A DNA stretch of 64,000 nucleotides from Paracoccus zhejiangensis (GTDB lineage: Bacteria; Pseudomonadota; Alphaproteobacteria; Rhodobacterales; Rhodobacteraceae). How positions within the stretch are numbered: the stretch's first letter is position 1; the number at the start of each line of letters is the position of its first letter. Position numbers and translations under genes: made by a program. The notes under the pieces were generated by a model that searched no databases, was not told where the DNA came from, and was given only the letters and a program-made list of their open reading frames with translations. Shown one piece after another: positions 1 through 64,000 of this stretch. The stretch is taken from NCBI RefSeq assembly GCF_002847445.1, contig NZ_CP025430.1:434001-498000 (forward strand). The letters are read 5' to 3'.

Positions 1-457
1 CGCCCAGGTACATCGCCGCATCGAAACAGTCATGCGACAGCGCCACGCCCGAGGCGAGTGCGATCACGTCGCGGGAAAATAGCGACAGTTCCATCCCGGC
101 GCGGCCCTGGGTGACGCCATCGCACATGGCCGGCACGCCGCCCGCCACCTGCACCGTGGCGCCCGCCGCCTTGCCGGCCTTGCGGATCAGCGCGGGATAG
201 GCCTCGAAGGGCTGATGCGCCGACAGCATGTCATTATAGGCGGTGACGATGCCGATATTGGGCATCCGCGTATGGGCCATGTCGGCCTTGTCATCCATCG
301 CGGCATAGGCATGGGCCTGGTTGCCGCAGCTCAGATGCGCGCGGCGCGGGCCATCCTCGGCCGCCTTGGCGATCTTTTGCAGGTAATGCGGCCGGCTTTG
401 GGCGCTGCGCTCCCGGATGCGGTCGGTCACTCGGGCAATGGTGGCGTTCAGGGTCAT
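1..457 (-). CDS. edd: Phosphogluconate dehydratase, N-terminal part (cut by window edge)
   Basis: This is the N-terminal 152 codons of 6-phosphogluconate dehydratase, which converts 6-phosphogluconate to KDPG in the Entner-Doudoroff pathway. The reverse strand reads [14 protein letters not shown] from an ATG at 455-457, with GGAGG at 465-469 as ribosome binding site. Recognisable IlvD/Edd family stretches include [17 protein letters not shown] and [13 protein letters not shown], the latter carrying a conserved Cys that is a likely Fe-S ligand. The rest of the gene, and probably eda, lies beyond the left edge. A TGTTA-N4-TAACA palindrome lies 32 bp upstream of the start and recurs in front of zwf, so joint control with zwf-pgl-pgi is likely. 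Confidence 0.95.
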
Positions 458-488
458 GTCGCTTCCTCCGGTTGCCGACAGGTTATTC

Positions 489-502
489 TGTTAGCGATAA
501 CA
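489..502. promoter_or_regulatory. LacI/GntR-type operator upstream of edd
   Basis: The 14-bp palindrome TGTTAgcgaTAACA lies 32 bp upstream of the edd start, between edd and the divergent methyltransferase gene. Its five-base arms match the site in front of zwf (2377-2390) exactly. TGTTA-N4-TAACA is the typical form bound by LacI-family sugar-acid repressors such as GntR. That one regulator binds both sites is inference. Confidence 0.6.
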
Positions 503-615
503 GTTCAAGCCCGGATCGCCGGCAATACATACATAAATGCGGGTGTGGGCGGGTCGGGGCATGGCTTGCCCCGGTCTGCGGCCCGTGCCAGATGTGGCAG
601 CGAAAGGACCCTTCC

Positions 616-1812
616 ATGACCGACCTGCCCATCATCCGCCTGCGCCCGAAATCCAAGCCCCAGGCGATACGCCACGGCTTTCCATGGGTTTTCGCCGATG
701 AGGTGGTCACCGACCGCCGCACCCGCGCCATCGAGCCCGGCAGCTTCGCCATCCTGGAGGATGCCGAGCGCAAGCCCTTGGCGCTGGTGACGGTCAATCC
801 GAACTCGAAGATCATCGGCCGGGTGATGGATGCCGATGCCGAGGCGCGAATCGATGGCGCATGGATCGCCGGGCGGCTGTCCCGCGCGCTGGCCATGCGT
901 GAACGGCTTTACGACGCGCCCTTCTATCGTCTGGTCCATGCCGAGGCCGACGGCCTGCCTGGTCTGGTGATCGACCGTTTCGGCGACGCGGCGGTGATGC
1001 AGCCCAATGCCGCATGGGCCGACCGCATGGCGGGCGAGATCGCGACGGCCTTGGCCGAGGTGACGGGGGTGAAAACCGTCATCCTGAACGGGCAGGGGCG
1101 GGCGCGCGGCCTTGAGGGGCTGGACGAACGGATGGAGGTGCTGCTGGGTCAGGCGCCCGAGGCGCCGGTCGAGGTGCCGATGAACGGGGCGATCTACCTG
1201 GCCGACCTGATGGGCGGGCAGAAGACCGGCCTCTTCTATGACCAGCGGCCGAACCACGCCTTTACCCAAGGGCTCACCAAGGGCGCGCGGGTGCTGGACG
1301 TGTTTTCCCATGTCGGCGGCTTCGGGCTGGCGGCGCTGGCGGCCGGGGCCGAGCACGCCACCTGTATCGATGGCAGCGCACCGGCCTTGGGGCTTGCCGA
1401 GGGCGGAGCGAAGGCGATGGCGGCGGAAACGCGCCTCAGCATCACCCAGTCCGACGCCTTCAAGGCGATGGAGGCATTGGCCGAGGAGGGCGCGCAATTC
1501 GATGTGGTGGTCTGCGACCCGCCGGCCTTTGCGCCCTCGAAACCGGCGCTCGAGGCGGGTTTGCGCGCCTATGAGCGGGTGGCGAAACTGGCCGCGCCGC
1601 TGGTCGCGCCCGGTGGCTACCTGGTGCTCTGCTCCTGCTCCCATGCCGCCGATCTGACGGCCTTCCGCAATGTCTCGGCGCGCGGCATCGGACGCGGTGG
1701 GCGGCGGTCGCAGCTGATCCATACCGGGCAGGCCGGGCCGGACCATCCGACCCTGCCGCAGCTCGCCGAAACCGGCTATCTGAAGGCGCTGTTCTTCCGG
1801 CTGGACGGGTAA
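616..1812 (+). CDS. Class I SAM-dependent rRNA methyltransferase, RlmI-like
   Basis: This 398-residue protein belongs to the RlmI/COG1092 group of 23S rRNA cytosine-5 methyltransferases. The N-terminal part (PIIRLRPKSKPQAIRHGFPW) looks like the PUA RNA-binding domain. The middle has the family stretch LMGGQKTGLFYDQRPNH, followed by the SAM-binding motif VLDVFSHVGGFGLAALAAGA and the catalytic-site motif VVCDPPAFAPSK. A Cys-rich LVLCSCSH lies near the C-terminus. The ATG at 616 is preceded by AAAGGA at 603-608; the open frame extends further upstream but without a ribosome binding site. The stop overlaps the next start (TAATG), so the PIN-domain gene is probably translationally coupled. Confidence 0.85.
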   Translation: MTDLPIIRLRPKSKPQAIRHGFPWVFADEVVTDRRTRAIEPGSFAILEDAERKPLALVTVNPNSKIIGRVMDADAEARIDGAWIAGRLSRALAMRERLYDAPFYRLVHAEADGLPGLVIDRFGDAAVMQPNAAWADRMAGEIATALAEVTGVKTVILNGQGRARGLEGLDERMEVLLGQAPEAPVEVPMNGAIYLADLMGGQKTGLFYDQRPNHAFTQGLTKGARVLDVFSHVGGFGLAALAAGAEHATCIDGSAPALGLAEGGAKAMAAETRLSITQSDAFKAMEALAEEGAQFDVVVCDPPAFAPSKPALEAGLRAYERVAKLAAPLVAPGGYLVLCSCSHAADLTAFRNVSARGIGRGGRRSQLIHTGQAGPDHPTLPQLAETGYLKALFFRLDG

Positions 1813-2351
1813 TGAAGGCACTGCTCGACGCCAATGTCCTCTATCCGACCGTGTTGCGGGAGGTGTTGGCGGACGTGGCGGCGGCGGGGCTTTACCAACC
1901 ACTCTGGTCTCAGCGATTGCTGGAGGAATGGCGCCATGTTGCCGCGCGTCAGGGGGCTGATGTTGCTGCCGTGGCCGGGGCCGAGATCGCGCTGCTGACC
2001 GACCGCTTTCCGGCGGCGATGGTCAGCGATCAGGGCAGCCGCAGCGCCGGGCTGGACCTGCCCGACCCCGCCGATGCCCATGTGATCGAGGCGGCGCTGA
2101 ACGCTGGGGCCGAGCTGATCGTCACCGCCAACCTGCGCGACTTTCCCCGACCCCAGCTGGCTGCGGTGGGGTTGCGCGCGGTCCATCCCGATCCCTTCCT
2201 TCTGGACCTCTTTGCCCATGACCCCGACCCGGTGGCGGCGGCGGTGCACGCCGCCCATGCCAAGGCCGAACGTCTGGGGGGCGCGATGCCGCTGGCGCAG
2301 ATGATGAAGCGCGCGCGGTTGCCGCGTCTGGGGCGCGCCTTGGCAAGATGA
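1812..2351 (+). CDS. PIN-domain protein (VapC-like putative ribonuclease)
   Basis: This 179-residue protein opens with MKALLDANVLYPTVLREVL, the first acidic motif of PIN-domain nucleases. It continues with a central acidic LPDPADAHVIEAAL and a second AELIVTANLRDF motif, giving the Asp cluster expected to bind a metal for RNA cleavage. The start overlaps the methyltransferase stop by one base. No small antitoxin gene precedes it, which is unusual for a VapC-type toxin. It may be a stand-alone PIN protein or may work with the methyltransferase on RNA; that link is inferred only from the coupling. Confidence 0.75.
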   Translation: MKALLDANVLYPTVLREVLADVAAAGLYQPLWSQRLLEEWRHVAARQGADVAAVAGAEIALLTDRFPAAMVSDQGSRSAGLDLPDPADAHVIEAALNAGAELIVTANLRDFPRPQLAAVGLRAVHPDPFLLDLFAHDPDPVAAAVHAAHAKAERLGGAMPLAQMMKRARLPRLGRALAR

Positions 2352-2376
2352 CGCGGCAAGGCATGATGCGGGTTGA

Positions 2377-2390
2377 TGTTAACGCTAACA
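2377..2390. promoter_or_regulatory. LacI/GntR-type operator upstream of zwf
   Basis: The palindrome TGTTAacgcTAACA lies 37 bp upstream of the zwf start. Its arms equal those of the edd site at 489-502, and the central CG typical of LacI-family sites is present. It probably lets a single repressor control zwf-pgl-pgi together with edd. Confidence 0.6.
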
Positions 2391-2427
2391 CGCGCTATGA
2401 ACGGGCACGACGCATAGGAGGCTCTGA

Positions 2428-3888
2428 ATGGTTTCTCGGGTGATTCCGGTCGAGGATTTCGACCTTGTGATCTTTGGCGCAACGGGCGATCTGGCCCGCC
2501 GCAAGATCCTGCCGGGCCTGTTCCGCCGCTTTGTCGCCGGTCAGATGCCCGAAGCGGCACAGATCATCGGCGCTGCCCGCAGCGAACAGGATGACGAGGC
2601 CTTCCGCGCCGAGACCAAGGCGGCCATCGTCGAATTCGGCGGGGTGAAGAAAGGCGACGACGACCTCGCGCGGTTCCTTCAGCATCTGCATTACGTCCGC
2701 ATCGACGCCAAGGGCGAGGGCGGCTGGAAAGAGCTGAAGGCCAAGATGCGCAAGGGCGCGGTCCATGCCTTCTATTTCTCGGTGGCGCCGGCGCTTTTCG
2801 GTGACCTGGCCGAGCGGCTGGCGAGCCACAGCATCGCCGACGGTGAAAGCCGGATCGTGGTGGAGAAGCCCTTTGGCCGCGACCTCGCCACCGCCAAGGC
2901 GCTGAACGCCACGCTGCGCAAGCATTTCGAGGAACAGCAGATCTACCGGATCGACCATTACCTGGGCAAGGAAACGGTCCAGAACCTGATGGCCGTGCGC
3001 TTTGCCAATATCCTTTTCGAACCGCTGTGGAACGCGCAATATATCGACCATGTGCAGATCACCGTGGCCGAGACCGTCGGCGTCGGCGGGCGCGGCAGCT
3101 ATTATGACACCTCGGGCGCGATCCGCGACATGGTGCAGAACCACATGATGCAGCTTCTGTGCCTGATCGCGATGGAGCCGCCCTATCACTTCGACCCGAA
3201 TGCCGTGCGCGACGAGAAGCTGAAGGTGATCCGCGCGCTGGAGCCGGTCGAGGCGACCGAGATCGTGCGCGGCCAGTATCAGGCCAATGGCGACGGCAAG
3301 GGCTATGTCGAGGATTCCGAGAACCCGGCCACCCGCACCGAAAGCTATGTGGCGATGAAGGTGCGCATCTCGAACTGGCGCTGGCAGGGCACGCCCTTCT
3401 ATCTGCGCACCGGCAAGAAGCTGCGCGCGCGCACCAGCGAGATCGCCATCATCTTCAAGGAACCGCCGCATTCGATCTTCGAGGATGCCCAGACCTCGGG
3501 CGAGCCCAAGGCGAACGAGCTGGTGATCCGGTTGCAGCCGAACGAGGGCATGAACCTCAAGGTGATGATCAAGGAACCGGGGCCGGGCGGGATGCGCCTG
3601 GTGCAGGTGCCGCTGGACATGACATTCGCCGATGCGCTTGGCCCCGAGGGCGCCGACATGCCGGACGCCTATGAGCGCCTGATCATGGACGTGATCCGCG
3701 GCAACCAGACCCTGTTCATGCGCGGCGACGAGATCGAGGCCAGCTGGGCCTGGACCGATCCGATCATCAATGCCTGGGAAAACAGCAAGCAGCGCCCCGA
3801 ACCCTATGATCCCGGCTCATCCGGTCCCGACGAGGCCCTGGGCCTGATGCATCGCGACAAGCGAAGGTGGCGGGAGATCAGGGCATGA
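2428..3888 (+). CDS. zwf: Glucose-6-phosphate 1-dehydrogenase
   Basis: This 486-residue enzyme oxidises glucose-6-phosphate to 6-phosphogluconolactone with NAD(P)+, feeding the Entner-Doudoroff and pentose phosphate routes. The nucleotide-binding motif GATGDLARRK is at residues 17-26 and the substrate-site signature RIDHYLGKE at about 174-182. Length is normal for the family. AGGAG at 2416-2420 precedes the ATG by 7 bases. The stop overlaps pgl in an ATGA, and pgi follows, so the three form one operon. A LacI-type palindrome upstream suggests repression relieved by a sugar acid or phosphate. Confidence 0.97.
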   Translation: MVSRVIPVEDFDLVIFGATGDLARRKILPGLFRRFVAGQMPEAAQIIGAARSEQDDEAFRAETKAAIVEFGGVKKGDDDLARFLQHLHYVRIDAKGEGGWKELKAKMRKGAVHAFYFSVAPALFGDLAERLASHSIADGESRIVVEKPFGRDLATAKALNATLRKHFEEQQIYRIDHYLGKETVQNLMAVRFANILFEPLWNAQYIDHVQITVAETVGVGGRGSYYDTSGAIRDMVQNHMMQLLCLIAMEPPYHFDPNAVRDEKLKVIRALEPVEATEIVRGQYQANGDGKGYVEDSENPATRTESYVAMKVRISNWRWQGTPFYLRTGKKLRARTSEIAIIFKEPPHSIFEDAQTSGEPKANELVIRLQPNEGMNLKVMIKEPGPGGMRLVQVPLDMTFADALGPEGADMPDAYERLIMDVIRGNQTLFMRGDEIEASWAWTDPIINAWENSKQRPEPYDPGSSGPDEALGLMHRDKRRWREIRA

Positions 3889-4562
3889 ATGTCGACTTCG
3901 TCGAATATCCCGACCGCGAGATGCTGGCGCTGATCCTGGCCGACAAGCTGGCCAGCCAGCTGGGCCAGCATCTGCGCACCAACCAGCAGGCAAGCCTGTG
4001 TGTTCCCGGCGGCACCACCCCGGCGCCGGTCTTTGAATCGCTGAGCGCCACCGACCTGGACTGGGACCGCGTGACCGTGGTTCTGGGCGACGAACGCTGG
4101 GTCCATGGCGAGCATCCGCGCTCGAATTCGCGGCTCCTGCGCCGGCATCTTCTGAAGGACGAGGCGGCGGCGGCGAATTACATCGACCTCTATACCGGCG
4201 ACGCGACGCCCGATGAGGCGCTGCCGGGCCTCTGCGCCCGGCTGGAGCCGGTCTTTCCGATCACCGTGGCGCTTCTGGGCATGGGCAATGACATGCACAC
4301 CGCGAGCCTCTTTCCCGGTGCCGATCATCTGGCCGCCGCACTGGCCCCCGATGCCCCGCCGGTGCTGGCCATCCGTGCCGAGGGTGCCGACGAGCCGCGC
4401 ATCACCCTGACCGCACCTTACCTTCGCAATGCCATCAACCTGCATCTGCTGATCACCGGTCCGGAAAAGCGCGAGGCCTTCGAGCGGGCGCAGAAGCTCG
4501 ATCCGCTCGAGGCGCCGATCCGCGCCCTGATGGACAATCTCACCGTGCACTGGGCCGAGTGA
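3885..4562 (+). CDS. pgl: 6-phosphogluconolactonase
   Basis: This 225-residue cytoplasmic enzyme hydrolyses 6-phosphogluconolactone, the product of Zwf. Family motifs are GGTTP (residues 42-46), the DERW motif (69-72) followed by an Asn/Ser/Arg-rich loop, and a central [16 protein letters not shown]. That loop has Asn-Asp-Met where many homologues have Gly-Xaa-Asp-Gly-His. Its ATG overlaps the zwf stop by four bases, so this internal start is preferred over an upstream GTG-like one. It stands between zwf and pgi in a single operon. Confidence 0.93.
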
Positions 4563-4600
4563 CGGCCTTACCCCGATCGTTCCCCCGGAAAGGACCCGCC

Positions 4601-6214
4601 ATGTCTGACTGGACAAAGCTGAAATCGCACCGCGCCACGCAGAGCGAGACCCGGATCACCGACCTGTTCCTGACCGATGCCGACCGCGCCACTGGCTATG
4701 CGGTCGCGGCCGGGGGGATGGTGTTCGACTATTCCAAGACCCTGATCGACCGGGCCGCGCGGCAGATGCTGATCGCGCTGGCCGAGGGCGCGCAGGTCGC
4801 GGACCGCCGCGAGGCGATGTTCTCGGGCGCGAAGATCAACGAGACCGAGGATCGCGCGGTGCTGCACACGGCGCTGCGGAACCTCTCGGGTAGCGTCATG
4901 GTCGACGGCAAGGATGTCATGCCCGAGGTCCGCGCCACGCATGAGCGGATGAGCGCCTTTGCCCGTGACGTGCGCACCGGCATCTTCCGGGGGCAGGGCG
5001 GGGCGATCACCGATATCGTCAATATCGGCATCGGCGGCTCGGACCTCGGCCCGGCCATGGCGGTGCTGGCGCTGGCGCCCTATCACGACGGGCCGCGCGC
5101 GCATTTCGTCAGCAATGTCGATGGCGCCGACATCCATGACACGCTGGCCAGGCTGAACCCGGAAACCACGCTGGTCATCGTGGCGTCGAAAACCTTCACC
5201 ACCATCGAGACCATGACCAACGCCAAGACGGCGAAGGACTGGATGGCGAAAACCGTGCGCGATCCCGGCGCGCAATTCGCAGCCCTCAGCACCGATGCCA
5301 ACCGCACCGCCGCCTTCGGCATCGATGGCGCGCGGGTTTTCGGTTTCGCCGATTGGGTTGGCGGGCGCTATTCCATGTGGGGACCGATCGGGCTGTCGCT
5401 GATGATCGCCGTCGGACCCGAGCATTTCGACCAGTTCCTCGCCGGCGCGGCCTCGATGGATGATCATTTCCGATCTGCGCCCTTCGAGCAGAACCTGCCG
5501 GTCATGCTGGCGCTGGTCGGCATCTGGCACAACCAGGTCTGCGGCTATCCGACCCGCGCCGTGCTGCCCTATGACAACCGGCTGATGCGCCTGCCGGCCT
5601 ATCTGCAGCAGCTCGAGATGGAATCGAACGGCAAGGGCGTCGGCATGGACGGCAATGACCTGACCGTCGCCTCGGGGCCGGTGGTCTGGGGCGAGCCGGG
5701 CACCAATGGCCAGCACGCCTTCTATCAGCTGATCCATCAGGGCACCGCCGTCATTCCCTGCGAGTTCATCCTTGCCGCGCGCGGCCACGAACCGGATCTG
5801 GCCCATCACCACATCCTGCTGGCCGCGAACTGCCTAGCGCAGTCCGAGGCCCTGATGCGCGGGCGGTCGCTCGATGAGGCGCGCAAGCTGATGGAGGCCA
5901 AGGGGCTGCAGGGCGCGGAGCTGGAGCGTCAGGCGCGGCACCGGGTCTTCAAGGGTAACCGCCCGTCGACCACGCTGTTGATCGAGGAACTGACGCCGCA
6001 TGCCCTGGGGCAGATCGTGGCGCTGTACGAGCACCGGGTCTTTGTCGAAGGGGTGATCCTCGGCATCAACAGCTTTGACCAATGGGGGGTCGAGCTTGGC
6101 AAGGAACTGGCGCTGAAGGTCGAGCCGCTGCTGAAAGGCGAGGATGCGCCGGGGCATGATCCCTCGACGGTGCATCTGGCCGAACTGGTGCGCGAGATGC
6201 GGGGCGAGGCATAG
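4601..6214 (+). CDS. pgi: Glucose-6-phosphate isomerase
   Basis: This 537-residue enzyme interconverts glucose-6-phosphate and fructose-6-phosphate. It has the PGI signature [14 protein letters not shown] near residue 253, the active-site region MESNGKG, and the C-terminal signature around [10 protein letters not shown] that carries the catalytic Lys. The start at 4601 has AAAGGA at 4589-4594. It is the third gene of zwf-pgl-pgi; in an Entner-Doudoroff organism it mainly cycles fructose-6-phosphate back to glucose-6-phosphate. Confidence 0.96.
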
Positions 6215-6222
6215 TTAGCTTT

Positions 6223-6269
6223 GGCCCGTGCGACCAGCACGGGCCGCGCCGACCCTCCCATCGGGAGGG
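6223..6269. terminator. Two tandem hairpins after pgi
   Basis: The first is a perfect 9-bp stem GGCCCGTGC / GCACGGGCC (6223-6231 with 6237-6245, 5-base loop). The second is a 7-bp stem CCCTCCC / GGGAGGG (6253-6259 with 6263-6269). They lie directly behind the pgi stop, where a terminator is expected, but neither is followed by a clear T-run. Function as terminator or mRNA 3' protector is therefore inferred. Confidence 0.45.
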
Positions 6270-6392
6270 CGCATTTCGACGCGGGTCATGTACCGAACGC
6301 GACCCTCAGCCCTTCAAGGAACCGGGGTTGCGGCCCCGCGCCTGACCCCGTAACCCGGTAGATCACGGATTCGTAATAAGTGGAGACGCGTG

Positions 6393-7844
6393 ATGGATAC
6401 CGGAGTCTGGGTCAGCCTTGCGGCCTATTTCCTGCTGATGCTGGCCATCGGCGTCTATGCCTGGCGCAAATCGACCGCCAATTCCGAGGAATACATGCTG
6501 GGCGGGCGCAACCTGTCGCCCTCGGTCGCGGCGCTGTCGGCCGGGGCCTCGGACATGAGCGGCTGGCTTCTGCTGGGCCTGCCCGGCGCGCTGTTTGTCT
6601 CGGGCCTGTCGCAAAGCTGGATCGGCATCGGCCTGGTCATCGGGGCATGGCTGAACTGGCTGATCGTCGCGCCCCGGCTGCGCCAGCAGACCGAAGAATA
6701 CGATAACAGCCTGACCATCCCCGGATTCCTCGGCAACCGCTTCCCCAGCCAGGCGGTTCTGTTGCGCATCGTCTCGGCCATCATCATCGTGGTGTTCTTC
6801 TCGGTCTATACCGCCTCGGGCCTCGTCGGCGGCGGCAAGCTTTTCGCCAGCGCCTTTGGCGGCGATTACATGACCGGGGTGTTGGTCACGCTTGGCGTGG
6901 TGCTGGTCTATACCGTCATGGGCGGCTTTCTGGCCGTCAGCCTGACCGATTTCGTGCAGGGCTGCATCATGATGCTGGCGCTGGTGATCATGCCCATCGT
7001 GATCCTGACCACCCAGGGCGGCGCAGGCGTCGATCAGGCGGTCACGCGGCTGGAAGGCGTCGATCCGAATTACCTGTCGCTCTTTTCCGGTGTCACCTTC
7101 CTCGGCTGGCTGTCGGCCGTGGCCTGGGGGCTGGGCTATTTCGGCCAGCCCCATATCATCGTGCGCTTCATGGCAGTGCGCAGCGTCAAGGACGTGCCGA
7201 CCGCGCGCCGCATCGGCATGAGCTGGATGATCGTCTCGCTGATCGGCGCGGTGGCCGTGGGCATCTTTGGCCGCGCCTATGCGCTGCGCACGGGGCTGGA
7301 TGTGGCCGACCCCGAGACCATCTTCATCATCCTGTCGGACCTGCTGTTCCATCCGCTGGTCACCGGATTCCTCTACGCCGCGCTGCTGGCCGCGATCATG
7401 TCCACCGTGTCGAGCCAATTGCTGGTCGCCTCCTCCTCGCTGACCGAGGATATCTATCGCACCGTCTTCAAGCGCGGCGCGACCGAGCGTGAGCTGGTGA
7501 ATGTCGGGCGGATCGCCGTGCTGGCCGTGGGTGCGGTGGCGGTACTGATCGCCAGCAACCCGGATTCCGAGGTGCTGGGGCTGGTCGCCAATGCCTGGGC
7601 CGGTTTCGGCGCGGCCTTCGGCCCGCTGATCGTGCTGGCGCTGACCTGGAAGCGGATGACCGGCGCGGGCGCGGTGGCGGGCCTCATCACCGGCGCGGTG
7701 GTGGTGATCCTGTGGATCGCCTCGGGCCTTGGCGGCACGCTTTACGAGATCGTGCCGGGCTTCATCGCCGCCTGGATCGCGATTGTCGTGGTCAGCCTCG
7801 CCACCCCGGACCGGGGCGAATACCGGGCGCCGAAAGCCGGTTGA
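6393..7844 (+). CDS. putP: Sodium/proline symporter (SSS family)
   Basis: This 483-residue inner-membrane protein has about 13 hydrophobic segments spread along its length. It carries Na+/solute symporter motifs such as SALSAGASDMSGWLLLGLPG near the N-terminus and the central GYFGQPHIIVRFMA block of PutP. It probably imports L-proline with Na+. The ATG at 6393 with GGAG at 6382-6385 is preferred over the GTG three bases upstream. It is monocistronic: its own upstream gap, then a strong hairpin terminator at 7851-7878. Confidence 0.92.
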   Translation: MDTGVWVSLAAYFLLMLAIGVYAWRKSTANSEEYMLGGRNLSPSVAALSAGASDMSGWLLLGLPGALFVSGLSQSWIGIGLVIGAWLNWLIVAPRLRQQTEEYDNSLTIPGFLGNRFPSQAVLLRIVSAIIIVVFFSVYTASGLVGGGKLFASAFGGDYMTGVLVTLGVVLVYTVMGGFLAVSLTDFVQGCIMMLALVIMPIVILTTQGGAGVDQAVTRLEGVDPNYLSLFSGVTFLGWLSAVAWGLGYFGQPHIIVRFMAVRSVKDVPTARRIGMSWMIVSLIGAVAVGIFGRAYALRTGLDVADPETIFIILSDLLFHPLVTGFLYAALLAAIMSTVSSQLLVASSSLTEDIYRTVFKRGATERELVNVGRIAVLAVGAVAVLIASNPDSEVLGLVANAWAGFGAAFGPLIVLALTWKRMTGAGAVAGLITGAVVVILWIASGLGGTLYEIVPGFIAAWIAIVVVSLATPDRGEYRAPKAG

Positions 7845-7850
7845 GCCTTG

Positions 7851-7878
7851 GGGAAAGCCCCGCGCGGGCTTTCCCTTT
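7851..7878 (+). terminator. Rho-independent terminator of putP
   Basis: A perfect 10-bp stem GGGAAAGCCC / GGGCTTTCCC with a CGCGC loop lies six bases behind the putP stop. It is followed by TTTC, short for a T-run but typical of GC-rich genomes. Confidence 0.75.
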
Positions 7879-7896
7879 CGCCCTCGGGTGATTAGG

Positions 7897-7906
7897 TTGC
7901 GCGCAA
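7897..7906. promoter_or_regulatory. TTGCGCGCAA palindrome before ftsY
   Basis: This perfect 10-bp palindrome lies 27 bp upstream of the ftsY start. The same ten bases recur at 57785-57794, upstream of the leucine-type dehydrogenase. The binding factor is unknown and chance is possible. Confidence 0.25.
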
Positions 7907-7933
7907 CGCGAGAACAGGCCAGCGGGGCGGATC

Positions 7934-9124
7934 ATGTCGTTCTTTTCGAAACTGCGCGAGCGGCTGACCCGCTCTTCCTCGAAGATCGGGCAGGGTCTGG
8001 ACGAGATCGTCGGCGACGCGCCGGAGGTTGAGGACAACCAGCCCGCACCGGTCGTCGAGACGGTCGCCGTAACGGTGGCCGAACCCGTCGCCCGTCAGCC
8101 GGAACCGGCGCCGCATCCGCGCCCCGATCCGATCCCGCAGCCGCGCCCCGAGCCGGCGCCGCGCCCCCATCCCGAACCGGTGCCGCCGCGTCCGGCCCCG
8201 GTCAGCGCGGCCCCGGTCGCGCCGCCTGCCGCGCAGAAGCCCGGGCTGATGGGGCGGATCTTCGGCGGCGGCGCGCCTGCGGCCACGGCCGAGCCGCGCC
8301 GGGCGCTGGATGACGAGATGCTGGAGGCGCTGGAGGACATGCTGATCCAGGCCGATATGGGGGTCGAGACCGCGCTGCGCGTCACCGCCAATATCGCCGA
8401 AGGCCGCATGGGCCGCCGGGTGTCGTCGATCGAACTCAAGGAGCTGCTTGCGGGCGAGGTGACGCGGATCATGGCGCCGGTCGCGCGTCCGCTGCCGATC
8501 TATCCGAAGAAGCCGCAGGTGGTGCTGGTCGTCGGCGTGAACGGCTCGGGCAAGACCACCACCATCGGCAAGCTGGCGAGCCAGTTCCGCGCCGCGGGGA
8601 AAAAGGTGGTGATCGCCGCGGGCGACACTTTTCGAGCGGCGGCGGTGGAGCAATTGCAGGTCTGGGGCCAACGCGCCGGTGTGCCAGTGATGACCGCGCC
8701 CGAGGGCAGCGATCCGGCAAGCCTGGCCTTCGACGCGATGACCCGGGCCGAGGCTGAGGGTGCCGATCTTCTGATGATCGACACGGCGGGTCGTTTGCAG
8801 AACCGCGCCGACCTGATGGAGGAGCTGGCCAAGATCGTCCGCGTGATCCGCAAGAAAGACCCGACCGCGCCGCATAACACGCTGCTGGTTCTGGACGCGA
8901 CCACCGGGCAGAACGCGCTGTCACAGGTCGAGACCTTCCAGAAGCTCGCCGATGTCTCCGGGTTGGTAATGACCAAGCTCGATGGCACGGCGCGGGGCGG
9001 GGTGCTGGTGGCGCTGGCGGATCGCTTTGGCCTGCCGATCCATGCCATTGGCGTGGGCGAGCAGATCGACGATCTGGATGCGTTCGACGCCAACGAGTTC
9101 GCGCGGGCGCTGGTCGGGCTGTAG
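7934..9124 (+). CDS. ftsY: Signal recognition particle receptor FtsY
   Basis: This 396-residue GTPase docks SRP-ribosome complexes at the inner membrane for co-translational insertion. Residues 1 to about 105 form a Pro/Glu-rich A domain with repeated P-x-P runs. The NG domain follows, with the P-loop GVNGSGKTT at about 201-209, DTFRAAAVEQ at about 231, DTAGRL at about 283, and TKLDGTARGG at about 347. These are the SRP-GTPase G1-G4 blocks in order. The proline-rich A domain is longer and less acidic than in E. coli. It stands alone; a palindromic repeat element follows its stop. Confidence 0.96.
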   Translation: MSFFSKLRERLTRSSSKIGQGLDEIVGDAPEVEDNQPAPVVETVAVTVAEPVARQPEPAPHPRPDPIPQPRPEPAPRPHPEPVPPRPAPVSAAPVAPPAAQKPGLMGRIFGGGAPAATAEPRRALDDEMLEALEDMLIQADMGVETALRVTANIAEGRMGRRVSSIELKELLAGEVTRIMAPVARPLPIYPKKPQVVLVVGVNGSGKTTTIGKLASQFRAAGKKVVIAAGDTFRAAAVEQLQVWGQRAGVPVMTAPEGSDPASLAFDAMTRAEAEGADLLMIDTAGRLQNRADLMEELAKIVRVIRKKDPTAPHNTLLVLDATTGQNALSQVETFQKLADVSGLVMTKLDGTARGGVLVALADRFGLPIHAIGVGEQIDDLDAFDANEFARALVGL

Positions 9125-9133
9125 AGCGGGAGA

Positions 9134-9269
9134 GGGCCGGCGGGCGACCGCAGGGTGGCCGCTGCGGCAGTTGATCCGAGAACCTTTATGGTGCCAGTAC
9201 ATCGAACAGTTGTTCGGCGCTTAACCGCACCAAAGCGGCCGCCCCAGGGGGGCGGTCGGCCGCTGGCCC
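9134..9269 (-). repeat. Dispersed palindromic element, copy 1 (136 bp)
   Basis: This is a diverged copy, in reverse orientation, of the element at 16812-16946 and 59031-59165. Its ends form an 18-bp inverted repeat with two mismatches (from 9134 against up to 9269). On the minus strand it keeps the conserved CGCTTTGGTGC and CTGGCACCATAAA blocks, and the centre is a CGAACA / TGTTCG hairpin. It fills the space between the convergent ftsY and the small periplasmic protein gene, so it could also act in transcription termination. Confidence 0.65.
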
Positions 9270-9310
9270 GGGCGGGCTTCGCCCTCGTTCCCGGGCCGGG
9301 CCTGCAGGCG

Positions 9311-9703
9311 TTACTGCTGGACCAGCGCGGCGTCGGTTTCCGGCACCACCTCGGCCTCGATGGTGCCGTCGGGGTCGGCAACTGCTTCGGCCACCGGCTC
9401 GGGCGGCAGGAAGGGTGCGGTGATCTCGGCGGTCTTGGCCTCTTTGTCATAGATGCAGACATAGCGGTCGGCGCCTGCGCCATCGGGCAGGGTGTTGATG
9501 ATCAGCGCCGCGCCATAGCTTTCCGAGCCGAAAGGATTGACCTCGATGACGGCCTCGCCGCCCTCGTCGGGGATCAGCGCGGTGCAGGCGGTTTCGACCT
9601 CGGCGCGGAATTCCTCCCATGCCTCGTCGGACGAGGCCAGCGTGATGCCGGGCAGGGTCAGCGTGGCCAGCGCAATCGCGGCCAGTTTCGGTGCAAGGGT
9701 CAT
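9311..9703 (-). CDS. Small secreted protein of unknown function
   Basis: This 130-residue protein begins MTLAPKLAAIALATLTL, a plausible Sec signal peptide ending near ITLASS; the mature protein is acidic. Two cysteines, in VETACTAL and DRYVCIYDKE, could form a disulfide in the periplasm. The C-terminus is rich in Glu, Pro and Val. The ATG at 9703 with GGAG upstream is favoured over a longer frame start lacking signal features. I do not recognise the family. It is downstream of the ArsR-family gene on the same strand and may be co-transcribed with it. Confidence 0.6.
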   Translation of the reverse strand: MTLAPKLAAIALATLTLPGITLASSDEAWEEFRAEVETACTALIPDEGGEAVIEVNPFGSESYGAALIINTLPDGAGADRYVCIYDKEAKTAEITAPFLPPEPVAEAVADPDGTIEAEVVPETDAALVQQ

Positions 9704-9719
9704 CTGGGTGGCTCCTACC

Positions 9720-10088
9720 TCATGTTTCGGGACCAACGCCGCGCGCCGCGTCCGGGTTTCCGCCACAGTTGCGTGAGGGAGCGCAGCAGGCGATCACGGT
9801 CCCGTTGTTCCGGCAGCAATCGCGGATGATATAGTCGACCAGCCCGCCAATGGCTGCGAATTCGACGCGATAGGTGATCTCACGCGCGTTGCGGGTCGAC
9901 GTGACAAGCCCCGCATCGGCCAGGTTGGAAAGATGAAACGAGGCGCGCGAGGGGGTGGCCTCGGCCGTTTCGGCCAGTTGGCCGGCGGTCAGACCCTGTG
10001 GCTCGGCGGCGACGAGGGCGCGCAGAATCCGTAACCGGGTGGGATTGGCCATTGCGGCGAGGGCAGAGAGGGCGCGGGTTTCTTCCAT
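9720..10088 (-). CDS. ArsR-family transcriptional regulator
   Basis: This 122-residue winged-helix repressor has ALAAMANPTRLRILRALV at the N-terminus and the recognition helix in ATPSRASFHLSNLADAGLV. A C-terminal tail is rich in cysteine (RDCCRNNG and IACCAPSRNC), pairs likely to bind a metal or arsenite. It is transcribed away from the DUF6428 gene, and the shared 75-bp gap holds two TTCAA-N6-TTGAA palindromes. Such regulators are usually autorepressing and released by a thiophilic ion; the ligand here is not shown by the sequence. Confidence 0.88.
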   Translation of the reverse strand: MEETRALSALAAMANPTRLRILRALVAAEPQGLTAGQLAETAEATPSRASFHLSNLADAGLVTSTRNAREITYRVEFAAIGGLVDYIIRDCCRNNGTVIACCAPSRNCGGNPDAARGVGPET

Positions 10089-10090
10089 GA

Positions 10091-10148
10091 TTCAAATATT
10101 CTTGAAATGACTGAATGCTGGTGTATTCTATTTCAAGAATCATTGAAA
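10091..10148. promoter_or_regulatory. Twin operators between arsR-like gene and DUF6428 gene
   Basis: Two copies of TTCAA-N6-TTGAA occur at 10091-10106 and 10132-10147 (the second extends to TTTCAA/TTGAAA). Their centres are 41 bp apart, about four helical turns. The first touches the ArsR-type start codon and the second lies 16 bp before the DUF6428 start, so both divergent genes are likely under ArsR-type autoregulation. Confidence 0.7.
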
Positions 10149-10163
10149 TGAAAAGGGCCAATG

Positions 10164-10616
10164 ATGACACCTCAAGAATTGCTGGATGCACTCTCGACCC
10201 TGCCGCCCGACGCGCCGCTGGTCTTTCAGACCAATGCGGGGCCGATCCGGGGCGGCTATCACGTGACCGAATGGCGGCAGAACCAGACTCAGAGCATCGA
10301 TTGCGGCGCGCGCAAGACCGATTGGACCGAAGCGATCCTGCAGTTGCTGGATGGATCGGGCGGGCGGCACATGACCGTCGGGCGCTTTGTCACCATTCTG
10401 GGGCAGAGTATCCGCCATGTTGACGGTCTGGCGGACAGCCCGTTTCAGGTCGAGTTCGCGCCGGGCAATGCCGGACTGCGGCTCTATCGCCCCGAGGCAC
10501 CCCGGCAGGGTGACGAGGCCGTAACCCTGCAGCTGACGGAATCCGCTGCCCTGTGCAAGCCGGCGCAGCAGGCGCTGGCCGGTGTGGTCGCGGCGGGCTG
10601 CTGCGGGGCGGCCTGA
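10164..10616 (+). CDS. DUF6428-like protein
   Basis: This 150-residue cytoplasmic protein contains the stretch GPIRGGYHVTEW and ends with CCGAA. It also has conserved-looking cysteines in SIDCGARKTDW and ALCKPAQQ. I recognise it as similar to the DUF6428 family that accompanies ArsR-type regulators in alphaproteobacteria; the function is unknown. Two ATG codons stand in tandem; the second (10164) is better spaced from the AAAAGGG at 10151-10157. It is under the twin TTCAA-N6-TTGAA sites and closed by a strong hairpin terminator. Confidence 0.7.
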   Translation: MTPQELLDALSTLPPDAPLVFQTNAGPIRGGYHVTEWRQNQTQSIDCGARKTDWTEAILQLLDGSGGRHMTVGRFVTILGQSIRHVDGLADSPFQVEFAPGNAGLRLYRPEAPRQGDEAVTLQLTESAALCKPAQQALAGVVAAGCCGAA

Positions 10617-10630
10617 GGCTTTGACATGAA

Positions 10631-10655
10631 AAAGGGCCGGTGAAACCGGCCCTTT
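10631..10655. terminator. Bidirectional terminator
   Basis: An 11-bp perfect stem AAAGGGCCGGT / ACCGGCCCTTT with a GAA loop lies between two convergent genes. The A-run on one side and T-run on the other make it usable from both strands. Confidence 0.85.
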
Positions 10656-10677
10656 CGCAACATCGTGTAGCCCGCGC

Positions 10678-11343
10678 TTACTGGGTCGGGCGGATCAGGA
10701 TCTCGACGCGGCGGTTCTGGGCGCGGCCCTCGGCGGTGGCGTTCGAGGCGATCGGCTGGCTTTCGCCGCGACCGGTGGCAACGACGCGGCCCGCATTCAC
10801 GCCCGCAGCGGTCAGGATGCCCGCGACCGACTGCGCGCGGCGCTGCGACAGGTCCATGTTATAGGCGTCGCGGCCGGTATCGTCGGTATGGCCCACCACC
10901 TCGACGCGGCTGTTCGGGTACTGGTTCAGGTTGCGCGCGACGGCATAGAGGTCGTTCTGCGCCGGGCCCGAGACGGCGGCCGAATCGGTGGCGAAGAGGA
11001 TGCCCTCGGGCAGGATCACCTGCAGGTAGCTGCCGTGGTTGATGATCTGGATGTTCGGGTTGCTGATCGACTGCTGCAGCGACTGCGCCTGGCGGTCGAG
11101 GATATTGCCGGCAACGGCACCGGCTGCCGCGCCAAGGATGGCACCGCGCGCCGCGTCGCGGCCCTCGTTGTTGTTGTCGCTGTCGCGGGTCGCGCCGAGA
11201 ACGGCGCCGACGGCGGCGCCGGCAAGGGCGCCCTGCTGGGTGCGGCTCATGCCGCCAAGGGGGGCGCCGGTATTCGGGTCGGTGCAGGCGGCGAGGCCGA
11301 AAAGCGAGGTTGCTGCGGCAAGCGCGATAAGCCGGGTGGTCAT
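10678..11343 (-). CDS. OmpA-family outer-membrane lipoprotein
   Basis: This 221-residue protein starts MTTRLIALAAATSLFGLAAC, a lipoprotein signal with the lipidated Cys at residue 20. A glycine-zipper segment follows (GALAGAAVGAVLGA and AILGAAAGAVAG, about residues 38-78), then the OmpA C-terminal peptidoglycan-binding domain with VEVVGHTDDTGRDAYNMDLS and RRAQSV. It probably anchors the outer membrane to the cell wall. The start is at 11343, since the longer frame has no signal peptide at its head. It is monocistronic between a shared terminator and the DinB gene. Confidence 0.9.
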   Translation of the reverse strand: MTTRLIALAAATSLFGLAACTDPNTGAPLGGMSRTQQGALAGAAVGAVLGATRDSDNNNEGRDAARGAILGAAAGAVAGNILDRQAQSLQQSISNPNIQIINHGSYLQVILPEGILFATDSAAVSGPAQNDLYAVARNLNQYPNSRVEVVGHTDDTGRDAYNMDLSQRRAQSVAGILTAAGVNAGRVVATGRGESQPIASNATAEGRAQNRRVEILIRPTQ

Positions 11344-11518
11344 CTGGTTTCTGTCCTTTTCATTCCGTTTCGGTTTCAAACCCGTCATTCGGCCCTGTTT
11401 TCCGGGCCTTCGGGCGAATAACGCGGACAAATTGCACAGGTTCCGATGGAAAAAGCCAGTCACGCTTGTGTGGACCGGGCGGGCAGGCGCTAATTTCAGC
11501 GCATTGCGACGGGCCAGG

Positions 11519-12031
11519 TCAGTTTCGGTAGATTTCCGGCATGAAGGGCAGGTCGGTATCGCTTGGCCGTGCCCCGGCGGCAGTCAGCATGGCGTGGATC
11601 TGGCCGCGGTGATGGGTCTGGTGGTTGAAAAGCTGCACCACCAGTTCGGCCCGGGGCCGGGTGATCTGCCGGCCAAGCGCACCGGAATGCCAGGTCAGAT
11701 CGCCCTCGAACCAGTCCGGCGCGACATGGCTGGCCCAATCGAGAATGCGCCGGTCCATCTGCATCCGCTCCTGCCGGAAGGCCTCCCAATCACCGATCAG
11801 CCCGGTCGAGTCGGAGATGCCGCCGGTTGGCAGCGCGGTGTCGCTGAAGCGTCCCAGCCAGATCCGGTCGGCCCAGAGCAGATGCGAGAAGGTCTTTTCG
11901 ATCGAGCCGAAAAACGCCCCACGCTCAGACCGGCGGCTGTCATCGTCCAACTCGTCAGCGGCAGTCAGAAGATTGTCGTTCTGCCAGCAATTGTAGCGCG
12001 CCATCATCTGCGCATAGGCGGGGTCGGTCAT
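11519..12031 (-). CDS. DinB-family protein
   Basis: This 170-residue predicted four-helix-bundle metal protein has the three-His pattern of the DinB/YfiT family: one His in FSHLLWADRIW and two in the C-terminal NHQTHHRGQIHAML. Members include thiol-dependent transferases; the substrate here is not identifiable. The ATG at 12031 has GGGG about 8 bases upstream and is chosen over the ATG at 12058. It is divergent from nth. Confidence 0.85.
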   Translation of the reverse strand: MTDPAYAQMMARYNCWQNDNLLTAADELDDDSRRSERGAFFGSIEKTFSHLLWADRIWLGRFSDTALPTGGISDSTGLIGDWEAFRQERMQMDRRILDWASHVAPDWFEGDLTWHSGALGRQITRPRAELVVQLFNHQTHHRGQIHAMLTAAGARPSDTDLPFMPEIYRN

Positions 12032-12138
12032 CGCGCATCCCCTTTGATCGTGACTCAATGGACGACATTAGCGCGCAACCAAAGGGCGATGGCAAGGGCG
12101 GCTTGCAAAGCCGGGCGCATCCGGCGAAAACCCGTGCC

Positions 12139-12801
12139 ATGGCCAAACCCGCGCGACTGCCCGATCCCTTGCCCTTTGCCCAACAGGTCGCGATCTTCTC
12201 GCGGCTGGCCGAGGCCAATCCGGAACCCGAGACGGAACTCCATTTCACCAATCCCTTCACGCTGGTCGTGGCCGTGGCGCTGTCCGCGCAGGCGACGGAT
12301 GCCGGCGTGAACAAGGCCACGCGCGGCTTGTTCGCGGTGGCCGACACGCCGCAGAAGATGCTGGATCTGGGGCTGGAGGGTGTGACCGAGGCGGTGAAGA
12401 CCATCGGCCTCTTCCGGCAGAAGGCCAAGAACGTCATCGCGCTGTCGCGGATTCTGGTCGAGGACTACGCGGGCGAGGTGCCGGACAGCCGGGCGGCGCT
12501 GATGAGCCTGCCGGGCGTCGGGCGCAAGACTGCCAATGTCGTCCTCAGCGTGGCCTTCGGCCAGCCGGCGCAGGCGGTCGATACCCATATCTTCCGCTTG
12601 GGCAACCGCACCCGCGTCGCCCCGGGCCGTGACGTGGACGAGGTCGAGCGCGCCATCGAGGACAATGTGCCCGCCCGCTTTCAGCACCACGCCCATCACT
12701 GGCTGATCCTGCATGGCCGCTATATCTGTCAGGCGCGCCGGCCACGCTGTGGCCTCTGCGTGATCCGCGACCTCTGCCCCTTCGAGGAGAAGACCGAATG
12801 A
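12139..12801 (+). CDS. nth: Endonuclease III
   Basis: This 220-residue DNA glycosylase/AP lyase removes oxidised pyrimidines in base excision repair. It shows the helix-hairpin-helix LPGVGRKTANVVLS, followed by VDTHIFRLGNR with the catalytic Asp. The C-terminal C-x6-C-x2-C-x5-C motif of the 4Fe-4S cluster is complete (CQARRPRCGLCVIRDLC). The catalytic Lys lies just before the glycine of the HhH hairpin in this family (GRK here). The start MAKPARLPDP is chosen because the upstream extension is not conserved in style and no start has a good ribosome binding site. The stop overlaps the kinase gene (ATGA). Confidence 0.95.
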   Translation: MAKPARLPDPLPFAQQVAIFSRLAEANPEPETELHFTNPFTLVVAVALSAQATDAGVNKATRGLFAVADTPQKMLDLGLEGVTEAVKTIGLFRQKAKNVIALSRILVEDYAGEVPDSRAALMSLPGVGRKTANVVLSVAFGQPAQAVDTHIFRLGNRTRVAPGRDVDEVERAIEDNVPARFQHHAHHWLILHGRYICQARRPRCGLCVIRDLCPFEEKTE

Positions 12802-13811
12802 CCACCCCCTATGTGATCGGCATCGGCAATGCGATCATGGATGTGATCGCCCCGACCGACGACGCGCGGCTGGCCCAGCTGGGCATCCAGAAGGGCATCA
12901 TGCAGCTGATCGAGCGCGACCGGTCGGAATACCTGATGGCGGCGCAGGCTGACGACCACAGCCCCCGGCGAGAACAGGCGCGGCTGGTGCCGGGCGGATC
13001 GGTGGCCAATACGCTGGCCGGGATCGGCATGCTGGGGCTGCGCACGGCCTTCATCGGCCGGGTGGCGAATGACGCGCTGGGGCTCAGCTATGCCGAGCAG
13101 ACCGAGGCGGCGGGAACGGTTTTCGTCAATCCGCCGGTTGGCGGTGAGGTGCTGCCCACCAGCCGCAGCATCATTTTCGTCACCCCGGATGGCGAGCGGT
13201 CGATGAATACCTACCTGGGCATCTCGGCCGAGCTGGGGGTCGAGGACGTGAATCCCGCGACATTCCAAGGCGCTGGCTGGCTGTTCCTCGAAGGTTACCT
13301 GTTCGACAAGCCGGACGGGAAGCAGGCCTTCCTGAAGGCCGCCGAGGCCTGCCATGCGGCGGGCGGGCGCGCCGGGATCGCGCTATCCGATCCGTTCTGC
13401 GTCGATCGTCACCGCGAGGATTTCCGCCGTCTGGTTGCCGGGCCGATGGATTACGTCATCGGCAATATCCATGAATGGAGCTCGCTCTACCAGACCGAGG
13501 ATCTGGAAACCGCGCTGGCGCAGGCCGTGGCCGATTGCGGCACGGTGATCTGCACCCGCTCGGGCGAGAGCGCCATCCTGATCCGCGAGGGCGAGCGCGT
13601 CGAGGTGCCTGTTGATCGGGTGGTGCCGGTGGATGCCACCGGCGCGGGCGACCAGTTCGCCGCCGGGCTGATCTATGGCCTTGCCATCGGCGCGACGCTG
13701 GAAGCAGCGGGGCGCATGGGTTGCCTTGCGGCGGCCGAGGTGATCGGCCATGTCGGCCCGCGCCCGGAACGCGATCTGCGCGCCGATTTCCGGGCCGAAG
13801 GCCTGATCTGA
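12798..13811 (+). CDS. PfkB-family sugar kinase, probable adenosine kinase
   Basis: This 337-residue ribokinase-fold enzyme has an N-terminal GIGNAIMDVIA, the nucleoside-site glycine motif PGGSVANTLAGIGMLG, and the C-terminal PfkB signature DATGAGDQFAAG beginning at residue 279, with Asp285 as catalytic base. This pattern fits the adenosine kinase branch found in alphaproteobacteria, which salvages adenosine to AMP. The start overlaps the nth stop, so the two are co-transcribed. A different nucleoside or sugar substrate cannot be excluded. Confidence 0.82.
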   Translation: MTTPYVIGIGNAIMDVIAPTDDARLAQLGIQKGIMQLIERDRSEYLMAAQADDHSPRREQARLVPGGSVANTLAGIGMLGLRTAFIGRVANDALGLSYAEQTEAAGTVFVNPPVGGEVLPTSRSIIFVTPDGERSMNTYLGISAELGVEDVNPATFQGAGWLFLEGYLFDKPDGKQAFLKAAEACHAAGGRAGIALSDPFCVDRHREDFRRLVAGPMDYVIGNIHEWSSLYQTEDLETALAQAVADCGTVICTRSGESAILIREGERVEVPVDRVVPVDATGAGDQFAAGLIYGLAIGATLEAAGRMGCLAAAEVIGHVGPRPERDLRADFRAEGLI

Positions 13812-13821
13812 CCCCGCCCGG

Positions 13822-15030
13822 TCAGGCGCTGCCGAGCAGCCGCCCCAGCCGGGCGATGCCCTCGTTCACCATGGCCTCGTCATGCAGCGTGAAGCAGAGG
13901 CGCAGCGTGTTCCGGCCCGATCCGTCGGGGAAGAATGCATGGCCGGGGACGAAGGCGATCTTTTCGGCCCGGAGTGACCGGGCCAGCAGTTCCGCGCTGT
14001 CCAGATGCTCGGGCAGGGTCAGCCAGATGAACATGCCGCCTTCGGGGCGGGTCCAGTGGACGCCTTCCGGCATCTCGCGCGCGAGCGCGGCCAGCATCAG
14101 GTCGCGGCGGCGGCCATAGACCCCGCGCAGCATTGGCACATGGGCGGCGAAATGTTCGCTGGCGACCAGATGGGTGGCGATCTGGTTCAGCGTTGCCGTG
14201 TGCAGGTCGGCGGCCTGTTTCAAGAGCACCAGCCGCCCGATCACCTCGTGCGCGGCGCAGGCCCAGCCAATGCGCAGCCCCGGCGCCAGCGTCTTCGAGA
14301 ACGAGCCGCAATAGACCGTGCGGCACTGGTCGATGCTACCCTTGCGCGCGATCTCGAGCGCGAGGATCGGCGGCACAGCCTCGCCCTGATAGCGCAGCGC
14401 CGCATAGGGCGCGTCCTCGAGGATCGCCATGCCCAATTCATCGGCCAGATCGAGGATGCGCAGGCGTTCGGCCCGGTCCATGCTGACCCCGGTGGGATTG
14501 GCGAAATCGGGCGAGAGATAGGCGAATTTCACCTGACCGCCCGCCGCCTGCGCCTCGGCCCGGATCTCGGCTGCAGCTCGGTTATCGCCGGGGATCAGCG
14601 GGGCATAGCGCGGCTGATAGGCGTTGAATGCACCGATGGCGCCCAGATAGGTCGGCCAGCCGACCAGTGCGGTATCGCCGGGCGTCAGCATCAGCTTGCC
14701 CAGATAATCCAGCGCCTGCTGCGAGCCCGAGGTGATCAGGATGTTCTCGCGGGTGCAGGGGATGCCGTCGGCCGTCATCTGTTCGGCGATCCAGTCGCGC
14801 AGCGGGCCATAGCCCTCGCTGACCGAATATTGCAGCGCCACCCCGGCATTCTGGTCGCTGAGCGCGCTGGTCATGGCCGCGCGAAACGCCTCGGCCGGGA
14901 ACAGCGCCGGGTCGGGTATGCCGCCGGCGAAGGAGATGATGTCGGGCTGGTCGAGCAGCTTCAGAAGCTCGCGAATCTCCGAGGCACGCATCCGCGTCAT
15001 CCGCTCGGCCCAGAGCGTGCTCCAATCCAT
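13822..15030 (-). CDS. PLP-dependent aminotransferase (fold I, 2-aminoadipate/MocR-type)
   Basis: This 402-residue class I/II aminotransferase has DIISFAGGIPDPALFP near the N-terminus, SGSQQALDYLGKLM, the cofactor-contact segment AYLSPDFANPTG, and the PLP-binding lysine in GSFSKTLAPGLRIGW. This arrangement is typical of the LysN/2-aminoadipate transaminase group, which transaminate several amino acids. No GntR DNA-binding domain is attached. Start MDWSTLWAERM at 15030 has GGGGAG about 6 bases upstream; the longer frame lacks this. It is convergent with the kinase gene, leaving only 10 bp. Confidence 0.87.
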   Translation of the reverse strand: MDWSTLWAERMTRMRASEIRELLKLLDQPDIISFAGGIPDPALFPAEAFRAAMTSALSDQNAGVALQYSVSEGYGPLRDWIAEQMTADGIPCTRENILITSGSQQALDYLGKLMLTPGDTALVGWPTYLGAIGAFNAYQPRYAPLIPGDNRAAAEIRAEAQAAGGQVKFAYLSPDFANPTGVSMDRAERLRILDLADELGMAILEDAPYAALRYQGEAVPPILALEIARKGSIDQCRTVYCGSFSKTLAPGLRIGWACAAHEVIGRLVLLKQAADLHTATLNQIATHLVASEHFAAHVPMLRGVYGRRRDLMLAALAREMPEGVHWTRPEGGMFIWLTLPEHLDSAELLARSLRAEKIAFVPGHAFFPDGSGRNTLRLCFTLHDEAMVNEGIARLGRLLGSA

Positions 15031-15104
15031 CGCCGGTCTCCCCTTACTGCTCCCTCTGCCAACCAATGCGTGCGGCAGAGGGTAAGTCAATGGGTCTGAC
15101 CTGT

Positions 15105-16121
15105 TCAGGCGGCTTGCTTGCGGGGTTCGAGCAGGGAGGCGGCGCAATCGATCAGCGTTTCGCCGGCGGGACGCGGGCGGAAGCCCAGATCGCGGGTGGC
15201 CTTGGAATGATCGACCTCGCGGCGCTGGCCGATATCGTGGCGGAACATCCGAAGGTGCGGCTGGAACAGCGCGACGACCCGCACCAGCGCATTGGGCAGG
15301 GTTTTGGTGGGCACCTTGGCGGCACGGGGGCCGAGGCCGTCGCGCAGGATCTGTGCGATCTCGGGCATCCAGAGGAAATGGCCTGTGCAGAGGTAACGCT
15401 GGCCGGGGGCGGCGGGGACTTCCAGCGCGGCAACATGGGCGGCGGCAAGGTCACGCACGTCCATCACCGAAAGGCCGAGGTTCAGCAGCCGCGCCGGCTG
15501 GCCCTGCAGGAGCGCACCGATCAGCCAGACCGAGGAGGGATCGATGCCGGGCAGAAGCGGGCCGAAGACCGCGCCCGGATGGATGGTGGTCAGCGTGGTC
15601 TTGCCGCCGTGGTCCCGCATGAAGTCCCAGGCCGCGCGTTCGGCCAGGATCTTCGAGCGGCGATAGGCTTCGAGCAGCGGATCCTCGGGATCGGCCCAGA
15701 TCTCCTCGCTGGACTGGCCGGTGGCGCGGTCGCGGGCGGTGGCGGCGGCGGAGGTGAGGATCACGCGGTCAACACCGGCAGCGACGGCGGCCTTGAGCAC
15801 GCGCAGGGTGCCATCGCGGGCCGGGGCGATCAGGGCGTCGCGATCCTTGGGCGCCTCGCGGCCGAGGGGCGAGGCGACATGCAGGACATGGGTGATGCCG
15901 GCCATGGCCTCGGTCCAGCCGGCATCGCTGGTCAGGTCGGCGATGGCGAAGCTGAGGCGGTCGCCGGGATCGACCTGCGAACCGACGGCGCGGCGCACAT
16001 CACCTTCGCGGGCGGCGCTGCGGATGGTGGTGCGGACATCATAGCCGCGCTTCAGCAAATCGACGATGCACCAGCTGCCGATAAAGCCGGTGCCGCCGGT
16101 GACGAGGACGGTCTTGGACAT
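15105..16121 (-). CDS. NAD(P)-dependent epimerase/reductase, extended SDR family
   Basis: This 338-residue protein opens with VLVTGGTGFIGSWCIVDLL, the Rossmann glycine motif of extended short-chain dehydrogenases. It has the catalytic YRRSK motif and a Ser/Ala-rich TSAAATA segment before it. Overall it resembles dihydroflavonol-4-reductase-like enzymes that reduce aldehydes or ketones; the natural substrate is unknown. It is divergent from a TetR-type gene, with a 22-bp imperfect palindrome in the shared promoter region, so it is the likely target of that repressor. Confidence 0.87.
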   Translation of the reverse strand: MSKTVLVTGGTGFIGSWCIVDLLKRGYDVRTTIRSAAREGDVRRAVGSQVDPGDRLSFAIADLTSDAGWTEAMAGITHVLHVASPLGREAPKDRDALIAPARDGTLRVLKAAVAAGVDRVILTSAAATARDRATGQSSEEIWADPEDPLLEAYRRSKILAERAAWDFMRDHGGKTTLTTIHPGAVFGPLLPGIDPSSVWLIGALLQGQPARLLNLGLSVMDVRDLAAAHVAALEVPAAPGQRYLCTGHFLWMPEIAQILRDGLGPRAAKVPTKTLPNALVRVVALFQPHLRMFRHDIGQRREVDHSKATRDLGFRPRPAGETLIDCAASLLEPRKQAA

Positions 16122-16157
16122 GGAACGAATCCCTTTGCAAATCTGATGAGCCGGATA

Positions 16158-16179
16158 TAAGTATACGAGTGTAGACTTA
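16158..16179. promoter_or_regulatory. TetR-type operator between SDR and tetR-like genes
   Basis: The sequence TAAGTATACgagtGTAGACTTA is an imperfect palindrome of 9-base arms with one mismatch, 14 bp before the regulator start and 37 bp before the SDR start. Position and form fit a TetR-family autoregulatory operator. Confidence 0.6.
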
Positions 16180-16192
16180 CAAGGGGATTATG

Positions 16193-16777
16193 ATGGCGGA
16201 TCAGAGACCGGCACGCAGGCGCAATGCCGAGGAGACGCGCAGCGCCATTCTGGCCTCGGCCCGGAAGGCCTTCGCCGAAAGCGGCTATGACGGCGCCGGG
16301 CTGCGCGGCATTGCCGAGGCGGCGGGGGTGACGGCGATGATGGTGGGGCGCTATTTCGGCTCGAAGGAGCAGCTTTTTGCCGAAGTGGTCGCCGATACCA
16401 TGCGCGACCCGGTGATCCTGTCGGCGGAGAATCTCGGATCGCCGCAGATGGCGCGGGAGTTCGCCCGGGCGCTCGTTGGCCTCAGCACACCGGGGCAGGC
16501 GGTGCTGGACGGGTTCCGGGTCATGTGGGCCTCGGGTGGCAGCGAGGTGGCGGCGCGGATCGCGCGCGAGCAGATCATGGCGGTGCACCACGCCACGGCC
16601 CAAGGGCTGGTCCGGGGCGATCACGCGCCCGAACGCGCGGCGATCCTGTTGTCGCTGGTGGCGGGGGTGCAGTTGATGCGCCAGCAAATCGGTTTGCCGG
16701 CACTGGCCGATGCCGATCCCGAGGTGCTGGCGGGGCTGCTGGAGCCGGTGATCGCGGCGGTGCTGGGGGTGGCGTAG
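16193..16777 (+). CDS. TetR-family transcriptional regulator
   Basis: This 194-residue repressor has the N-terminal TetR helix-turn-helix: RSAILASARKAFAESGYDGA, then LRGIAEAAGVTAMMVGRYFG with SKEQLF. The C-terminal ligand-binding part is hydrophobic and of usual length. Two ATG codons stand in tandem; 16193 is better spaced from AAGGGG at 16181-16186. It is divergent from the SDR gene, with a palindrome between them, so it probably represses itself and the reductase until an organic ligand binds. Confidence 0.88.
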   Translation: MADQRPARRRNAEETRSAILASARKAFAESGYDGAGLRGIAEAAGVTAMMVGRYFGSKEQLFAEVVADTMRDPVILSAENLGSPQMAREFARALVGLSTPGQAVLDGFRVMWASGGSEVAARIAREQIMAVHHATAQGLVRGDHAPERAAILLSLVAGVQLMRQQIGLPALADADPEVLAGLLEPVIAAVLGVA

Positions 16778-16811
16778 CAGACCCGGCCCGGATGCGCCGC
16801 GCAAGCGGCCC

Positions 16812-16946
16812 GGGCCAGCGCCTGCCCGTTCCGGCGGGCTGGCGCTTTGGTGCCGCTGGTCCCGAGTTCAGGGAGGCGAGGGACTTGGCGCCATAAAGCG
16901 CGCAGGCGTGCCGGTGCAGCGCCACCCCACGGGCCGGCGCTGGCCC
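16812..16946 (+). repeat. Dispersed palindromic element, copy 2 (135 bp)
   Basis: This element lies in the 286-bp gap between the TetR-type gene and fabF; I see no gene in that gap. Its ends form an 18-bp inverted repeat with one mismatch (16812-16829 and 16929-16946). Inside, GCGCTTT and AAAGCGC, then GTCCC and GGGAC, form further stems. The stretch CACCCCACGGGCCGGCGCT and the CCATAAA block are shared with the copy at 59031-59165. The arms differ between copies but remain complementary. Confidence 0.75.
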
Positions 16947-17063
16947 TCTGTGCGGCCGGATTGTCGCGCGGGCGTGAGCCGGTGCGGGGCAGGCCGGCGT
17001 TGCGCGCTATGCACCCCGCGTGTATCAGGTCAAAAAAGACGGGCAGATCAGAGGAAGACGCGG

Positions 17064-18326
17064 ATGCGCAGGGTTGTAGTCACCGGATTGGGAATGGTCA
17101 CGCCGCTGGCCTCGGGGGTCGAGGCGACGTGGGAGCGGCTGTTGGCCGGGAAGTCCGGGGCCGGGCCGATCACGCGGTTCGACGCGAGCAATGTCATCAC
17201 CAAATATGCCTGCGAGATCCCTTACGGCGATGGCAGCGACGGCACCTTCAATCCCGATGACTGGATGGAGCCGAAGGACCGGCGCAAGGTCGATGACTTC
17301 ATCCTTTACGCCATGGCTGCGGCGGTGCAGGCGGTCGAGGATTCGGGCTGGAAGCCGGAAACCGACGCGGACCGCGAGGCGACGGGCGTGATGATCGGCT
17401 CGGGCATCGGCGGGCTGACCTCGATCGCCGAGACCGCCGTGCTGATCAAGGAGCGCGGACCGAAGCGGGTTTCGCCCTTCTTCATCCCCGGCTCGCTGAT
17501 CAACCTCGCCTCGGGGCAGGTCTCGATCCGCTTCGGCTTCAAGGGGCCGAACCATTCGGTGGTCACGGCCTGCTCGACCGGCGCCCATGCCATTGGCGAT
17601 GCGGCGCGGCTGATCATGCTGGGCGATGCCGATGTGATGGTCGCGGGCGGGGCGGAAGCGCCGATCAGCGAGATCGGCATTGCCGGCTTCAACGCCTGCA
17701 AGGCGCTGTCCACCAAGCGCGAGGATGACCCGAAATCGGCCAGCCGGCCCTATGACGCCGACCGGGACGGCTTCGTCATGGGCGAGGGCGCGGGGGTGGT
17801 GGTGCTGGAGGAATACGAGCACGCCAAGGCGCGCGGCGCGAAGATCTATGCCGAGGTGCTGGGTTATGGCCTGTCGGGCGATGCCTATCACATCACCGCC
17901 CCGAGCGAGGATGGCGATGGCGGCTTCCGGGCCATGCGCAACGCGCTGAAAAGCGCCGGGCTGGCACCGGCGGACGTGGATTACATCAACGCCCATGGCA
18001 CCTCGACCATGGCCGACACGATCGAGCTGGGCGCGGTCGAGCGCCTGCTGGGCGACCATGCCAAGGATGCCGTGATGTCCTCGACCAAGTCGAGCATCGG
18101 GCACCTGCTGGGTGCGGCCGGGGCGGTCGAGGCGATCTTCTGCATCCTCGCCATCCGCGACCAGATCGCGCCGCCGACGATCAACCTCGACAACCCGGCG
18201 GTGACGCCGAAGCTGGACCTGGCGGCCAATGCCGCCGTGCGCCGCAAGATCGACGTGGCGCTGTCGAACAGCTTTGGCTTTGGTGGCACCAATGCCAGCC
18301 TGGTCCTTGGCAAGGTCGACGCATGA
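17064..18326 (+). CDS. fabF: 3-oxoacyl-ACP synthase II
   Basis: This 420-residue condensing enzyme elongates fatty acyl-ACP with malonyl-ACP. The Cys-His-His triad is visible: Cys170 in TACSTGAHAIG, His311 in NAHGTST, His347 in SSIGHLLGAAGA. The N-terminal VVVTGLGMVTPLASG and C-terminal FGFGGTNASLV are typical of KAS II. The start ATG at 17064 follows GAGGAAG. The stop overlaps mltG (ATGA). A far longer open frame upstream has no family similarity and is ignored. Confidence 0.96.
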   Translation: MRRVVVTGLGMVTPLASGVEATWERLLAGKSGAGPITRFDASNVITKYACEIPYGDGSDGTFNPDDWMEPKDRRKVDDFILYAMAAAVQAVEDSGWKPETDADREATGVMIGSGIGGLTSIAETAVLIKERGPKRVSPFFIPGSLINLASGQVSIRFGFKGPNHSVVTACSTGAHAIGDAARLIMLGDADVMVAGGAEAPISEIGIAGFNACKALSTKREDDPKSASRPYDADRDGFVMGEGAGVVVLEEYEHAKARGAKIYAEVLGYGLSGDAYHITAPSEDGDGGFRAMRNALKSAGLAPADVDYINAHGTSTMADTIELGAVERLLGDHAKDAVMSSTKSSIGHLLGAAGAVEAIFCILAIRDQIAPPTINLDNPAVTPKLDLAANAAVRRKIDVALSNSFGFGGTNASLVLGKVDA

Positions 18327-19498
18327 TCTGGCGTCATGTTGCCTCGAATTTCCTGACGCTGGCGCTGGTCCTGATGGTGGCGGCGGCGATTGCCGTGGCC
18401 TGGGGCAAGCGGCAGTTCAGCGGGCCGGGGCCAAGCGCCACGGCGCAATGCGTGCAGGTGGCGCAGGGCGCGAGCCTGAACGCGGTGAGCAACCGGCTGG
18501 CCGAGCAGGGGGCGATCAGCAGCGCCTATATCTTCCGCGCCGGGGTGGATTACCAGGGCCGCGCGGGCCAGCTGAAATTCGGCAGCTACATGGTGCCGCC
18601 GGGGGCCAGCATGGAGGATATCGCCGATGCGATCACCGCCGGCGGGCCGTCGACCTGCGGGACCGAGGTGATCTTCCGCGTTGGTGTGCGGGCCAATAGC
18701 GTGGTCCTGCGCGACATCAACCCCGAGACCGGCGCCTATGAGGAGCGGGTAAAATACGACCCGGCCAAGGAAGAAGCACCCGAGGCGATCCTTGCGGCGG
18801 AGCAGCAGCCGGATGCACGTCTGCGCATCGCCGTGGCCGAGGGCGTGACCAGCTGGCAGATCGTCGAGGGGCTGAAAGAGGCCGATTTCATGGCCGGCGA
18901 GGTCGGGGAGGTGCCGGCCGAGGGCAGCCTGGCGCCCGATACCTACGAGGTGAAGCCGGGGGCCGACCGCGCCGCGCTGCTGGCCGAGATGGGCACGCGG
19001 CAGGCGGCGATCCTGGCGGCGGAATGGGAGGCGCGGCCCTTTGGCCTGCCCTATGCCAGCCCGGAAGAGGCGCTGATCATGGCCTCGATCGTGGAAAAGG
19101 AAACCGGCATTCCCGACGAGCGCGAGACGGTTGCCAGCGTCTTCGTCAACCGGCTGGAGGAAGGGATGCGGCTGCAGACCGACCCGACGGTCATCTATGG
19201 CGTGACCGGCGGGCAGGGCATTCTGGACCGCGGCCTGAGGCAATCGGAGCTGAACCGGGCGACGCCCTATAACACCTACCAGATCGACGGTTTGCCGCCG
19301 ACGCCCATCGCCAATCCGGGCAAGGCTGCCATCCATGCGGCGCTGAACCCGGCGGAGACCGAGTTCGTTTTCTTCGTCGCCGATGGCTCGGGTGGCCATG
19401 CCTTTGCCCGGACGCTGGAGGAGCATAATGCCAATGTCGCGCGCTGGCGCGAGATCGAGGCCAGCCAGCCCGCGACCCAGCCCGAGAACGGTGGCTGA
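18323..19498 (+). CDS. mltG: Endolytic peptidoglycan transglycosylase MltG
   Basis: This 391-residue inner-membrane enzyme cleaves nascent glycan strands and helps terminate their synthesis. An N-terminal membrane anchor (about residues 9-28) is followed by a LysM-like region and the YceG catalytic domain, with IVEKETG (likely catalytic Glu258) and the family signature RLQTDPTVIYG. It is translationally coupled to fabF through ATGA, and a hairpin terminator follows. Confidence 0.93.
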   Translation: MIWRHVASNFLTLALVLMVAAAIAVAWGKRQFSGPGPSATAQCVQVAQGASLNAVSNRLAEQGAISSAYIFRAGVDYQGRAGQLKFGSYMVPPGASMEDIADAITAGGPSTCGTEVIFRVGVRANSVVLRDINPETGAYEERVKYDPAKEEAPEAILAAEQQPDARLRIAVAEGVTSWQIVEGLKEADFMAGEVGEVPAEGSLAPDTYEVKPGADRAALLAEMGTRQAAILAAEWEARPFGLPYASPEEALIMASIVEKETGIPDERETVASVFVNRLEEGMRLQTDPTVIYGVTGGQGILDRGLRQSELNRATPYNTYQIDGLPPTPIANPGKAAIHAALNPAETEFVFFVADGSGGHAFARTLEEHNANVARWREIEASQPATQPENGG

Positions 19499-19540
19499 CG
19501 CGAAGCCGCTGGAACTGGGCAGGAATCCACGCCATCATGA

Positions 19541-19572
19541 CCCCCGTGACCGGAACCCGGCGCGGGGGTTTT
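19541..19572 (+). terminator. Rho-independent terminator of fabF-mltG
   Basis: CCCCCG at 19541-19546 pairs with CGGGGG at 19563-19568, followed by TTTT. The loop region contains a further short CCGG pairing. It lies 42 bp behind the mltG stop. Confidence 0.65.
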
Positions 19573-19627
19573 CGTTGGGTCTGATCGCAGGATCTGTTTT
19601 CGGAACGAGCCACAGGAGAAGTTGGTG

Positions 19628-20095
19628 ATGGTGATGAAACTTTCGGACATGTTCGCTTCGCTTGCCCGCAACGCGCAGGATTTCGAGAAACGCGTCGAGA
19701 AGTGGCAGGAAGATTTCCGCGAGCGCGGCGAGGACATGATGGAAAGCGCCAAGAAATGGCGCGAGACCGCCGAGCAGCGGCAGCAGGATCTGGACGCGCA
19801 GATCAAGGGCTATTTCAACGATGCCAGCGAGCAGGTGAAGGCGCAGTGGAACACCGCCAAGACCGACTGGGACCAGGAGGTCGCCAAGATCAAGGCCAAG
19901 GGCGAAGAGATGCGCGTCGCCGCCAAGGACATGCACGAGGAGGACGTGGCCGACTGGTCCGAGGCCTATGCCGCGAACATGGTCGCCTATGCCCAGCAGG
20001 TGCAGGAAGAGGCCAGCAAGGCCGTTGCAGCTGCCGCCGAGGCGCGGGGCAAGGCCGGCAAGGCGGCTGCGCCGGCGGGCAAGAAGAAGGCCTGA
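19628..20095 (+). CDS. Coiled-coil, phasin-like protein of unknown function
   Basis: This 155-residue protein has no signal peptide. It is almost entirely charged amphipathic helix (for example EKRVEKWQEDFRERGED and KKWRETAEQRQQDLDAQ), with a C-terminal Ala/Lys tail ending KKKA. The layout recalls phasins and other surface-coating helical proteins, but no family motif is seen. The ATG at 19628 is 9 bases behind AGGAG (19614-19618); other near starts (GTG 19625, ATG 19634) are spaced less well. It has its own terminator candidate and does not overlap the GTA cluster. Confidence 0.7.
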   Translation: MVMKLSDMFASLARNAQDFEKRVEKWQEDFRERGEDMMESAKKWRETAEQRQQDLDAQIKGYFNDASEQVKAQWNTAKTDWDQEVAKIKAKGEEMRVAAKDMHEEDVADWSEAYAANMVAYAQQVQEEASKAVAAAAEARGKAGKAAAPAGKKKA

Positions 20096-20149
20096 TCGCG
20101 CGGGGATTCGCGTCGAATGGCACTCGCATAGGTTGAATTTTTCTATTGG

Positions 20150-20183
20150 CAGGGGCAGTGTTGCGCAGCGCGCGCTGCCCCTG
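20150..20183. terminator. Hairpin after the coiled-coil protein gene
   Basis: CAGGGGCAGTG pairs with CGCTGCCCCTG (20150-20160 with 20173-20183, one G-T pair), 55 bp behind the preceding stop. Only TTGCGTT follows, so termination strength is uncertain. The remaining gap up to 20383 holds the promoter and hairpin described next. Confidence 0.45.
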
Positions 20184-20251
20184 TTGCGTTATGTAACTAA
20201 TTGTTTTTGCGTGTTTATAGAACGTGAATTGATCGCCCCATGGGTTTCCCA

Positions 20252-20280
20252 TTGACTCACGGAACGCCCTAAAGTAGAAA
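20252..20280 (+). promoter_or_regulatory. Candidate promoter of the GTA cluster
   Basis: TTGACT at 20252-20257 and TAGAAA at 20275-20280 are separated by 17 bp, a sigma-70-like arrangement in an unusually AT-rich stretch. It is the best promoter match in front of GTA gene 1. It precedes an intrinsic terminator-like hairpin by 25 bp. Confidence 0.45.
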
Positions 20281-20304
20281 TTATACATGCTGGGAGAGGT
20301 GGGC

Positions 20305-20337
20305 AAGCGGCCGGGGGTGACCCTTGGGCCGCTTTTT
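20305..20337 (+). terminator. Intrinsic terminator / attenuator in the GTA leader
   Basis: AAGCGGCC (20305-20312) pairs with GGCCGCTT (20327-20334) and runs into a T-stretch to 20337. It stands between the candidate promoter and GTA gene 1 (start 20384). Transcription from that promoter must pass it, which suggests attenuation. Alternatively it ends a short transcript of about 50 nt. Confidence 0.6.
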
Positions 20338-20383
20338 CGTTTCTCGCTCGTGCGGACAGGACACGAGGCGGGGCAGTAACCTG

Positions 20384-20812
20384 ATGGATGACATGACGTG
20401 GGGCGGGGCCGGTGGTCCCGGGGGGCCGTTTGCGGTCCCCGACAGCGTGCCCGAGGCGGACCGCGCGGCGGTGCTGGCGGCGGTCGCGCGGGCGGGTGAG
20501 GCGAAGGACACGGACGGGGTGGCGTTCACCTCGTCGCTGTTCTGGAGCTATGTGGCCGATCTGAAACGCGATTTCGACGAGATGCGGGCGGGTCGCGAGG
20601 TGTCGCTGGATGCCGAGGCGCTGAAGCGGGCGGTGAAATCCGCGCGGGATGTGCGCGAGGCGCTGGTGCTGATGAAGCAGGAGAGGGACAAGGTTGACAA
20701 ACTTCGCAAGGATTTGGCCGGCGGGGTCGGAGGAGGCTGCCTCGACCTTGGCGCCGCACGAGACGAGATCGGGCGCCGCCTGGCTTGCCTGCGCCGAGCC
20801 GGCGGAGGTTGA
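20384..20812 (+). CDS. GTA gene 1: small terminase subunit-like protein
   Basis: This 142-residue protein is the first gene of the GTA cluster. Its central part (VLAAVARAGEAKDTDG through SSLFWSYVADLKRDFDEM) and the helical ALKRAVKSARDVREALVLMK fit the small subunit expected to present DNA to the packaging motor. The identification rests mainly on position before the large terminase. The start at 20384 has only a weak ribosome binding site. The last 119 bases overlap the N-terminus of the large terminase frame, so the C-terminal GGG-rich tail may be a by-product of overprinting. Confidence 0.7.
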   Translation: MDDMTWGGAGGPGGPFAVPDSVPEADRAAVLAAVARAGEAKDTDGVAFTSSLFWSYVADLKRDFDEMRAGREVSLDAEALKRAVKSARDVREALVLMKQERDKVDKLRKDLAGGVGGGCLDLGAARDEIGRRLACLRRAGGG

Positions 20813-22109
20813 CGAATTCCTCGACGGGCTGAGCGAGAACGCGCTGCTGAGCCTGCCCTGGCTGTTCGAGTTCTGGGCGCTGCCGCACCAGCTGCCGCCC
20901 GGGGGCGACTGGAAAAGCTGGGTGATCATGGGCGGGCGGGGCGCGGGCAAGACCCGCGCCGGGTCGGAATGGGTGCGGCGCATGGTCGAGGGGCCGACGG
21001 CCACCGCGCCGGGGCGCTGTCACCGGCTGGCGCTGCTGGGCGAGACCTACGAGCAGGCGCGCGAGGTGATGGTGATGGGCGAGAGCGGCATCCTTGCCTG
21101 CTCGCCTCCCGATCGCCGGCCGGTCTGGGAGGCGGGGCGGCGGCGGCTGGTCTGGGCCAATGGCGCCACGGCGACGGTCTATTCGGCCCATGACTACGAG
21201 GCGCTGCGGGGCCCGCAATTCGACGGCGCCTGGGTCGACGAGCTGGCCAAGTGGCAGAAGGCCGAGGAGGCCTGGGACATGCTGCAATTCGCCCTGCGTC
21301 TGGGCGAGCATCCGCAGCAGGTGGTGACGACGACGCCGAAGAACATCGCGGTGCTGAAGCGCATCCTCGCCAATGCCTCGACGGTGACGACCCATGCGCC
21401 GACCGATGCCAACCGCGCCTACCTGGCGGAAAGCTTCCTGACCGAGGTGGCGGCACGCTATGGCGGCACGCGGCAGGGGCGGCAGGAGCTGGAGGGGGTG
21501 CTGCTCGACGATGTCGAGGGGGCGCTGTGGTCGTCGGCCATGCTGGAGGCGTGCCGGGTCGAGCGGGCGCCGAAGCTGAGCCGGGTGGTCGTGGCGGTCG
21601 ATCCGGCGGTGACGGCGGGGCGCGCCAGCGACGAATGCGGGATCGTGGTGGCCGGTGTGGTCTGCGAGGGGGAGCCGGGCAACTGGCGCGGCTATGTGCT
21701 GGAGGATGCGACCGTCAAGGGCAGCCCGATGGACTGGGCGCGGGCTGCCATCGCGGCGATGGACCGGCATGGGGCCGAGCGGCTGGTGGCCGAGGTGAAC
21801 CAAGGGGGCGATCTGGTCGAGCAGGTGATCCGGCAGGTCGATCCCTTGGTGCCGTTCCGGGGCCTGAGGGCCGGGCGCGGCAAGGGGCTGAGGGCCGAGC
21901 CGGTGGCGGCGCTTTATGAACAGGGTCGGGTCAAGCATCTGCGGACCGGCAATCTGGGGGCGCTGGAGGATCAGCTGACCCAGATGACGGTGCGCGGTTT
22001 CGAGGGGCGCGGCTCGCCCGACCGGCTGGATGCGCTGGTTTGGGCGATCCACGAGCTGATGATCGAACCGGCGGCGGGCTGGCGAAGGCCGCAAGTCCGC
22101 GGGCTGTGA
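20694..22109 (+). CDS. GTA gene 2: large terminase subunit (packaging ATPase-nuclease)
   Basis: This 471-residue motor packages random chromosomal DNA into GTA heads. Walker A is GGRGAGKT at residues 80-87. The Walker B region is GAWVDELAKW. The nuclease-type Asp stretch VVAVDPAVTAGRASDECGIV follows, as in phage TerL. The best start is TTG at 20694 behind GGAGAGG (20680-20686), inside gene 1 and in another frame; no in-frame ATG occurs before the conserved region. A palindromic repeat and a terminator-like hairpin separate it from the portal gene. Confidence 0.92.
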   Translation: MTNFARIWPAGSEEAASTLAPHETRSGAAWLACAEPAEVDEFLDGLSENALLSLPWLFEFWALPHQLPPGGDWKSWVIMGGRGAGKTRAGSEWVRRMVEGPTATAPGRCHRLALLGETYEQAREVMVMGESGILACSPPDRRPVWEAGRRRLVWANGATATVYSAHDYEALRGPQFDGAWVDELAKWQKAEEAWDMLQFALRLGEHPQQVVTTTPKNIAVLKRILANASTVTTHAPTDANRAYLAESFLTEVAARYGGTRQGRQELEGVLLDDVEGALWSSAMLEACRVERAPKLSRVVVAVDPAVTAGRASDECGIVVAGVVCEGEPGNWRGYVLEDATVKGSPMDWARAAIAAMDRHGAERLVAEVNQGGDLVEQVIRQVDPLVPFRGLRAGRGKGLRAEPVAALYEQGRVKHLRTGNLGALEDQLTQMTVRGFEGRGSPDRLDALVWAIHELMIEPAAGWRRPQVRGL

Positions 22110-22116
22110 GGGAGGA

Positions 22117-22162
22117 CCGGGGCGCTGCCCCGGACCCCGGGATATTTTTGCCAAGATGAAAT
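22117..22162 (+). repeat. Rhodobacteral intergenic repeat, copy 1 (inside GTA operon)
   Basis: A GC hairpin GGGGCgctGCCCC is followed by CGGACCCCGGGATATTTTTG and CCAAGATGAAA. The same pattern, GC hairpin then CGGACCCCCG...GGATATT, recurs at 45323-45370. From general knowledge this is a common intergenic repeat of Rhodobacteraceae genomes. Here it sits in the gap between the terminase and portal genes. Confidence 0.6.
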
Positions 22163-22163
22163 G

Positions 22164-22189
22164 GGGTCGTCCTGCGGGGCGGCCCTTTT
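22164..22189 (+). terminator. Terminator-like hairpin between GTA terminase and portal
   Basis: GGGTCGTCC (22164-22172) pairs with GGGCGGCCC (22177-22185) over nine positions, two of them G-U, with a TGCG loop and a following TTTT. It lies inside the GTA operon and would reduce read-through from terminase into portal unless an antiterminator acts. Confidence 0.5.
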
Positions 22190-22215
22190 CATTTGGGGAG
22201 CGCAGGAGGCGGGAG

Positions 22216-23832
22216 ATGGCGTTTCGATTGTTTTCGCGGGAGGGCAAGGCCCCGCCCGTGGTGGAGAAGAAGGCCAGTGCGACCGGGCGGGTGGTGGCCT
22301 TTGCTAGCGGGTCTGGCCGGGTGGCCTGGTCGGCGCGGGATATGGGCAGCCTGACGCGCGGCGGCTTTGTCGGCAATCCGGTGGGCTTCCGCTCGGTCCG
22401 GCTGATCGCCGAGGCGGCGGCGGCGGTGCCCTTGATCTGCCAGGACAAGGAGCGGCGCTATGACAGCCATCCGGTGATCGAGCTGCTGCGCCGGCCCAAT
22501 CCGGGGCAGGGTCGGGCCGAGCTGTTCGAGGCGCTGTTCGGGCAGATGCTGTTGTCCGGCAATGGTTACCTGGAAGCCGTCGGGCTGGGCAAGGACGGGC
22601 TGCCCGAGGAGCTGCATGTGCTGCGCTCGGACCGGATGAGCATCGTGCCGGGGGCGGATGGCTGGCCGGTGGCGTTCGATTACGCGGTGGGCGGGCGCAA
22701 GCATCGTTTCGATATGGCGGGCAGTCCCGATCCGATCTGCCATATCAAGAGCTTCCACCCGCAGGACGACCATTACGGGCTGTCGCCGATGCAGGCGGCG
22801 GCGGTGGCGCTGGATGTGCATAACAGCGCCTCAGCCTGGTCCAAGGCGCTGCTGGATAACGCGGCGCGGCCTTCTGGGGCGATCGTCTACAGGGGCGCGG
22901 ATGGGCAGGGCAGCCTGTCGCCCGAGCAATATGACAGGCTGGTCTCGGAGATCGAGGCGAACCACCAGGGCGCGCGGAATGCCGGGCGGCCGATGCTGCT
23001 GGAGGGCGGGCTCGACTGGAAGGCGATGGGGTTCAGCCCCTCGGACATGGAGTTCCACGAGACCAAGATGGCCGCCGCGCGCGAGATCGCGCTGGCCTTT
23101 GGCGTGCCGCCGATGCTGCTGGGGATTCCCGGCGATGCGACCTATGCGAACTACGCCGAGGCGCATCGGGCATTCTACCGGCTGACCGTGCTGCCGCTGG
23201 CGACGCGGGTGGCAGCGGCGGTGGCCTGGTGGCTGAGCGAGCATCTGGGGGCCGAGGTCGATCTGCGGCCCGATCCCGATGGCGTCCCGGCGCTGGCGGC
23301 CGAGCGTGACCAGCAATGGCGGCGGATCGGCGAGGCGAGCTTCCTGACCGACTCGGAGAAGCGGGCCCTGCTGGGACTGCCGCCGCTGGCAGATGGATGG
23401 GGGCGCGATGGAGGGATCGCGTTTCGTCAAGGATGCCTGGGGCTGGCACGACCAGCGCTTCGAGGCGCAGGAGCGGATCATGGCGCTGCAGTTCGGCGCG
23501 GTCGAGAAGCGGCTGGAGCGGATCGAGGCGCTGATCGAGGGGCTGGAGCGGCGGCTGTGGATGACGGTTTACGGCGTCGTCGCCGTCATCCTGACGCAGG
23601 CCGTGCAGGGAATTCTGGACTATGTGCCGAAAGGGGGCTGAGGGATGGATCTGGAACGGAAATTCGCCGGCGGGGTGCCGGTGCTGAGCAATGGCTCGGT
23701 GATCGAGGGCTATGCGAGCCTCTTCGGGCTGACCGATCAAGGCGGCGATGCGGTCCTGCCGGGCGCCTTCGCGGCGTCGCTGAAGCGGCTGGGATCGGTG
23801 GATCGCAAGGTGCGGATGCTGTGGCAGCATGA
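22216..23832 (+). CDS. GTA gene 3: portal protein, with abnormal C-terminal run-on
   Basis: This HK97-type portal protein forms the ring through which DNA enters the head. Recognisable parts are GGFVGNPVGFRSVRLIAEAA, the central HIKSFHPQDDHYGLSPMQAA, and LAFGVPPMLLGIPGDATYAN. AGGAGG at 22204-22209 supports the ATG at 22216. The recognisable portal ends around LLGLPPLADG. The frame then reads TGG at 23398-23400, where TGA would give a normal 394 residues. It continues to 23832 through the next two genes in a wrong frame, adding about 144 low-complexity residues. This is either a stop-loss mutation or a base error. Confidence 0.88.
   Translation: MAFRLFSREGKAPPVVEKKASATGRVVAFASGSGRVAWSARDMGSLTRGGFVGNPVGFRSVRLIAEAAAAVPLICQDKERRYDSHPVIELLRRPNPGQGRAELFEALFGQMLLSGNGYLEAVGLGKDGLPEELHVLRSDRMSIVPGADGWPVAFDYAVGGRKHRFDMAGSPDPICHIKSFHPQDDHYGLSPMQAAAVALDVHNSASAWSKALLDNAARPSGAIVYRGADGQGSLSPEQYDRLVSEIEANHQGARNAGRPMLLEGGLDWKAMGFSPSDMEFHETKMAAAREIALAFGVPPMLLGIPGDATYANYAEAHRAFYRLTVLPLATRVAAAVAWWLSEHLGAEVDLRPDPDGVPALAAERDQQWRRIGEASFLTDSEKRALLGLPPLADGWGRDGGIAFRQGCLGLARPALRGAGADHGAAVRRGREAAGADRGADRGAGAAAVDDGLRRRRRHPDAGRAGNSGLCAERGLRDGSGTEIRRRGAGAEQWLGDRGLCEPLRADRSRRRCGPAGRLRGVAEAAGIGGSQGADAVAA
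23408..23641 (+). CDS. GTA gene 3.5: head formation protein (rcc01685-like)
   Basis: This 77-residue protein begins MEGSRFVKDAWGWHDQRF, then an amphipathic helix with LERIEALIEGLERRLW, and ends in a single transmembrane-like segment (MTVYGVVAVILTQAVQGIL). Size and place between portal and protease match the small GTA head protein of R. capsulatus known from the rcc01685 family. An earlier in-frame ATG at 23393 is possible but has no ribosome binding site. It lies wholly inside the run-on part of the portal frame. Confidence 0.8.
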   Translation: MEGSRFVKDAWGWHDQRFEAQERIMALQFGAVEKRLERIEALIEGLERRLWMTVYGVVAVILTQAVQGILDYVPKGG

Positions 23833-24166
23833 TCCGGCGCAACCCATCGGAGTCTGGGACGAGATCCGCGAGGATGGCAAGGGGCTGTGGGTCAAGGGAC
23901 GCCTGCTGACGGATGTGGCGCAGGCGCGCGAGGCGGCGGCGCTGATCGGGGCGGGGGCGATCGACGGGCTGTCGATCGGCTATCGCACCATCCGGGCCGA
24001 GCGGGACCAGAAGGGCCGGCGCAGGCTGGCCGAGGTCGAGCTGTGGGAAGTGTCGCTGGTGACCTTCCCGATGCTGCCCGAGGCCAAGCTGGGCAGCAAG
24101 GCTGCCGAGGAGATGCGCGAGATGGCGGCGGTTTTCCTTGCGGCGTCCGAGGCGCTGCGGGGGTGA
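23645..24166 (+). CDS. GTA gene 4: HK97-type prohead protease
   Basis: This 173-residue serine protease processes the capsid protein during head maturation. The fold marker EGYASLFGLTDQGGDAVLPGAF is followed by the catalytic His in MLWQHDPAQPIG and the Ser in DGLSIGYR, the S78 family pattern. The start lies 3 bp behind the gene 3.5 stop. The first third of the gene also lies within the portal run-on frame. Confidence 0.93.
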   Translation: MDLERKFAGGVPVLSNGSVIEGYASLFGLTDQGGDAVLPGAFAASLKRLGSVDRKVRMLWQHDPAQPIGVWDEIREDGKGLWVKGRLLTDVAQAREAAALIGAGAIDGLSIGYRTIRAERDQKGRRRLAEVELWEVSLVTFPMLPEAKLGSKAAEEMREMAAVFLAASEALRG

Positions 24167-24245
24167 GGCGTTCGGGCCGCGCGGGCTGCGCGCGGTTCAG
24201 ACCATGGGGCGGCATCGCCCAGACCAACGTGATGAGGAGAAGGGA

Positions 24246-25409
24246 ATGACCGAGGTGAAAGCCGCGGCCGGGGATGACATGCCCGGCGAACTGAAGGGGG
24301 CGATGCTTGGGTTCGTCAGCGAACTCAAGAGCTTCCGCGACGATATTCAGAGCAAACTTCAAGCACAGGACGACCGCATGACCATGCTGGACCGCAAGAC
24401 CGCTTTCCGGGGCCGCAGCCCTTTGTCTACCCATGCCGAGGTCGAGGTGCCGCATCAGAAGGCCTTCAACGCCTATCTGCGCAGCGGCGATGATGACGCG
24501 CTGCGCGGCATCGCTCTGGAAGGCAAGGGCCTGACGGTTGCCAGCGATGGCGGGTTCCTCGCCGCGCCGCAGGTGGCCGAGGCGGTGCAGGCGGTGCTGC
24601 GCTCGGGTGCCTCGCTGCGCAAGCTGGCGAACGTGGTGACGGTCGAGAGCGCGAGTTACGAGGTTCTGGTCGACAAGGGCGATCTGGGGGCTGGCTGGGC
24701 CAGCGAGACCCAGACGGCCGAGACCGGTGCGGGGGGCATCGAGCGTATCTCGATCCCGGTGCACGAACTGTCGGCCATGCCCAAGGCCAGCCAGCGGCTG
24801 CTGGACGATGCGGCCTTCGACGTGGAGGCCTGGCTGGCCGAGCGGATCGCCGACAAGTTCGCCCGGGCCGAGGCCGCGGCCTTCATCACCGGCGATGGTG
24901 CAGGCAAGCCGCGCGGCATCCTGTCCTATGCCACGGCGGAGGCCGGCAGCGAGGGCGAGGGCCAGATCGGCACGGTCGCCAGCGGCAACCTGGGTGATTT
25001 CGCCCCGGTCGATCCCGCAGACGCGCTGATCGACCTGGTCTATGCGCTGGGCGCGGAATACCGCGCCAATGCCAGCTTCCTGATGAACTCGAAAACGGCG
25101 GCGGCGGTGCGCAAGCTGAAGGATGCCGAGGGCCGGTTCATCTGGGCGGACGGGCTGGCGGCCGGCCAGCCGGCGCAACTGTTGGGCTATCCGGTGATGG
25201 TCAGCGAGGACATGCCGGACCTGGACATCGAGTCGCTCTCGATCGCCTTTGGCGATTTCCGCGCCGCCTATACCGTGGTCGAGCGCCCGGACCTGCGGGT
25301 GCTGCGCGATCCGTTCAGCGCCAAGCCGCATGTGCTGTTCTATGCCACCAAGCGCGTCGGCGGCGGCGTCACCGATTTCCGTGCCGTGAAGCTGATGAAA
25401 TTCGCCTGA
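24246..25409 (+). CDS. GTA gene 5: major capsid protein
   Basis: This 387-residue HK97-fold capsid protein starts with a charged helical scaffold-like delta region (about residues 1-60, containing ELKSFRDDIQSKLQAQDDRM), cleaved by the protease in relatives. The shell domain follows, with VASDGGFLAAPQVAEAVQ, GDGAGKPRGILSY and the C-terminal FGDFRAAYTVVERPDLRVL. Start ATG at 24246 is preceded by GGAGAAGGG. A 174-bp non-coding, highly structured spacer follows. Confidence 0.95.
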   Translation: MTEVKAAAGDDMPGELKGAMLGFVSELKSFRDDIQSKLQAQDDRMTMLDRKTAFRGRSPLSTHAEVEVPHQKAFNAYLRSGDDDALRGIALEGKGLTVASDGGFLAAPQVAEAVQAVLRSGASLRKLANVVTVESASYEVLVDKGDLGAGWASETQTAETGAGGIERISIPVHELSAMPKASQRLLDDAAFDVEAWLAERIADKFARAEAAAFITGDGAGKPRGILSYATAEAGSEGEGQIGTVASGNLGDFAPVDPADALIDLVYALGAEYRANASFLMNSKTAAAVRKLKDAEGRFIWADGLAAGQPAQLLGYPVMVSEDMPDLDIESLSIAFGDFRAAYTVVERPDLRVLRDPFSAKPHVLFYATKRVGGGVTDFRAVKLMKFA

Positions 25410-25426
25410 TCGGGGATCGGGCGAAA

Positions 25427-25544
25427 GGGGGCCGCGCAGCACGCGCCGGGCTGACCGGCACAACTGTCCGCGCGCGCTGAAGCCAGGTGCGCGGGCGCGA
25501 CCCCCGACCTGCGCCGCCCTGTCCCTCGGGATGGAGCGGCGCAG
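25427..25544 (+). other. Structured spacer RNA between GTA capsid and connector genes
   Basis: GGGGGCCGCGC (25427-25437) pairs with GCGCGACCCCC (25495-25505), one mismatch in 11. This encloses a GCCGG/CCGGC hairpin and a CCGCGC/GCGCGG hairpin, i.e. a junction of three stems. A second unit, CTGCGCCGC (25509-25517) with GCGGCGCAG (25536-25544), has an inner TCCC/GGGA. No gene is seen in this gap. Likely roles are mRNA stabilisation of the capsid message or attenuation; neither is shown. Confidence 0.45.
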
Positions 25545-25583
25545 TGGATTTCTGGCGGAATGGCAGCAGGGAAGGTTCGGGAG

Positions 25584-26201
25584 ATGTTGCTGATCGAAGA
25601 AACGGCGCCGACGGCGGAGGCGCTGCCGGTCGCCCAGCTGCGCGCGCATCTGCGGCTGGGTTCGGGATTTGGGCTGGCCGATGACGAGGCGGAGAGCGCG
25701 GCGCTGGCGGGGTTCCTGCGTGCCGCCATCGCGACGATCGAGGGGCGCACCGGCAAGGTGCTGCTGACGCGACGCTTCGTGATGCGGCTGGATGACTGGC
25801 GCGACCGGCTGGGGCAGACCCTGCCGCTGGCCCCGGTGATCGCGGTCGAGCGGATCGAGATCGAGGACGGGCAGGGCACGGTCACGGAATTGCCGGCGGA
25901 AAGCTGGCGGCTGATCGGTGACCTGCAGCGGCCGATGATCCTGCCGGCGGGGGTGATCCTGCCGCATGTGCCGCGGCTCGGCTCGGTCGCGGTGACGTTC
26001 ATGGCGGGGTTCGGCGACAGTTGGGACAGGGTGCCGGCGGATCTGGCGCAGGCGGTGCTGATGCTGGCGGCGCAGTTCTATGAGGACCGCAGTTCCGGCG
26101 CGGCGAAATCGGCGCTGCCCTTTGGCGTCAGCGCGCTGATCGAGCGCTGGCGGGCGGTGCGCACGCTGGCCGGGCGCGGCGCGGTTCGGGAGGGGCGGTG
26201 A
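25584..26201 (+). CDS. GTA gene 6: head-tail connector
   Basis: This 205-residue protein contains SAALAGFLRAAIATIEGRTG and LAQAVLMLAAQFYEDRSS, the helical pattern of phage gp6-like connector proteins that bind the portal ring. GTA relatives annotate the same position as the head-tail connector. ATG at 25584 is 8 bases behind GGGAAGG; an earlier ATG at 25560 is less well placed. The stop overlaps gene 7 in TGATG. Confidence 0.8.
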   Translation: MLLIEETAPTAEALPVAQLRAHLRLGSGFGLADDEAESAALAGFLRAAIATIEGRTGKVLLTRRFVMRLDDWRDRLGQTLPLAPVIAVERIEIEDGQGTVTELPAESWRLIGDLQRPMILPAGVILPHVPRLGSVAVTFMAGFGDSWDRVPADLAQAVLMLAAQFYEDRSSGAAKSALPFGVSALIERWRAVRTLAGRGAVREGR

Positions 26202-26539
26202 TGGCCGAGCCAAGGCTGAACCTGCCGATGATCCTCGAGACGCCCGAGCGGCAGGGCGATGGCGCGGGCGGGTATCGCACCGTCTGGCAGGTGGTCGGCC
26301 AGCTCTGGGCGGGCTTGAGCGCCGTCAGCGGGGCCGAGCGCTCGGGTCAGGCGGGGGCACAGAGCGTCGTCACCTGGCGGATCGTGACGCGGGGGGCACC
26401 CGAGGGCGATCCGCGCCGGCCAAGGCCCGAGCAGCGTTTGCGCATGGGGTTGCGGTTGTTCCGCATCGATGCGGTGGCCGAGCGCGATGGCGATGGCCGC
26501 TATCTCACCTGCTTTGCCCGAGAGGAGAAACGGACATGA
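26201..26539 (+). CDS. GTA gene 7: head completion / head-tail adaptor protein
   Basis: This 112-residue protein carries the head-closure family pattern: LNLPMILETPERQGDGAGGY, then WAGLSAVSGAER, then RMGLRLFRIDAVAERD. This beta-rich adaptor sits under the connector. AGGGG at 26191-26195 supports the ATG at 26201. It overlaps gene 8 by ATGA. Confidence 0.82.
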   Translation: MAEPRLNLPMILETPERQGDGAGGYRTVWQVVGQLWAGLSAVSGAERSGQAGAQSVVTWRIVTRGAPEGDPRRPRPEQRLRMGLRLFRIDAVAERDGDGRYLTCFAREEKRT

Positions 26540-26955
26540 GCTATGCGGCGGGCGCGGCCCTGCAGGCGGCTGTCTATCAACAGCTCTGCGCCGATCCGGC
26601 GCTGGCCGGGCTGGTGGGCGACGCGATCTTCGACGCCATGCCGGTCGAGGCGCCGGGCGGAACCTATGTGGCGCTGGGGCCGGACGAGGCGCGCGATGCG
26701 GGGGACATGACCGGGCGCGGCTCGCGCCATGATTTCATCGTTTCGGTTCTGTCGGGGTCCGAGGGGAGCGGCGGCTTTCGCGAGGTGAAGGCGGTCGCAG
26801 GCGCGGTGGCCGAGGCGCTGGAGACGTCCCGGCTGGACCTCGATCGGGGGCATCTGGCGGGGCTGTGGTTCCTGCGCGCACGGGCGCTGCGAGTGGAAAA
26901 TGGGGCGGGGCGGCGGGTCGATCTGACCTTTCGCGCGCGGATTGATCTGGGTTGA
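26536..26955 (+). CDS. GTA gene 8: DUF3168 tail terminator protein
   Basis: This 139-residue protein matches the DUF3168 family in GAALQAAVYQQLCADPALAGLVGD and YVALGPDEARDAGDM, with the later GSRHDFIVSVLSGSEGS. Family members cap the tail tube and join it to the head. It is translationally coupled to gene 7 by ATGA. Confidence 0.86.
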   Translation: MSYAAGAALQAAVYQQLCADPALAGLVGDAIFDAMPVEAPGGTYVALGPDEARDAGDMTGRGSRHDFIVSVLSGSEGSGGFREVKAVAGAVAEALETSRLDLDRGHLAGLWFLRARALRVENGAGRRVDLTFRARIDLG

Positions 26956-26967
26956 GGAGACAGGAAA

Positions 26968-27381
26968 ATGGCAGTGCAGAACGGGCGTGACCTGCTGATC
27001 AAGATGGACATGATCGGCGACGGCTCTTTCGAGACGGTCGGCGGGCTGCGCGCCTCGCGGCTGGCCTTCAACGCCGAGACGGTGGATGTGACCAGCCTCG
27101 AGAGCGAGGGCGGCTGGCGCGAGCTTCTGGCCGGGGCGGGCGTGCGCAGCGCCTCGATCTCGGGCTCGGGCGTGTTCCGCGATGCCGCGAGCGATGGCCG
27201 TGCGCGGCAGGTGTTCTTTGACGGCGAGGTGCCGCGCTTCCAGGTGATCATCCCGGATTTCGGTATCGTCGAGGGGCCGTTCCAGATCACCAGCCTGGAA
27301 TATGCCGGCAGCCATAATGGCGAGGCGACTTATGAGCTGACGCTGGCCTCGGCCGGGGCGCTGAGCTTCGTGGCGTTGTGA
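26968..27381 (+). CDS. GTA gene 9: major tail protein
   Basis: This 137-residue tail-tube protein of the TP901-1 type reads MAVQNGRDLLIKMDMIGDG at the N-terminus. The beta-rich VDVTSLESEGGWRELLAGAGV and C-terminal YELTLASAGALSFVAL follow. AGGAGACAGG precedes the start, the strongest ribosome binding site in the tail block, fitting a protein needed in many copies. Its stop overlaps the gene 10 start (TGATG). Confidence 0.9.
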   Translation: MAVQNGRDLLIKMDMIGDGSFETVGGLRASRLAFNAETVDVTSLESEGGWRELLAGAGVRSASISGSGVFRDAASDGRARQVFFDGEVPRFQVIIPDFGIVEGPFQITSLEYAGSHNGEATYELTLASAGALSFVAL

Positions 27382-27695
27382 TGGCAAACCCGATGCGCGG
27401 CGAGGTCGAGGTGACGCTGGATGGCGAGGCTCATCTGGCGCGGCTGACGCTGGGGGCGCTGGCCGAGCTTGAGGCAGGACTGGGCGCAGACAGCATGTTG
27501 GCGCTGGTCGAGCGGTTCGAGCAGGCGCGCTTTTCCAGCCGCGACGTGCTGGCCGTGCTGGTCACCGGCCTGCGCGGCGGTGGCTGGCAGGGGCGGGCCG
27601 AGGATCTGCAGCACGTCGAGATCGGCGGCGGGCCGATGGCGGCGGCGCGGCTGGCGGCGGAACTGCTGGCCCGGGCCTTCCGGCTAGAGCCATGA
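27381..27695 (+). CDS. GTA gene 10: gene-transfer-agent family protein (tail assembly chaperone-like)
   Basis: This 104-residue protein begins MANPMRGEVEVTLDGEAHLA and has LTLGALAELEAGLGADSMLA, the mark of the GTA gp10 family. It probably coats the tape measure together with gene 10.1 during tail assembly, as lambda gpG/gpGT do; this is inference from position. The ATG at 27381 is preferred over the GTG three bases earlier. Confidence 0.82.
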   Translation: MANPMRGEVEVTLDGEAHLARLTLGALAELEAGLGADSMLALVERFEQARFSSRDVLAVLVTGLRGGGWQGRAEDLQHVEIGGGPMAAARLAAELLARAFRLEP

Positions 27696-27895
27696 GCGGG
27701 GCGCCGGAGGGCCGGCCGCGCGGGCTGGACTGGCCGGGGCTGATGCGCGCGGGGATGCGGGGCCTCGGCCTTCGCCCGGCCGAGTTCTGGGCGCTGACCC
27801 CGGCGGAACTGGCGCTGATGCTGGGGATCGAGGCGGGGGCTGCCGCGATGACCCGCGACCGGCTGGCCGAACTGGCGGCGCGCTTTCCCGACTGA
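27692..27895 (+). CDS. GTA gene 10.1: phage tail assembly chaperone
   Basis: This 67-residue protein contains GLGLRPAEFWALTPAELALML, the family signature of short tail assembly chaperones that follow gene 10. It overlaps gene 10 by ATGA. In some phages the two are joined by a frameshift; no slippery heptamer is visible at the junction here. Confidence 0.85.
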   Translation: MSGAPEGRPRGLDWPGLMRAGMRGLGLRPAEFWALTPAELALMLGIEAGAAAMTRDRLAELAARFPD

Positions 27896-27934
27896 GCGGG
27901 CGGGCGCAGGGATTTCTGCAAGCGAGGGCGTTTG

Positions 27935-28588
27935 ATGACGGAGAGCAACGGATTTTCAGTTGGGCTCGACGGGCTGGACGAGGATTTCGACCGAGCCGGC
28001 GCGATGACCGCCGCCTTCGAGGCGGAACTGGCGCGGCTGCGCGAAGAGATGATGTTCACCAGCCGCGAGGTCAGCTCGCTGTCGAGCGGCATCGGCAGCG
28101 GGCTGCGCCGCGCCTTCGAGGGGCTGGTCTTCGACGGGGCGAAACTGTCGGACACGCTGCGCGGGCTGGGACGCTCGATCTCGGACACGATCTTTGCCGT
28201 CGCGATGAAGCCGGTCGAGCAGGCGCTGGCGGGGACGCTGGCGCAGGGGATCGGCGGGGTGATGGCGGGGGCCATGCCCTTTGCCATGGGTGGGGCCTTT
28301 CTGCAGGGGCGGGTGATGCCCTTTGCCAAGGGCGGCGTGGTCAGCCAGCCGACAACCTTCCCGATGCGCGGTGCGACCGGGCTGATGGGCGAGGCGGGGT
28401 CCGAGGCGATCATGCCGCTGCGGCGCGGGGCCGATGGCCGGCTGGGGGTCGCGGCGACCGGTGGCGGCCGGGCGATCAATATCACCATGAACGTGACCAC
28501 GCCCGATGTGGCGGGCTTCCGGCGCAGCCAGTCGCAGATCGCGGCAGAGCTGGGCCGGGCCCTGTCGCGCGGCGAGCGGAACGGTTGA
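27935..28588 (+). CDS. GTA gene 11: tail tape measure protein
   Basis: This 217-residue protein is short for a tape measure, as expected for the short GTA tail. It has a helical N-terminal part (FEAELARLREEMMFTSREV), a hydrophobic segment around GGVMAGAMPFAMGGAF, and the C-terminal motif GLMGEAGSEAIMPLRRGADG shared by phage tape measure proteins. GAGGG at 27924-27928 supports the ATG at 27935. Confidence 0.88.
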   Translation: MTESNGFSVGLDGLDEDFDRAGAMTAAFEAELARLREEMMFTSREVSSLSSGIGSGLRRAFEGLVFDGAKLSDTLRGLGRSISDTIFAVAMKPVEQALAGTLAQGIGGVMAGAMPFAMGGAFLQGRVMPFAKGGVVSQPTTFPMRGATGLMGEAGSEAIMPLRRGADGRLGVAATGGGRAINITMNVTTPDVAGFRRSQSQIAAELGRALSRGERNG

Positions 28589-28600
28589 GGAGACAGCAGA

Positions 28601-29233
28601 ATGGCTTTTCATGAGGTGCGCTTTCCGGCCAGCCTGTCCCTTGGCTCGGTCGGCGGGCCGGAACGGCGATCCGAGATCGTGACGCTGGCCAGCGGCTTCG
28701 AGGAGCGGAATTCGCCCTGGGCGCATTCGCGCCGCCGCTATGACGCGGGGATGGGGCTGCGCTCGCTGGACGATGTGCAGGACCTCTTGGCCTTCTTCGA
28801 GGCGCGGGCCGGGCAGCTGCACGGCTTTCGCTGGAAGGACTGGTCGGATTTCAAGAGCAGCAAGCCATCCGCCGCGCCGCAGTTCGGCGACCAGGTGATC
28901 GGGCGGGGCGATGGCGAGCGCCGGGCGTTTCAATTGCTGAAGGCCTATGTCTCGGGCGGCGTGCGCTATGAACGGCCGATCAGCAAGCCGGTGCTGGACA
29001 GCGTCAAGGCCGGGATCGGCAGTATCGAGCTGTTCCCGGGCGCGGGCTATTCGGTCGATCATGCGACCGGGGTCGTCACCTTCGAGACCGCCCCGGCACC
29101 CGGCGTCGCGGTGACGGCGGGGTTCGAGTTCGATGTGCCGGTGCGCTTTGACACCGACAGGATCGCGGTCTCGGTGGCCTCGTTCCAGGCCGGCGACCTG
29201 CCGCAGGTGCCGGTGGTGGAGATCCGGATATGA
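28601..29233 (+). CDS. GTA gene 12: DUF2460 distal tail protein
   Basis: This 210-residue protein begins AFHEVRFPASLSLGSVGGP and has the family stretch GQLHGFRWKDWSDFKSS with a later GAGYSVDHATGVVTFETAPA. DUF2460 proteins form the distal tail ring. The stop overlaps gene 13 by ATGA. Confidence 0.92.
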   Translation: MAFHEVRFPASLSLGSVGGPERRSEIVTLASGFEERNSPWAHSRRRYDAGMGLRSLDDVQDLLAFFEARAGQLHGFRWKDWSDFKSSKPSAAPQFGDQVIGRGDGERRAFQLLKAYVSGGVRYERPISKPVLDSVKAGIGSIELFPGAGYSVDHATGVVTFETAPAPGVAVTAGFEFDVPVRFDTDRIAVSVASFQAGDLPQVPVVEIRI

Positions 29234-30135
29234 GCACGACGACGCTGGCCCGGGCCTGGGCCATCAGCCGCAGGGACGGGCTGGTTCTGGGCTTTACCGA
29301 TCATGACGGGGTGCTGAGTTTCGGCGGCATCCGCTTTCGTCCCGAAACCGGCCTCTCGGCGCGCGCGCTGGTCCAGGCGGCAGGCCTGTCGGTCGACAAT
29401 AGCGAGGCCGAGGGCGCGCTGTCGGATGACGCGATCACCGAGGCCGATCTGATGGCCGGGCTGTGGGACGGGGCCGAGCTGCGGATGTGGGAGGTGGACT
29501 GGCAGCGGCCCACGGAACGCCGGTTGCAGTTTCGCGGCACACTGGGCGAGGTGTCATGCAGCGGCGGTGCCTTCCGGGCCGAGTTGCGCGGCCTGTCCGA
29601 GCCGCTCAACCAGGCGCGCGGGCGGCGCTTTCACCCGCGCTGTTCGGCCATGCTGGGCGACGGCCAGTGCCGCGCCGACCTGGGCCGGGCAGGGATGCGG
29701 GTCGAGGCCGACATCCTCGCGCCGCCGGCTGCCGAGGGAGCGGCCTTTGACCTGTGGGTGACAGGCAGCTTTGCCAGCGGCTGGTTCGAACGCGGGGCGG
29801 TCGAGGTGCTGACTGGGCCGGCGCGGGGGCTGCGCGGCTGGGTGAAGAATGACCGCGCCCTGCCGGGGGGCAGGCGGCGGGTCGATCTGTGGGCGGGGTT
29901 CGGCATCCTGCCCGGGGCGGGCGACCGGCTGCGGCTGGTGGCGGGCTGTGACAAGCACGCCGGGACCTGCCGGGGGAAGTTCGACAACTTCGTGAACTTC
30001 CGTGGCTTCCCGCACCTGCCGAGCGAGGACTGGCTGATGTCGCCCGACAGGGCAAAGCGCGCCCCGGATGCGCGGTCCGCAGGCGATCTGTCGGATTTCA
30101 GCATTTCGGCAGCGCTGGGGGATCGCGATGGGTGA
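29230..30135 (+). CDS. GTA gene 13: DUF2163 baseplate hub protein
   Basis: This 301-residue protein has LARAWAISRRDGLVLGFTDH at the N-terminus. The C-terminal part carries a cysteine-rich region (CSAMLGDGQCRADLG and AGCDKHAGTCRGKFDN), the pattern of a bound Fe-S cluster in GTA hub proteins. FVNFRGFPHLPSEDWL is a recognisable DUF2163 end motif. It overlaps gene 14 by 8 bp. Confidence 0.92.
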   Translation: MSTTTLARAWAISRRDGLVLGFTDHDGVLSFGGIRFRPETGLSARALVQAAGLSVDNSEAEGALSDDAITEADLMAGLWDGAELRMWEVDWQRPTERRLQFRGTLGEVSCSGGAFRAELRGLSEPLNQARGRRFHPRCSAMLGDGQCRADLGRAGMRVEADILAPPAAEGAAFDLWVTGSFASGWFERGAVEVLTGPARGLRGWVKNDRALPGGRRRVDLWAGFGILPGAGDRLRLVAGCDKHAGTCRGKFDNFVNFRGFPHLPSEDWLMSPDRAKRAPDARSAGDLSDFSISAALGDRDG

Positions 30136-30556
30136 GCGGATCGTGCAACTGGCGCGCGGCTGGATCGGCACGCCCTATGTGCATCAGGCAAGCATCAAGG
30201 GCGCGGGCACCGATTGCCTCGGGCTGATCCGTGGCATCTGGCGTGAGCTTCATGGCGACGAGCCGGAGCCGGTTCCGCCCTATTCCGCTGACTGGGGCGA
30301 GGCGGGGCGCGAGGAGAAACTGCTCGACGGCGCGATGCGGCATTTGCACCCGGTGGCCTTGGATGAAGCCGAGGCGCCGGGGCAGGTGCTGCTGTTTCGG
30401 ATGCGCGAGGGCGCCGTTGCCAAGCATCTGGGTATCCTGACGGCGGTGGGCGGGGCCGCGCGCTTTCTCCATGCCTATGACCGCCATGGCGTGATCGAGA
30501 GCCCGTTCGGTGATCCCTGGCGGGCGCGGCTGGTGCGCCGGTTCCGCGTTCCCTGA
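30128..30556 (+). CDS. GTA gene 14: NlpC/P60 cell-wall peptidase
   Basis: This 142-residue tail-tip peptidase cuts peptide bonds in the recipient cell wall. The catalytic Cys is in GAGTDCLGLIRGIW and the His in AKHLGILTAVGG, the NlpC/P60 order. RGWIGTPYVHQAS precedes the Cys as usual. The start at 30128 (MGERIVQLA) has GGGGG upstream; a longer frame overlaps gene 13 further and is not favoured. Confidence 0.92.
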   Translation: MGERIVQLARGWIGTPYVHQASIKGAGTDCLGLIRGIWRELHGDEPEPVPPYSADWGEAGREEKLLDGAMRHLHPVALDEAEAPGQVLLFRMREGAVAKHLGILTAVGGAARFLHAYDRHGVIESPFGDPWRARLVRRFRVP

Positions 30557-30580
30557 GGTGACGAGAGAAGGAGGGCCGGC

Positions 30581-33500
30581 ATGGCCACGTTAGTGCTTGC
30601 AGCCGTGGGTGCCTCGATCGGGGGCGGTTTTGGCGGCGCGTTCCTGGGCCTGTCGGGGGCGGTGATCGGGCGGGCGGTCGGGGCGACCCTGGGCCGCGCC
30701 ATCGATCAGCGCCTGCTGGGCGGCGGCTCGAAGGCGGTCGAGACCGGGCGGATCGACCGTTTGCGCCTGCAGACGGCGGGCGAGGGCACCGCGATCCCGC
30801 AGGTCTGGGGGCAGATGCGCCTGCCGGGCCATGTCATCTGGGCCTCGGCCCTCGAAGAAATCCGGCACGAGCAGGGCGGCGGCAAGGGCGCGCCGAAGCC
30901 GCGCGTGACCGAGATCAGCTATCGCCTGTCGATCGCGCTGGCGCTGTGCGAGGGGCCGATCCTTGGCGTTGGCCGGGTCTGGGCCGATGGCGAGGAGATC
31001 GCCGCAAGCGAGCTGAACATGCGGGTCTATCGCGGTGGCGAGGAGCAACTGCCCGACAGTGCCGTTGCGGCGGAGGATGGCGAGGAGGCACCGGCCTATC
31101 GCGGGCTGGCCTATGTCGTGTTGGAGGACCTGGGACTGGAGCGCTGGGGCAACCGGATGCCGCAGCTGAGCTTCGAGGTGACGGCGGCGGCGCGGGACGG
31201 ATCGGGTCTGGCCGGCGATGTTCGCGCGGTGGCGATGATCCCGGCGACCGGGGAATATGCGCTGGCGACGACCGAGGTGTCGCGGCGCCTTGATCGCTTT
31301 GACGAGCAGCTGGTCAATGTGAACACCCCGGCGGGCGGCACGGATTTCGCCGTCAGCCTGCGGACGCTGAGGCGCGAGCTGCCGAAGGTAGGTTCGGTCT
31401 CGCTGGTGGTGTCCTGGTTCGGGGACGATCTGCGGATCGGCCAGTGCAAACTGCAGCCGAAGGTCGAGCACCGGGGCGCCGACGGGGTCGAGATGCCTTG
31501 GCGGGCTGGCGGCATTGCACGCGCCGAGGCGCAGGAGGTTGCGCGGGTCGAGGGGCGGCCGATCTATGGCGGCACACCTTGCGACCGTTCCGTCATCGAG
31601 GCGTTGCAGGCCATCTCGGCAACGGGCCGCAAGGCGATGTTCTATCCCTTCATCCTGATGGACCAGTTGGCAGGGAACGGCCTGCCCGACCCTCATGGGG
31701 CCGGGGAGCAACCGGTGATGCCCTGGCGCGGGCGGATCACGACCCGCATCGCGGCAGGGCGTGCGGGGTCGAGCCATGGCACGGCGGCGGCGAAGGTCGA
31801 GGTGGATGCGTTTTTCGGAACGGCGGAAGCCTCGGACTTCACCATCGCGGATGGCGGGGTCGGCTATGCCGGGCCGGACGAATGGTCCTATCGCCGCTTC
31901 ATCCTGCACTATGCCCATCTCTGTGCGCTGGCGGGCGGGGTCGATGCCTTCCTGATCGGGTCCGAGATGATCGGCATGACCCAGATCCGGGGCGAGGGGC
32001 GCAGCTATCCGGCCGTCGCACAGCTGAAGCGGCTGGCCGGTGACGTGCGGGCCATCCTCGGGCCCGGGGTCAAGATCAGCTATGCTGCCGACTGGTCGGA
32101 ATATTTCGGCCATCATCCGGGCGAGGGCGAGGTGATGTTCCATCTCGACCCGCTCTGGTCCGATCCGAACATCGATTTCATTGGCATCGACAATTACATG
32201 CCGCTGTCGGACTGGCGCGACGGGGAAGAACATCTGGATGCGCGCTGGCGGCGGATCGACAACCCGGCCTACTTGCGCGCGAATGTCTGTGGCGGCGAGG
32301 GGTATGACTGGCATTACGCCAGCGAGCAGGACCGCCGCGACCAGAACCGCAGCCCGATCCGCGACGGCGCGCATGGCGAGGACTGGATCTGGCGCTACAA
32401 GGATCTGAAGGGCTGGTGGGAGAACCCGCATTTCAACCGCCCCGGCGGAGTTCGGCAGGAGCAGGCGACCGGCTGGGTGCCGGGCTCGAAACCGATCTGG
32501 TTCACCGAGATCGGCTGCGCGGCACTGGACAAGGGCACGAACCAGCCGAACAAGTTCCTCGACGCGATGAGTTCGGAAAGCCGGCTGCCCTATTTCTCGA
32601 ACGGGCGGCGCGATGACGCGGTCCAGACCGCCTATCTGCGGGCGATCATGGACCATTGGTCGAATCCTACCAACAACCCGGCGATGCCGGGCGGGCGCAT
32701 GGTGGATACCGCCCGCGCGCATGTCTGGTGCTGGGATGCGCGGCCTTACCCGGCCTTCCCGCAGCGCGGCGAGTTGTGGAGCGATGGCCCGGCCTGGGAA
32801 CGGGGCCATTGGCTGAACGGGCGCGCGGGAGCGGTGCCGCTGGCCTCGGTCGTGGGGGATATCTGCCGTGAGGCCGGGATCGCCGCGTTTGATACCAGCG
32901 GGCTGTCGGGAACCGTGCGCGGCTATGTCCTTGGCGGCGATGAAACCGGGCGGGCGGCGCTGCAGCCGCTGATGCTGGCTTACGGTTTCGACGCGGTCGA
33001 GCGCGAGGGCGTGCTGCGTTTCGTCATGCGTGACGGGCAGGCGGTGGCGGAACTTGGGCCGGAACATCTGGCGCTGGCCGGGGAGATCGGCGGATTCGAG
33101 GCGGTGCGCGCGGCCGAGCCGGAACTGGCCGGGCGCATCCGCCTGACCCATGTCGAGGCCGGGTCGGATTACACGCCCTGCACCGCCGAGGCGATGTTGC
33201 CGGGCGACGATCCGGTGGCCGTGGCCGACAGCGAGTTTCCGCTGTCGCTGACCCGGGTTGAGGGGCGTGCCATCGCTGAGCGCTGGCTGGCGGAATCGCG
33301 GGTGGCCCGCGATGCCGCGCGCTTTGCCCTGCCGCCCTCGCTGTCGCATCTGGGGGTTGGCGATGTGGTGCGGGTCCGGGGCAGGGATGGTCGCGCGCAT
33401 CGCTGGCGGATCGACCGGGTGGAACGGACGGGCGCGGCAACCGTGGATGCGGTCCGGGTCGAGCCGGGGATCTATCTGCCCGCGCTCACGACCAATGCCG

Positions 33501-34459
33501 GCGCTTCGGTCAAGGCCTATCGCCCGCCGATGCTGGTCTGGCCGGTGCTGATGGACCTGCCGCTGTTGCGCGGCGACGAGGTGCCTCATGCGCCGAGCCT
33601 CGCAGTGGCGGCCAAGAGCTGGCCCGGCCCGGTCGCGGCCTTCCTGTCGGTCGAGGAAGAGGGAGGGTTCACGCTGAACCGAACGCTGAACCAGCCGGCG
33701 ACGATGGGTGTCACCGAAACGCCGCTGGCGGCGGCGAGGCCGGGCGTGATCGACCGCGGCGCGCCGCTGCGTCTGCGGTTGCTGGATGGGCAGCTTGCCT
33801 CGGTCGGGCAGCGGGCGCTGCTCAACGGGGCGAACGTGCTGGCGATCGGCGATGGCCGCCCGGATCACTGGGAGGTGCTGCAATTCGCCCGCGCCGTTCC
33901 CGTCGCCAAGGGCATCTGGGAGATCAGCGAGCGGCTGCGCGGGCAGGCGGGAACCGAGGCGCTTATGCCAGAGACCTGGCCCGCCGGTTGCACGGTGGTT
34001 CTGCTGGACAGCGCGGTGACGCAGCTTGGTCTTCCACCCGCCGCACGCGGGCAGGAGCGGTTCTGGCGGATCGGTCCGGCGGCGCGGCCGATGGATGACC
34101 GGGCCTATCGCGCGGGTGCACTGACCATCAGCGGCATCGGCCTGCGGCCCTATGCGCCCTGTCATCTGCGTCAGGAGGGGCGGCGTATCAGCTGGATCCG
34201 CCGGACCCGCATCGACGGCGATGGCTGGGACGGGCCGGACGTGCCGCTGGGGGAAAGCCGCGAGCAATATCTGCTGCGGCTGCGGCGGGGCGGGGTGGTG
34301 ATCCACTCCGCCCGCGTCGAGCGGCCTGAATACGAGGTGCCGTCGGCGATCTGGCAGCAGGCCAGCGCCGCAGGTGCCTTCATCATCGAAGTGGCGCAAC
34401 TCTCCGACCAGTTCGGGGCCGGGCCGTTTGTCAGGAGAGAGATCGATGGCGGAGAATGA
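30581..34459 (+). CDS. GTA gene 15: large host-interaction tail protein
   Basis: This 1292-residue protein is by far the longest of the cluster. A glycine-rich hydrophobic N-terminus (GASIGGGFGGAFLGLSGAV) is followed by a beta-rich region. The central GTA TIM-barrel-like domain has DWSEYFGHHPGEGEVMFHLD, FIGIDNYMPLSDWRDG, and WFTEIGCAALDKGTNQPNKF, which resembles glycoside hydrolases with an acidic active site. The remainder is tail-tip modules. It probably binds and perhaps trims surface polysaccharide of the recipient. GAAGGAGGG precedes the start. Confidence 0.93.
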   Translation: MATLVLAAVGASIGGGFGGAFLGLSGAVIGRAVGATLGRAIDQRLLGGGSKAVETGRIDRLRLQTAGEGTAIPQVWGQMRLPGHVIWASALEEIRHEQGGGKGAPKPRVTEISYRLSIALALCEGPILGVGRVWADGEEIAASELNMRVYRGGEEQLPDSAVAAEDGEEAPAYRGLAYVVLEDLGLERWGNRMPQLSFEVTAAARDGSGLAGDVRAVAMIPATGEYALATTEVSRRLDRFDEQLVNVNTPAGGTDFAVSLRTLRRELPKVGSVSLVVSWFGDDLRIGQCKLQPKVEHRGADGVEMPWRAGGIARAEAQEVARVEGRPIYGGTPCDRSVIEALQAISATGRKAMFYPFILMDQLAGNGLPDPHGAGEQPVMPWRGRITTRIAAGRAGSSHGTAAAKVEVDAFFGTAEASDFTIADGGVGYAGPDEWSYRRFILHYAHLCALAGGVDAFLIGSEMIGMTQIRGEGRSYPAVAQLKRLAGDVRAILGPGVKISYAADWSEYFGHHPGEGEVMFHLDPLWSDPNIDFIGIDNYMPLSDWRDGEEHLDARWRRIDNPAYLRANVCGGEGYDWHYASEQDRRDQNRSPIRDGAHGEDWIWRYKDLKGWWENPHFNRPGGVRQEQATGWVPGSKPIWFTEIGCAALDKGTNQPNKFLDAMSSESRLPYFSNGRRDDAVQTAYLRAIMDHWSNPTNNPAMPGGRMVDTARAHVWCWDARPYPAFPQRGELWSDGPAWERGHWLNGRAGAVPLASVVGDICREAGIAAFDTSGLSGTVRGYVLGGDETGRAALQPLMLAYGFDAVEREGVLRFVMRDGQAVAELGPEHLALAGEIGGFEAVRAAEPELAGRIRLTHVEAGSDYTPCTAEAMLPGDDPVAVADSEFPLSLTRVEGRAIAERWLAESRVARDAARFALPPSLSHLGVGDVVRVRGRDGRAHRWRIDRVERTGAATVDAVRVEPGIYLPALTTNAGASVKAYRPPMLVWPVLMDLPLLRGDEVPHAPSLAVAAKSWPGPVAAFLSVEEEGGFTLNRTLNQPATMGVTETPLAAARPGVIDRGAPLRLRLLDGQLASVGQRALLNGANVLAIGDGRPDHWEVLQFARAVPVAKGIWEISERLRGQAGTEALMPETWPAGCTVVLLDSAVTQLGLPPAARGQERFWRIGPAARPMDDRAYRAGALTISGIGLRPYAPCHLRQEGRRISWIRRTRIDGDGWDGPDVPLGESREQYLLRLRRGGVVIHSARVERPEYEVPSAIWQQASAAGAFIIEVAQLSDQFGAGPFVRREIDGGE

Positions 34460-35159
34460 TACCGCGAGACTGGGCCTGCCGCTGCTGATGCCGGCACAGG
34501 CGCAGAAGCATGTAACGGTGAACGAGGCGCTGATGCGGCTCGACGGGCTGGTGGGTCTGGTGCTGCAAAGCACCAGCGTCACCACGCCGCCCGATGTGGT
34601 CACGGACGGGCTCTGCTGGGCGGTGCCCGATGGGGCTGGCGGGGACTGGCAGGGGCAGGGCGGACAGATCGCCATCGGAGCGAATGGCGGCTGGGTGTTC
34701 CGGCAACCGGCGCTGGGGCTGCGCGCCTTTGTCGCGGATCGGGGGCTGCAGGCGATCCATGACGGCCGGGACTGGGTCACGGGCGCGATCACGCTGGGGT
34801 TGACCGGCGCGGGGCTGCTGGCCGGGCTGGCCGAGGGCGAGGTGACGATCACCCCGGGCGCCAGCGTCACCAGCGATGTCCAGATCCCGGCGCATAGTCT
34901 GGTCATCGGCGCCACGGCGCGGGTCAGCGCGGCGCTGACCGGCAACCTGAGTGGCTGGCAACTGGGCACGCCGGGGGCCGAGAACCGTTTCGGCCAGGGT
35001 CTGGGCAAGGAAACCGGCAGCTGGGCGCGCGGGATGCTGGGCCAGCCGATGACCTATTGGCAGGCCGAGAACCTGATCCTGACCGCTGAAAACGGCCAGT
35101 TCGCCGGTGGCAAGGTGAAGATCGCCGTGCATTGGCTGGCATTGCGCCTGCCGGACTGA
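34446..35159 (+). CDS. DUF2793 protein, GTA tail fibre-associated
   Basis: This 237-residue protein begins with RLGLPLLMPAQAQKHVTVNE, the DUF2793 signature, then a beta-rich region around GGWVFRQPALGLRAFVADRG. It ends with a C-terminal stretch of mixed beta segments. AGGAGA at 34433-34438 supports the ATG, 14 bp inside gene 15. Similar proteins close GTA clusters and are thought to decorate the particle tail. The GTA block stops here; 63 bp later cysE begins. Confidence 0.85.
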   Translation: MAENDTARLGLPLLMPAQAQKHVTVNEALMRLDGLVGLVLQSTSVTTPPDVVTDGLCWAVPDGAGGDWQGQGGQIAIGANGGWVFRQPALGLRAFVADRGLQAIHDGRDWVTGAITLGLTGAGLLAGLAEGEVTITPGASVTSDVQIPAHSLVIGATARVSAALTGNLSGWQLGTPGAENRFGQGLGKETGSWARGMLGQPMTYWQAENLILTAENGQFAGGKVKIAVHWLALRLPD

Positions 35160-35222
35160 GAACCTGCCCGCCCGTTCTTTAACCCTTGACACGAATGGTA
35201 TAGATAGAGGGTCTGAAACAGA

Positions 35223-36065
35223 ATGGGCGGGCCTGCCATGAACATGCAGAACAATGCCAAGACCACGGCGGCGCGTGGACGCGAGGCCATCTGGGCGCAG
35301 GTCTGCGACGAGGCGCGCGATGCCGTGCAGGGCGAACCGCTGCTGGGCGCGATGATCCATGCCGGGCTTTTGCATCACCCGAGCCTCGAGGCCTCGCTGG
35401 CCTATCGCTTCTCGATGAAGCTGGCCTCGGCAGAGATGAGCGAGCAGATCCTGCGCGAGATCGCCGATGCCGCCTATGCCGACGATGCCTCGCTTGGCGA
35501 TGCGGCGCGCTGCGATCTGCTGGCGGTCTATGACCGCGATCCGGCGACCCACCGGCTGATCCAGCCGATCCTGTTCTTCAAGGGCTTCCAGGCGCTGCAG
35601 GCGTACCGGATCGCCCATTGGTTGTGGCGCAAGGGCCGACTGGACATGGCCTATTTCGTGCAGATGCGCTGCTCGGAATGCTTTGGCGTGGACATCCATC
35701 CGGGTGCGCGGATCGGCACCGGGGTGATGATCGACCATGCCCATTCCATCGTGATCGGCGAGACGGCGGTGGTCGGCAATGATGTCTCGATGCTGCATTC
35801 GGTGACGCTTGGCGGCACCGGCAAGGAGGATGGCGACCGCCATCCGAAGATCGGCGAGGGCGTGCTGATCGGGGCCGGGGCCAAGGTGCTGGGCAATATC
35901 ACCGTGGGTGACCATTCGCGCATCGCTGCCGGTTCGGTCGTGCTGCAGAGCGTGCCGCGCTGCAAGACCGTGGCCGGGGTGCCGGCGCGGGTCATCGGCG
36001 ATGCCGGCTGCACCGATCCCTCGCGCACGATGAACCAGCTTCTGGGGATCGACGATTACTTCTGA
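35223..36065 (+). CDS. cysE: Serine O-acetyltransferase
   Basis: This 280-residue enzyme acetylates serine with acetyl-CoA, the first step to cysteine. The N-terminal helical domain is followed by left-handed beta-helix hexapeptide repeats (IHPGARIGTGVMIDHAHSIV, IGETAVVGNDVSMLHSVTLG) with the catalytic His residues. The C-terminal VAGVPARVIG and a tail ending DDYF follow; cysteine synthase binding normally uses a C-terminal Ile, which is Phe here. An ATG at 35238 is an alternative start. TTGACA at 35186 lacks a matched -10. CysE often lies next to GTA clusters in this order. Confidence 0.95.
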   Translation: MGGPAMNMQNNAKTTAARGREAIWAQVCDEARDAVQGEPLLGAMIHAGLLHHPSLEASLAYRFSMKLASAEMSEQILREIADAAYADDASLGDAARCDLLAVYDRDPATHRLIQPILFFKGFQALQAYRIAHWLWRKGRLDMAYFVQMRCSECFGVDIHPGARIGTGVMIDHAHSIVIGETAVVGNDVSMLHSVTLGGTGKEDGDRHPKIGEGVLIGAGAKVLGNITVGDHSRIAAGSVVLQSVPRCKTVAGVPARVIGDAGCTDPSRTMNQLLGIDDYF

Positions 36066-36071
36066 AGCCCG

Positions 36072-37136
36072 CTACTGCCGAAGCCAGTCGCTGACGCCGC
36101 TGCCGGTCAATTCGGCCAGCGTCAGCCGCTGTGCCGCCAGCCGTTCATCCAGCTCCCGCGCGATCCGCGCCGCCAGCGAAAAGCCCTGGTAGATCAGGGC
36201 GGAATAGAGCTGGACGGCGCTCGCGCCCGCGCGCAGCTTTTCCCAGGCCTGATCCGTTGTCGAGATGCCTCCGACCCCGATCAGCGGAATTTTCCCACCC
36301 GTTTCCTGCGACAGGCGCGCGAGCACGCGCGTCGAGCGTTCGAACAGCGGCGCGCCCGAGAGTCCGCCGGTTTCGCCCTTTTGCGGATCGCCCAAGCCCT
36401 CGCGCGACAGCGTGGTATTGGTCGCGATGATTGCGTCCACCCCGGCCTCGCGCGCCACGGCGGCAATATCCGCCAGCGCAGCCTCGTCCAGATCCGGCGC
36501 GATCTTGATGAAGACCGGCGGCTTGGCAGTCAGCCCGTCCCGCGCCTCCATCACCCCCTGCAGCAGCGCCGCCAAGGCCGCCGGACCCTGAAGGTCGCGC
36601 AGTTTCTCGGTATTGGGCGAGCTGACATTCACCGTCAGGAAATCCGCCGCATGGCCGGCGAGGCGGACGACGCGGGCGAAATCCTCGGCCTTGTCGGTGC
36701 TGTCCTTGTTGGCGCCGATGTTCAGCCCGACCGGGATGCCCTTGGGACGCGCCGCCAGCCGCGCGGCGATGACCTCGGCCCCTTCATTGTTGAAGCCGAA
36801 GCGGTTGATGATGGCGCGATCGCCGCTGAGCCGGAAGAGGCGCGGTTTCGGATTGCCGGGCTGCGGCCGGGGCGTGGCCGCGCCCAGCTCGATGAAGCCG
36901 AAGCCCGCCCGCATCAGCGGCGCGACGGCGCGCGCGTTCTTGTCATAGCCGGCGGCTAGACCGACCGGGTTCGGCAGATCGAGCCCCGCCAGTCTGAGCC
37001 GCAGCCGGTCCGAGGTGACGGGCGCGCCGGGAAGGGGCACCAGCCCTGCGGCCAGCGCCCGGATCGACAGGTCATGCGCCTGTTCGGGGTCCAGCCGGTG
37101 CAGCGCGGCGACGCCCAGTTTCTCCAGCATGTTCAT
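36072..37136 (-). CDS. pyrD: Dihydroorotate dehydrogenase (quinone), class 2
   Basis: This 354-residue membrane-associated flavoenzyme oxidises dihydroorotate to orotate in pyrimidine synthesis and passes electrons to quinone. Diagnostic parts are [36 protein letters not shown], and the active-site [12 protein letters not shown] with the catalytic Ser of class 2 enzymes. FMN contacts include IGVGGI. The start overlaps the DUF952 gene stop (ATGA on the minus strand), so the two are one operon. It is convergent with cysE, 6 bp apart. Confidence 0.96.
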
Positions 37137-37468
37137 GTCAGGTCCGGCAGCTTGTGGCCGTCAGGGCCATACTCAATCGGCCGCGACCAGAGCACATCCC
37201 CGATCCGCAACGCGCGGTAAAGATGCGGGAAGTCCTGCCCGCCGCGCGACGCCTCCCACCGCAGATCATTTGCCAGCGCATCCGTCTCGCAGGCCAGCAG
37301 GGTCAGCCCCTCTTCACCGGCGAAATGCTTGGCCAGTGTGCCCGCGACCTGATCGGCCGTCGAGAAATGCACATAGCCATCGGCGCGGTCGACGGGGGCG
37401 CCCGGAGTGGCACCCTCTGACTGCAGCTCGGCCCATTCGGCGGGGCGGAATATCTTGTAGATCAGCAT
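37133..37468 (-). CDS. DUF952 family protein
   Basis: This 111-residue protein begins [16 protein letters not shown] and contains [19 protein letters not shown] and HLYRAL, the pattern of the DUF952 family (related to a glutathione S-transferase-like or ADP-ribosyl fold; function unknown). It lies directly upstream of pyrD with a 4-bp overlap. The longer open frame upstream has no family similarity, so the start at 37468 is used. Confidence 0.85.
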
Positions 37469-37605
37469 GGCGGCATATGCGGCGGGCTGCGCGTTCGGGT
37501 CAAGGGCCAAGGCACGCGGCCACCCGCAGACCAATGCGTTTGACCGGGGCGGATCGCTGCGCCAGTCTGTCCCCATCAGACCAACAGGGACCGAAAGGAA
37601 TCATA

Positions 37606-39207
37606 ATGAAAAACCGGCTTCTTCTGGCTGCCTCGGCGGCGGCGCTGGCTGCGGGAACGGCTCAGGCCGAAACCGTGCTGCACATCCTGCACACCAATGA
37701 CTTCCACAGCCGCGTCGAATCGATCAACGCCTTCGACAGCACCTGCGACGCCGAGACCGAGGGCAAGGGTGAATGCTTCGGCGGCACCGCGCGCTTTGTC
37801 ACCAAGATCGCCGAGCTTCGCAAGCAGTTCGAGGAAGCGGGCGAGCCGGTGATCCTCCTGGATGCGGGCGACCAGTTCCAGGGAAGCCTGTTCTATACCA
37901 CCTACAAGGGCAAGGACACGGCCGAGTTCATGAACAAGCTCGGCTATGACGCGATGGCCGTGGGCAACCACGAGTTCGACGATGGCCCCGAAGTACTGGC
38001 GGCCTTCATGGATGCGGTGGAATTTCCGGTCATCTCGGCCAATATCGACGCCTCGCAGGACGAGCACCTGAAGGGCAAGCTGACCGGTAATGCGATCCTT
38101 GAAGTCGGTGGCGAGAAGATCGGCATCATCGGCGGCACCACGCTGGACACGCCCGAGATCGCCGCGCCGGGCGACCACGTGATCTTCATGGACGATGTGG
38201 AAAGCATCAAGGGCGACGTGCAGGAACTGACCGAGGCGGGGGTGACGAAGATCATCGCCCTGACCCACGAGGGCTACAAGCGCGATCAGGAACTTGCCGC
38301 CGCAGTGCCCGGCCTTGACGCCATTGTCGGCGGCCATTCGCACAGCCCGCTTGGCACGATGGAAAACGCCGTCGGCCCCTATCCGACCATGGTGATGGGC
38401 GGCGAGGGCGTCGAGGTTCCGGTCGTACAGGCCTATGCCTATTCGAAATATCTTGGCCACCTGAAGTTGACCTTCGACGATGCCGGCAAGGTCATCAAGG
38501 TCGAGGGCGAGCCGATCCTGATGGACAATTCGGTCACCCCTGACGAGGCGACGCTGGCCCGGATCAAGGAGCTGGGCGCGCCGATCGAGGAGCTGAAGAA
38601 CAAGCTGGTGGCCGAGACCGCCGCGCCGATCGACGGCGATCGCGCCAATTGCCGCGCCAAGGAATGCGAGATGGGCAATGTCGTCTCGGAAGCCATGTTG
38701 GCACGGGTGAAGGACCAGGGCGTCAGCATCGCCATCTCGAATGGTGGGGGGCTGCGCGCCTCGATCGATGCCGGGCCGGTGTCGATGGGCGAGGTGCTGA
38801 CGGTGCTGCCCTTCCAGAACACGCTGGCGACCTTCCAGCTGACCGGCGCCGACGTGGTGGCCGCGCTGGAAAACGGCGCTAGCCAGATCGAGGAAGGCGC
38901 GGGCCGCTTTGCGCAGGTGGCCGGGCTGAAATACACCATCGACAGCAAGGCGGCGGCGGGCAGTCGGGTCAGCGACGTGCAGGTGATGCAGGAAGGTGCC
39001 TGGGCGCCGATCGATCCGGCGGCGGTCTATGGCGTGGTCTCGAACAACTATGTCCGCGGCGGCGGCGACGGGTTCGAGGTCTTCGCCACCAAGGCCCAGA
39101 ACCCCTATGACTTCGGTCCCGACCTGGCCGATGTGCTGGCCGAATACCTCGCCGCGCAAGGCCCCGGCTTCAAGCCGGTGCTGGATGGCCGGATCACGGT
39201 GAACTGA
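37606..39207 (+). CDS. Periplasmic 5'-nucleotidase / UDP-sugar hydrolase family
   Basis: This 533-residue secreted phosphoesterase has a signal peptide (MKNRLLLAASAAALAAGTAQA, cut before ETV). The metallophosphatase domain shows HILHTNDFHSR, AVGNHEFDDGP and VGGHSHSPLG, which hold the two-metal site. The C-terminal nucleotidase domain includes ISNGGGLRAS and NNYVRGGGDGFE for substrate binding. It dephosphorylates nucleotides for salvage or phosphate supply. AAGGAA precedes the ATG at 37606. It is monocistronic with its own terminator. Confidence 0.93.
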   Translation: MKNRLLLAASAAALAAGTAQAETVLHILHTNDFHSRVESINAFDSTCDAETEGKGECFGGTARFVTKIAELRKQFEEAGEPVILLDAGDQFQGSLFYTTYKGKDTAEFMNKLGYDAMAVGNHEFDDGPEVLAAFMDAVEFPVISANIDASQDEHLKGKLTGNAILEVGGEKIGIIGGTTLDTPEIAAPGDHVIFMDDVESIKGDVQELTEAGVTKIIALTHEGYKRDQELAAAVPGLDAIVGGHSHSPLGTMENAVGPYPTMVMGGEGVEVPVVQAYAYSKYLGHLKLTFDDAGKVIKVEGEPILMDNSVTPDEATLARIKELGAPIEELKNKLVAETAAPIDGDRANCRAKECEMGNVVSEAMLARVKDQGVSIAISNGGGLRASIDAGPVSMGEVLTVLPFQNTLATFQLTGADVVAALENGASQIEEGAGRFAQVAGLKYTIDSKAAAGSRVSDVQVMQEGAWAPIDPAAVYGVVSNNYVRGGGDGFEVFATKAQNPYDFGPDLADVLAEYLAAQGPGFKPVLDGRITVN

Positions 39208-39225
39208 GCGCGGTTTGCCAAAGTG

Positions 39226-39253
39226 AAGGCCCCGGCATTGGCCGGGGCCTTTT
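39226..39253. terminator. Bidirectional terminator after the 5'-nucleotidase gene
   Basis: An 11-bp stem AAGGCCCCGGC / GCCGGGGCCTT with an ATTG loop is followed by TTTTC. It lies between convergent genes and has an A-run on the opposite side, so it can serve both. Confidence 0.85.
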
Positions 39254-39274
39254 CATTTGCGTGGAGGGTCCCCG

Positions 39275-39748
39275 CTAGAGATCCAGCCCGCGATAGACCA
39301 CACCGGGCAGGGGGTTGTGGTAATAGGGCGCGATTTCCCGAAAGCCGAGGCTGTCGTAAAGCCTGAGCGCCGAGCCGAGGCGGTCGAGCGAATCCAGCAC
39401 CATGCGGCGATAGCCGGCGGCGCGGGCCGTGGCGATGATCGCCAGCGCGAGGGCGCGGCCCTGGCCCGATCCGCGCGCCGCATCGTCGAGATACATCCGC
39501 TTCATCTCGCACTCGCCGTCTGCGCGCTTGCGCAGGGCAACGCAGCCCTGCGCCTCGCCGGCTGCATTGCGCAGCAGCAGCACCGCGCCGTCGGGCGGCG
39601 CATAGGCGCCGGGCAGGGCGTCCAGTTCGGCCTCGAAATCCTGGAAATCCAGATCCACCGCCAACCAATGGGCATAGGCGCGGAAGAGGCGCCGCACGGT
39701 CTCGGCATCTTCGGGAAAGCGGGCGGGTTCGATGGTATATGCGCTCAT
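39275..39748 (-). CDS. GNAT-family N-acetyltransferase
   Basis: This 157-residue acetyl-CoA-dependent transferase has MKRMYLDDAARGSGQGRALA, the pyrophosphate-binding loop of GNAT enzymes. The later MVLDSLDRLGSALRLYDSLG and FREIAPYYHNPLPG complete the fold. Acceptor substrate unknown. The ATG at 39748 (MSAYTIEP) is chosen over a GTG nine bases upstream. Confidence 0.9.
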   Translation of the reverse strand: MSAYTIEPARFPEDAETVRRLFRAYAHWLAVDLDFQDFEAELDALPGAYAPPDGAVLLLRNAAGEAQGCVALRKRADGECEMKRMYLDDAARGSGQGRALALAIIATARAAGYRRMVLDSLDRLGSALRLYDSLGFREIAPYYHNPLPGVVYRGLDL

Positions 39749-39772
39749 GCGCGGCACGCTATGCCGCCCGGA

Positions 39773-40999
39773 TCAGGCCGGCAAGAGGGGCAGTGCGGTC
39801 TCGCTGACCGGCTCGACCAGCGGCTTGCGGTTCCGGCCGTGACGCTCGGCCAGCTTGCGCCCCTCGCGCCCGCACAGGAGCTGGCGCGCGGGCCGGGGCA
39901 TGGCATCCTGCGCCGCCAGTTCCGGGAACAGCGCCATCACCTCGCGCCGGGCCGAGGGGTCCAGCCCCTTCATCGCCTGCGGGCCAAGGAACAGGCTTTC
40001 GGTCCATGCCCCGTCCGAGCGGACCACCTCATGCCCGGCGAAAAGCAGGTGGTGATAGCCGACGCCTTCGGGTGGTGTCAGCACCTCGATCCCGGGCAGG
40101 CCGACCAGATGCTTGACGGCGACCAGCACCTCGGGCGTGTCGAACATGCGCAGCGCGATGGACGAGCGGACCAGCACCCGGTGCTGTGGCGACAGGACCA
40201 GGTCGCGGGCCGGGCATCCGGGTGCTAGCGCGCCGGCGGCAACGCGGACCGGGCGCAGGTTCGGCTGCAGGTCCATCCGGGCGGCATCGACCCGGCAGCT
40301 GCCGGCCCAGAGCAGCGGCTGCGGCCCGTGATCGCGCGTCTCGACCCGGTCGCCGGCCTGCAGCGTTTCGACCGGGCGCGGCCCCGAGGCGGTGTCGATC
40401 AGGGTGCCGGTGGCGAAGCAATCGACGTAGTAGTCGATGGCATAGTGGTCCTTGCTGTAGAAGGCGTTGCGGCCGAAGTAAAAGCTCTTGCTGGGATCGA
40501 ACGGAACCGGATCCAGCACCGCACCCGATTTCAATGTATGGGAAACCGGGATCACCATCATCGAATACTTGCTGCCGACGATGGTGCCGACATTGCCCTC
40601 GGTGGCGGCCGGAATGCGCGGAAAGGCGATCTCATAGGCAGCGATGATCTGGCCCTGATCGACCCGGTAGATGTAGGCGGAGAAGTCGTAGCCGATCCGC
40701 TGCCCGGCCAGCAGGCTCTGGCTGCTGTCGCCATGGCCCAGGGTGATGGGCGTGCTCACCACCTGATCAAGATCGGGGGGAACACCGGCGGATTTTGCGC
40801 CGACATACCCGTCCAGCCGCGCGTCACCATCGCTGACTTGCATGGTCTTGATGTCGGCACCGGCAAAGTTCAGCAATTGACCGGTGTTCGAGCTCTCCGA
40901 ATAGGGTGTAAGGTTTCCATAGGGTGTTTGTGCCGCATTCCCTAACTTCCCCACGGGAATGGGTGTTGTCATCGTGATGACGGTGATCGTGTAGTCCAT
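39773..40999 (-). CDS. Hint (hedgehog/intein) domain protein
   Basis: This 408-residue protein has an unrecognised N-terminal domain of about 200 residues (DYTITVITMTTPIPVG then beta-rich stretches). A Hint domain follows, starting at the Cys of DYYVDCFATGTLIDTASG and continuing PVETLQAGDRVETRDHGPQP. The later VALAPGCPA-like and GYHHLLFAGHEVVRSDG segments belong to the same fold. Hint domains cleave the chain before the Cys. Rhodobacteraceae carry many such proteins, often secreted by type I systems, but no RTX repeats are seen here. GGGAGGGA at 41011-41018 precedes the start. Confidence 0.85.
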   Translation of the reverse strand: MDYTITVITMTTPIPVGKLGNAAQTPYGNLTPYSESSNTGQLLNFAGADIKTMQVSDGDARLDGYVGAKSAGVPPDLDQVVSTPITLGHGDSSQSLLAGQRIGYDFSAYIYRVDQGQIIAAYEIAFPRIPAATEGNVGTIVGSKYSMMVIPVSHTLKSGAVLDPVPFDPSKSFYFGRNAFYSKDHYAIDYYVDCFATGTLIDTASGPRPVETLQAGDRVETRDHGPQPLLWAGSCRVDAARMDLQPNLRPVRVAAGALAPGCPARDLVLSPQHRVLVRSSIALRMFDTPEVLVAVKHLVGLPGIEVLTPPEGVGYHHLLFAGHEVVRSDGAWTESLFLGPQAMKGLDPSARREVMALFPELAAQDAMPRPARQLLCGREGRKLAERHGRNRKPLVEPVSETALPLLPA

Positions 41000-41151
41000 C
41001 GGCCGAGCTCTCCCTCCCGCGCCATGCCGGGGCATGGCCTTGCGGGCGCGGCCGTCTCAGCGGCCTTGCGCCTCGCCTTCAGGATTAGGCAGGAATGCTT
41101 AAGAGCCGGTTAATGCAGGATTAAGTTGTGAGAATTCTTCGACGGGGACGA

Positions 41152-42138
41152 TCACGCGCCCCCGGTACCGCGCTCGCGATAAGGGGTGCTGCCGTAACGG
41201 GCGCGGTAGCATTTCGAGAAATGCGACGGGCTGGAAAAGCCCGAGGCCAGCGCCACCTCGATCATCGACATCTGCGTCTGCATCAAGAGGTTGCGGGCGC
41301 GGGCGAGGCGGGTTTCCATGTAATAGCGCTTGGGGCTGCGGTTCAGGTAACGGCGAAACAGCCGCTCGAGCTGGCGCGTGGACATGCCGGCATCGGCGGC
41401 CAGCTTCGCCGGGCTGATCGGCTCTTCCAGATTGGCCTCCATCCGGGCGATCACTTCCGACAGGCGCGGATGGCGCACGCCGATGCGGGTGGGGATCGAC
41501 AGGCGCTGGTCATCCTGATCGGAACGGATGGCCGTGTGCAGCATCTGGTCGGCGATCTGCGTCACCAGCGCCTCGCCATGATCCTCGGAAATCAGGTGCA
41601 GGATCAGGTCGATCGACGAGGTGCCGCCGGCGGCGGTGATGCGGTTGCCGTCATTGACGAAGACCGAGCGGTAGAGGTCCACATCGGGAAAGGCCTCTGC
41701 AAAGCCGTCATGGTTCTCCCAATGGATCGTCGCGCGGCGGTCATCCAGCAGACCCGCCTCGGCCAGCACCCAGGCGCCGGTGCAGACCGCGCCGATGATC
41801 GCCCCGCCGCGCTCCTGCCGCCTGAGCCAGTTCAGGACCGGCTTGGTCGCCTCTTTCCGCACGTCGATCCCGCCGCAGACGATCACCACCTGGTCGCCGC
41901 GCGGGGTCGCGCGTTCGCCAAAGCTCGACAGATCCTCCAGCCCCGCATCCAGCACCATGCCGGTGCCGTTCGAGCAATGCGCCACATCGCCCTGCGGCCC
42001 GACGAGCCGCCATTCGTAAAGGGTCTTCCCCGCCGCGCGGTTGGCCAGCCGCAGGGCCTCGATCACCCCCGAGAAGGGCAACATGGTAAAGCGTTCGAGC
42101 AGCAGGAAGGTGAAGCGCCGGGGTTTTGAGGTCGTCAT
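41152..42138 (-). CDS. GlxA-family AraC-type transcriptional regulator
   Basis: This 328-residue regulator has an N-terminal DJ-1/PfpI-like domain (FTFLLLERFTMLPFSGVIEA, and GAVCTGAWVLAEAGLL with a Cys in the nucleophile-elbow position). The C-terminal AraC/XylS double helix-turn-helix includes LAADAGMSTRQLERLFRRYL and MIEVALASGFSSPSHFSKCY. Relatives control glycine betaine, carnitine or arginine catabolism genes; the ligand here is unknown. It is divergent from aroG across 127 bp. Confidence 0.92.
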   Translation of the reverse strand: MTTSKPRRFTFLLLERFTMLPFSGVIEALRLANRAAGKTLYEWRLVGPQGDVAHCSNGTGMVLDAGLEDLSSFGERATPRGDQVVIVCGGIDVRKEATKPVLNWLRRQERGGAIIGAVCTGAWVLAEAGLLDDRRATIHWENHDGFAEAFPDVDLYRSVFVNDGNRITAAGGTSSIDLILHLISEDHGEALVTQIADQMLHTAIRSDQDDQRLSIPTRIGVRHPRLSEVIARMEANLEEPISPAKLAADAGMSTRQLERLFRRYLNRSPKRYYMETRLARARNLLMQTQMSMIEVALASGFSSPSHFSKCYRARYGSTPYRERGTGGA

Positions 42139-42207
42139 TGGGGCATTTCGGGTCGTTATCGAACACCAGCTAAGTCAGGAACCGGTCCGCCCGCAAGAGG
42201 CAAGGCT

Positions 42208-42235
42208 TTTACTCGGCGATCAGGGGCCATATATA
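42208..42235 (+). promoter_or_regulatory. Candidate aroG promoter
   Basis: TTTACT (42208-42213) and TATATA (42230-42235) are spaced by 16 bp, 31 bp before the aroG start. This is the clearest sigma-70-like match in the gap. Confidence 0.4.
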
Positions 42236-42265
42236 CAGCCCAGCATTTGAACAGGAGATCGTGCT

Positions 42266-43684
42266 ATGACGACGCAGGACAACCGCACCGCCGCTGCCCC
42301 CGCCGCCCAAGGCTGGACGAAGGCCGGCTGGCGCGCCTATCCGCGCGTCCAGATGCCCGATTATACCGATCCGGCCGCGCTGCAGGCGGTCGAGGCGCAG
42401 CTGGGCAAGTTCCCGCCGCTGGTCTTTGCGGGCGAGGTTCGCCGTCTGAAGGCGCAGCTGGCCGATGTCTCGCGCGGCAAGGGCTTCCTGTTGCAGGGCG
42501 GCGATTGCGCCGAGAGCTTTGCCGAATTCAGCGCCGACAATATCCGCGACACCTTCAAGGTGATGCTGCAGATGGCCGTGGTGCTGACCTGGGGCGCGCA
42601 GATGCCCGTCATCAAGGTCGGCCGCATGGCCGGTCAATTCGCCAAGCCGCGCTCGGCCCCGACCGAGGTTCTGGGCGGGGTGGAACTGCCCAGCTACCGT
42701 GGCGACATCATCAACGGCTTCGACTTCACCCCCGAGGCCCGCATTCCCGATCCGCAGCGGATGCTGGCGGCCTATACCCAGGCGGCTGCCTCGCTGAACC
42801 TGCTGCGCGCCTTCTCGACCGGCGGTTATGCCGACATGCACCGGGTGCAAAGCTGGATCGCCGATTTCGTCGGTGGCCCGGAAGCGGCGAAATACCGCGA
42901 GGTCGCCGACCGCATCGGCGATGCCATGGCCTTCATGGCGGCGGCCGGCGTCACTGCCGAGACCGCGCATGACCTGGGCCAGGTCGATTTCTACACCAGC
43001 CACGAGTCGCTGCTTCTGGAATACGAAGAGGCGCTGGCGCGCACCGATTCCACCACCGGCCTGCCGGTCGCGGGCTCGGGCCACATGATCTGGATCGGCG
43101 ACCGCACGCGGCAGCCGGACGGCGCGCATGTGGAATTTGCCCGTGGCGTGCAGAACCCGATCGGCCTCAAGACCGGCCCGACGACTACTGCCGAGGATCT
43201 GAAGGTGCTGATGGCCAAGCTGAACCCGGAAAACGAGGCCGGCCGCCTGACCCTGATCGCGCGCTTCGGTGCGGGTAAGGTCGGCGATCACCTGCCGCGG
43301 CTGGTCAAGGCGGTGCAGGAAGAGGGGGCGAACGTCGTCTGGTCCTGTGACCCGATGCACGGCAACACCATCAAGTCGGCGACCGGCTACAAGACCCGGC
43401 CCTTCGACTCGGTGCTACGCGAGGTGCGCGAGTTCTTCGCCATCCACAAGGCCGAGGGCACCGTCCCCGGCGGCGTGCATTTCGAGATGACCGGCCAGGA
43501 CGTGACCGAATGCACCGGCGGCGTCCGTGCGGTTACCGACGAGGATCTGTCGGACCGCTACCACACCGCCTGCGACCCGCGCCTGAACGCCAGCCAGTCG
43601 CTGGAACTGGCCTTCCTCGTGGCGGAAGAGCTGCGGGACCGTCGCCAGAACGGCGGAGCGTCGCAGCAGGCCAAGGCCGGCTGA
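42266..43684 (+). CDS. aroG: Class II 3-deoxy-7-phosphoheptulonate synthase
   Basis: This 472-residue enzyme condenses erythrose-4-phosphate and PEP, the entry to the shikimate pathway. It is of the plant/Mycobacterium-like class [41 protein letters not shown] with the metal-binding Cys, the metal-binding His in [16 protein letters not shown], and [22 protein letters not shown] supports the start at 42266. A strong terminator follows. The divergent GlxA-type regulator may share its promoter region but is not its expected regulator. Confidence 0.96.
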
Positions 43685-43713
43685 GCCGCCCGTCACAGGT
43701 TGAACACCTCACT

Positions 43714-43742
43714 CAGCTGGCCGCCTCGCGGCCAGCTGTTTT
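43714..43742 (+). terminator. Rho-independent terminator of aroG
   Basis: A perfect 11-bp stem CAGCTGGCCGC / GCGGCCAGCTG with a CTC loop is followed by TTTTCG, 30 bp behind the stop. The rest of the gap to 43906 holds no gene that I can see. Confidence 0.88.
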
Positions 43743-43906
43743 CGTTTGGGCAGGATGGAACCGCGTGTCTGGCCGATCTGCGGGATGCAGCTTGTGCTGA
43801 CCCTCTGCCGCGCGCAGGGCCAAGGTCGCCGAGGCGACGGTGCAACGCGTTGAACTGGCGATGCTTGATCGGGCCGGCGCAGATGCACCGGCCCGGGTCT
43901 TATGTC

Positions 43907-45295
43907 TCAGACGTGGATCGCGCCGCCGCCGAGGGCCAGCGCGGCCTCACGCACGGCTTCCGAAGTGGTCGGATGGGCGTGGCAGGTCAGGGCGATATCC
44001 TCGGCCGAGGCGCCGAATTCCATCGCCACGCAGATCTCGTGAATCATCTCGCCCGCGTTCGGGCCGATGATATGCGCGCCCAAGACCCGGTCGGTCTCGG
44101 CATCGGCGATGATCTTCACGAAGCCGTCGCCCATGAACATGGCCTTGGCGCGGGCATTGCCCATGAAGGGGAACTTGCCGACCTTGATCTTGCGTCCGGT
44201 GGCCTTCGCCGCCTCTTCGGTCAGGCCGACATTGGCGACCTCGGGGCTGGTATAGATGACGCCGGGGATCACGTCATAGTTCACATGCCCCGCCTTGCCG
44301 GCGATGACCTCGGCCACCGCCATGCCCTCATCCTCGGCCTTGTGCGCCAGCATCGGGCCGGGCACCGCGTCGCCGATGGCATAGATGCCCGGCACATTGG
44401 TCTGCCAGTGCTTGTCCACCTGCACCACGCCGCGATCGCTGACCGCGACCCCGGCATTGGCCAGCCCCAGCCCCTCGGTGAAGGCGCGGCGACCGGTGGC
44501 GACCAGCACCACGTCGGCCTCGACGGTCTGCGCGTCGCCGCCGGCTTTCGGCGCATAGGTGACGACGGCCTTGCCCTTCTTGACCTCGGCGCCCTGGACG
44601 GCCGCGCCAAGGATGAACTTGAAGCCCTGCTTCGTCAGCGTCTTCTGGAACTGCTTCTGGATCTCGGCATCCATGCCCGGGGTGATGGCGTCGAGATATT
44701 CGATCACCGTGACCTCGGCGCCAAGGCGGGCATAGACCGAACCCAGCTCCAGCCCGATGACGCCGGCACCGATGACGATCATCGATTTCGGGATCTTCGG
44801 CAGGGTCAGCGCGCCGGTGGAATCGACGATGACGCCGCCCGCATTGTCGACCTCGACCCCCTTCAGCGGCGAGGGCTCCGAGCCCGAGGCGATGACGATG
44901 TTCTTGGTCTCATGGACGGTATCGCCGACCTTGACCTTGCCCGGGGCTTCGATGGTGGCCCAGCCCTTCAGCCAGTCGATCTTGTTCTTCTTGAACAGGA
45001 ACTCGATGCCCTTGGTGTTGGTGGTGACGGTGTCGGCCTTGTAGCCCTGCATCTTGGTCCAGTCGACCTTAACCTTGGCGCCGGTCAGGCCCATCTTGTC
45101 GAAATTCTCATGCGTCTCGTGCAGCATGTGGCTGGCATGAAGCAGCGCCTTCGAGGGGATGCAACCCACATTCAGGCAGGTGCCGCCGAGCGTGTCGCGG
45201 CCCTCGACGCAGGCGACCTTCAGGCCCAGCTGCGCGGCGCGGATGGCGCAGACATAGCCGCCCGGGCCGGCGCCGATTACGATCAGGTCATACAT
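43907..45295 (-). CDS. lpd: Dihydrolipoyl dehydrogenase (E3)
   Basis: This 462-residue FAD enzyme reoxidises lipoyl groups of the 2-oxoacid dehydrogenase complexes with NAD+. [19 protein letters not shown] binds FAD. The redox pair is Cys40/Cys45 in [13 protein letters not shown]. The NAD site is [20 protein letters not shown], and the catalytic His-Glu pair is in CHAHPTTSE. It closes the sucCD-sucAB block on the minus strand and probably serves as its E3. Confidence 0.96.
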
Positions 45296-45322
45296 TGGTG
45301 GTCCCTTCTTTCAGTGTCGGAG

Positions 45323-45370
45323 CCGGGGGCTTTGCGCCCCCGGACCCCCGCAGGATATTGAGGCCAGGGT
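45323..45370 (+). repeat. Rhodobacteral intergenic repeat, copy 2
   Basis: A GC hairpin (GGGGGC / GCCCCC) is followed by CGGACCCCCGCAGGATATTG and GGCCAGGGTGA. It matches the element at 22117-22162 in pattern and orientation and lies between lpd and the MAPEG gene. Confidence 0.6.
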
Positions 45371-45373
45371 GAG

Positions 45374-45763
45374 CTAGATCAGGCTGGCGAAGATCATCAG
45401 GACCGTGACCAGAAAGCCCGCGCCCCAGATAGCCGAGCGCCAGGGCACCCAGCCAAAGACATAGGCCGGCACGTAAAGCACGCGCGCGGCGAGATAGATC
45501 CAGGCGCAGGTGGCGGTGAAGCCCGATCCCTGCTGGCCGAAGCTGACCACCACCACGGCGATGGTGAAGAGGATCAGCCCCTCGAAATGGTTCGACACAA
45601 CGCGCTGCAATCGGCCGGCGGTGCCGGTCAGGGTGGGCGCATTGTCGCGGGTGCCGGTCGTGACCTTCGGCCCGACCTGTCGGTTGGCGGCGACCGAGAA
45701 GGCAGCCAGTTGCAGGCCCTGAAGCAGACCCGCAAGCGCCAGCACCGTCAGCTCGGGCGTCAT
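45374..45763 (-). CDS. MAPEG-family membrane protein
   Basis: This 129-residue protein has four hydrophobic segments and the bacterial MAPEG (DUF1449-like) motif GRLQRVVSNHFEGLILFTIA, in which Asn-His-Phe-Glu is conserved. It also has ARVLYVPAYVFGWVPWRS near the end. The family includes membrane glutathione-dependent enzymes, but bacterial members of this type have unknown substrates. It lies 1 bp from the next small gene upstream and is in the same minus-strand run as sucB and lpd. Confidence 0.85.
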   Translation of the reverse strand: MTPELTVLALAGLLQGLQLAAFSVAANRQVGPKVTTGTRDNAPTLTGTAGRLQRVVSNHFEGLILFTIAVVVVSFGQQGSGFTATCAWIYLAARVLYVPAYVFGWVPWRSAIWGAGFLVTVLMIFASLI

Positions 45764-45764
45764 C

Positions 45765-46019
45765 TCAGGCGGTCTCGACCATGTGGAAATCGGCCGAGGT
45801 CACCCCGGCCTGGCTATTGAACACGCCGGCGGCGCCCTGCAGGTAATCCCGCGCAGCCTTGGCGTTGTTCACCTGGTACAGCGCCCAGGCATTGCCATTA
45901 TCCTCGCGCCACAATTGCAGCAGCGACAGCCCGGCATTGTCGCGGTCTTCCGCGTCATTGTCGAAGGCGGTCTTGAAGGTGCTGTACTCGGTCACCTTGT
46001 AATGCGCGATCATCTGCAT
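45765..46019 (-). CDS. Small conserved-type protein of unknown function
   Basis: This 84-residue soluble protein reads MQMIAHYKVTEYSTFKTAFD at the N-terminus, with SLLQLWREDNGNAWALYQVN in the middle. The size and the beta-alpha-beta look suggest a dimeric ferredoxin-like (ABM/dabb-type) fold. I do not assign a family. Packed tightly between the MAPEG and EVE genes, it is probably co-transcribed with them. Confidence 0.6.
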   Translation of the reverse strand: MQMIAHYKVTEYSTFKTAFDNDAEDRDNAGLSLLQLWREDNGNAWALYQVNNAKAARDYLQGAAGVFNSQAGVTSADFHMVETA

Positions 46020-46022
46020 GGA

Positions 46023-46436
46023 TCAGTCTCCTGTCATGGCGGCGCGGATGGTCCGGAAATCCGCGTCAGAGATTTCGAACAAACTCCGGCGGGCCAGCAT
46101 TCCCCAATTGCCTTTGGTGAATTCCAGCCGGTCGGTGAGGTTGACGATAGGGGTTTCGCGGGCGGTCATCCAGTCGATATCGATGCGGTTTCCGGTCCAC
46201 CCGCCGGGCATCTCGGCGCCGTAGGGTGGGGCCGCGCCGACCGTGCCGGTGGCGGTAAAGGCCTTAAGCGGCTCGCCCTCCGGCCAGGCGGTCTTGGGCG
46301 AATAATAGGTCAGGCTGTCGCCGGGGTTCAGGCGCTTCAGCGGGGCGAGCTTGCCGTGGTTCATCATCGCAAAGCCACCCGCCACGCCGATCAGGACATG
46401 TTCGCGGGAAACAACGCTGATCCAGTGGCGGGTCAT
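46023..46436 (-). CDS. EVE domain-containing protein
   Basis: This 137-residue protein reads TRHWISVVSREHVLIGVAGG, with LKRLNPGDSLTYYSPKTAW in the middle, the pattern of the UPF0310/EVE family. EVE is a PUA-like fold that binds modified bases in RNA or DNA. The start MTRHWIS at 46436 overlaps the upstream gene stop by ATGA; a much longer open frame lacks family similarity. Confidence 0.85.
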   Translation of the reverse strand: MTRHWISVVSREHVLIGVAGGFAMMNHGKLAPLKRLNPGDSLTYYSPKTAWPEGEPLKAFTATGTVGAAPPYGAEMPGGWTGNRIDIDWMTARETPIVNLTDRLEFTKGNWGMLARRSLFEISDADFRTIRAAMTGD

Positions 46437-46918
46437 GCGGGTGCGCCCCTGCTGGCGCGGTGGCGGTGAAGGGCGGCCGCAGCGAACAGAGCTGGGATCA
46501 GCAATAGCAATTCGGCCGGCAGATCGGCCAGGTGCTGCGTCAGTGCCGCATGGAAGCTGGCAAGCCAATCCGCCACGGAGGCGATCGCCAGCGCAAGTTG
46601 CGATGGCGGCAGGTCCGAAGCGGGCCGGGTCGGCATGATGTAGATGAAGGATGCAAAGAGCAGCGCGACCCAAACGATCCAGACATAGCGGAGGACGCGG
46701 ACGATGCGGTCACACCATCGGCAGCGTGGGGTCGGCCCGATCTCGCCAAGCATCGCGCAGAAGGTACCGAGAGCGATGACGGTGACGAGGAACCAGAAGG
46801 TCTGACCGGCGCCGGGTTGCAGCCGTTCTACGCCGAAGAGGCCAAGCAGCGGCACCAGACCCACCGCCATGATCAGCGACATGAGCAGCGATGTGATGAA
46901 GGCGAGGCGCGGGGTCAT
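46433..46918 (-). CDS. Small inner-membrane protein of unknown function
   Basis: This 161-residue protein has four hydrophobic segments (roughly residues 5-28, 40-57, 77-96 and 135-150). A loop between the second and third carries a CRWC motif, possibly redox- or metal-active. The family is not recognised. It lies 55 bp behind sucB on the same strand and overlaps the EVE gene by ATGA. Confidence 0.6.
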   Translation of the reverse strand: MTPRLAFITSLLMSLIMAVGLVPLLGLFGVERLQPGAGQTFWFLVTVIALGTFCAMLGEIGPTPRCRWCDRIVRVLRYVWIVWVALLFASFIYIMPTRPASDLPPSQLALAIASVADWLASFHAALTQHLADLPAELLLLIPALFAAAALHRHRASRGAPA

Positions 46919-46973
46919 GGTCTGGCTCGTCCGAGAGAGAAAGGGCGGCGATGTCGCCGCCCTTGTCCGATGC

Positions 46974-48602
<1,629 letters not shown>

Positions 48603-48606
48603 CAGC

Positions 48607-51591
48607 TCATCCTTCGTTGGCCACGATGTCGTTGATCGACAGCGCGTCGTTCACCAGCGCCTCCTGCTCGGCCTTGTGGCGCGAGGCGAGGCCGGTGGCG
48701 ACGGACGCCGCGGCATTGCGACCGACATAGCGCGGGCGGCCATGCTTGGCGCCGATCCGGTCCAGCACCCATTCGAGGTTCGGCTCGACGAAGCTCCAGG
48801 CACCCTGGTTCTTCGGCTCTTCCTGGCACCAGACGATCTCGGCCTGCTTGAAGCGCGACAGTTCCTTCTGCATCGCCTGCGCCGGGAACGGGTAGAACTG
48901 TTCCAGCCGCAGCAGGTAGATGTCGGTGATACCGGCCTCGTCGCGGGCTTTCAGCAGGTCGTAATAGACCTTGCCCGAGCAGACCACGACGCGCTTGATC
49001 TCGTCATCCGGGACCAGCGTGGTGGTGGAATTGCCGCGCTCGGCATCGTCCCACAGCACCCGGTGGAAGGTCGATCCGGTCTGGAAATCCTCGGCCTTGC
49101 TGACGGCCATCGGGTGGCGCAGCAGCGATTTCGGCGTCATCAGCACCAAGGGCTTGCGGAAGCCGCGATGGATCTGCCGGCGCAGGATGTGGAAATAGTT
49201 CGCCGGCGTGGTGCAGTTGGCGACGATCCAGTTATCCTCGGCGCACATCTGCAGGAAGCGTTCCAGACGGGCGCTGGAATGTTCCGGCCCCTGGCCCTCG
49301 AAGCCATGCGGCAGCAGCATCACCAGGCCCGACATGCGCAGCCATTTCTTCTCGCCCGACGAGATGAACTGGTCGAACATGATCTGCGCGCCATTGGCGA
49401 AGTCGCCGAACTGCGCTTCCCACAGCGTCAGCGCATTCGGTTCGGCCAGCGAATAGCCGTATTCGAAGCCCAGTACCGCGTATTCCGAGAGCATCGAGTC
49501 GATGACCTCGTAATGCGCCTGATCCTTCTCGATGTGGTTCAGCGGGTAGTAACGGTCTTCGTCGCTCTGGTTGATGAAGGCCGAATGGCGGTGGCTGAAG
49601 GTGCCGCGCGTGCTGTCCTGCCCGGCCAAGCGGACCGGGTGGCCCTCGACCAAGAGGCTGCCGAAGGCCAGCGCCTCGCCGGTTGCCCAGTCAAAGCCGG
49701 TCCCGGTTTCGAACATCTGCTTCTTGGCCTCGATCTGCCGGGCCACGGTCTTGTGCAGGTCAAAGCCCTCGGGCGCGGTGGTCAGCGCATGGCCGACCTC
49801 GGTCATCACCTGCGGGGAGATGCCGGTCTCGCCCGAGGAATATTCGGCGCCCTCGCGCTCGAAGCCCGACCACTTGCCGTCCAGCCAGTCGGCCTTGTTC
49901 GGCTTGTAGTTCTTGCCGATGTCGAACTCTTCGTTCAGGTGCGACTGGAAGGCGGCCTTCATGTCCTCGATCTCGCCCTCGGGGATGAGACCGTCCTTGA
50001 CCAGCCGTTCGGTGTAAAGCTGCAGGGTCGTCTTGTGGCCCTTGATCTGCTTGTACATCATCGGGTTGGTGAACATCGGCTCGTCGCCTTCGTTGTGACC
50101 GAAGCGGCGATAGCAGAAGATGTCCAGAACCACGTCCTTGTGGAAGCGCTGGCGGAACTCGGTCGCGACGCGGGCGGCATGGACCACGGCCTCGGGGTCA
50201 TCGCCATTGACGTGGAAGATCGGCGCCTCGACCATCAGCGCGATATCGGTCGGATAGGGCGAGGTGCGGCTGAAATGCGGCGCCGTGGTGAAGCCGATCT
50301 GGTTGTTCACGATGATATGGATGGTGCCGCCGGTGCGGTGGCCGCGAATGCCCGACAGCTGCAGACATTCCGCCACGATGCCCTGTCCGGCAAAGGCCGC
50401 GTCGCCATGCAGCAGGATCGGCAGAACGGCGGTCCGCGCATTGCGATCGTTATACTGGTCCTGCTTGGCGCGGACCTTGCCCAGCACCACCGGGTTCACC
50501 GCCTCGAGGTGCGAGGGGTTCGCGGTCAGCGACAGGTGGACATTGTTGCCGTCGAACTCGCGGTCGGAACTGGCGCCGAGGTGATATTTCACGTCGCCCG
50601 AACCGTCCACGTCCTCGGGCTTGTAGCTGCCGCCCTGGAACTCGTGGAAGATGGCGCGATAGGGCTTTTCCATCACGTTGGCGAGCACCGACAAGCGGCC
50701 CCGGTGGGGCATGCCGATGACGATCTCTTTCACGCCCAGCTGGCCGCCGCGCTTGATGATCTGTTCCATCGCCGGGATCAGCGCCTCGCCGCCATCAAGG
50801 CCGAAGCGCTTGGTGCCCATGTATTTCACATGCAGGAACTTCTCGAAGCCCTCGGCCTCGACCAGGCTGTTCAGGATGGCGCGGCGGCCCTCCTGGGTGA
50901 ACTGGATCTCCTTGCCGTAGCCCTCGATCCGCTCTTTCAGCCACGCGGCTTCCTCGGGGTCCGAGATATGCATGTATTGCAGTGCGAAGGTGCCGCAATA
51001 GGTGCGCCACATCAGCTCGCTGATCTGGCGGATCGAGGCCACTTCCAGCCCCAGAACGTTGTCGATGAAGATCGGCCGGTCCAGGTCGTTCGGACCGAAA
51101 CCATAGGTCTCGGGCTTCAGCTCGCCATGATCGGGATAGGTGCGCATCCCCAGCGGGTCGAGATAGGCGTGCAGGTGACCCCGGATCCGGTAGGCGCGGA
51201 TCAGCATCAGCGCGCGGATGCTGTCCAGCGTGGCCTGACGCATCTGCGCATCGCTGAGCGTGACGCCCTTTTCCTCGGCCTTGGCGGCGATCTTCTTCAT
51301 CGCCGCGTCGGCTTCGGCCTTCGTGGATTGCGGCCATTCCCCGGTCAGCGCCGAAGTGCGTTCATCCGAGGGCGCGGGCGGCCAGTCGGCGCGCTTCCAG
51401 CTGGCGCCCGAGGCCTCGCGGGTCACGTCGGTCCCGGCATCGCCGAGACCGCGGAAGAACTCGCCCCAGGCCGCATCCACGGCCTGCGGGTTCCTCGCCC
51501 ATTGACCGTAAAGCTGCTCGATATAGGCGGCGTTATGCCCCTGCAGGAAGGAAGAGTCGTGGAAATCGGCGTTCTTGGGTTGGTCGGTCAT
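48607..51591 (-). CDS. sucA: 2-oxoglutarate dehydrogenase E1
   Basis: This 994-residue thiamine-diphosphate enzyme decarboxylates 2-oxoglutarate in the TCA cycle and loads the lipoyl groups of SucB. It has the N-terminal [55 protein letters not shown] with ThDP contacts, and the transketolase-type [19 protein letters not shown]. The C-terminal [13 protein letters not shown] is typical. Length is normal. It is upstream of and nearly joined to sucB, and downstream of two small lipoprotein genes. Confidence 0.97.
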
Positions 51592-51640
51592 GTTCAGCGC
51601 GTCCCTGACGCAATGGATGGAAGGGGTGAAGACGTCGCGG

Positions 51641-52120
51641 TCAGGCGGCGTTGCATTTGACGATCATGATCTGCACGCCGGGCATGGCGCTGCCCGAGCC
51701 GGCGGAGTTGCTGCGGCTGCTGGCCACGCCCGCGTCACCGCAGAGCTTGCCGGCGGCGGCATCGACGGTGGCCGGTTCGGTCCGCGCCGGGCGGTACATC
51801 ATGGTATAGCCCGAGCTGGCATCGCCGCTGACGCCGACGACCGCCGACTGGCGCAGCCCGGTGCGGGCATCGAAGCCGCCGGAATAGGTGGGGGCAGGCG
51901 GCGTCGCCGGGGCGACGGGCGCAACCGGGGCGGCGGGCCGTGTGGGCGCCGGGGCGGGCAGGGTGCGATAGGGGCTGGCGGGCGGCGGCGCCGAGGTGAC
52001 CGGCGCGACCGGCGCATTGGTCGCCATCGGGGCCACGGCACAGGCCGACAGGGCCAGCGCCGCCAGAAGCGTCAGCGCCATGCGCCCCCGGGTAGGACGG
52101 ACGATCAGGTTCGGTTTCAT
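51641..52120 (-). CDS. Small lipoprotein with C-terminal Cys motif
   Basis: This 159-residue protein has signal MALTLLAALALSAC with the lipidated Cys at residue 27, a Pro/Ala/Val-rich linker, and a C-terminal domain containing YTMMYRPARTEP, KLCGDAG and PGVQIMIVKC. The last two segments each carry a Cys that could form a disulfide. The pattern resembles the gene upstream at 52150-52491. An in-frame ATG at 52153 overlaps that gene's stop (ATGA); the ATG at 52120 has GGGGG just upstream and gives a normal signal peptide. It sits 49 bp before sucA. Function unknown. Confidence 0.65.
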   Translation of the reverse strand: MKPNLIVRPTRGRMALTLLAALALSACAVAPMATNAPVAPVTSAPPPASPYRTLPAPAPTRPAAPVAPVAPATPPAPTYSGGFDARTGLRQSAVVGVSGDASSGYTMMYRPARTEPATVDAAAGKLCGDAGVASSRSNSAGSGSAMPGVQIMIVKCNAA

Positions 52121-52149
52121 GCTAGCCCCCATGTTGGACGGTGTCTTGC

Positions 52150-52491
52150 TCATGCACAGTAGATGTCGATGATCCGCGCACCGGGATCGGCCAGCGGATC
52201 GATGCGCGGGATATGGTCGATGCGGGCGGCGCGGCGACTTTCCAGCCCGCAGAGCGCCCGGGCGGCGCCCTGTTCGGCATTCACGGGCGCGCGCGCCGGG
52301 TGATAGATCAGCCGCCAGCCGTAATCGCGCCGCGCCACGGTGCGGACGGATTCGGGTGGCAGGTTGCTGGCCTGGTGCAGGTTGGTCATCGCCGGCACAC
52401 CGCCGCGCAGGATGTCCTCGGTCGGCGCACGTCCGCAGGCGGACAGCGCCAGCAGGGCAAGAGCGGCGGCGGGCAGGGCAAGGCCCCGCAT
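52150..52491 (-). CDS. Small lipoprotein, paralogue of the neighbour
   Basis: This 113-residue protein has lipoprotein signal MRGLALPAAALALLALSAC (Cys19). The mature part shows WRLIYHPARAPVN, ARALCGLES and PGARIIDIYC, aligning with YTMMYRPARTEP, KLCGDAG and PGVQIMIVKC of the next gene. It is shorter because it lacks the Pro-rich linker. AGGA precedes the ATG at 52491. Its 5' side has a strong hairpin at 52568-52603. Function unknown. Confidence 0.65.
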   Translation of the reverse strand: MRGLALPAAALALLALSACGRAPTEDILRGGVPAMTNLHQASNLPPESVRTVARRDYGWRLIYHPARAPVNAEQGAARALCGLESRRAARIDHIPRIDPLADPGARIIDIYCA

Positions 52492-52567
52492 CCCGTTCCT
52501 GCGCTCTGCCGCTTGTCGCGGTTCGGCCCGATCCTGCATCATCACCGTAGCACCCAACATTCCTTAA

Positions 52568-52603
52568 CTGCGCCCCCCATCCCAACTAAGCCGGGGGGCG
52601 CAG
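52568..52603 (-). terminator. Hairpin splitting the suc gene run
   Basis: CTGCGCCCCCC pairs with GGGGGGCGCAG over 11 bp (52568-52578 with 52593-52603, 14-base loop). On the minus strand it lies right behind the sucD-like fragment and is followed by TTAAGG. It may partly terminate the sucCD transcript ahead of the lipoprotein-sucAB genes, although the T-run is poor. Confidence 0.5.
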
Positions 52604-52615
52604 GGTTTCAAATCA

Positions 52616-52702
52616 TCAACCCTTGATCGCCGGCAGCACCGCTTCGCCGAGGCCCGCAGGGCTGTCGGCGGTCGAGGCGGCGGCGGAAGATTGGTCGATC
52701 AT
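52616..52702 (-). pseudogene. Duplicated sucD 3' end (possible 28-residue ORF)
   Basis: The first 55 bases (52616-52670) match the sucD 3' end at 53081-53135 with six mismatches, including the stop. An ATG at 52702 opens an in-frame reading of 28 residues ending [17 protein letters not shown], against [17 protein letters not shown] in SucD. A GAGG precedes it, so it may be translated, but it is best viewed as the remnant of a duplication. Confidence 0.7.
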
Positions 52703-52714
52703 GGCTGAACCTCG

Positions 52715-53074
52715 CTATTCGCAGGTATACTTGACGAAGGACAAGTGAGGGGCATCCGGTTGCGCTGGCTGGTGTCTCAGCTTGGCCGGAGCCTTGTCGT
52801 AATCCGCACAGTCCTCGATCGCATAGGCTTCGGCGTCGGCTTCCGTCATCATGGTGTTGTCATAGCCGACCGAGATGCCGCTCGAAGGCCGGCCAATGCG
52901 ACCGATGATCGGCATCGGGCCCATGGGTTCGCCGGTGACGGCCTCCATGAGCCCGACGGTTTCAGCCTGGCTGGTTTGGGCCAGCATGGGGACACCCAGG
53001 ACGAGGCCGCCGATCATCCATGCGGCCAAACGGCGTGCCTGGTTCGATCTGCTGCCGTGCCGACGAAACCTCAT
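52715..53074 (-). CDS. Small secreted protein between sucD and its duplicated tail
   Basis: This 119-residue protein has an N-terminal signal peptide with a basic head (RFRRHGSRSNQARRLA) and hydrophobic core, cut after a likely AQTSQA. The mature part shows SVGYDNTMMTEADAEAYAIE, then DCADYD and a C-terminal LSFVKYTCE, giving two Cys. The design (tyrosine/asparagine-rich strand, Cys, Cys near the end) recalls the two lipoproteins at 51641 and 52150, but similarity is weak. It starts 6 bp behind the sucD stop. Function unknown. Confidence 0.6.
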   Translation of the reverse strand: MRFRRHGSRSNQARRLAAWMIGGLVLGVPMLAQTSQAETVGLMEAVTGEPMGPMPIIGRIGRPSSGISVGYDNTMMTEADAEAYAIEDCADYDKAPAKLRHQPAQPDAPHLSFVKYTCE

Positions 53075-53080
53075 GACGGA

Positions 53081-53965
53081 TCAGCCCTTGATCGCCTTCA
53101 GCACCGCTTCGCCCAAGCCCGCGGGGCTGTCGGCGACGATGATGCCGGCCTTTTTCATGGCCTCGATCTTGGATTCCGCGTCGCCCTTGCCACCCGAGAC
53201 GATGGCGCCGGCATGGCCCATGCGCCGGCCCGGAGGGGCGGTGCGGCCGGCGATGAAGCCGGCGGTGGGCTTCCACTTGCCCTTGCGCTTCTGCTCGGCC
53301 AGGAACTCGGCGGCTTCTTCCTCGGCCGAACCGCCGATCTCGCCGATCATGATGATCGAGGTGGTTTCGTCATCGTCGAGGAACAGGCGCAGCACGTCGA
53401 TATGCTCCATGCCCTTGATCGGGTCGCCGCCGATGCCCACGGCCGAGGACTGGCCAAGGCCCACATCGGTCGTCTGCTTCACCGCCTCATAGGTCAGTGT
53501 GCCCGAACGCGACACGACGCCGACCGAACCGCGCTTGAAGATGGTGCCCGGCATGATGCCGATCTTGCACTCGTCCGGCGTCATGATGCCCGGGCAGTTC
53601 GGCCCGATCAGCTTCGAGGACGAGCCTTCCAGCGCGCGCTTGACCCGCATCATGTCCAGAACCGGGATGCCCTCGGTGATGGCGACGATCAGCGGGATCT
53701 CGGCATCGATGGCCTCGAGGATCGAATCCGCAGCAAAGGGAGGCGGCACGTAGATCGCGGTGGCATTGGCGCCGGTTTTCGCCACGGCCTCATGGACCGA
53801 GTTGAAGACCGGCAGGCCCAGATGCTCGGACCCGCCCTTGCCGGGGGTCACGCCGCCGACCATCTGCGTGCCATAGGCGATCGCCTGCTCGGTGTGGAAG
53901 GTCCCCTGCGAGCCGGTGATGCCCTGGGTGATGACTTTGGTGTTCTTGTCGACGAGAATGGCCAT
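53081..53965 (-). CDS. sucD: Succinyl-CoA synthetase alpha subunit
   Basis: This 294-residue subunit binds CoA and is phosphorylated on His during succinyl-CoA to succinate conversion. [19 protein letters not shown] is the CoA site; the catalytic His is in [13 protein letters not shown] (His251), and [20 protein letters not shown] precedes it. It is downstream of sucC by 5 bp. Its 3' end is repeated at 52616-52670, on the far side of a small secreted-protein gene. Confidence 0.97.
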
Positions 53966-53970
53966 TTTTC

Positions 53971-55164
<1,194 letters not shown>

Positions 55165-55480
55165 CGCGACCCCCTTGATCGGTTCAGCAGATTTCGGGCG
55201 GTTCTGGCATAGAGCGGCGGGGCGATGAACCGTTTTCCGCCCGCAAACGCAGGAATTCGGGCGGAAAGACAAGGTTGTGATCACGGGGCGAAAGGTCGTG
55301 ATCACAAATCCGCAGGGGAATTCGCGTTTGGCATGCAACGGTATGCCGAGAGCGGCTTTGCCGTTTTTGCCGGCACTGATTCGAGGGAGGCAATGGGTGA
55401 GGGGGCAGGTGAGGGGGCGGAGCCGGGTTGCGGTCCGCTCGCGCCCGGCTAGACTTGGGTCGATACGCATCGGGGGCGCC
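55165..55480. other. Intergenic region upstream of sucC, no gene seen
   Basis: This 316-bp gap separates the divergent sucC and the gene at 55481. It has lower GC around 55250-55350 than its neighbours. It holds the inverted repeat at 55275-55307 and a GTGAGGGGGCAG / GTGAGGGGGCGG tandem near 55396-55420. I see no RNA gene or protein-coding frame in it. Confidence 0.5.
55275..55307. promoter_or_regulatory. Inverted-repeat operator upstream of the suc genes
   Basis: TTGTGATCACG (55275-55285) and CGTGATCACAA (55297-55307) are perfect 11-bp inverted repeats. Each contains the palindrome GTGATCAC, centres 21 bp apart (two turns). Such an array suits a dimer-of-dimers regulator of sucCD-sucAB or of the divergent gene. 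Confidence 0.55.
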
Positions 55481-55807
55481 ATGTCCAGATTCCTGCCGCA
55501 GATCGAATGGGCCAGCGCGCTGAAGCAGAGCGGCAGCGACATTCTGGAGGCGCAGCTGCAGGCCGAGCGCGCCTCGGCGCTTGGCACCGGCGGCAAGCGG
55601 CTGGAAGCGGCGCTGGCGGACCTTGCAACGGCGGATGAGACGAACCGCGCGGCGCGGCTTGCCATGGCCCGGCGGCGGGCGTGGGAGTTCATGGTCCAGC
55701 GCGAGGCGGCAGGCTTGCGCGACTGGCCGGCGGTGATCCGGCTTTATGCGATCCCGCCCGAGGTGCTGCACGGCATGGGCGCCGTGCAGCCTCGGTCTTC
55801 CACCTAA
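55481..55807 (+). CDS. Small helical protein of unknown function
   Basis: This 108-residue protein is mainly helical with [20 protein letters not shown] and [20 protein letters not shown]. It perhaps belongs to the alphaproteobacterial DUF6665 group (the ASALG motif is similar), but that is uncertain. The end reads [15 protein letters not shown]. The ATG at 55481 follows GGGGG; the longer frame is not favoured. It is convergent with and overlaps the YjhX gene by 4 bp. Confidence 0.6.
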
Positions 55808-56064
55808 CGGTTGTCAGGCTGCGCCCTGACCGCGCGTCGCCCCTTCAGCGAGATGCGGTAAGGCGCGCCGCCCTGTGATCCGATCAGCCCGCGCTGGCGC
55901 AGGCGGCGGAACAGGGGCAGGTCGCAATCACTCAGCACCGCGCCGTCGCGGGTGACACAGATCACCTCGCTGATCCGGCGCTGGTCGTCTTCGCGCAGAT
56001 GGCGGATGCAACCGCCCTGCGCCAGCACGTGCAAGACGCGCTGTTCCCGTTTCGAGATATTCAT
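55804..56064 (-). CDS. YjhX family protein (UPF0386 toxin-like)
   Basis: This 86-residue protein reads MNISKREQRVLHVLAQGGCI and ends [19 protein letters not shown]. It matches E. coli YjhX in layout (start MNLS..EQR.LHVLA.GG; end PYRI......VRAQLDNR). YjhX is listed as the toxin of the YjhX-YjhQ pair; no acetyltransferase-like YjhQ antitoxin is beside it here. In alphaproteobacteria the family is widespread and may have another role. A CIRHLREDDQRRI region is the variable part. Confidence 0.85.
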   Translation of the reverse strand: MNISKREQRVLHVLAQGGCIRHLREDDQRRISEVICVTRDGAVLSDCDLPLFRRLRQRGLIGSQGGAPYRISLKGRRAVRAQPDNR

Positions 56065-56076
56065 GGAATGTCCTGG

Positions 56077-56158
56077 GTCTGAACGTCATGGGTCCGGCGG
56101 CGCGGGTTGCGTCACCGGGGACAAGGCGACCCTGCATCGTGCAGGGTCAGGTTCAGAC
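56077..56158. other. Nested hairpin upstream of yjhX-like gene
   Basis: The outer arms GTCTGAAC (56077-56084) and GTTCAGAC (56151-56158) are exact complements. Inside is a perfect 9-bp hairpin GACCCTGCA / TGCAGGGTC with a TCG loop (56128-56148). The gap 56065-56259 holds no recognised gene. This could be a small RNA or a 5' leader structure of the YjhX-type gene. Confidence 0.3.
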
Positions 56159-56259
56159 AGTCTCGGACATAAAAACTCTGGGTTCAGGGATGGCGGAGGT
56201 GCCATGAAAAAGGGCGCCGGTCAAGCGACGGCGCCCGCATGGTTGCTGCCTGTGGCCGA

Positions 56260-56895
56260 TCAGCCGCCAGCGATGATCCGCACATAGTTGCGGGTCTCGC
56301 GATAGGGCGGGATGCCGCCGTATTTCGCCACCGCGCCCGGCCCGGCATTATAGGCCGCCAGCGCCAGCCGCCAGTCGCCGAACTGGTTGTACATCATGCG
56401 CAGGTAACGCGCGCCGCCCTCGAGGTTCTGGATCGGGTCGCGCGGGTTCACCCCCAGCTTGGCCGCGGTGCCGGGCATCAGCTGCGCCAGCCCCATCGCG
56501 CCCTTGTGCGAGCGCGCGCCGTGGTTCCAGCCGCTTTCCTGCTGCACCAGCCGCAGGAACAGGTTTTCCGGGATGCCGTATTTCCGCGCCGCTGCCTGCG
56601 CATGGGGCAGGTAGGTGCTGCGCTTGCCGCGATAGGCGGGGATGTTCGGCGACAGCTCGATGGTCACCACCGACTTGTTGTTCGCCCCCGGCTGCAGCCG
56701 CGCCGACTGCTGGTACTGCCCGGCCAGACGCGAATCCATCAGCCGGGTCTGGCGGGCGAACTGCTCGGCCCGCGACTTCGACGACGATCCCGAGAGCCGC
56801 AGCCCCTCGGCCTCGGCCGAACCGGCCACCGGCATCGCCAGCATGGCGCCCAGAGCGAGGGTCACCGCCCCGCGCGCGATCTTCTGGATTTGCAT
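56260..56895 (-). CDS. Lytic transglycosylase (SLT domain)
   Basis: This 211-residue periplasmic enzyme has an N-terminal signal ([19 protein letters not shown], then SAEAE). The SLT domain shows the catalytic Glu in [12 protein letters not shown] and the motifs [14 protein letters not shown] and [12 protein letters not shown] of family 1 lytic transglycosylases. It cleaves glycan strands to 1,6-anhydro products. The start MQIQKIARG at 56895 is chosen for the signal peptide. It is divergent from ssb. Confidence 0.92.
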
Positions 56896-57128
56896 GTTCA
56901 CCGCCCTCAAAGTCTTTTGCAGAACTATACAGCAAATGCACTTTGACGCCACAAGCACCGATTTCACCAGTTCCATGCCCGGTCGCGTCGGCGAGATTTC
57001 GCCCAAATACAACCATTACGCGATCGAAATTAACCCAAGCGGCTGTTAGCCATCGCCCGTGCAGAGCGTTGCGTGGAGGGCTGCAACGCGATAGACCCAT
57101 GCCGAAATCCAGCGAATTCGAGGCAATC

Positions 57129-57650
57129 ATGGCAGGCAGCGTCAACAAGGTCATCCTGATCGGCAATCTGGGTCAGGACCCGGAAGTCCGCACGTTCCAG
57201 AACGGCGGCAAGGTGGTGAACCTGCGCATCGCCACCTCCGAACAGTGGAAGGACCGCAATTCCGGCGAGCGCCAGGAACGCACGCAATGGCATTCGGTGG
57301 CGATCTTCTCCGAGCCGCTGGCCCGGATCGCCGAGCAGTATCTGAAGAAGGGCAGCAAGGTCTATCTCGAGGGCCAGCTGGAAACCCGCAAGTGGCAGGA
57401 CCAGTCGGGCCAGGACCGCTATACCACCGAGGTGGTGCTGCGGCCCTTCTCGGGCAACCTAACGCTGCTTGACGGTCGCGGCGAGGGCGGCGGTGGCGGC
57501 GGCGGCAATTATGGCGGCGGCAGCCGGGGCGGCAGCGGCGGCGGCTATGACGACCGTGGTGGCTATGACCAGGGCCCCTCGTCGGGCGGTGGCAGCAGCA
57601 GCGGTGGCAGCGGCGGCCGGTCTGATTACGACGACGAAATCCCGTTCTGA
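57129..57650 (+). CDS. ssb: Single-stranded DNA-binding protein
   Basis: This 173-residue protein binds ssDNA during replication and repair. The OB-fold domain reads [20 protein letters not shown] and ends near LTLLDGRGE. It is followed by a Gly/Ser-rich linker and the acidic tip DDEIPF, which recruits partner proteins. The start at 57129 is used; an earlier ATG at 57099 adds ten residues without family support. A strong terminator follows. Confidence 0.96.
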
Positions 57651-57673
57651 TCCCGGGCCACAGGTCCAGATAG

Positions 57674-57703
57674 AACGCCGCGCCCCGCAAGGGCGCGGCG
57701 TTT
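57674..57703 (+). terminator. Rho-independent terminator of ssb
   Basis: A 12-bp perfect stem AACGCCGCGCCC / GGGCGCGGCGTT with a CGCAA loop is followed by TTTG, 23 bp behind the ssb stop. Confidence 0.85.
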
Positions 57704-57784
57704 GTCATTTCGGGCCGGCGCGAATCACCACGCCGTCCCGGTTGGCGCTATCACCCCGGCACGCCGGAAACCGCCCGCCAAAAA

Positions 57785-57794
57785 TTGCGCGCAA
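57785..57794. promoter_or_regulatory. TTGCGCGCAA palindrome upstream of leucine-type dehydrogenase
   Basis: The same perfect 10-bp palindrome occurs at 7897-7906 before ftsY. It lies 142 bp upstream of the dehydrogenase start. TTGCAA is also repeated at 57840-57845 and 57858-57863. The rest of the gap holds no gene. Confidence 0.25.
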
Positions 57795-57936
57795 CAATCT
57801 TTCGCGCGACCGAAAATATCGCGTCACGCGGGCCTTCCTTTGCAAAACATGCTAGGCTTGCAATGCCTTCAAACTGCGGCATTTCTGCCCTGGACCGGGC
57901 GCCCGAGCGGCGCCCCGAGCGGGAGGAGCGACCCTG

Positions 57937-58989
57937 ATGACCCTGAACCTGACCGACCTGAAACAGCCCGGCTTCGAACGCCTGGTGCTGGCCGAAGACG
58001 CTGATGCGGGCCTGCGCGCGCTGATCTGCATCCATTCGACCGCGCTTGGCCCGGCGGCCGGCGGCTGCCGGATGTGGAACTATGCCAGCGATGCCGAGGC
58101 GATCACCGACGCGACCCGTCTGGCGCGCGGCATGACCTACAAGAACGCCATGGCCGACCTGGGCCTGGGTGGCGGCAAGTCGGTCATCATCGGCGATGCC
58201 CGCCGCGACAAGACGCCCGAGCTGATGCGCGCCTTTGGCCGCGCGGTGCAGGCGCTTGGCGGGCAGTATTACACCGCCGAGGATGTCGGCATCTCGACCG
58301 AGGACATGGCTTACACCGCCGAGGAAACCGTCTATGCGGTCGGTCTGGCCGGTGGCGATCACGGCTCGGGCGATCCCTCGCCCTGGACCGCTGAGGGCGT
58401 GTTCCGCTGCCTCAAGGTGGGTGCCGCCCATATCTGGGGAACCGAGGACGTGACCGGCAAGCGGGTGCTGGTGCAGGGGCTGGGCCATGTCGGCCTGTCG
58501 CTGGCCGAGAAACTGCACGCCGCCGGTGCCAAGCTGATCGTCACCGACATCAACGCCGCCGCCCTTGCCGATGCCGCCGAGCGCCTGGGGGCCGAGGTGA
58601 TCGCGCCGGGCGAGGTCTTCCAGCAGGAGATGGACATTTTCGCGCCCTGCGCCCTTGGCGCGGTGCTGAATGCGGAAACCGTGCCGGCGCTGAGCGCGAA
58701 ACTGGTCTGCGGCGCGGCCAACAACCAGCTGGCCACGCCCGAGATCGCCGATCTCTTGAAGGCGCGCGGGATCGTCTACCTGCCCGACTACGTGGTGAAT
58801 GCCGGCGGCATCATCAGCGTGGCGAGCGAGATCCACAAGCGCGGTGAAAACTACCGCCGTGGCCGTCTGGACGGCATCGCCACCCGCGTCGCCGAGATGC
58901 TGGCCCGAGCAAAGGCCGAAGGCCGCACCACGGTCGAGATCGCCGATGCCATGGTCGACCGGATGCTGGACCAGGCGAAAGCGGCGTAA
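57937..58989 (+). CDS. Glu/Leu/Phe/Val dehydrogenase family enzyme (leucine dehydrogenase-like)
   Basis: This 350-residue NAD-dependent enzyme deaminates a branched-chain or aromatic amino acid. GMTYKNAMADLGLGGGKSVI carries the catalytic Lys of the family. The Rossmann motif is VLVQGLGHVGLSLAEKLHAA, and CGAANNQLATPEIADLLKAR is also typical. Size fits leucine rather than glutamate dehydrogenases. GGGAGGAG precedes the ATG at 57937. A palindromic repeat element follows the gene. Confidence 0.9.
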   Translation: MTLNLTDLKQPGFERLVLAEDADAGLRALICIHSTALGPAAGGCRMWNYASDAEAITDATRLARGMTYKNAMADLGLGGGKSVIIGDARRDKTPELMRAFGRAVQALGGQYYTAEDVGISTEDMAYTAEETVYAVGLAGGDHGSGDPSPWTAEGVFRCLKVGAAHIWGTEDVTGKRVLVQGLGHVGLSLAEKLHAAGAKLIVTDINAAALADAAERLGAEVIAPGEVFQQEMDIFAPCALGAVLNAETVPALSAKLVCGAANNQLATPEIADLLKARGIVYLPDYVVNAGGIISVASEIHKRGENYRRGRLDGIATRVAEMLARAKAEGRTTVEIADAMVDRMLDQAKAA

Positions 58990-59030
58990 GGTCCGCAGAC
59001 CTCGCCCGGAACAAGGCACGCAGTGCCGCC

Positions 59031-59165
59031 GGGCGAGCGCCGGCCCGCCCCACCGGGCTGGCGCTTTAGTGACGCTGGTCCCGCGTTCAGAACGACGAGG
59101 GACCTGGCACCATAAACCGCATCGACGAACGGTTGCGGCGCCACCCCACGGGCCGGCGCTCGCCC
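59031..59165 (+). repeat. Dispersed palindromic element, copy 3 (135 bp)
   Basis: The ends are a perfect 17-bp inverted repeat (59031-59047 and 59149-59165). Inside are GGTCCC/GGGACC stems and an apical CGTTCagAACG hairpin, with the shared blocks CTGGCACCATAAA and CCACCCCACGGGCCGGCGCT. Length equals copy 2 exactly. It occupies the gap between the convergent dehydrogenase and aroB genes. Confidence 0.75.
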
Positions 59166-59175
59166 TTCGCCGCGC

Positions 59176-60291
59176 TCAGTGCCGCGCGTCGGCCAGCACG
59201 GCGCGCAGCATCTCCACCTGCACATCATCGCTGACGAAAGCCTCGCCGATGCCGCGCGCGAGGACGAAGCGCAGACGCCCGTCGACCACCTTCTTGTCCT
59301 GCCCCATGAGCGCGATCAGCGCCTCGTCATCGGGCAGTTCGCCCGGAATGTCCGACAGCCGCGCGGGCATCCCCATCTGGCGCAGATGTTGCAGCACCCG
59401 GCTTGGTGCCTCCTGGCTGCACAGCCCCATCCGCGCCGAAAGGTCAAAGGCCAGCGCGCAGCCGATCGCCACGCCCTCGCCATGGAGCAGCCGGTCGGAG
59501 TAGCCGGTCGCGGATTCGAGCGCATGGCCGAAGGTATGGCCAAGGTTCAGCAGCGCGCGCTCGCCCTGTTCGGTCTCGTCACGGCTGACGATGCCGGCCT
59601 TCATCGCGACCGAATGGGCCACCGCCTTCTGGCGCAGGGCGGGATTGGTGGCGAGGGCAGGGCCGTTCACCTCGAGCCAGTCGAAGAAACCGGCATCGCC
59701 CAGAAGCCCGTATTTCGCCACCTCGCCATAGCCGGCAATGAAGTCGCGCGGCGTCAGCGTGTCCAGCACGTCAATATCGGCCAGCACCAGCGAGGGCTGG
59801 TGAAACGCGCCGATCAGGTTCTTGCCCTGCCTGCTGTTGATCCCGGTCTTGCCGCCGACGCTGCTGTCGACCTGCGCCAGCAGCGAGGTTGGCACCTGCA
59901 CGAAGCGCACGCCCCGGCGCAGGATCGCGGCGGCGAAGCCCGCCAGATCGCCGATCACGCCGCCGCCAAGCGCCAAGACGATATCCCGCCGCTCGACCTT
60001 CTGTTCCAAGAGCCATTCGACCGATTGCGTCAGATAGGGCCAGCTTTTCGTGCTCTCACCCGCCGGCAGGGCCAGCGCCGTGCTGTCGATGCCCTCGGCC
60101 TTCAGTGCCGCCTCGAACGGCGCCAGATGCAGCGCCGCCACGGTCTCATCGGTCAGGATCGCAACGCGCGGGCGCTTCAGCAGCGGCGCGATCAGCGCCC
60201 CGGCGCGACCGATCAACCCCTGTCCGATCAGCACGTCATAGGCGCGGTCGCCAAGGGGAACGTGAACGGTGGTGGTGGTCTCGTCGGTCAT
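59176..60291 (-). CDS. aroB: 3-dehydroquinate synthase
   Basis: This 371-residue enzyme makes 3-dehydroquinate from DAHP with NAD+ and a divalent metal. It has ALGGGVIGDLAGFAAAILRR for NAD binding, VPTSLLAQVDSSVGGKTGIN, and LLNLGHTFGHALES with the metal-binding His residues. The start overlaps the aroK stop (ATGA), giving the usual aroK-aroB operon. Confidence 0.96.
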   Translation of the reverse strand: MTDETTTTVHVPLGDRAYDVLIGQGLIGRAGALIAPLLKRPRVAILTDETVAALHLAPFEAALKAEGIDSTALALPAGESTKSWPYLTQSVEWLLEQKVERRDIVLALGGGVIGDLAGFAAAILRRGVRFVQVPTSLLAQVDSSVGGKTGINSRQGKNLIGAFHQPSLVLADIDVLDTLTPRDFIAGYGEVAKYGLLGDAGFFDWLEVNGPALATNPALRQKAVAHSVAMKAGIVSRDETEQGERALLNLGHTFGHALESATGYSDRLLHGEGVAIGCALAFDLSARMGLCSQEAPSRVLQHLRQMGMPARLSDIPGELPDDEALIALMGQDKKVVDGRLRFVLARGIGEAFVSDDVQVEMLRAVLADARH

Positions 60292-60824
60292 GCTTGCCCC
60301 AGCGTCTCGGGATGGTGTTCGCGGATCATGCCAAGCAGCCGCGTCGCGGTCTGGTCCACCGTATCGCCCGGCTGCACCGGGTAGATAAGCTCGGCCATGG
60401 CGTAATAGGGCCGCCGGGTTTCCAGCATCTGCGTCAGCGTGCCCTTGGGGTCCGGGGTTTTCAGCAGCGGCCGGGTCGAGCGCATCCGCACCCGGTTCCA
60501 CAGCGTCTCGAGATCGCAATCCAGCCAGACCGACAGGCCCTTCTGCTTGATCATCTCGCGATTCTCGGCCCGAAGCCAGGCGCCGCCGCCGGTCGAGATG
60601 ACCATGGGCGGGCCATCCAGCAACCGGCGCAGCACCTCGGATTCGCGGGCGCGAAAGAACTCCTCGCCGTCGCGGGCGAAGATCTCGGCAATGGTCATGG
60701 CGGCGGCGGATTCGATCTCGTGGTCAGAATCGATGAACCGGGCCTTCAGCTTGCGCGACAATTCACCGCCCACAGCCGTCTTGCCTGCGCCCATCATGCC
60801 GATCAGAACGATATGCCGGTCCAT
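60288..60824 (-). CDS. aroK: Shikimate kinase
   Basis: This 178-residue kinase phosphorylates shikimate. Walker A GMMGAGKT is at residues 9-16; FIDSDHEIESAA binds shikimate, and VISTGGGAWLR and RPLLKTPDP complete the sites. The start MDRHIVLIG at 60824 is preferred over long upstream in-frame extension. It is operonic with aroB. An inverted repeat CTTTCCGGAAAG lies 52 bp upstream. Confidence 0.95.
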   Translation of the reverse strand: MDRHIVLIGMMGAGKTAVGGELSRKLKARFIDSDHEIESAAAMTIAEIFARDGEEFFRARESEVLRRLLDGPPMVISTGGGAWLRAENREMIKQKGLSVWLDCDLETLWNRVRMRSTRPLLKTPDPKGTLTQMLETRRPYYAMAELIYPVQPGDTVDQTATRLLGMIREHHPETLGQA

Positions 60825-60875
60825 CCTTGCCCCTTGATTGAGCCTTTGGGGCTCGATTGCGTTCAATGGCGTGAT

Positions 60876-60887
60876 CTTTCCGGAAAG
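60876..60887. promoter_or_regulatory. CTTTCCGGAAAG palindrome in the aroK / xerD-operon divergent gap
   Basis: This perfect 12-bp palindrome lies between divergent operons, next to a TATATAT stretch (60891-60898) that may be a -10 for the rightward genes. The binding factor is unknown. Confidence 0.3.
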
Positions 60888-60941
60888 GCCATATATATTT
60901 CCACCGAACCGGCCTGAGACCGGCGAAGAAAGGGCAGTTAG

Positions 60942-61244
60942 ATGCGATTGATCAAGTTTCTCGTGGTGCTGGTGGTGGCGGCGGTCATCGCGCTGGTGGG
61001 CTATGCCTACCTGGGCGACATGGAGCCGCAGCAGCGCGAGATCCGAACTGCCATCCCGGTGCAGGGCGGCGAACTGGCCCCGGCACCCGCGGCGCCGGCA
61101 GAGGGTGCGGCAGAGGCACCTGCCGAGCCTGCGGCCCCGGCAGCAGAGACCCCGGCAGAGGCTCCCGCAGCGGAGGCCCCGGCAGCAGACGCGCCCGCAG
61201 AGGCCATCACCAATGAAGACACCAGCGAGGCGCCGGGTGACTAA
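60942..61244 (+). CDS. Small membrane-anchored Ala/Pro/Glu-rich protein
   Basis: This 100-residue protein has one N-terminal membrane segment (MRLIKFLVVLVVAAVIALVG, extending to YAYLGD). A short linker follows, then about 50 residues of Ala/Pro/Glu repeats of the APAEGAAEAPAEP kind. It is probably an unstructured periplasmic tail. It overlaps the next gene by 8 bp and is operonic with it and xerD. Family not recognised. Confidence 0.65.
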   Translation: MRLIKFLVVLVVAAVIALVGYAYLGDMEPQQREIRTAIPVQGGELAPAPAAPAEGAAEAPAEPAAPAAETPAEAPAAEAPAADAPAEAITNEDTSEAPGD

Positions 61245-62736
61245 TCCCCGGCGCATTCCCGCACTGGTCTTGCCCGCGCTAATCGCAATTGGCGTCAGCG
61301 CGGCGCCGGGCTTGGCGCAGGACCCGCTGTCGGCGAGTGACTGGCTCTCGGGCTCGATCCAGGCACCGCCGCGCGAAAGCTCGGGCTGGCGGCCGGATCA
61401 GGGCCTGCCCGCCGACGCGCTGCCGCCCAAGCGCGTCCTGCCGCCGGTGGCCGAGACCGGGGCGGTGGGGGCGGTCGCCGTCACCCGGCTGGACGAGGCC
61501 GATCCCGACGCCGCCGGCACGCAATCGGCGCGAAAGGCCGGGCTGCCGGCCTCGCTCTGGTCGGGCAGCGATCCGGCCCGGCTGGCGCAGCTGATCGGCG
61601 AGACGCCGGCCCGGTTGCCGGCGATGAACGCGCTGTTGCGCCGGGTGCTGACCGCGCAGCTGACCCCGCCTTCGGCCATGGTCGAGGCCGCGCCCGGCAC
61701 GCTGTTTCTTGCGCGCGTCGACCGGCTGCTGGGCATGGGCGCCAATGCCGAGGCCGCGCGGCTTCTGGCCAGCGCCGGTCTGCGCTCGCCCGAAAGCTTC
61801 CGCCGCCTCTTCGACGTGGCGCTGCTGGCCGGCGAAGAGGCGCGGGCCTGCGCGGTGATGAACGACACGCCCGGCATCGCCCCCAGCTTTGCCGCCCGCA
61901 TTTTCTGTCTTGCCCAATCGGGCGACTGGTCCGCCGCCGCAATCACCTTCCACGGGGCCGAGGCGCTGCAGCTGATCCCCGAGGACCGGCTGCTGCTGCT
62001 GGCGCAATATCTCGATGACAGCTATGTCGATGCCGGCCAGGTGCTGGAACCGCCGCAGCCGGTGACGCCCTTGGATTTCCGCATGCACGAGGCCGTGGGT
62101 CAACCATTGCCGACCGCGCCGCTGCCGCTGGCCTTTGCCCATTCCGACCTCAGGCCGAATGGCGGCTGGAAGGCCCGGCTCGAGGCCGCCGAACGGCTGG
62201 CGAGTGCCGGTGTGCTGCCGCCGTCGCAATTGCACGGCATCTATGACGAACAGAAGCCCGCCGCCTCGGGCGGGGTCTGGGAACGGGCGGCCAGCTTCCA
62301 GCGGCTCGATGCGGCGCTGGCCTCGGACGACAAGGCCGCGCTGGCCGAGGCGCTGCCACCGGCCTTTGCCGAGTTCACCGGTGCGAACATGGGCGATGTT
62401 CTGGCCGCACTGGTGGCCGAGCAACTGCCCGATGACCTGCCGGGCGAGGCGGGCGAAATTGCCGGCAAGCTCAGGCAATGGCAGGGGCTGACGGTGGCCA
62501 AGCCCACGCCTGCCGATCCGGCGCTGGCCGGGGGCGAGGCCGATGCGCTGGCCGCAGGGTCTGATCGCAAGGGCGAGGCGCTACTAATTGCCATGACCCA
62601 GATCGACCGGGGCCTCGACGGCGACAGGGCGCAGGCGGCGCGTGGGCTGGCGACGCTGCGCGCCCTCGGGCTGACAGCCGAGGCCGATCTGGCCGAGACG
62701 CAGCTGACCCTCGCCCCGGGGCTCAGCGCCCCATGA
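61237..62736 (+). CDS. Periplasmic helical-repeat protein of unknown function
   Basis: This 499-residue protein most likely starts at the GTG at 61237 behind GAGG (61227-61230), giving a signal peptide through PALIAIGVSAAPGLAQ. The mature protein is Ala/Leu-rich with repeated helices (for example LLGMGANAEAARLLASAGLR), suggesting tetratricopeptide-like or alpha-solenoid structure. No motif gives a function. The stop overlaps xerD by ATGA. Confidence 0.7.
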   Translation: MTNPRRIPALVLPALIAIGVSAAPGLAQDPLSASDWLSGSIQAPPRESSGWRPDQGLPADALPPKRVLPPVAETGAVGAVAVTRLDEADPDAAGTQSARKAGLPASLWSGSDPARLAQLIGETPARLPAMNALLRRVLTAQLTPPSAMVEAAPGTLFLARVDRLLGMGANAEAARLLASAGLRSPESFRRLFDVALLAGEEARACAVMNDTPGIAPSFAARIFCLAQSGDWSAAAITFHGAEALQLIPEDRLLLLAQYLDDSYVDAGQVLEPPQPVTPLDFRMHEAVGQPLPTAPLPLAFAHSDLRPNGGWKARLEAAERLASAGVLPPSQLHGIYDEQKPAASGGVWERAASFQRLDAALASDDKAALAEALPPAFAEFTGANMGDVLAALVAEQLPDDLPGEAGEIAGKLRQWQGLTVAKPTPADPALAGGEADALAAGSDRKGEALLIAMTQIDRGLDGDRAQAARGLATLRALGLTAEADLAETQLTLAPGLSAP

Positions 62737-63713
62737 GCAGCGATCATCGCCTGATCTCGGCCTTTCTGGACGCACAGGCGGCCGAGGCCGGGGCGGCGCG
62801 GAACACGCTTCTGGCCTATGGCCGCGATCTGGCGGATTTCGCCGAATGGCTGGCGGGGCAGGGCGGTGGCCTGCCCGGCGTCAGCCGCGAGGGCATCGAG
62901 GACTACCTGAGCTTCTGCGACGCGCAGGGCCTGTCTCGGGCGACGCGCGCGCGCCGCCTGTCCTCGATCCGGCAATTCACCCGCTTCGCGCTCGAGGAAG
63001 GTCTGCGCGAGGATGATCCCGCCATCCGCATCAGCGGTCCGGGCCGGGCGCAGCGCCTGCCGAAGACGCTGAGCCAGTCCGAGGTCGGGGCGATGCTGGA
63101 CGCCGCGCCCGATCTGGGCCGCAACCCGGTCGAGCGGGCGCGCAATGCCTGCCTGATCGAACTGCTCTACGCGACCGGGATGCGGGTCAGCGAGTTGGTC
63201 GCGCTGCCGGTCAGCGCCTGCCGCGGCGATCCGGCGGTGCTGCTCATTCGCGGCAAGGGCGGGCGCGAGCGGATGGTGCCGCTGACCCCCAAGGCGCGCG
63301 CGGCGCTGGCCGCATGGCTGGCGATCCGCGACCGGGCCGACGAGACAACCCCGCTTGGAAAACTGGTCGCCGGCAAGGGCGGGCGCTGGCTGTTCCCCGC
63401 CCCCGGTGCGGAGGGGCATATGCCGCGGCAAAGCTTCGGAAGGCTGCTGGGCGAGATTGCCACCGCCGCCGGGGTCGATCCGGCGCGGGTCAGCCCCCAT
63501 GTCATCCGCCACGCCTTCGCCACCCATCTGCTGGAAGGTGGCGCCGATCTGCGCGCGATCCAGACGCTGCTGGGGCATGCCGATCTGGGCACGACCGAGA
63601 TCTATACCCATGTGCTCGACGCGCGGATGCGCGATCTGGTGCTGAACCACCACCCCCTTGCGCAGCCGCACGGCGCGTCGCAGGCTTCACCCCCCGACAG
63701 GACAACAGACTGA
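62733..63713 (+). CDS. xerD: Tyrosine recombinase XerD
   Basis: This 326-residue enzyme resolves chromosome dimers at dif with XerC. An N-terminal SAM-like domain is followed by the catalytic domain. Arg151 is in YATGMRVSEL, the second Arg with His is in SPHVIRHAFATHLLEG, and the nucleophile Tyr291 is in TTEIYTHV. The HADLGTT stretch fits XerD. The start overlaps the upstream stop. It is likely the housekeeping enzyme, not a mobile-element integrase. Confidence 0.93.
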   Translation: MSSDHRLISAFLDAQAAEAGAARNTLLAYGRDLADFAEWLAGQGGGLPGVSREGIEDYLSFCDAQGLSRATRARRLSSIRQFTRFALEEGLREDDPAIRISGPGRAQRLPKTLSQSEVGAMLDAAPDLGRNPVERARNACLIELLYATGMRVSELVALPVSACRGDPAVLLIRGKGGRERMVPLTPKARAALAAWLAIRDRADETTPLGKLVAGKGGRWLFPAPGAEGHMPRQSFGRLLGEIATAAGVDPARVSPHVIRHAFATHLLEGGADLRAIQTLLGHADLGTTEIYTHVLDARMRDLVLNHHPLAQPHGASQASPPDRTTD

Positions 63714-63717
63714 GCCC

Positions 63718-64000
63718 ATGGAACACGCCGCCTCGATGATGGATGTCACCTTCTGGACCACGATCATCGCCATTGTCGTCCTCTTGATGATGTCCGCCTT
63801 CTTCTCGGGTTCCGAGACCGCCCTGACCGCCTCGAGCCGCGCCAAGCTGCGCGCCCGCGCCGACAAGGGCGATGCCGGCGCGCAGGCGGCGCTGAACGTG
63901 ACGCAGGACAGCGAAAGGCTGATCGGCGCGATCCTGCTGGGCAATAACGTCGTCAACATCCTCTCGGCCAGTCTCGCCACCGCGCTTTTCACCCGGCTTT
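63718..64000 (+). CDS. HlyC/CorC (CNNM, DUF21) family transporter, N-terminal part
   Basis: This is a 94-residue N-terminal fragment cut by the window edge. It has the DUF21 membrane domain pattern: a hydrophobic segment (ATTIIAIVVLLMMSAFFSG in outline), then SGSETALTASSRAKLRARA and LIGAILLGNNVVNILSASLA. Relatives are Mg2+/Co2+ transporters with later CBS domains. It starts 4 bp behind xerD and may be co-transcribed. Confidence 0.9.
   Translation, partial: MEHAASMMDVTFWTTIIAIVVLLMMSAFFSGSETALTASSRAKLRARADKGDAGAQAALNVTQDSERLIGAILLGNNVVNILSASLATALFTRL

Follow-up and report, generated by a model that had tools for sequence, protein, structure and literature searches.

Several families of short repeats are close to the element described here. 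REP sequences are extragenic, are present in high copy number, carry palindromic arms and pairs of arm units in inverted orientation, and lie at gene 3' ends, and REPIN/RAYT systems are characterized by palindromes with a conserved tetranucleotide at their foot. RIME elements are also palindromic. These RIME elements of rhizobia are alphaproteobacterial intergenic mosaic repeats according to a title cited in PMC2873474. The ERIC and RU repeats of enterobacteria, of 127 and 168 bp, are MITE-like, intergenic and presumed to be mobile, according to the abstract of PMC2759123.

The window analysed here (the whole stretch of DNA, 64 kb long) contains three copies of a folded repeat that an earlier note had proposed to form a dispersed intergenic family. 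A covariance model of this family (R2, built from 88 Paracoccus copies in eight genomes) recovered exactly these three copies within the window, and their coordinates and strands had been correctly given. As whole units they lie at 9128..9305 on the minus strand (copy 1, 134.8 bits), at 16777..16952 on the plus strand (copy 2, the focal copy, 128.2 bits, model positions 1-175) and at 58995..59171 on the plus strand (copy 3, 149 bits). Once the opposite-strand echoes of copies 1 and 3 (two in all) are discounted, the next-best place in the window scored 15.6 bits (E = 0.73). Genome searches extended the family well beyond three members. In fact, a blastn search with the 135 bp of the focal copy found 18 further places of 129-136 bp in its own genome, copy 3 among them (40 candidates scored), and because both blastn and the covariance model find many further genomic places, a chance origin is ruled out. 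The 135-bp element exists as it had been described, but the alignment of copies with their flanks revealed that conservation runs ∼35 bp further upstream, into a 5' hairpin that had been missed. As this hairpin is common to nearly all copies, the true unit is ∼170 bp long and not 135. No conservation was seen in the 30 bases outside either end of the unit in copies from different genera.

At the focal copy, on the plus strand, the 5' hairpin occupies 16785..16816 (arms 16785-16791 and 16810-16816), mostly beyond the coordinates first assigned to the element. Its right arm overlaps the outer helix, and therefore the two structures are mutually exclusive at the overlap. The outer helix corresponds to the terminal inverted repeats that had been claimed, which measure 17 bp at this copy: the 5' arm at 16812..16828 pairs with the 3' arm at 16930..16946 (17 pairs, with 89.8% of cells paired in the 88-copy alignment and four significant pairs in the cross-genus alignment). 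Inside it, an inner helix of 11 pairs joins 16836..16846 to 16918..16928 (84.7% of cells paired in the 88-copy alignment, one pair being GC in 46, CG in 26 and AU in 14 of the 88 copies), and the arms of a central hairpin, GGTGCC at 16849..16854 and its partner at 16887..16892, form 6 pairs (73.3% of cells paired in the same alignment). The end of the central 3' arm is overlapped by a conserved CCATAAAGC motif at 16891..16899, in which ATAAA is near-invariant across genera. This description replaces a first structure obtained with RNAalifold, which was given up after larger alignments had been made. In addition, a solo hairpin, GGCCCGTGC-GACCA-GCACGGGCC, is present as a perfect copy at window positions 6223-6245, 8 bases beyond the end of an ORF at 4559-6214. 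It is the 5' hairpin of one subfamily, and it also occupies sites in the sister genome (see below) in place of the element.

The arms had been said to differ between copies while remaining complementary within each of them, and the CGAG/CTCG versus CCAG/CTGG swap on which this was based is genuine and recurrent, with the outer-helix pair concerned being CG in 59, GC in 19 and AU in 4 of the 88 copies. We evaluated covariation against our own phylogeny-aware simulation (60 replicates), a home-made version of the R-scape idea. In the 88-copy alignment, 7 of 14706 pairs were significant: one lies in the outer helix, and the other six are every pairwise combination of four columns, drawn singly from the four matching arms. 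A cross-genus alignment was made from 95 matches, from which 6 repeats, echoes or fragments were removed to leave 89 copies, the majority of them from different genera; here 5 of 14878 pairs were significant, namely one local pair and four long-range outer-helix pairs in which the changes are truly compensatory. Furthermore, the long-range covariation score of the rod was 0.251, compared with a mean of 0.104 for shuffled alignments (none of 500 shuffles reached 0.251), and it fell to 0.04-0.06 when the pairing was slid by 1-3 columns. The pairing is therefore real, and covariation supports a long rod made up of the 17-bp outer helix, the inner helix and the central hairpin. Neither a lack of further copies nor insignificant covariation, either of which the earlier note would have taken as evidence against a family, was what the model search and the phylogeny-aware null returned. 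The co-change of the arms had been read as the sign of a conserved structure; the covariation is indeed significant, but it stems in part from four-way matching among repeated arms.

Significant covariation, together with the unpaired A-rich motifs that are conserved in the cross-genus alignment, could indicate a structured RNA family, either a 3'-UTR RNA or an sRNA. The changes along the cross-genus tree bear on this possibility. Leaving out one noisy pair, we counted ∼73 changes from one standard pair to another, 12 to G-U, ∼33 to A-C and ∼59 to other mismatches, so that on the plus strand A-C exceeds G-U (∼33 versus 12 inferred events, p = 0.0025). In the 88-copy set the ratio of G-U to A-C was 117 to 111 over the outer, inner and central helices. 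As the strand that was read shows no enrichment of G-U pairs, RNA selection on the plus strand is not supported. Seen from the minus strand, an A-C excess on the plus strand is a G-U excess, and an RNA could thus be encoded there, but the excess is modest and absent from the inner helix of Paracoccus copies (14 versus 16). Moreover, Rfam has no match to the element, a search for sigma-70-like promoters found none at the focal copy, and the orientation of copies relative to neighbouring genes shows no clear preference. Taking into account also the exchange of family members at shared sites described below, we consider a structured RNA quite improbable. In consequence, the conserved structure (RNA or cruciform) of the earlier note stands as regards compensatory pairing, but not as regards an RNA selected on the strand read, given the surplus of A-C mismatches and the occurrence of copies in either orientation.

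The number and distribution of copies were explored with two models. With 150 candidates scored in the own genome, a first covariance model (R1, 20 copies) returned 64 rows at E <= 1, of which 48 are distinct places at E <= 1.2e-6, 3 are short places with weak scores (E between 0.003 and 0.56) and 13 are opposite-strand echoes; dropping the echoes leaves 51 sites, all on contig 1. As many as 23 of the 51 lie between 268000 and 671000 of this contig, within about a tenth of the chromosome. R1 members were found in 6 of the 61 genomes of a set of relatives, all six among its 37 Paracoccus genomes. The broader R2 model matched at least 167 of 394 Rhodobacteraceae genomes at E <= 1e-5 (nearly all of different genera; 227 had no match at the stricter filters), and at least 150 of the 347 of good quality. 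These family-wide figures and copy numbers are floors, because only 7 candidates were scored per genome under strict filters. Rhodobacteraceae is used here in the GTDB sense; NCBI places one of the matching organisms in Paracoccaceae. In a class-wide sample of 289 genomes the only match was the own genome, the rows listed including three other Rhodobacteraceae genomes without a match. When 150 candidates were scored, 8 of 17 genomes with named loci matched: Lutimaribacter pacificus DSM 29620 with 75 rows and Roseovarius sp. MMSF_3359 with 73 (both with 150 candidates scored and opposite-strand echoes included), and six others with one or two rows each. According to the record titles, the nine that did not match comprise four relatives inside the family and five outgroups. 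Four further single-chromosome genomes carry 12 to 28 copies each. Three plasmid records also match; that of Pacificitalea manganoxidans does so at 4 places, and the match displayed covers no annotated gene. No match was obtained in phage records. All these data show that the spread within Rhodobacteraceae is wide but patchy. In three genomes, neighbouring copies in the same orientation were seen 41-70 bases apart (L079 1285-1679, L280 1501-1897 and L335 1257-1674).

The intergenic placement of the copies, mostly at gene 3' ends, was borne out, although these contexts are approximate because genes were called with a crude codon-usage model. In the own genome, 26 of the 51 copies have convergent neighbours, 24 have co-directional ones and none has divergent ones, with one undetermined. 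When the 50 copies with both neighbours called were compared with 201 background gaps of 20-600 bp (38 convergent, 110 co-directional, 53 divergent), convergent contexts were enriched (p = 6.5e-6) and divergent ones depleted (p = 2.8e-6). The sister genome gave 23 convergent, 24 co-directional and 6 divergent sites of 53, and among 86 cross-genus copies the 78 with both neighbours called were 37 convergent, 38 co-directional and 3 divergent. Co-directional copies face either way (20 versus 18 across genera, 15 versus 9 in the own genome). Orientation along the replichore was also examined: in the own genome 21 of the 26 convergent-flank copies are co-oriented with replication (p = 0.0025, origin and terminus placed by eye), as are 37 of 51 under a skew-only partition (p = 0.0018). 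This orientation was set aside as a family trait because it was not significant in any of four other genomes (19/28, 10/24, 14/21 and 7/12).

The enrichment at convergent junctions, with both stop codons within 20 bp of the unit in 16 of the 26 convergent own copies, could be explained if the element were a functional gene-end module, for example a transcription barrier or a protector of mRNA 3' ends, which would fold in transcripts arriving from both sides and in which the hairpin would be selected while its sequence could be exchanged. Its being palindromic on both strands fits such a role, as does the presence of another hairpin instead of the element at several sister sites. T-rich sequence beyond the element, which behind a GC stem would correspond to an intrinsic terminator, points in the same direction in the cross-genus set: at least 5 T in some 8-base window past the plus-strand 3' end were found in 27 of 94 copies versus 10.6% of random flank windows (p = 1.6e-6, against a background that is mostly coding), and at least 5 T in the 8 bases right behind the plus-strand outer helix in 9 of 94 versus 2.4% (p = 0.00055). 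On the minus side, T-rich windows were not enriched (13 of 94, p = 0.31), and 2 of 94 cross-genus copies had at least 5 T in the 8 bases right behind the outer helix. However, the own and sister genomes show no T enrichment (7 of 95 on either side versus 5.7%; right behind the outer helix, 2 of 95 on the plus strand and 0 of 95 on the minus strand), no terminator-like site was found at the focal copy, at one site (L251 vs L304) the sister has a stem and a T-run but no element, and many Rhodobacteraceae genomes are without any copy. We therefore regard a gene-end module as rather unlikely.

The comparison with a sister genome, that of the uncultured Paracoccus sp. isolate 2B1-2-40-2-J, whose flanks are mostly 92-97% identical, allowed us to follow individual sites. 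The search of this genome gave 55 rows, 2 of them echoes, and thus 53 distinct sites. Flank matching yielded 38 same-orientation pairs, after one weak cross-match between neighbours was dropped, and 4 inverted pairs, after two cross-matches between neighbouring sites were dropped, so that the sister has a copy at 42 of the 51 own sites. Among the 31 same-orientation pairs in which both copies are long, the ortholog was the nearest of the 50 long sister copies in 19, and in the remaining 12 it ranked between 8 and 45, that is, another family member is present at the site. Six further shared-site pairs combine a long with a short copy, and in one both copies are short. In one inverted pair the two copies are the same element in opposite directions (89% identical, rank 1), and the other three rank 13, 16 and 28. 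Another 20 sites are occupied in only one genome (9 own, 11 sister), and we read 15 of them by eye from the alignments (L106, L114, L119, L257 and L268 were left out). At these 15, the other genome has unrelated sequence in 2 (focal site included), short remnants or the scar of a deletion in 3, a solo hairpin, or one closely similar to it, in one or the other orientation in 4, and a junction at which no element can be recognised in 4; synteny is broken at the remaining 2, which abut the same own-genome junction. An intact matching counterpart is lacking for all three window copies: at the site of copy 1 the sister has a short form of 85 bp that shares the 5' hairpin, at that of the focal copy ∼180 bp of unrelated sequence after a TetR-like gene, and at that of copy 3 a different family member, 81% identical and ranking 15 of 50. 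It is thus shown that sites shared between sisters differ in presence, member, length and orientation. The sister sequence that replaces the focal element holds a motif similar to GGATATTTTTGCCAAGATGA, which is itself found at window positions 22140-22159 (pattern with up to 3 mismatches: 0.02 expected, 2 found); for the GGATATTT motif the result rests on a pattern search of the 64-kb window.

This turnover could also be due to old repeats exchanged by recombination, through gene conversion between copies or imported intergenic regions, with little or no present transposition. Two pairs have a mosaic look (L056/L226 and L060/L225), with a different 5' hairpin region and a nearly identical remainder, and the four-way matching of the arms would fit copying, or quasi-palindrome correction, between arms. 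This explanation has to face the opposite orientation at 4 shared sites, the 20 sites at which only one of the two genomes has a copy and the changes in the bases just beyond the unit in several of the 12 displayed pairs, and we consider it unlikely.

We lean instead, with modest confidence, to the view that the element represents a new family of non-coding, non-autonomous mobile palindromic DNA repeats in Rhodobacteraceae, of the REP/REPIN or MITE type. This is the best fit because at many sites the place is kept while the content changes, presence is patchy and promoters are avoided. If the element were useful as an RNA or terminator, its sequence or orientation should be conserved at a given gene; many sites differ, even if 19 of 31 pairs are conserved. 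The unit consists of an inverted pair of palindromic arms around the ATAAA core plus the 5' hairpin, with one strand foldable as a long rod. Copies may spread as DNA via a palindromic, probably single-stranded hairpin intermediate, which would be recognised by an enzyme encoded elsewhere in the genome. Insertions would survive where promoters stay unbroken, at 3' ends and convergent junctions; re-occupied sites could arise if such junctions, or the hairpins resident in them, were favoured targets, and decay by slippage deletion across the palindrome may produce the short forms and scars. A more specific version, which we put forward only tentatively, is that an incoming copy replaces the resident one in place, by means of an enzyme that would act on folded single-stranded DNA and would be directed to resident hairpins or to 3'-end junctions; inheritance would then concern the site and not its content. 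Against mobile repeats, ectopic gene conversion or the exchange of whole intergenic regions could also replace copies at one site, and the conservation of core and architecture across ∼170 genera, together with the plus-side T enrichment outside these two genomes, hints at a function. In addition, a target-site duplication is not clear at the sister sites read, where the junctions have diverged, and no mobiliser was found in a search of the Y1 family. The Y1 transposase (PF01797) is absent from both the own and the sister genome, and a RAYT partner for the element is therefore unsupported. PF01797 was detected in 2 of 14 genomes examined (G007 and G014), as IS200-type copies, beside which the model search found no element. 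These Y1 genes (L309, L310 and L311, IS200-type by reading) have pieces in different frames or an internal stop, and they carry hairpins of their own, unlike the element family.

Many members of an ecologically major group carry the element, in numbers that reach dozens per genome and mostly at gene ends, and the pattern of kept sites and swapped content between sister species offers a natural way to assay the movement of small palindromic repeats and probes what convergent-gene junctions tolerate or need. Regarding known families, it had been stated that no named element has this form, and we found none in Rfam or in the openly licensed literature searched: Rfam has no match in the window, on 20 loci its matches were limited to a cobalamin riboswitch and a tRNA that lie outside the element, and three weak matches were far below the cut-off. 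As far as the model search goes, the element differs from RIME in that the class-wide sample matched the own genome only, and it resembles RIME in being alphaproteobacterial, intergenic and palindromic. With ERIC and RU it shares the size class, the intergenic location and the presumed mobility, but it was found here only in Rhodobacteraceae, and the distinction from them is one of distribution. Unlike MITEs, it shows no clear target duplication at the diverged sister junctions and, in the Y1 family searched, no parent transposon; like them, it is short, non-coding and dispersed, with terminal inverted repeats in the form of the 17-bp outer helix. Its ∼170-bp unit, extra hairpin and conserved ATAAA core, and the lack of a Y1/RAYT gene in host and sister, distinguish it from REP/REPIN sequences. 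Nevertheless, it resembles REP/BIME and REPIN in being extragenic, of high copy number and located at gene 3' ends with palindromic arms in an inverted pair: across genera long-range pairing dominates over four-arm matching, and within Paracoccus the arms a1, a1', a2 and a2' match and covary, as corresponds to the inverted pair of palindromic units that defines a REPIN.
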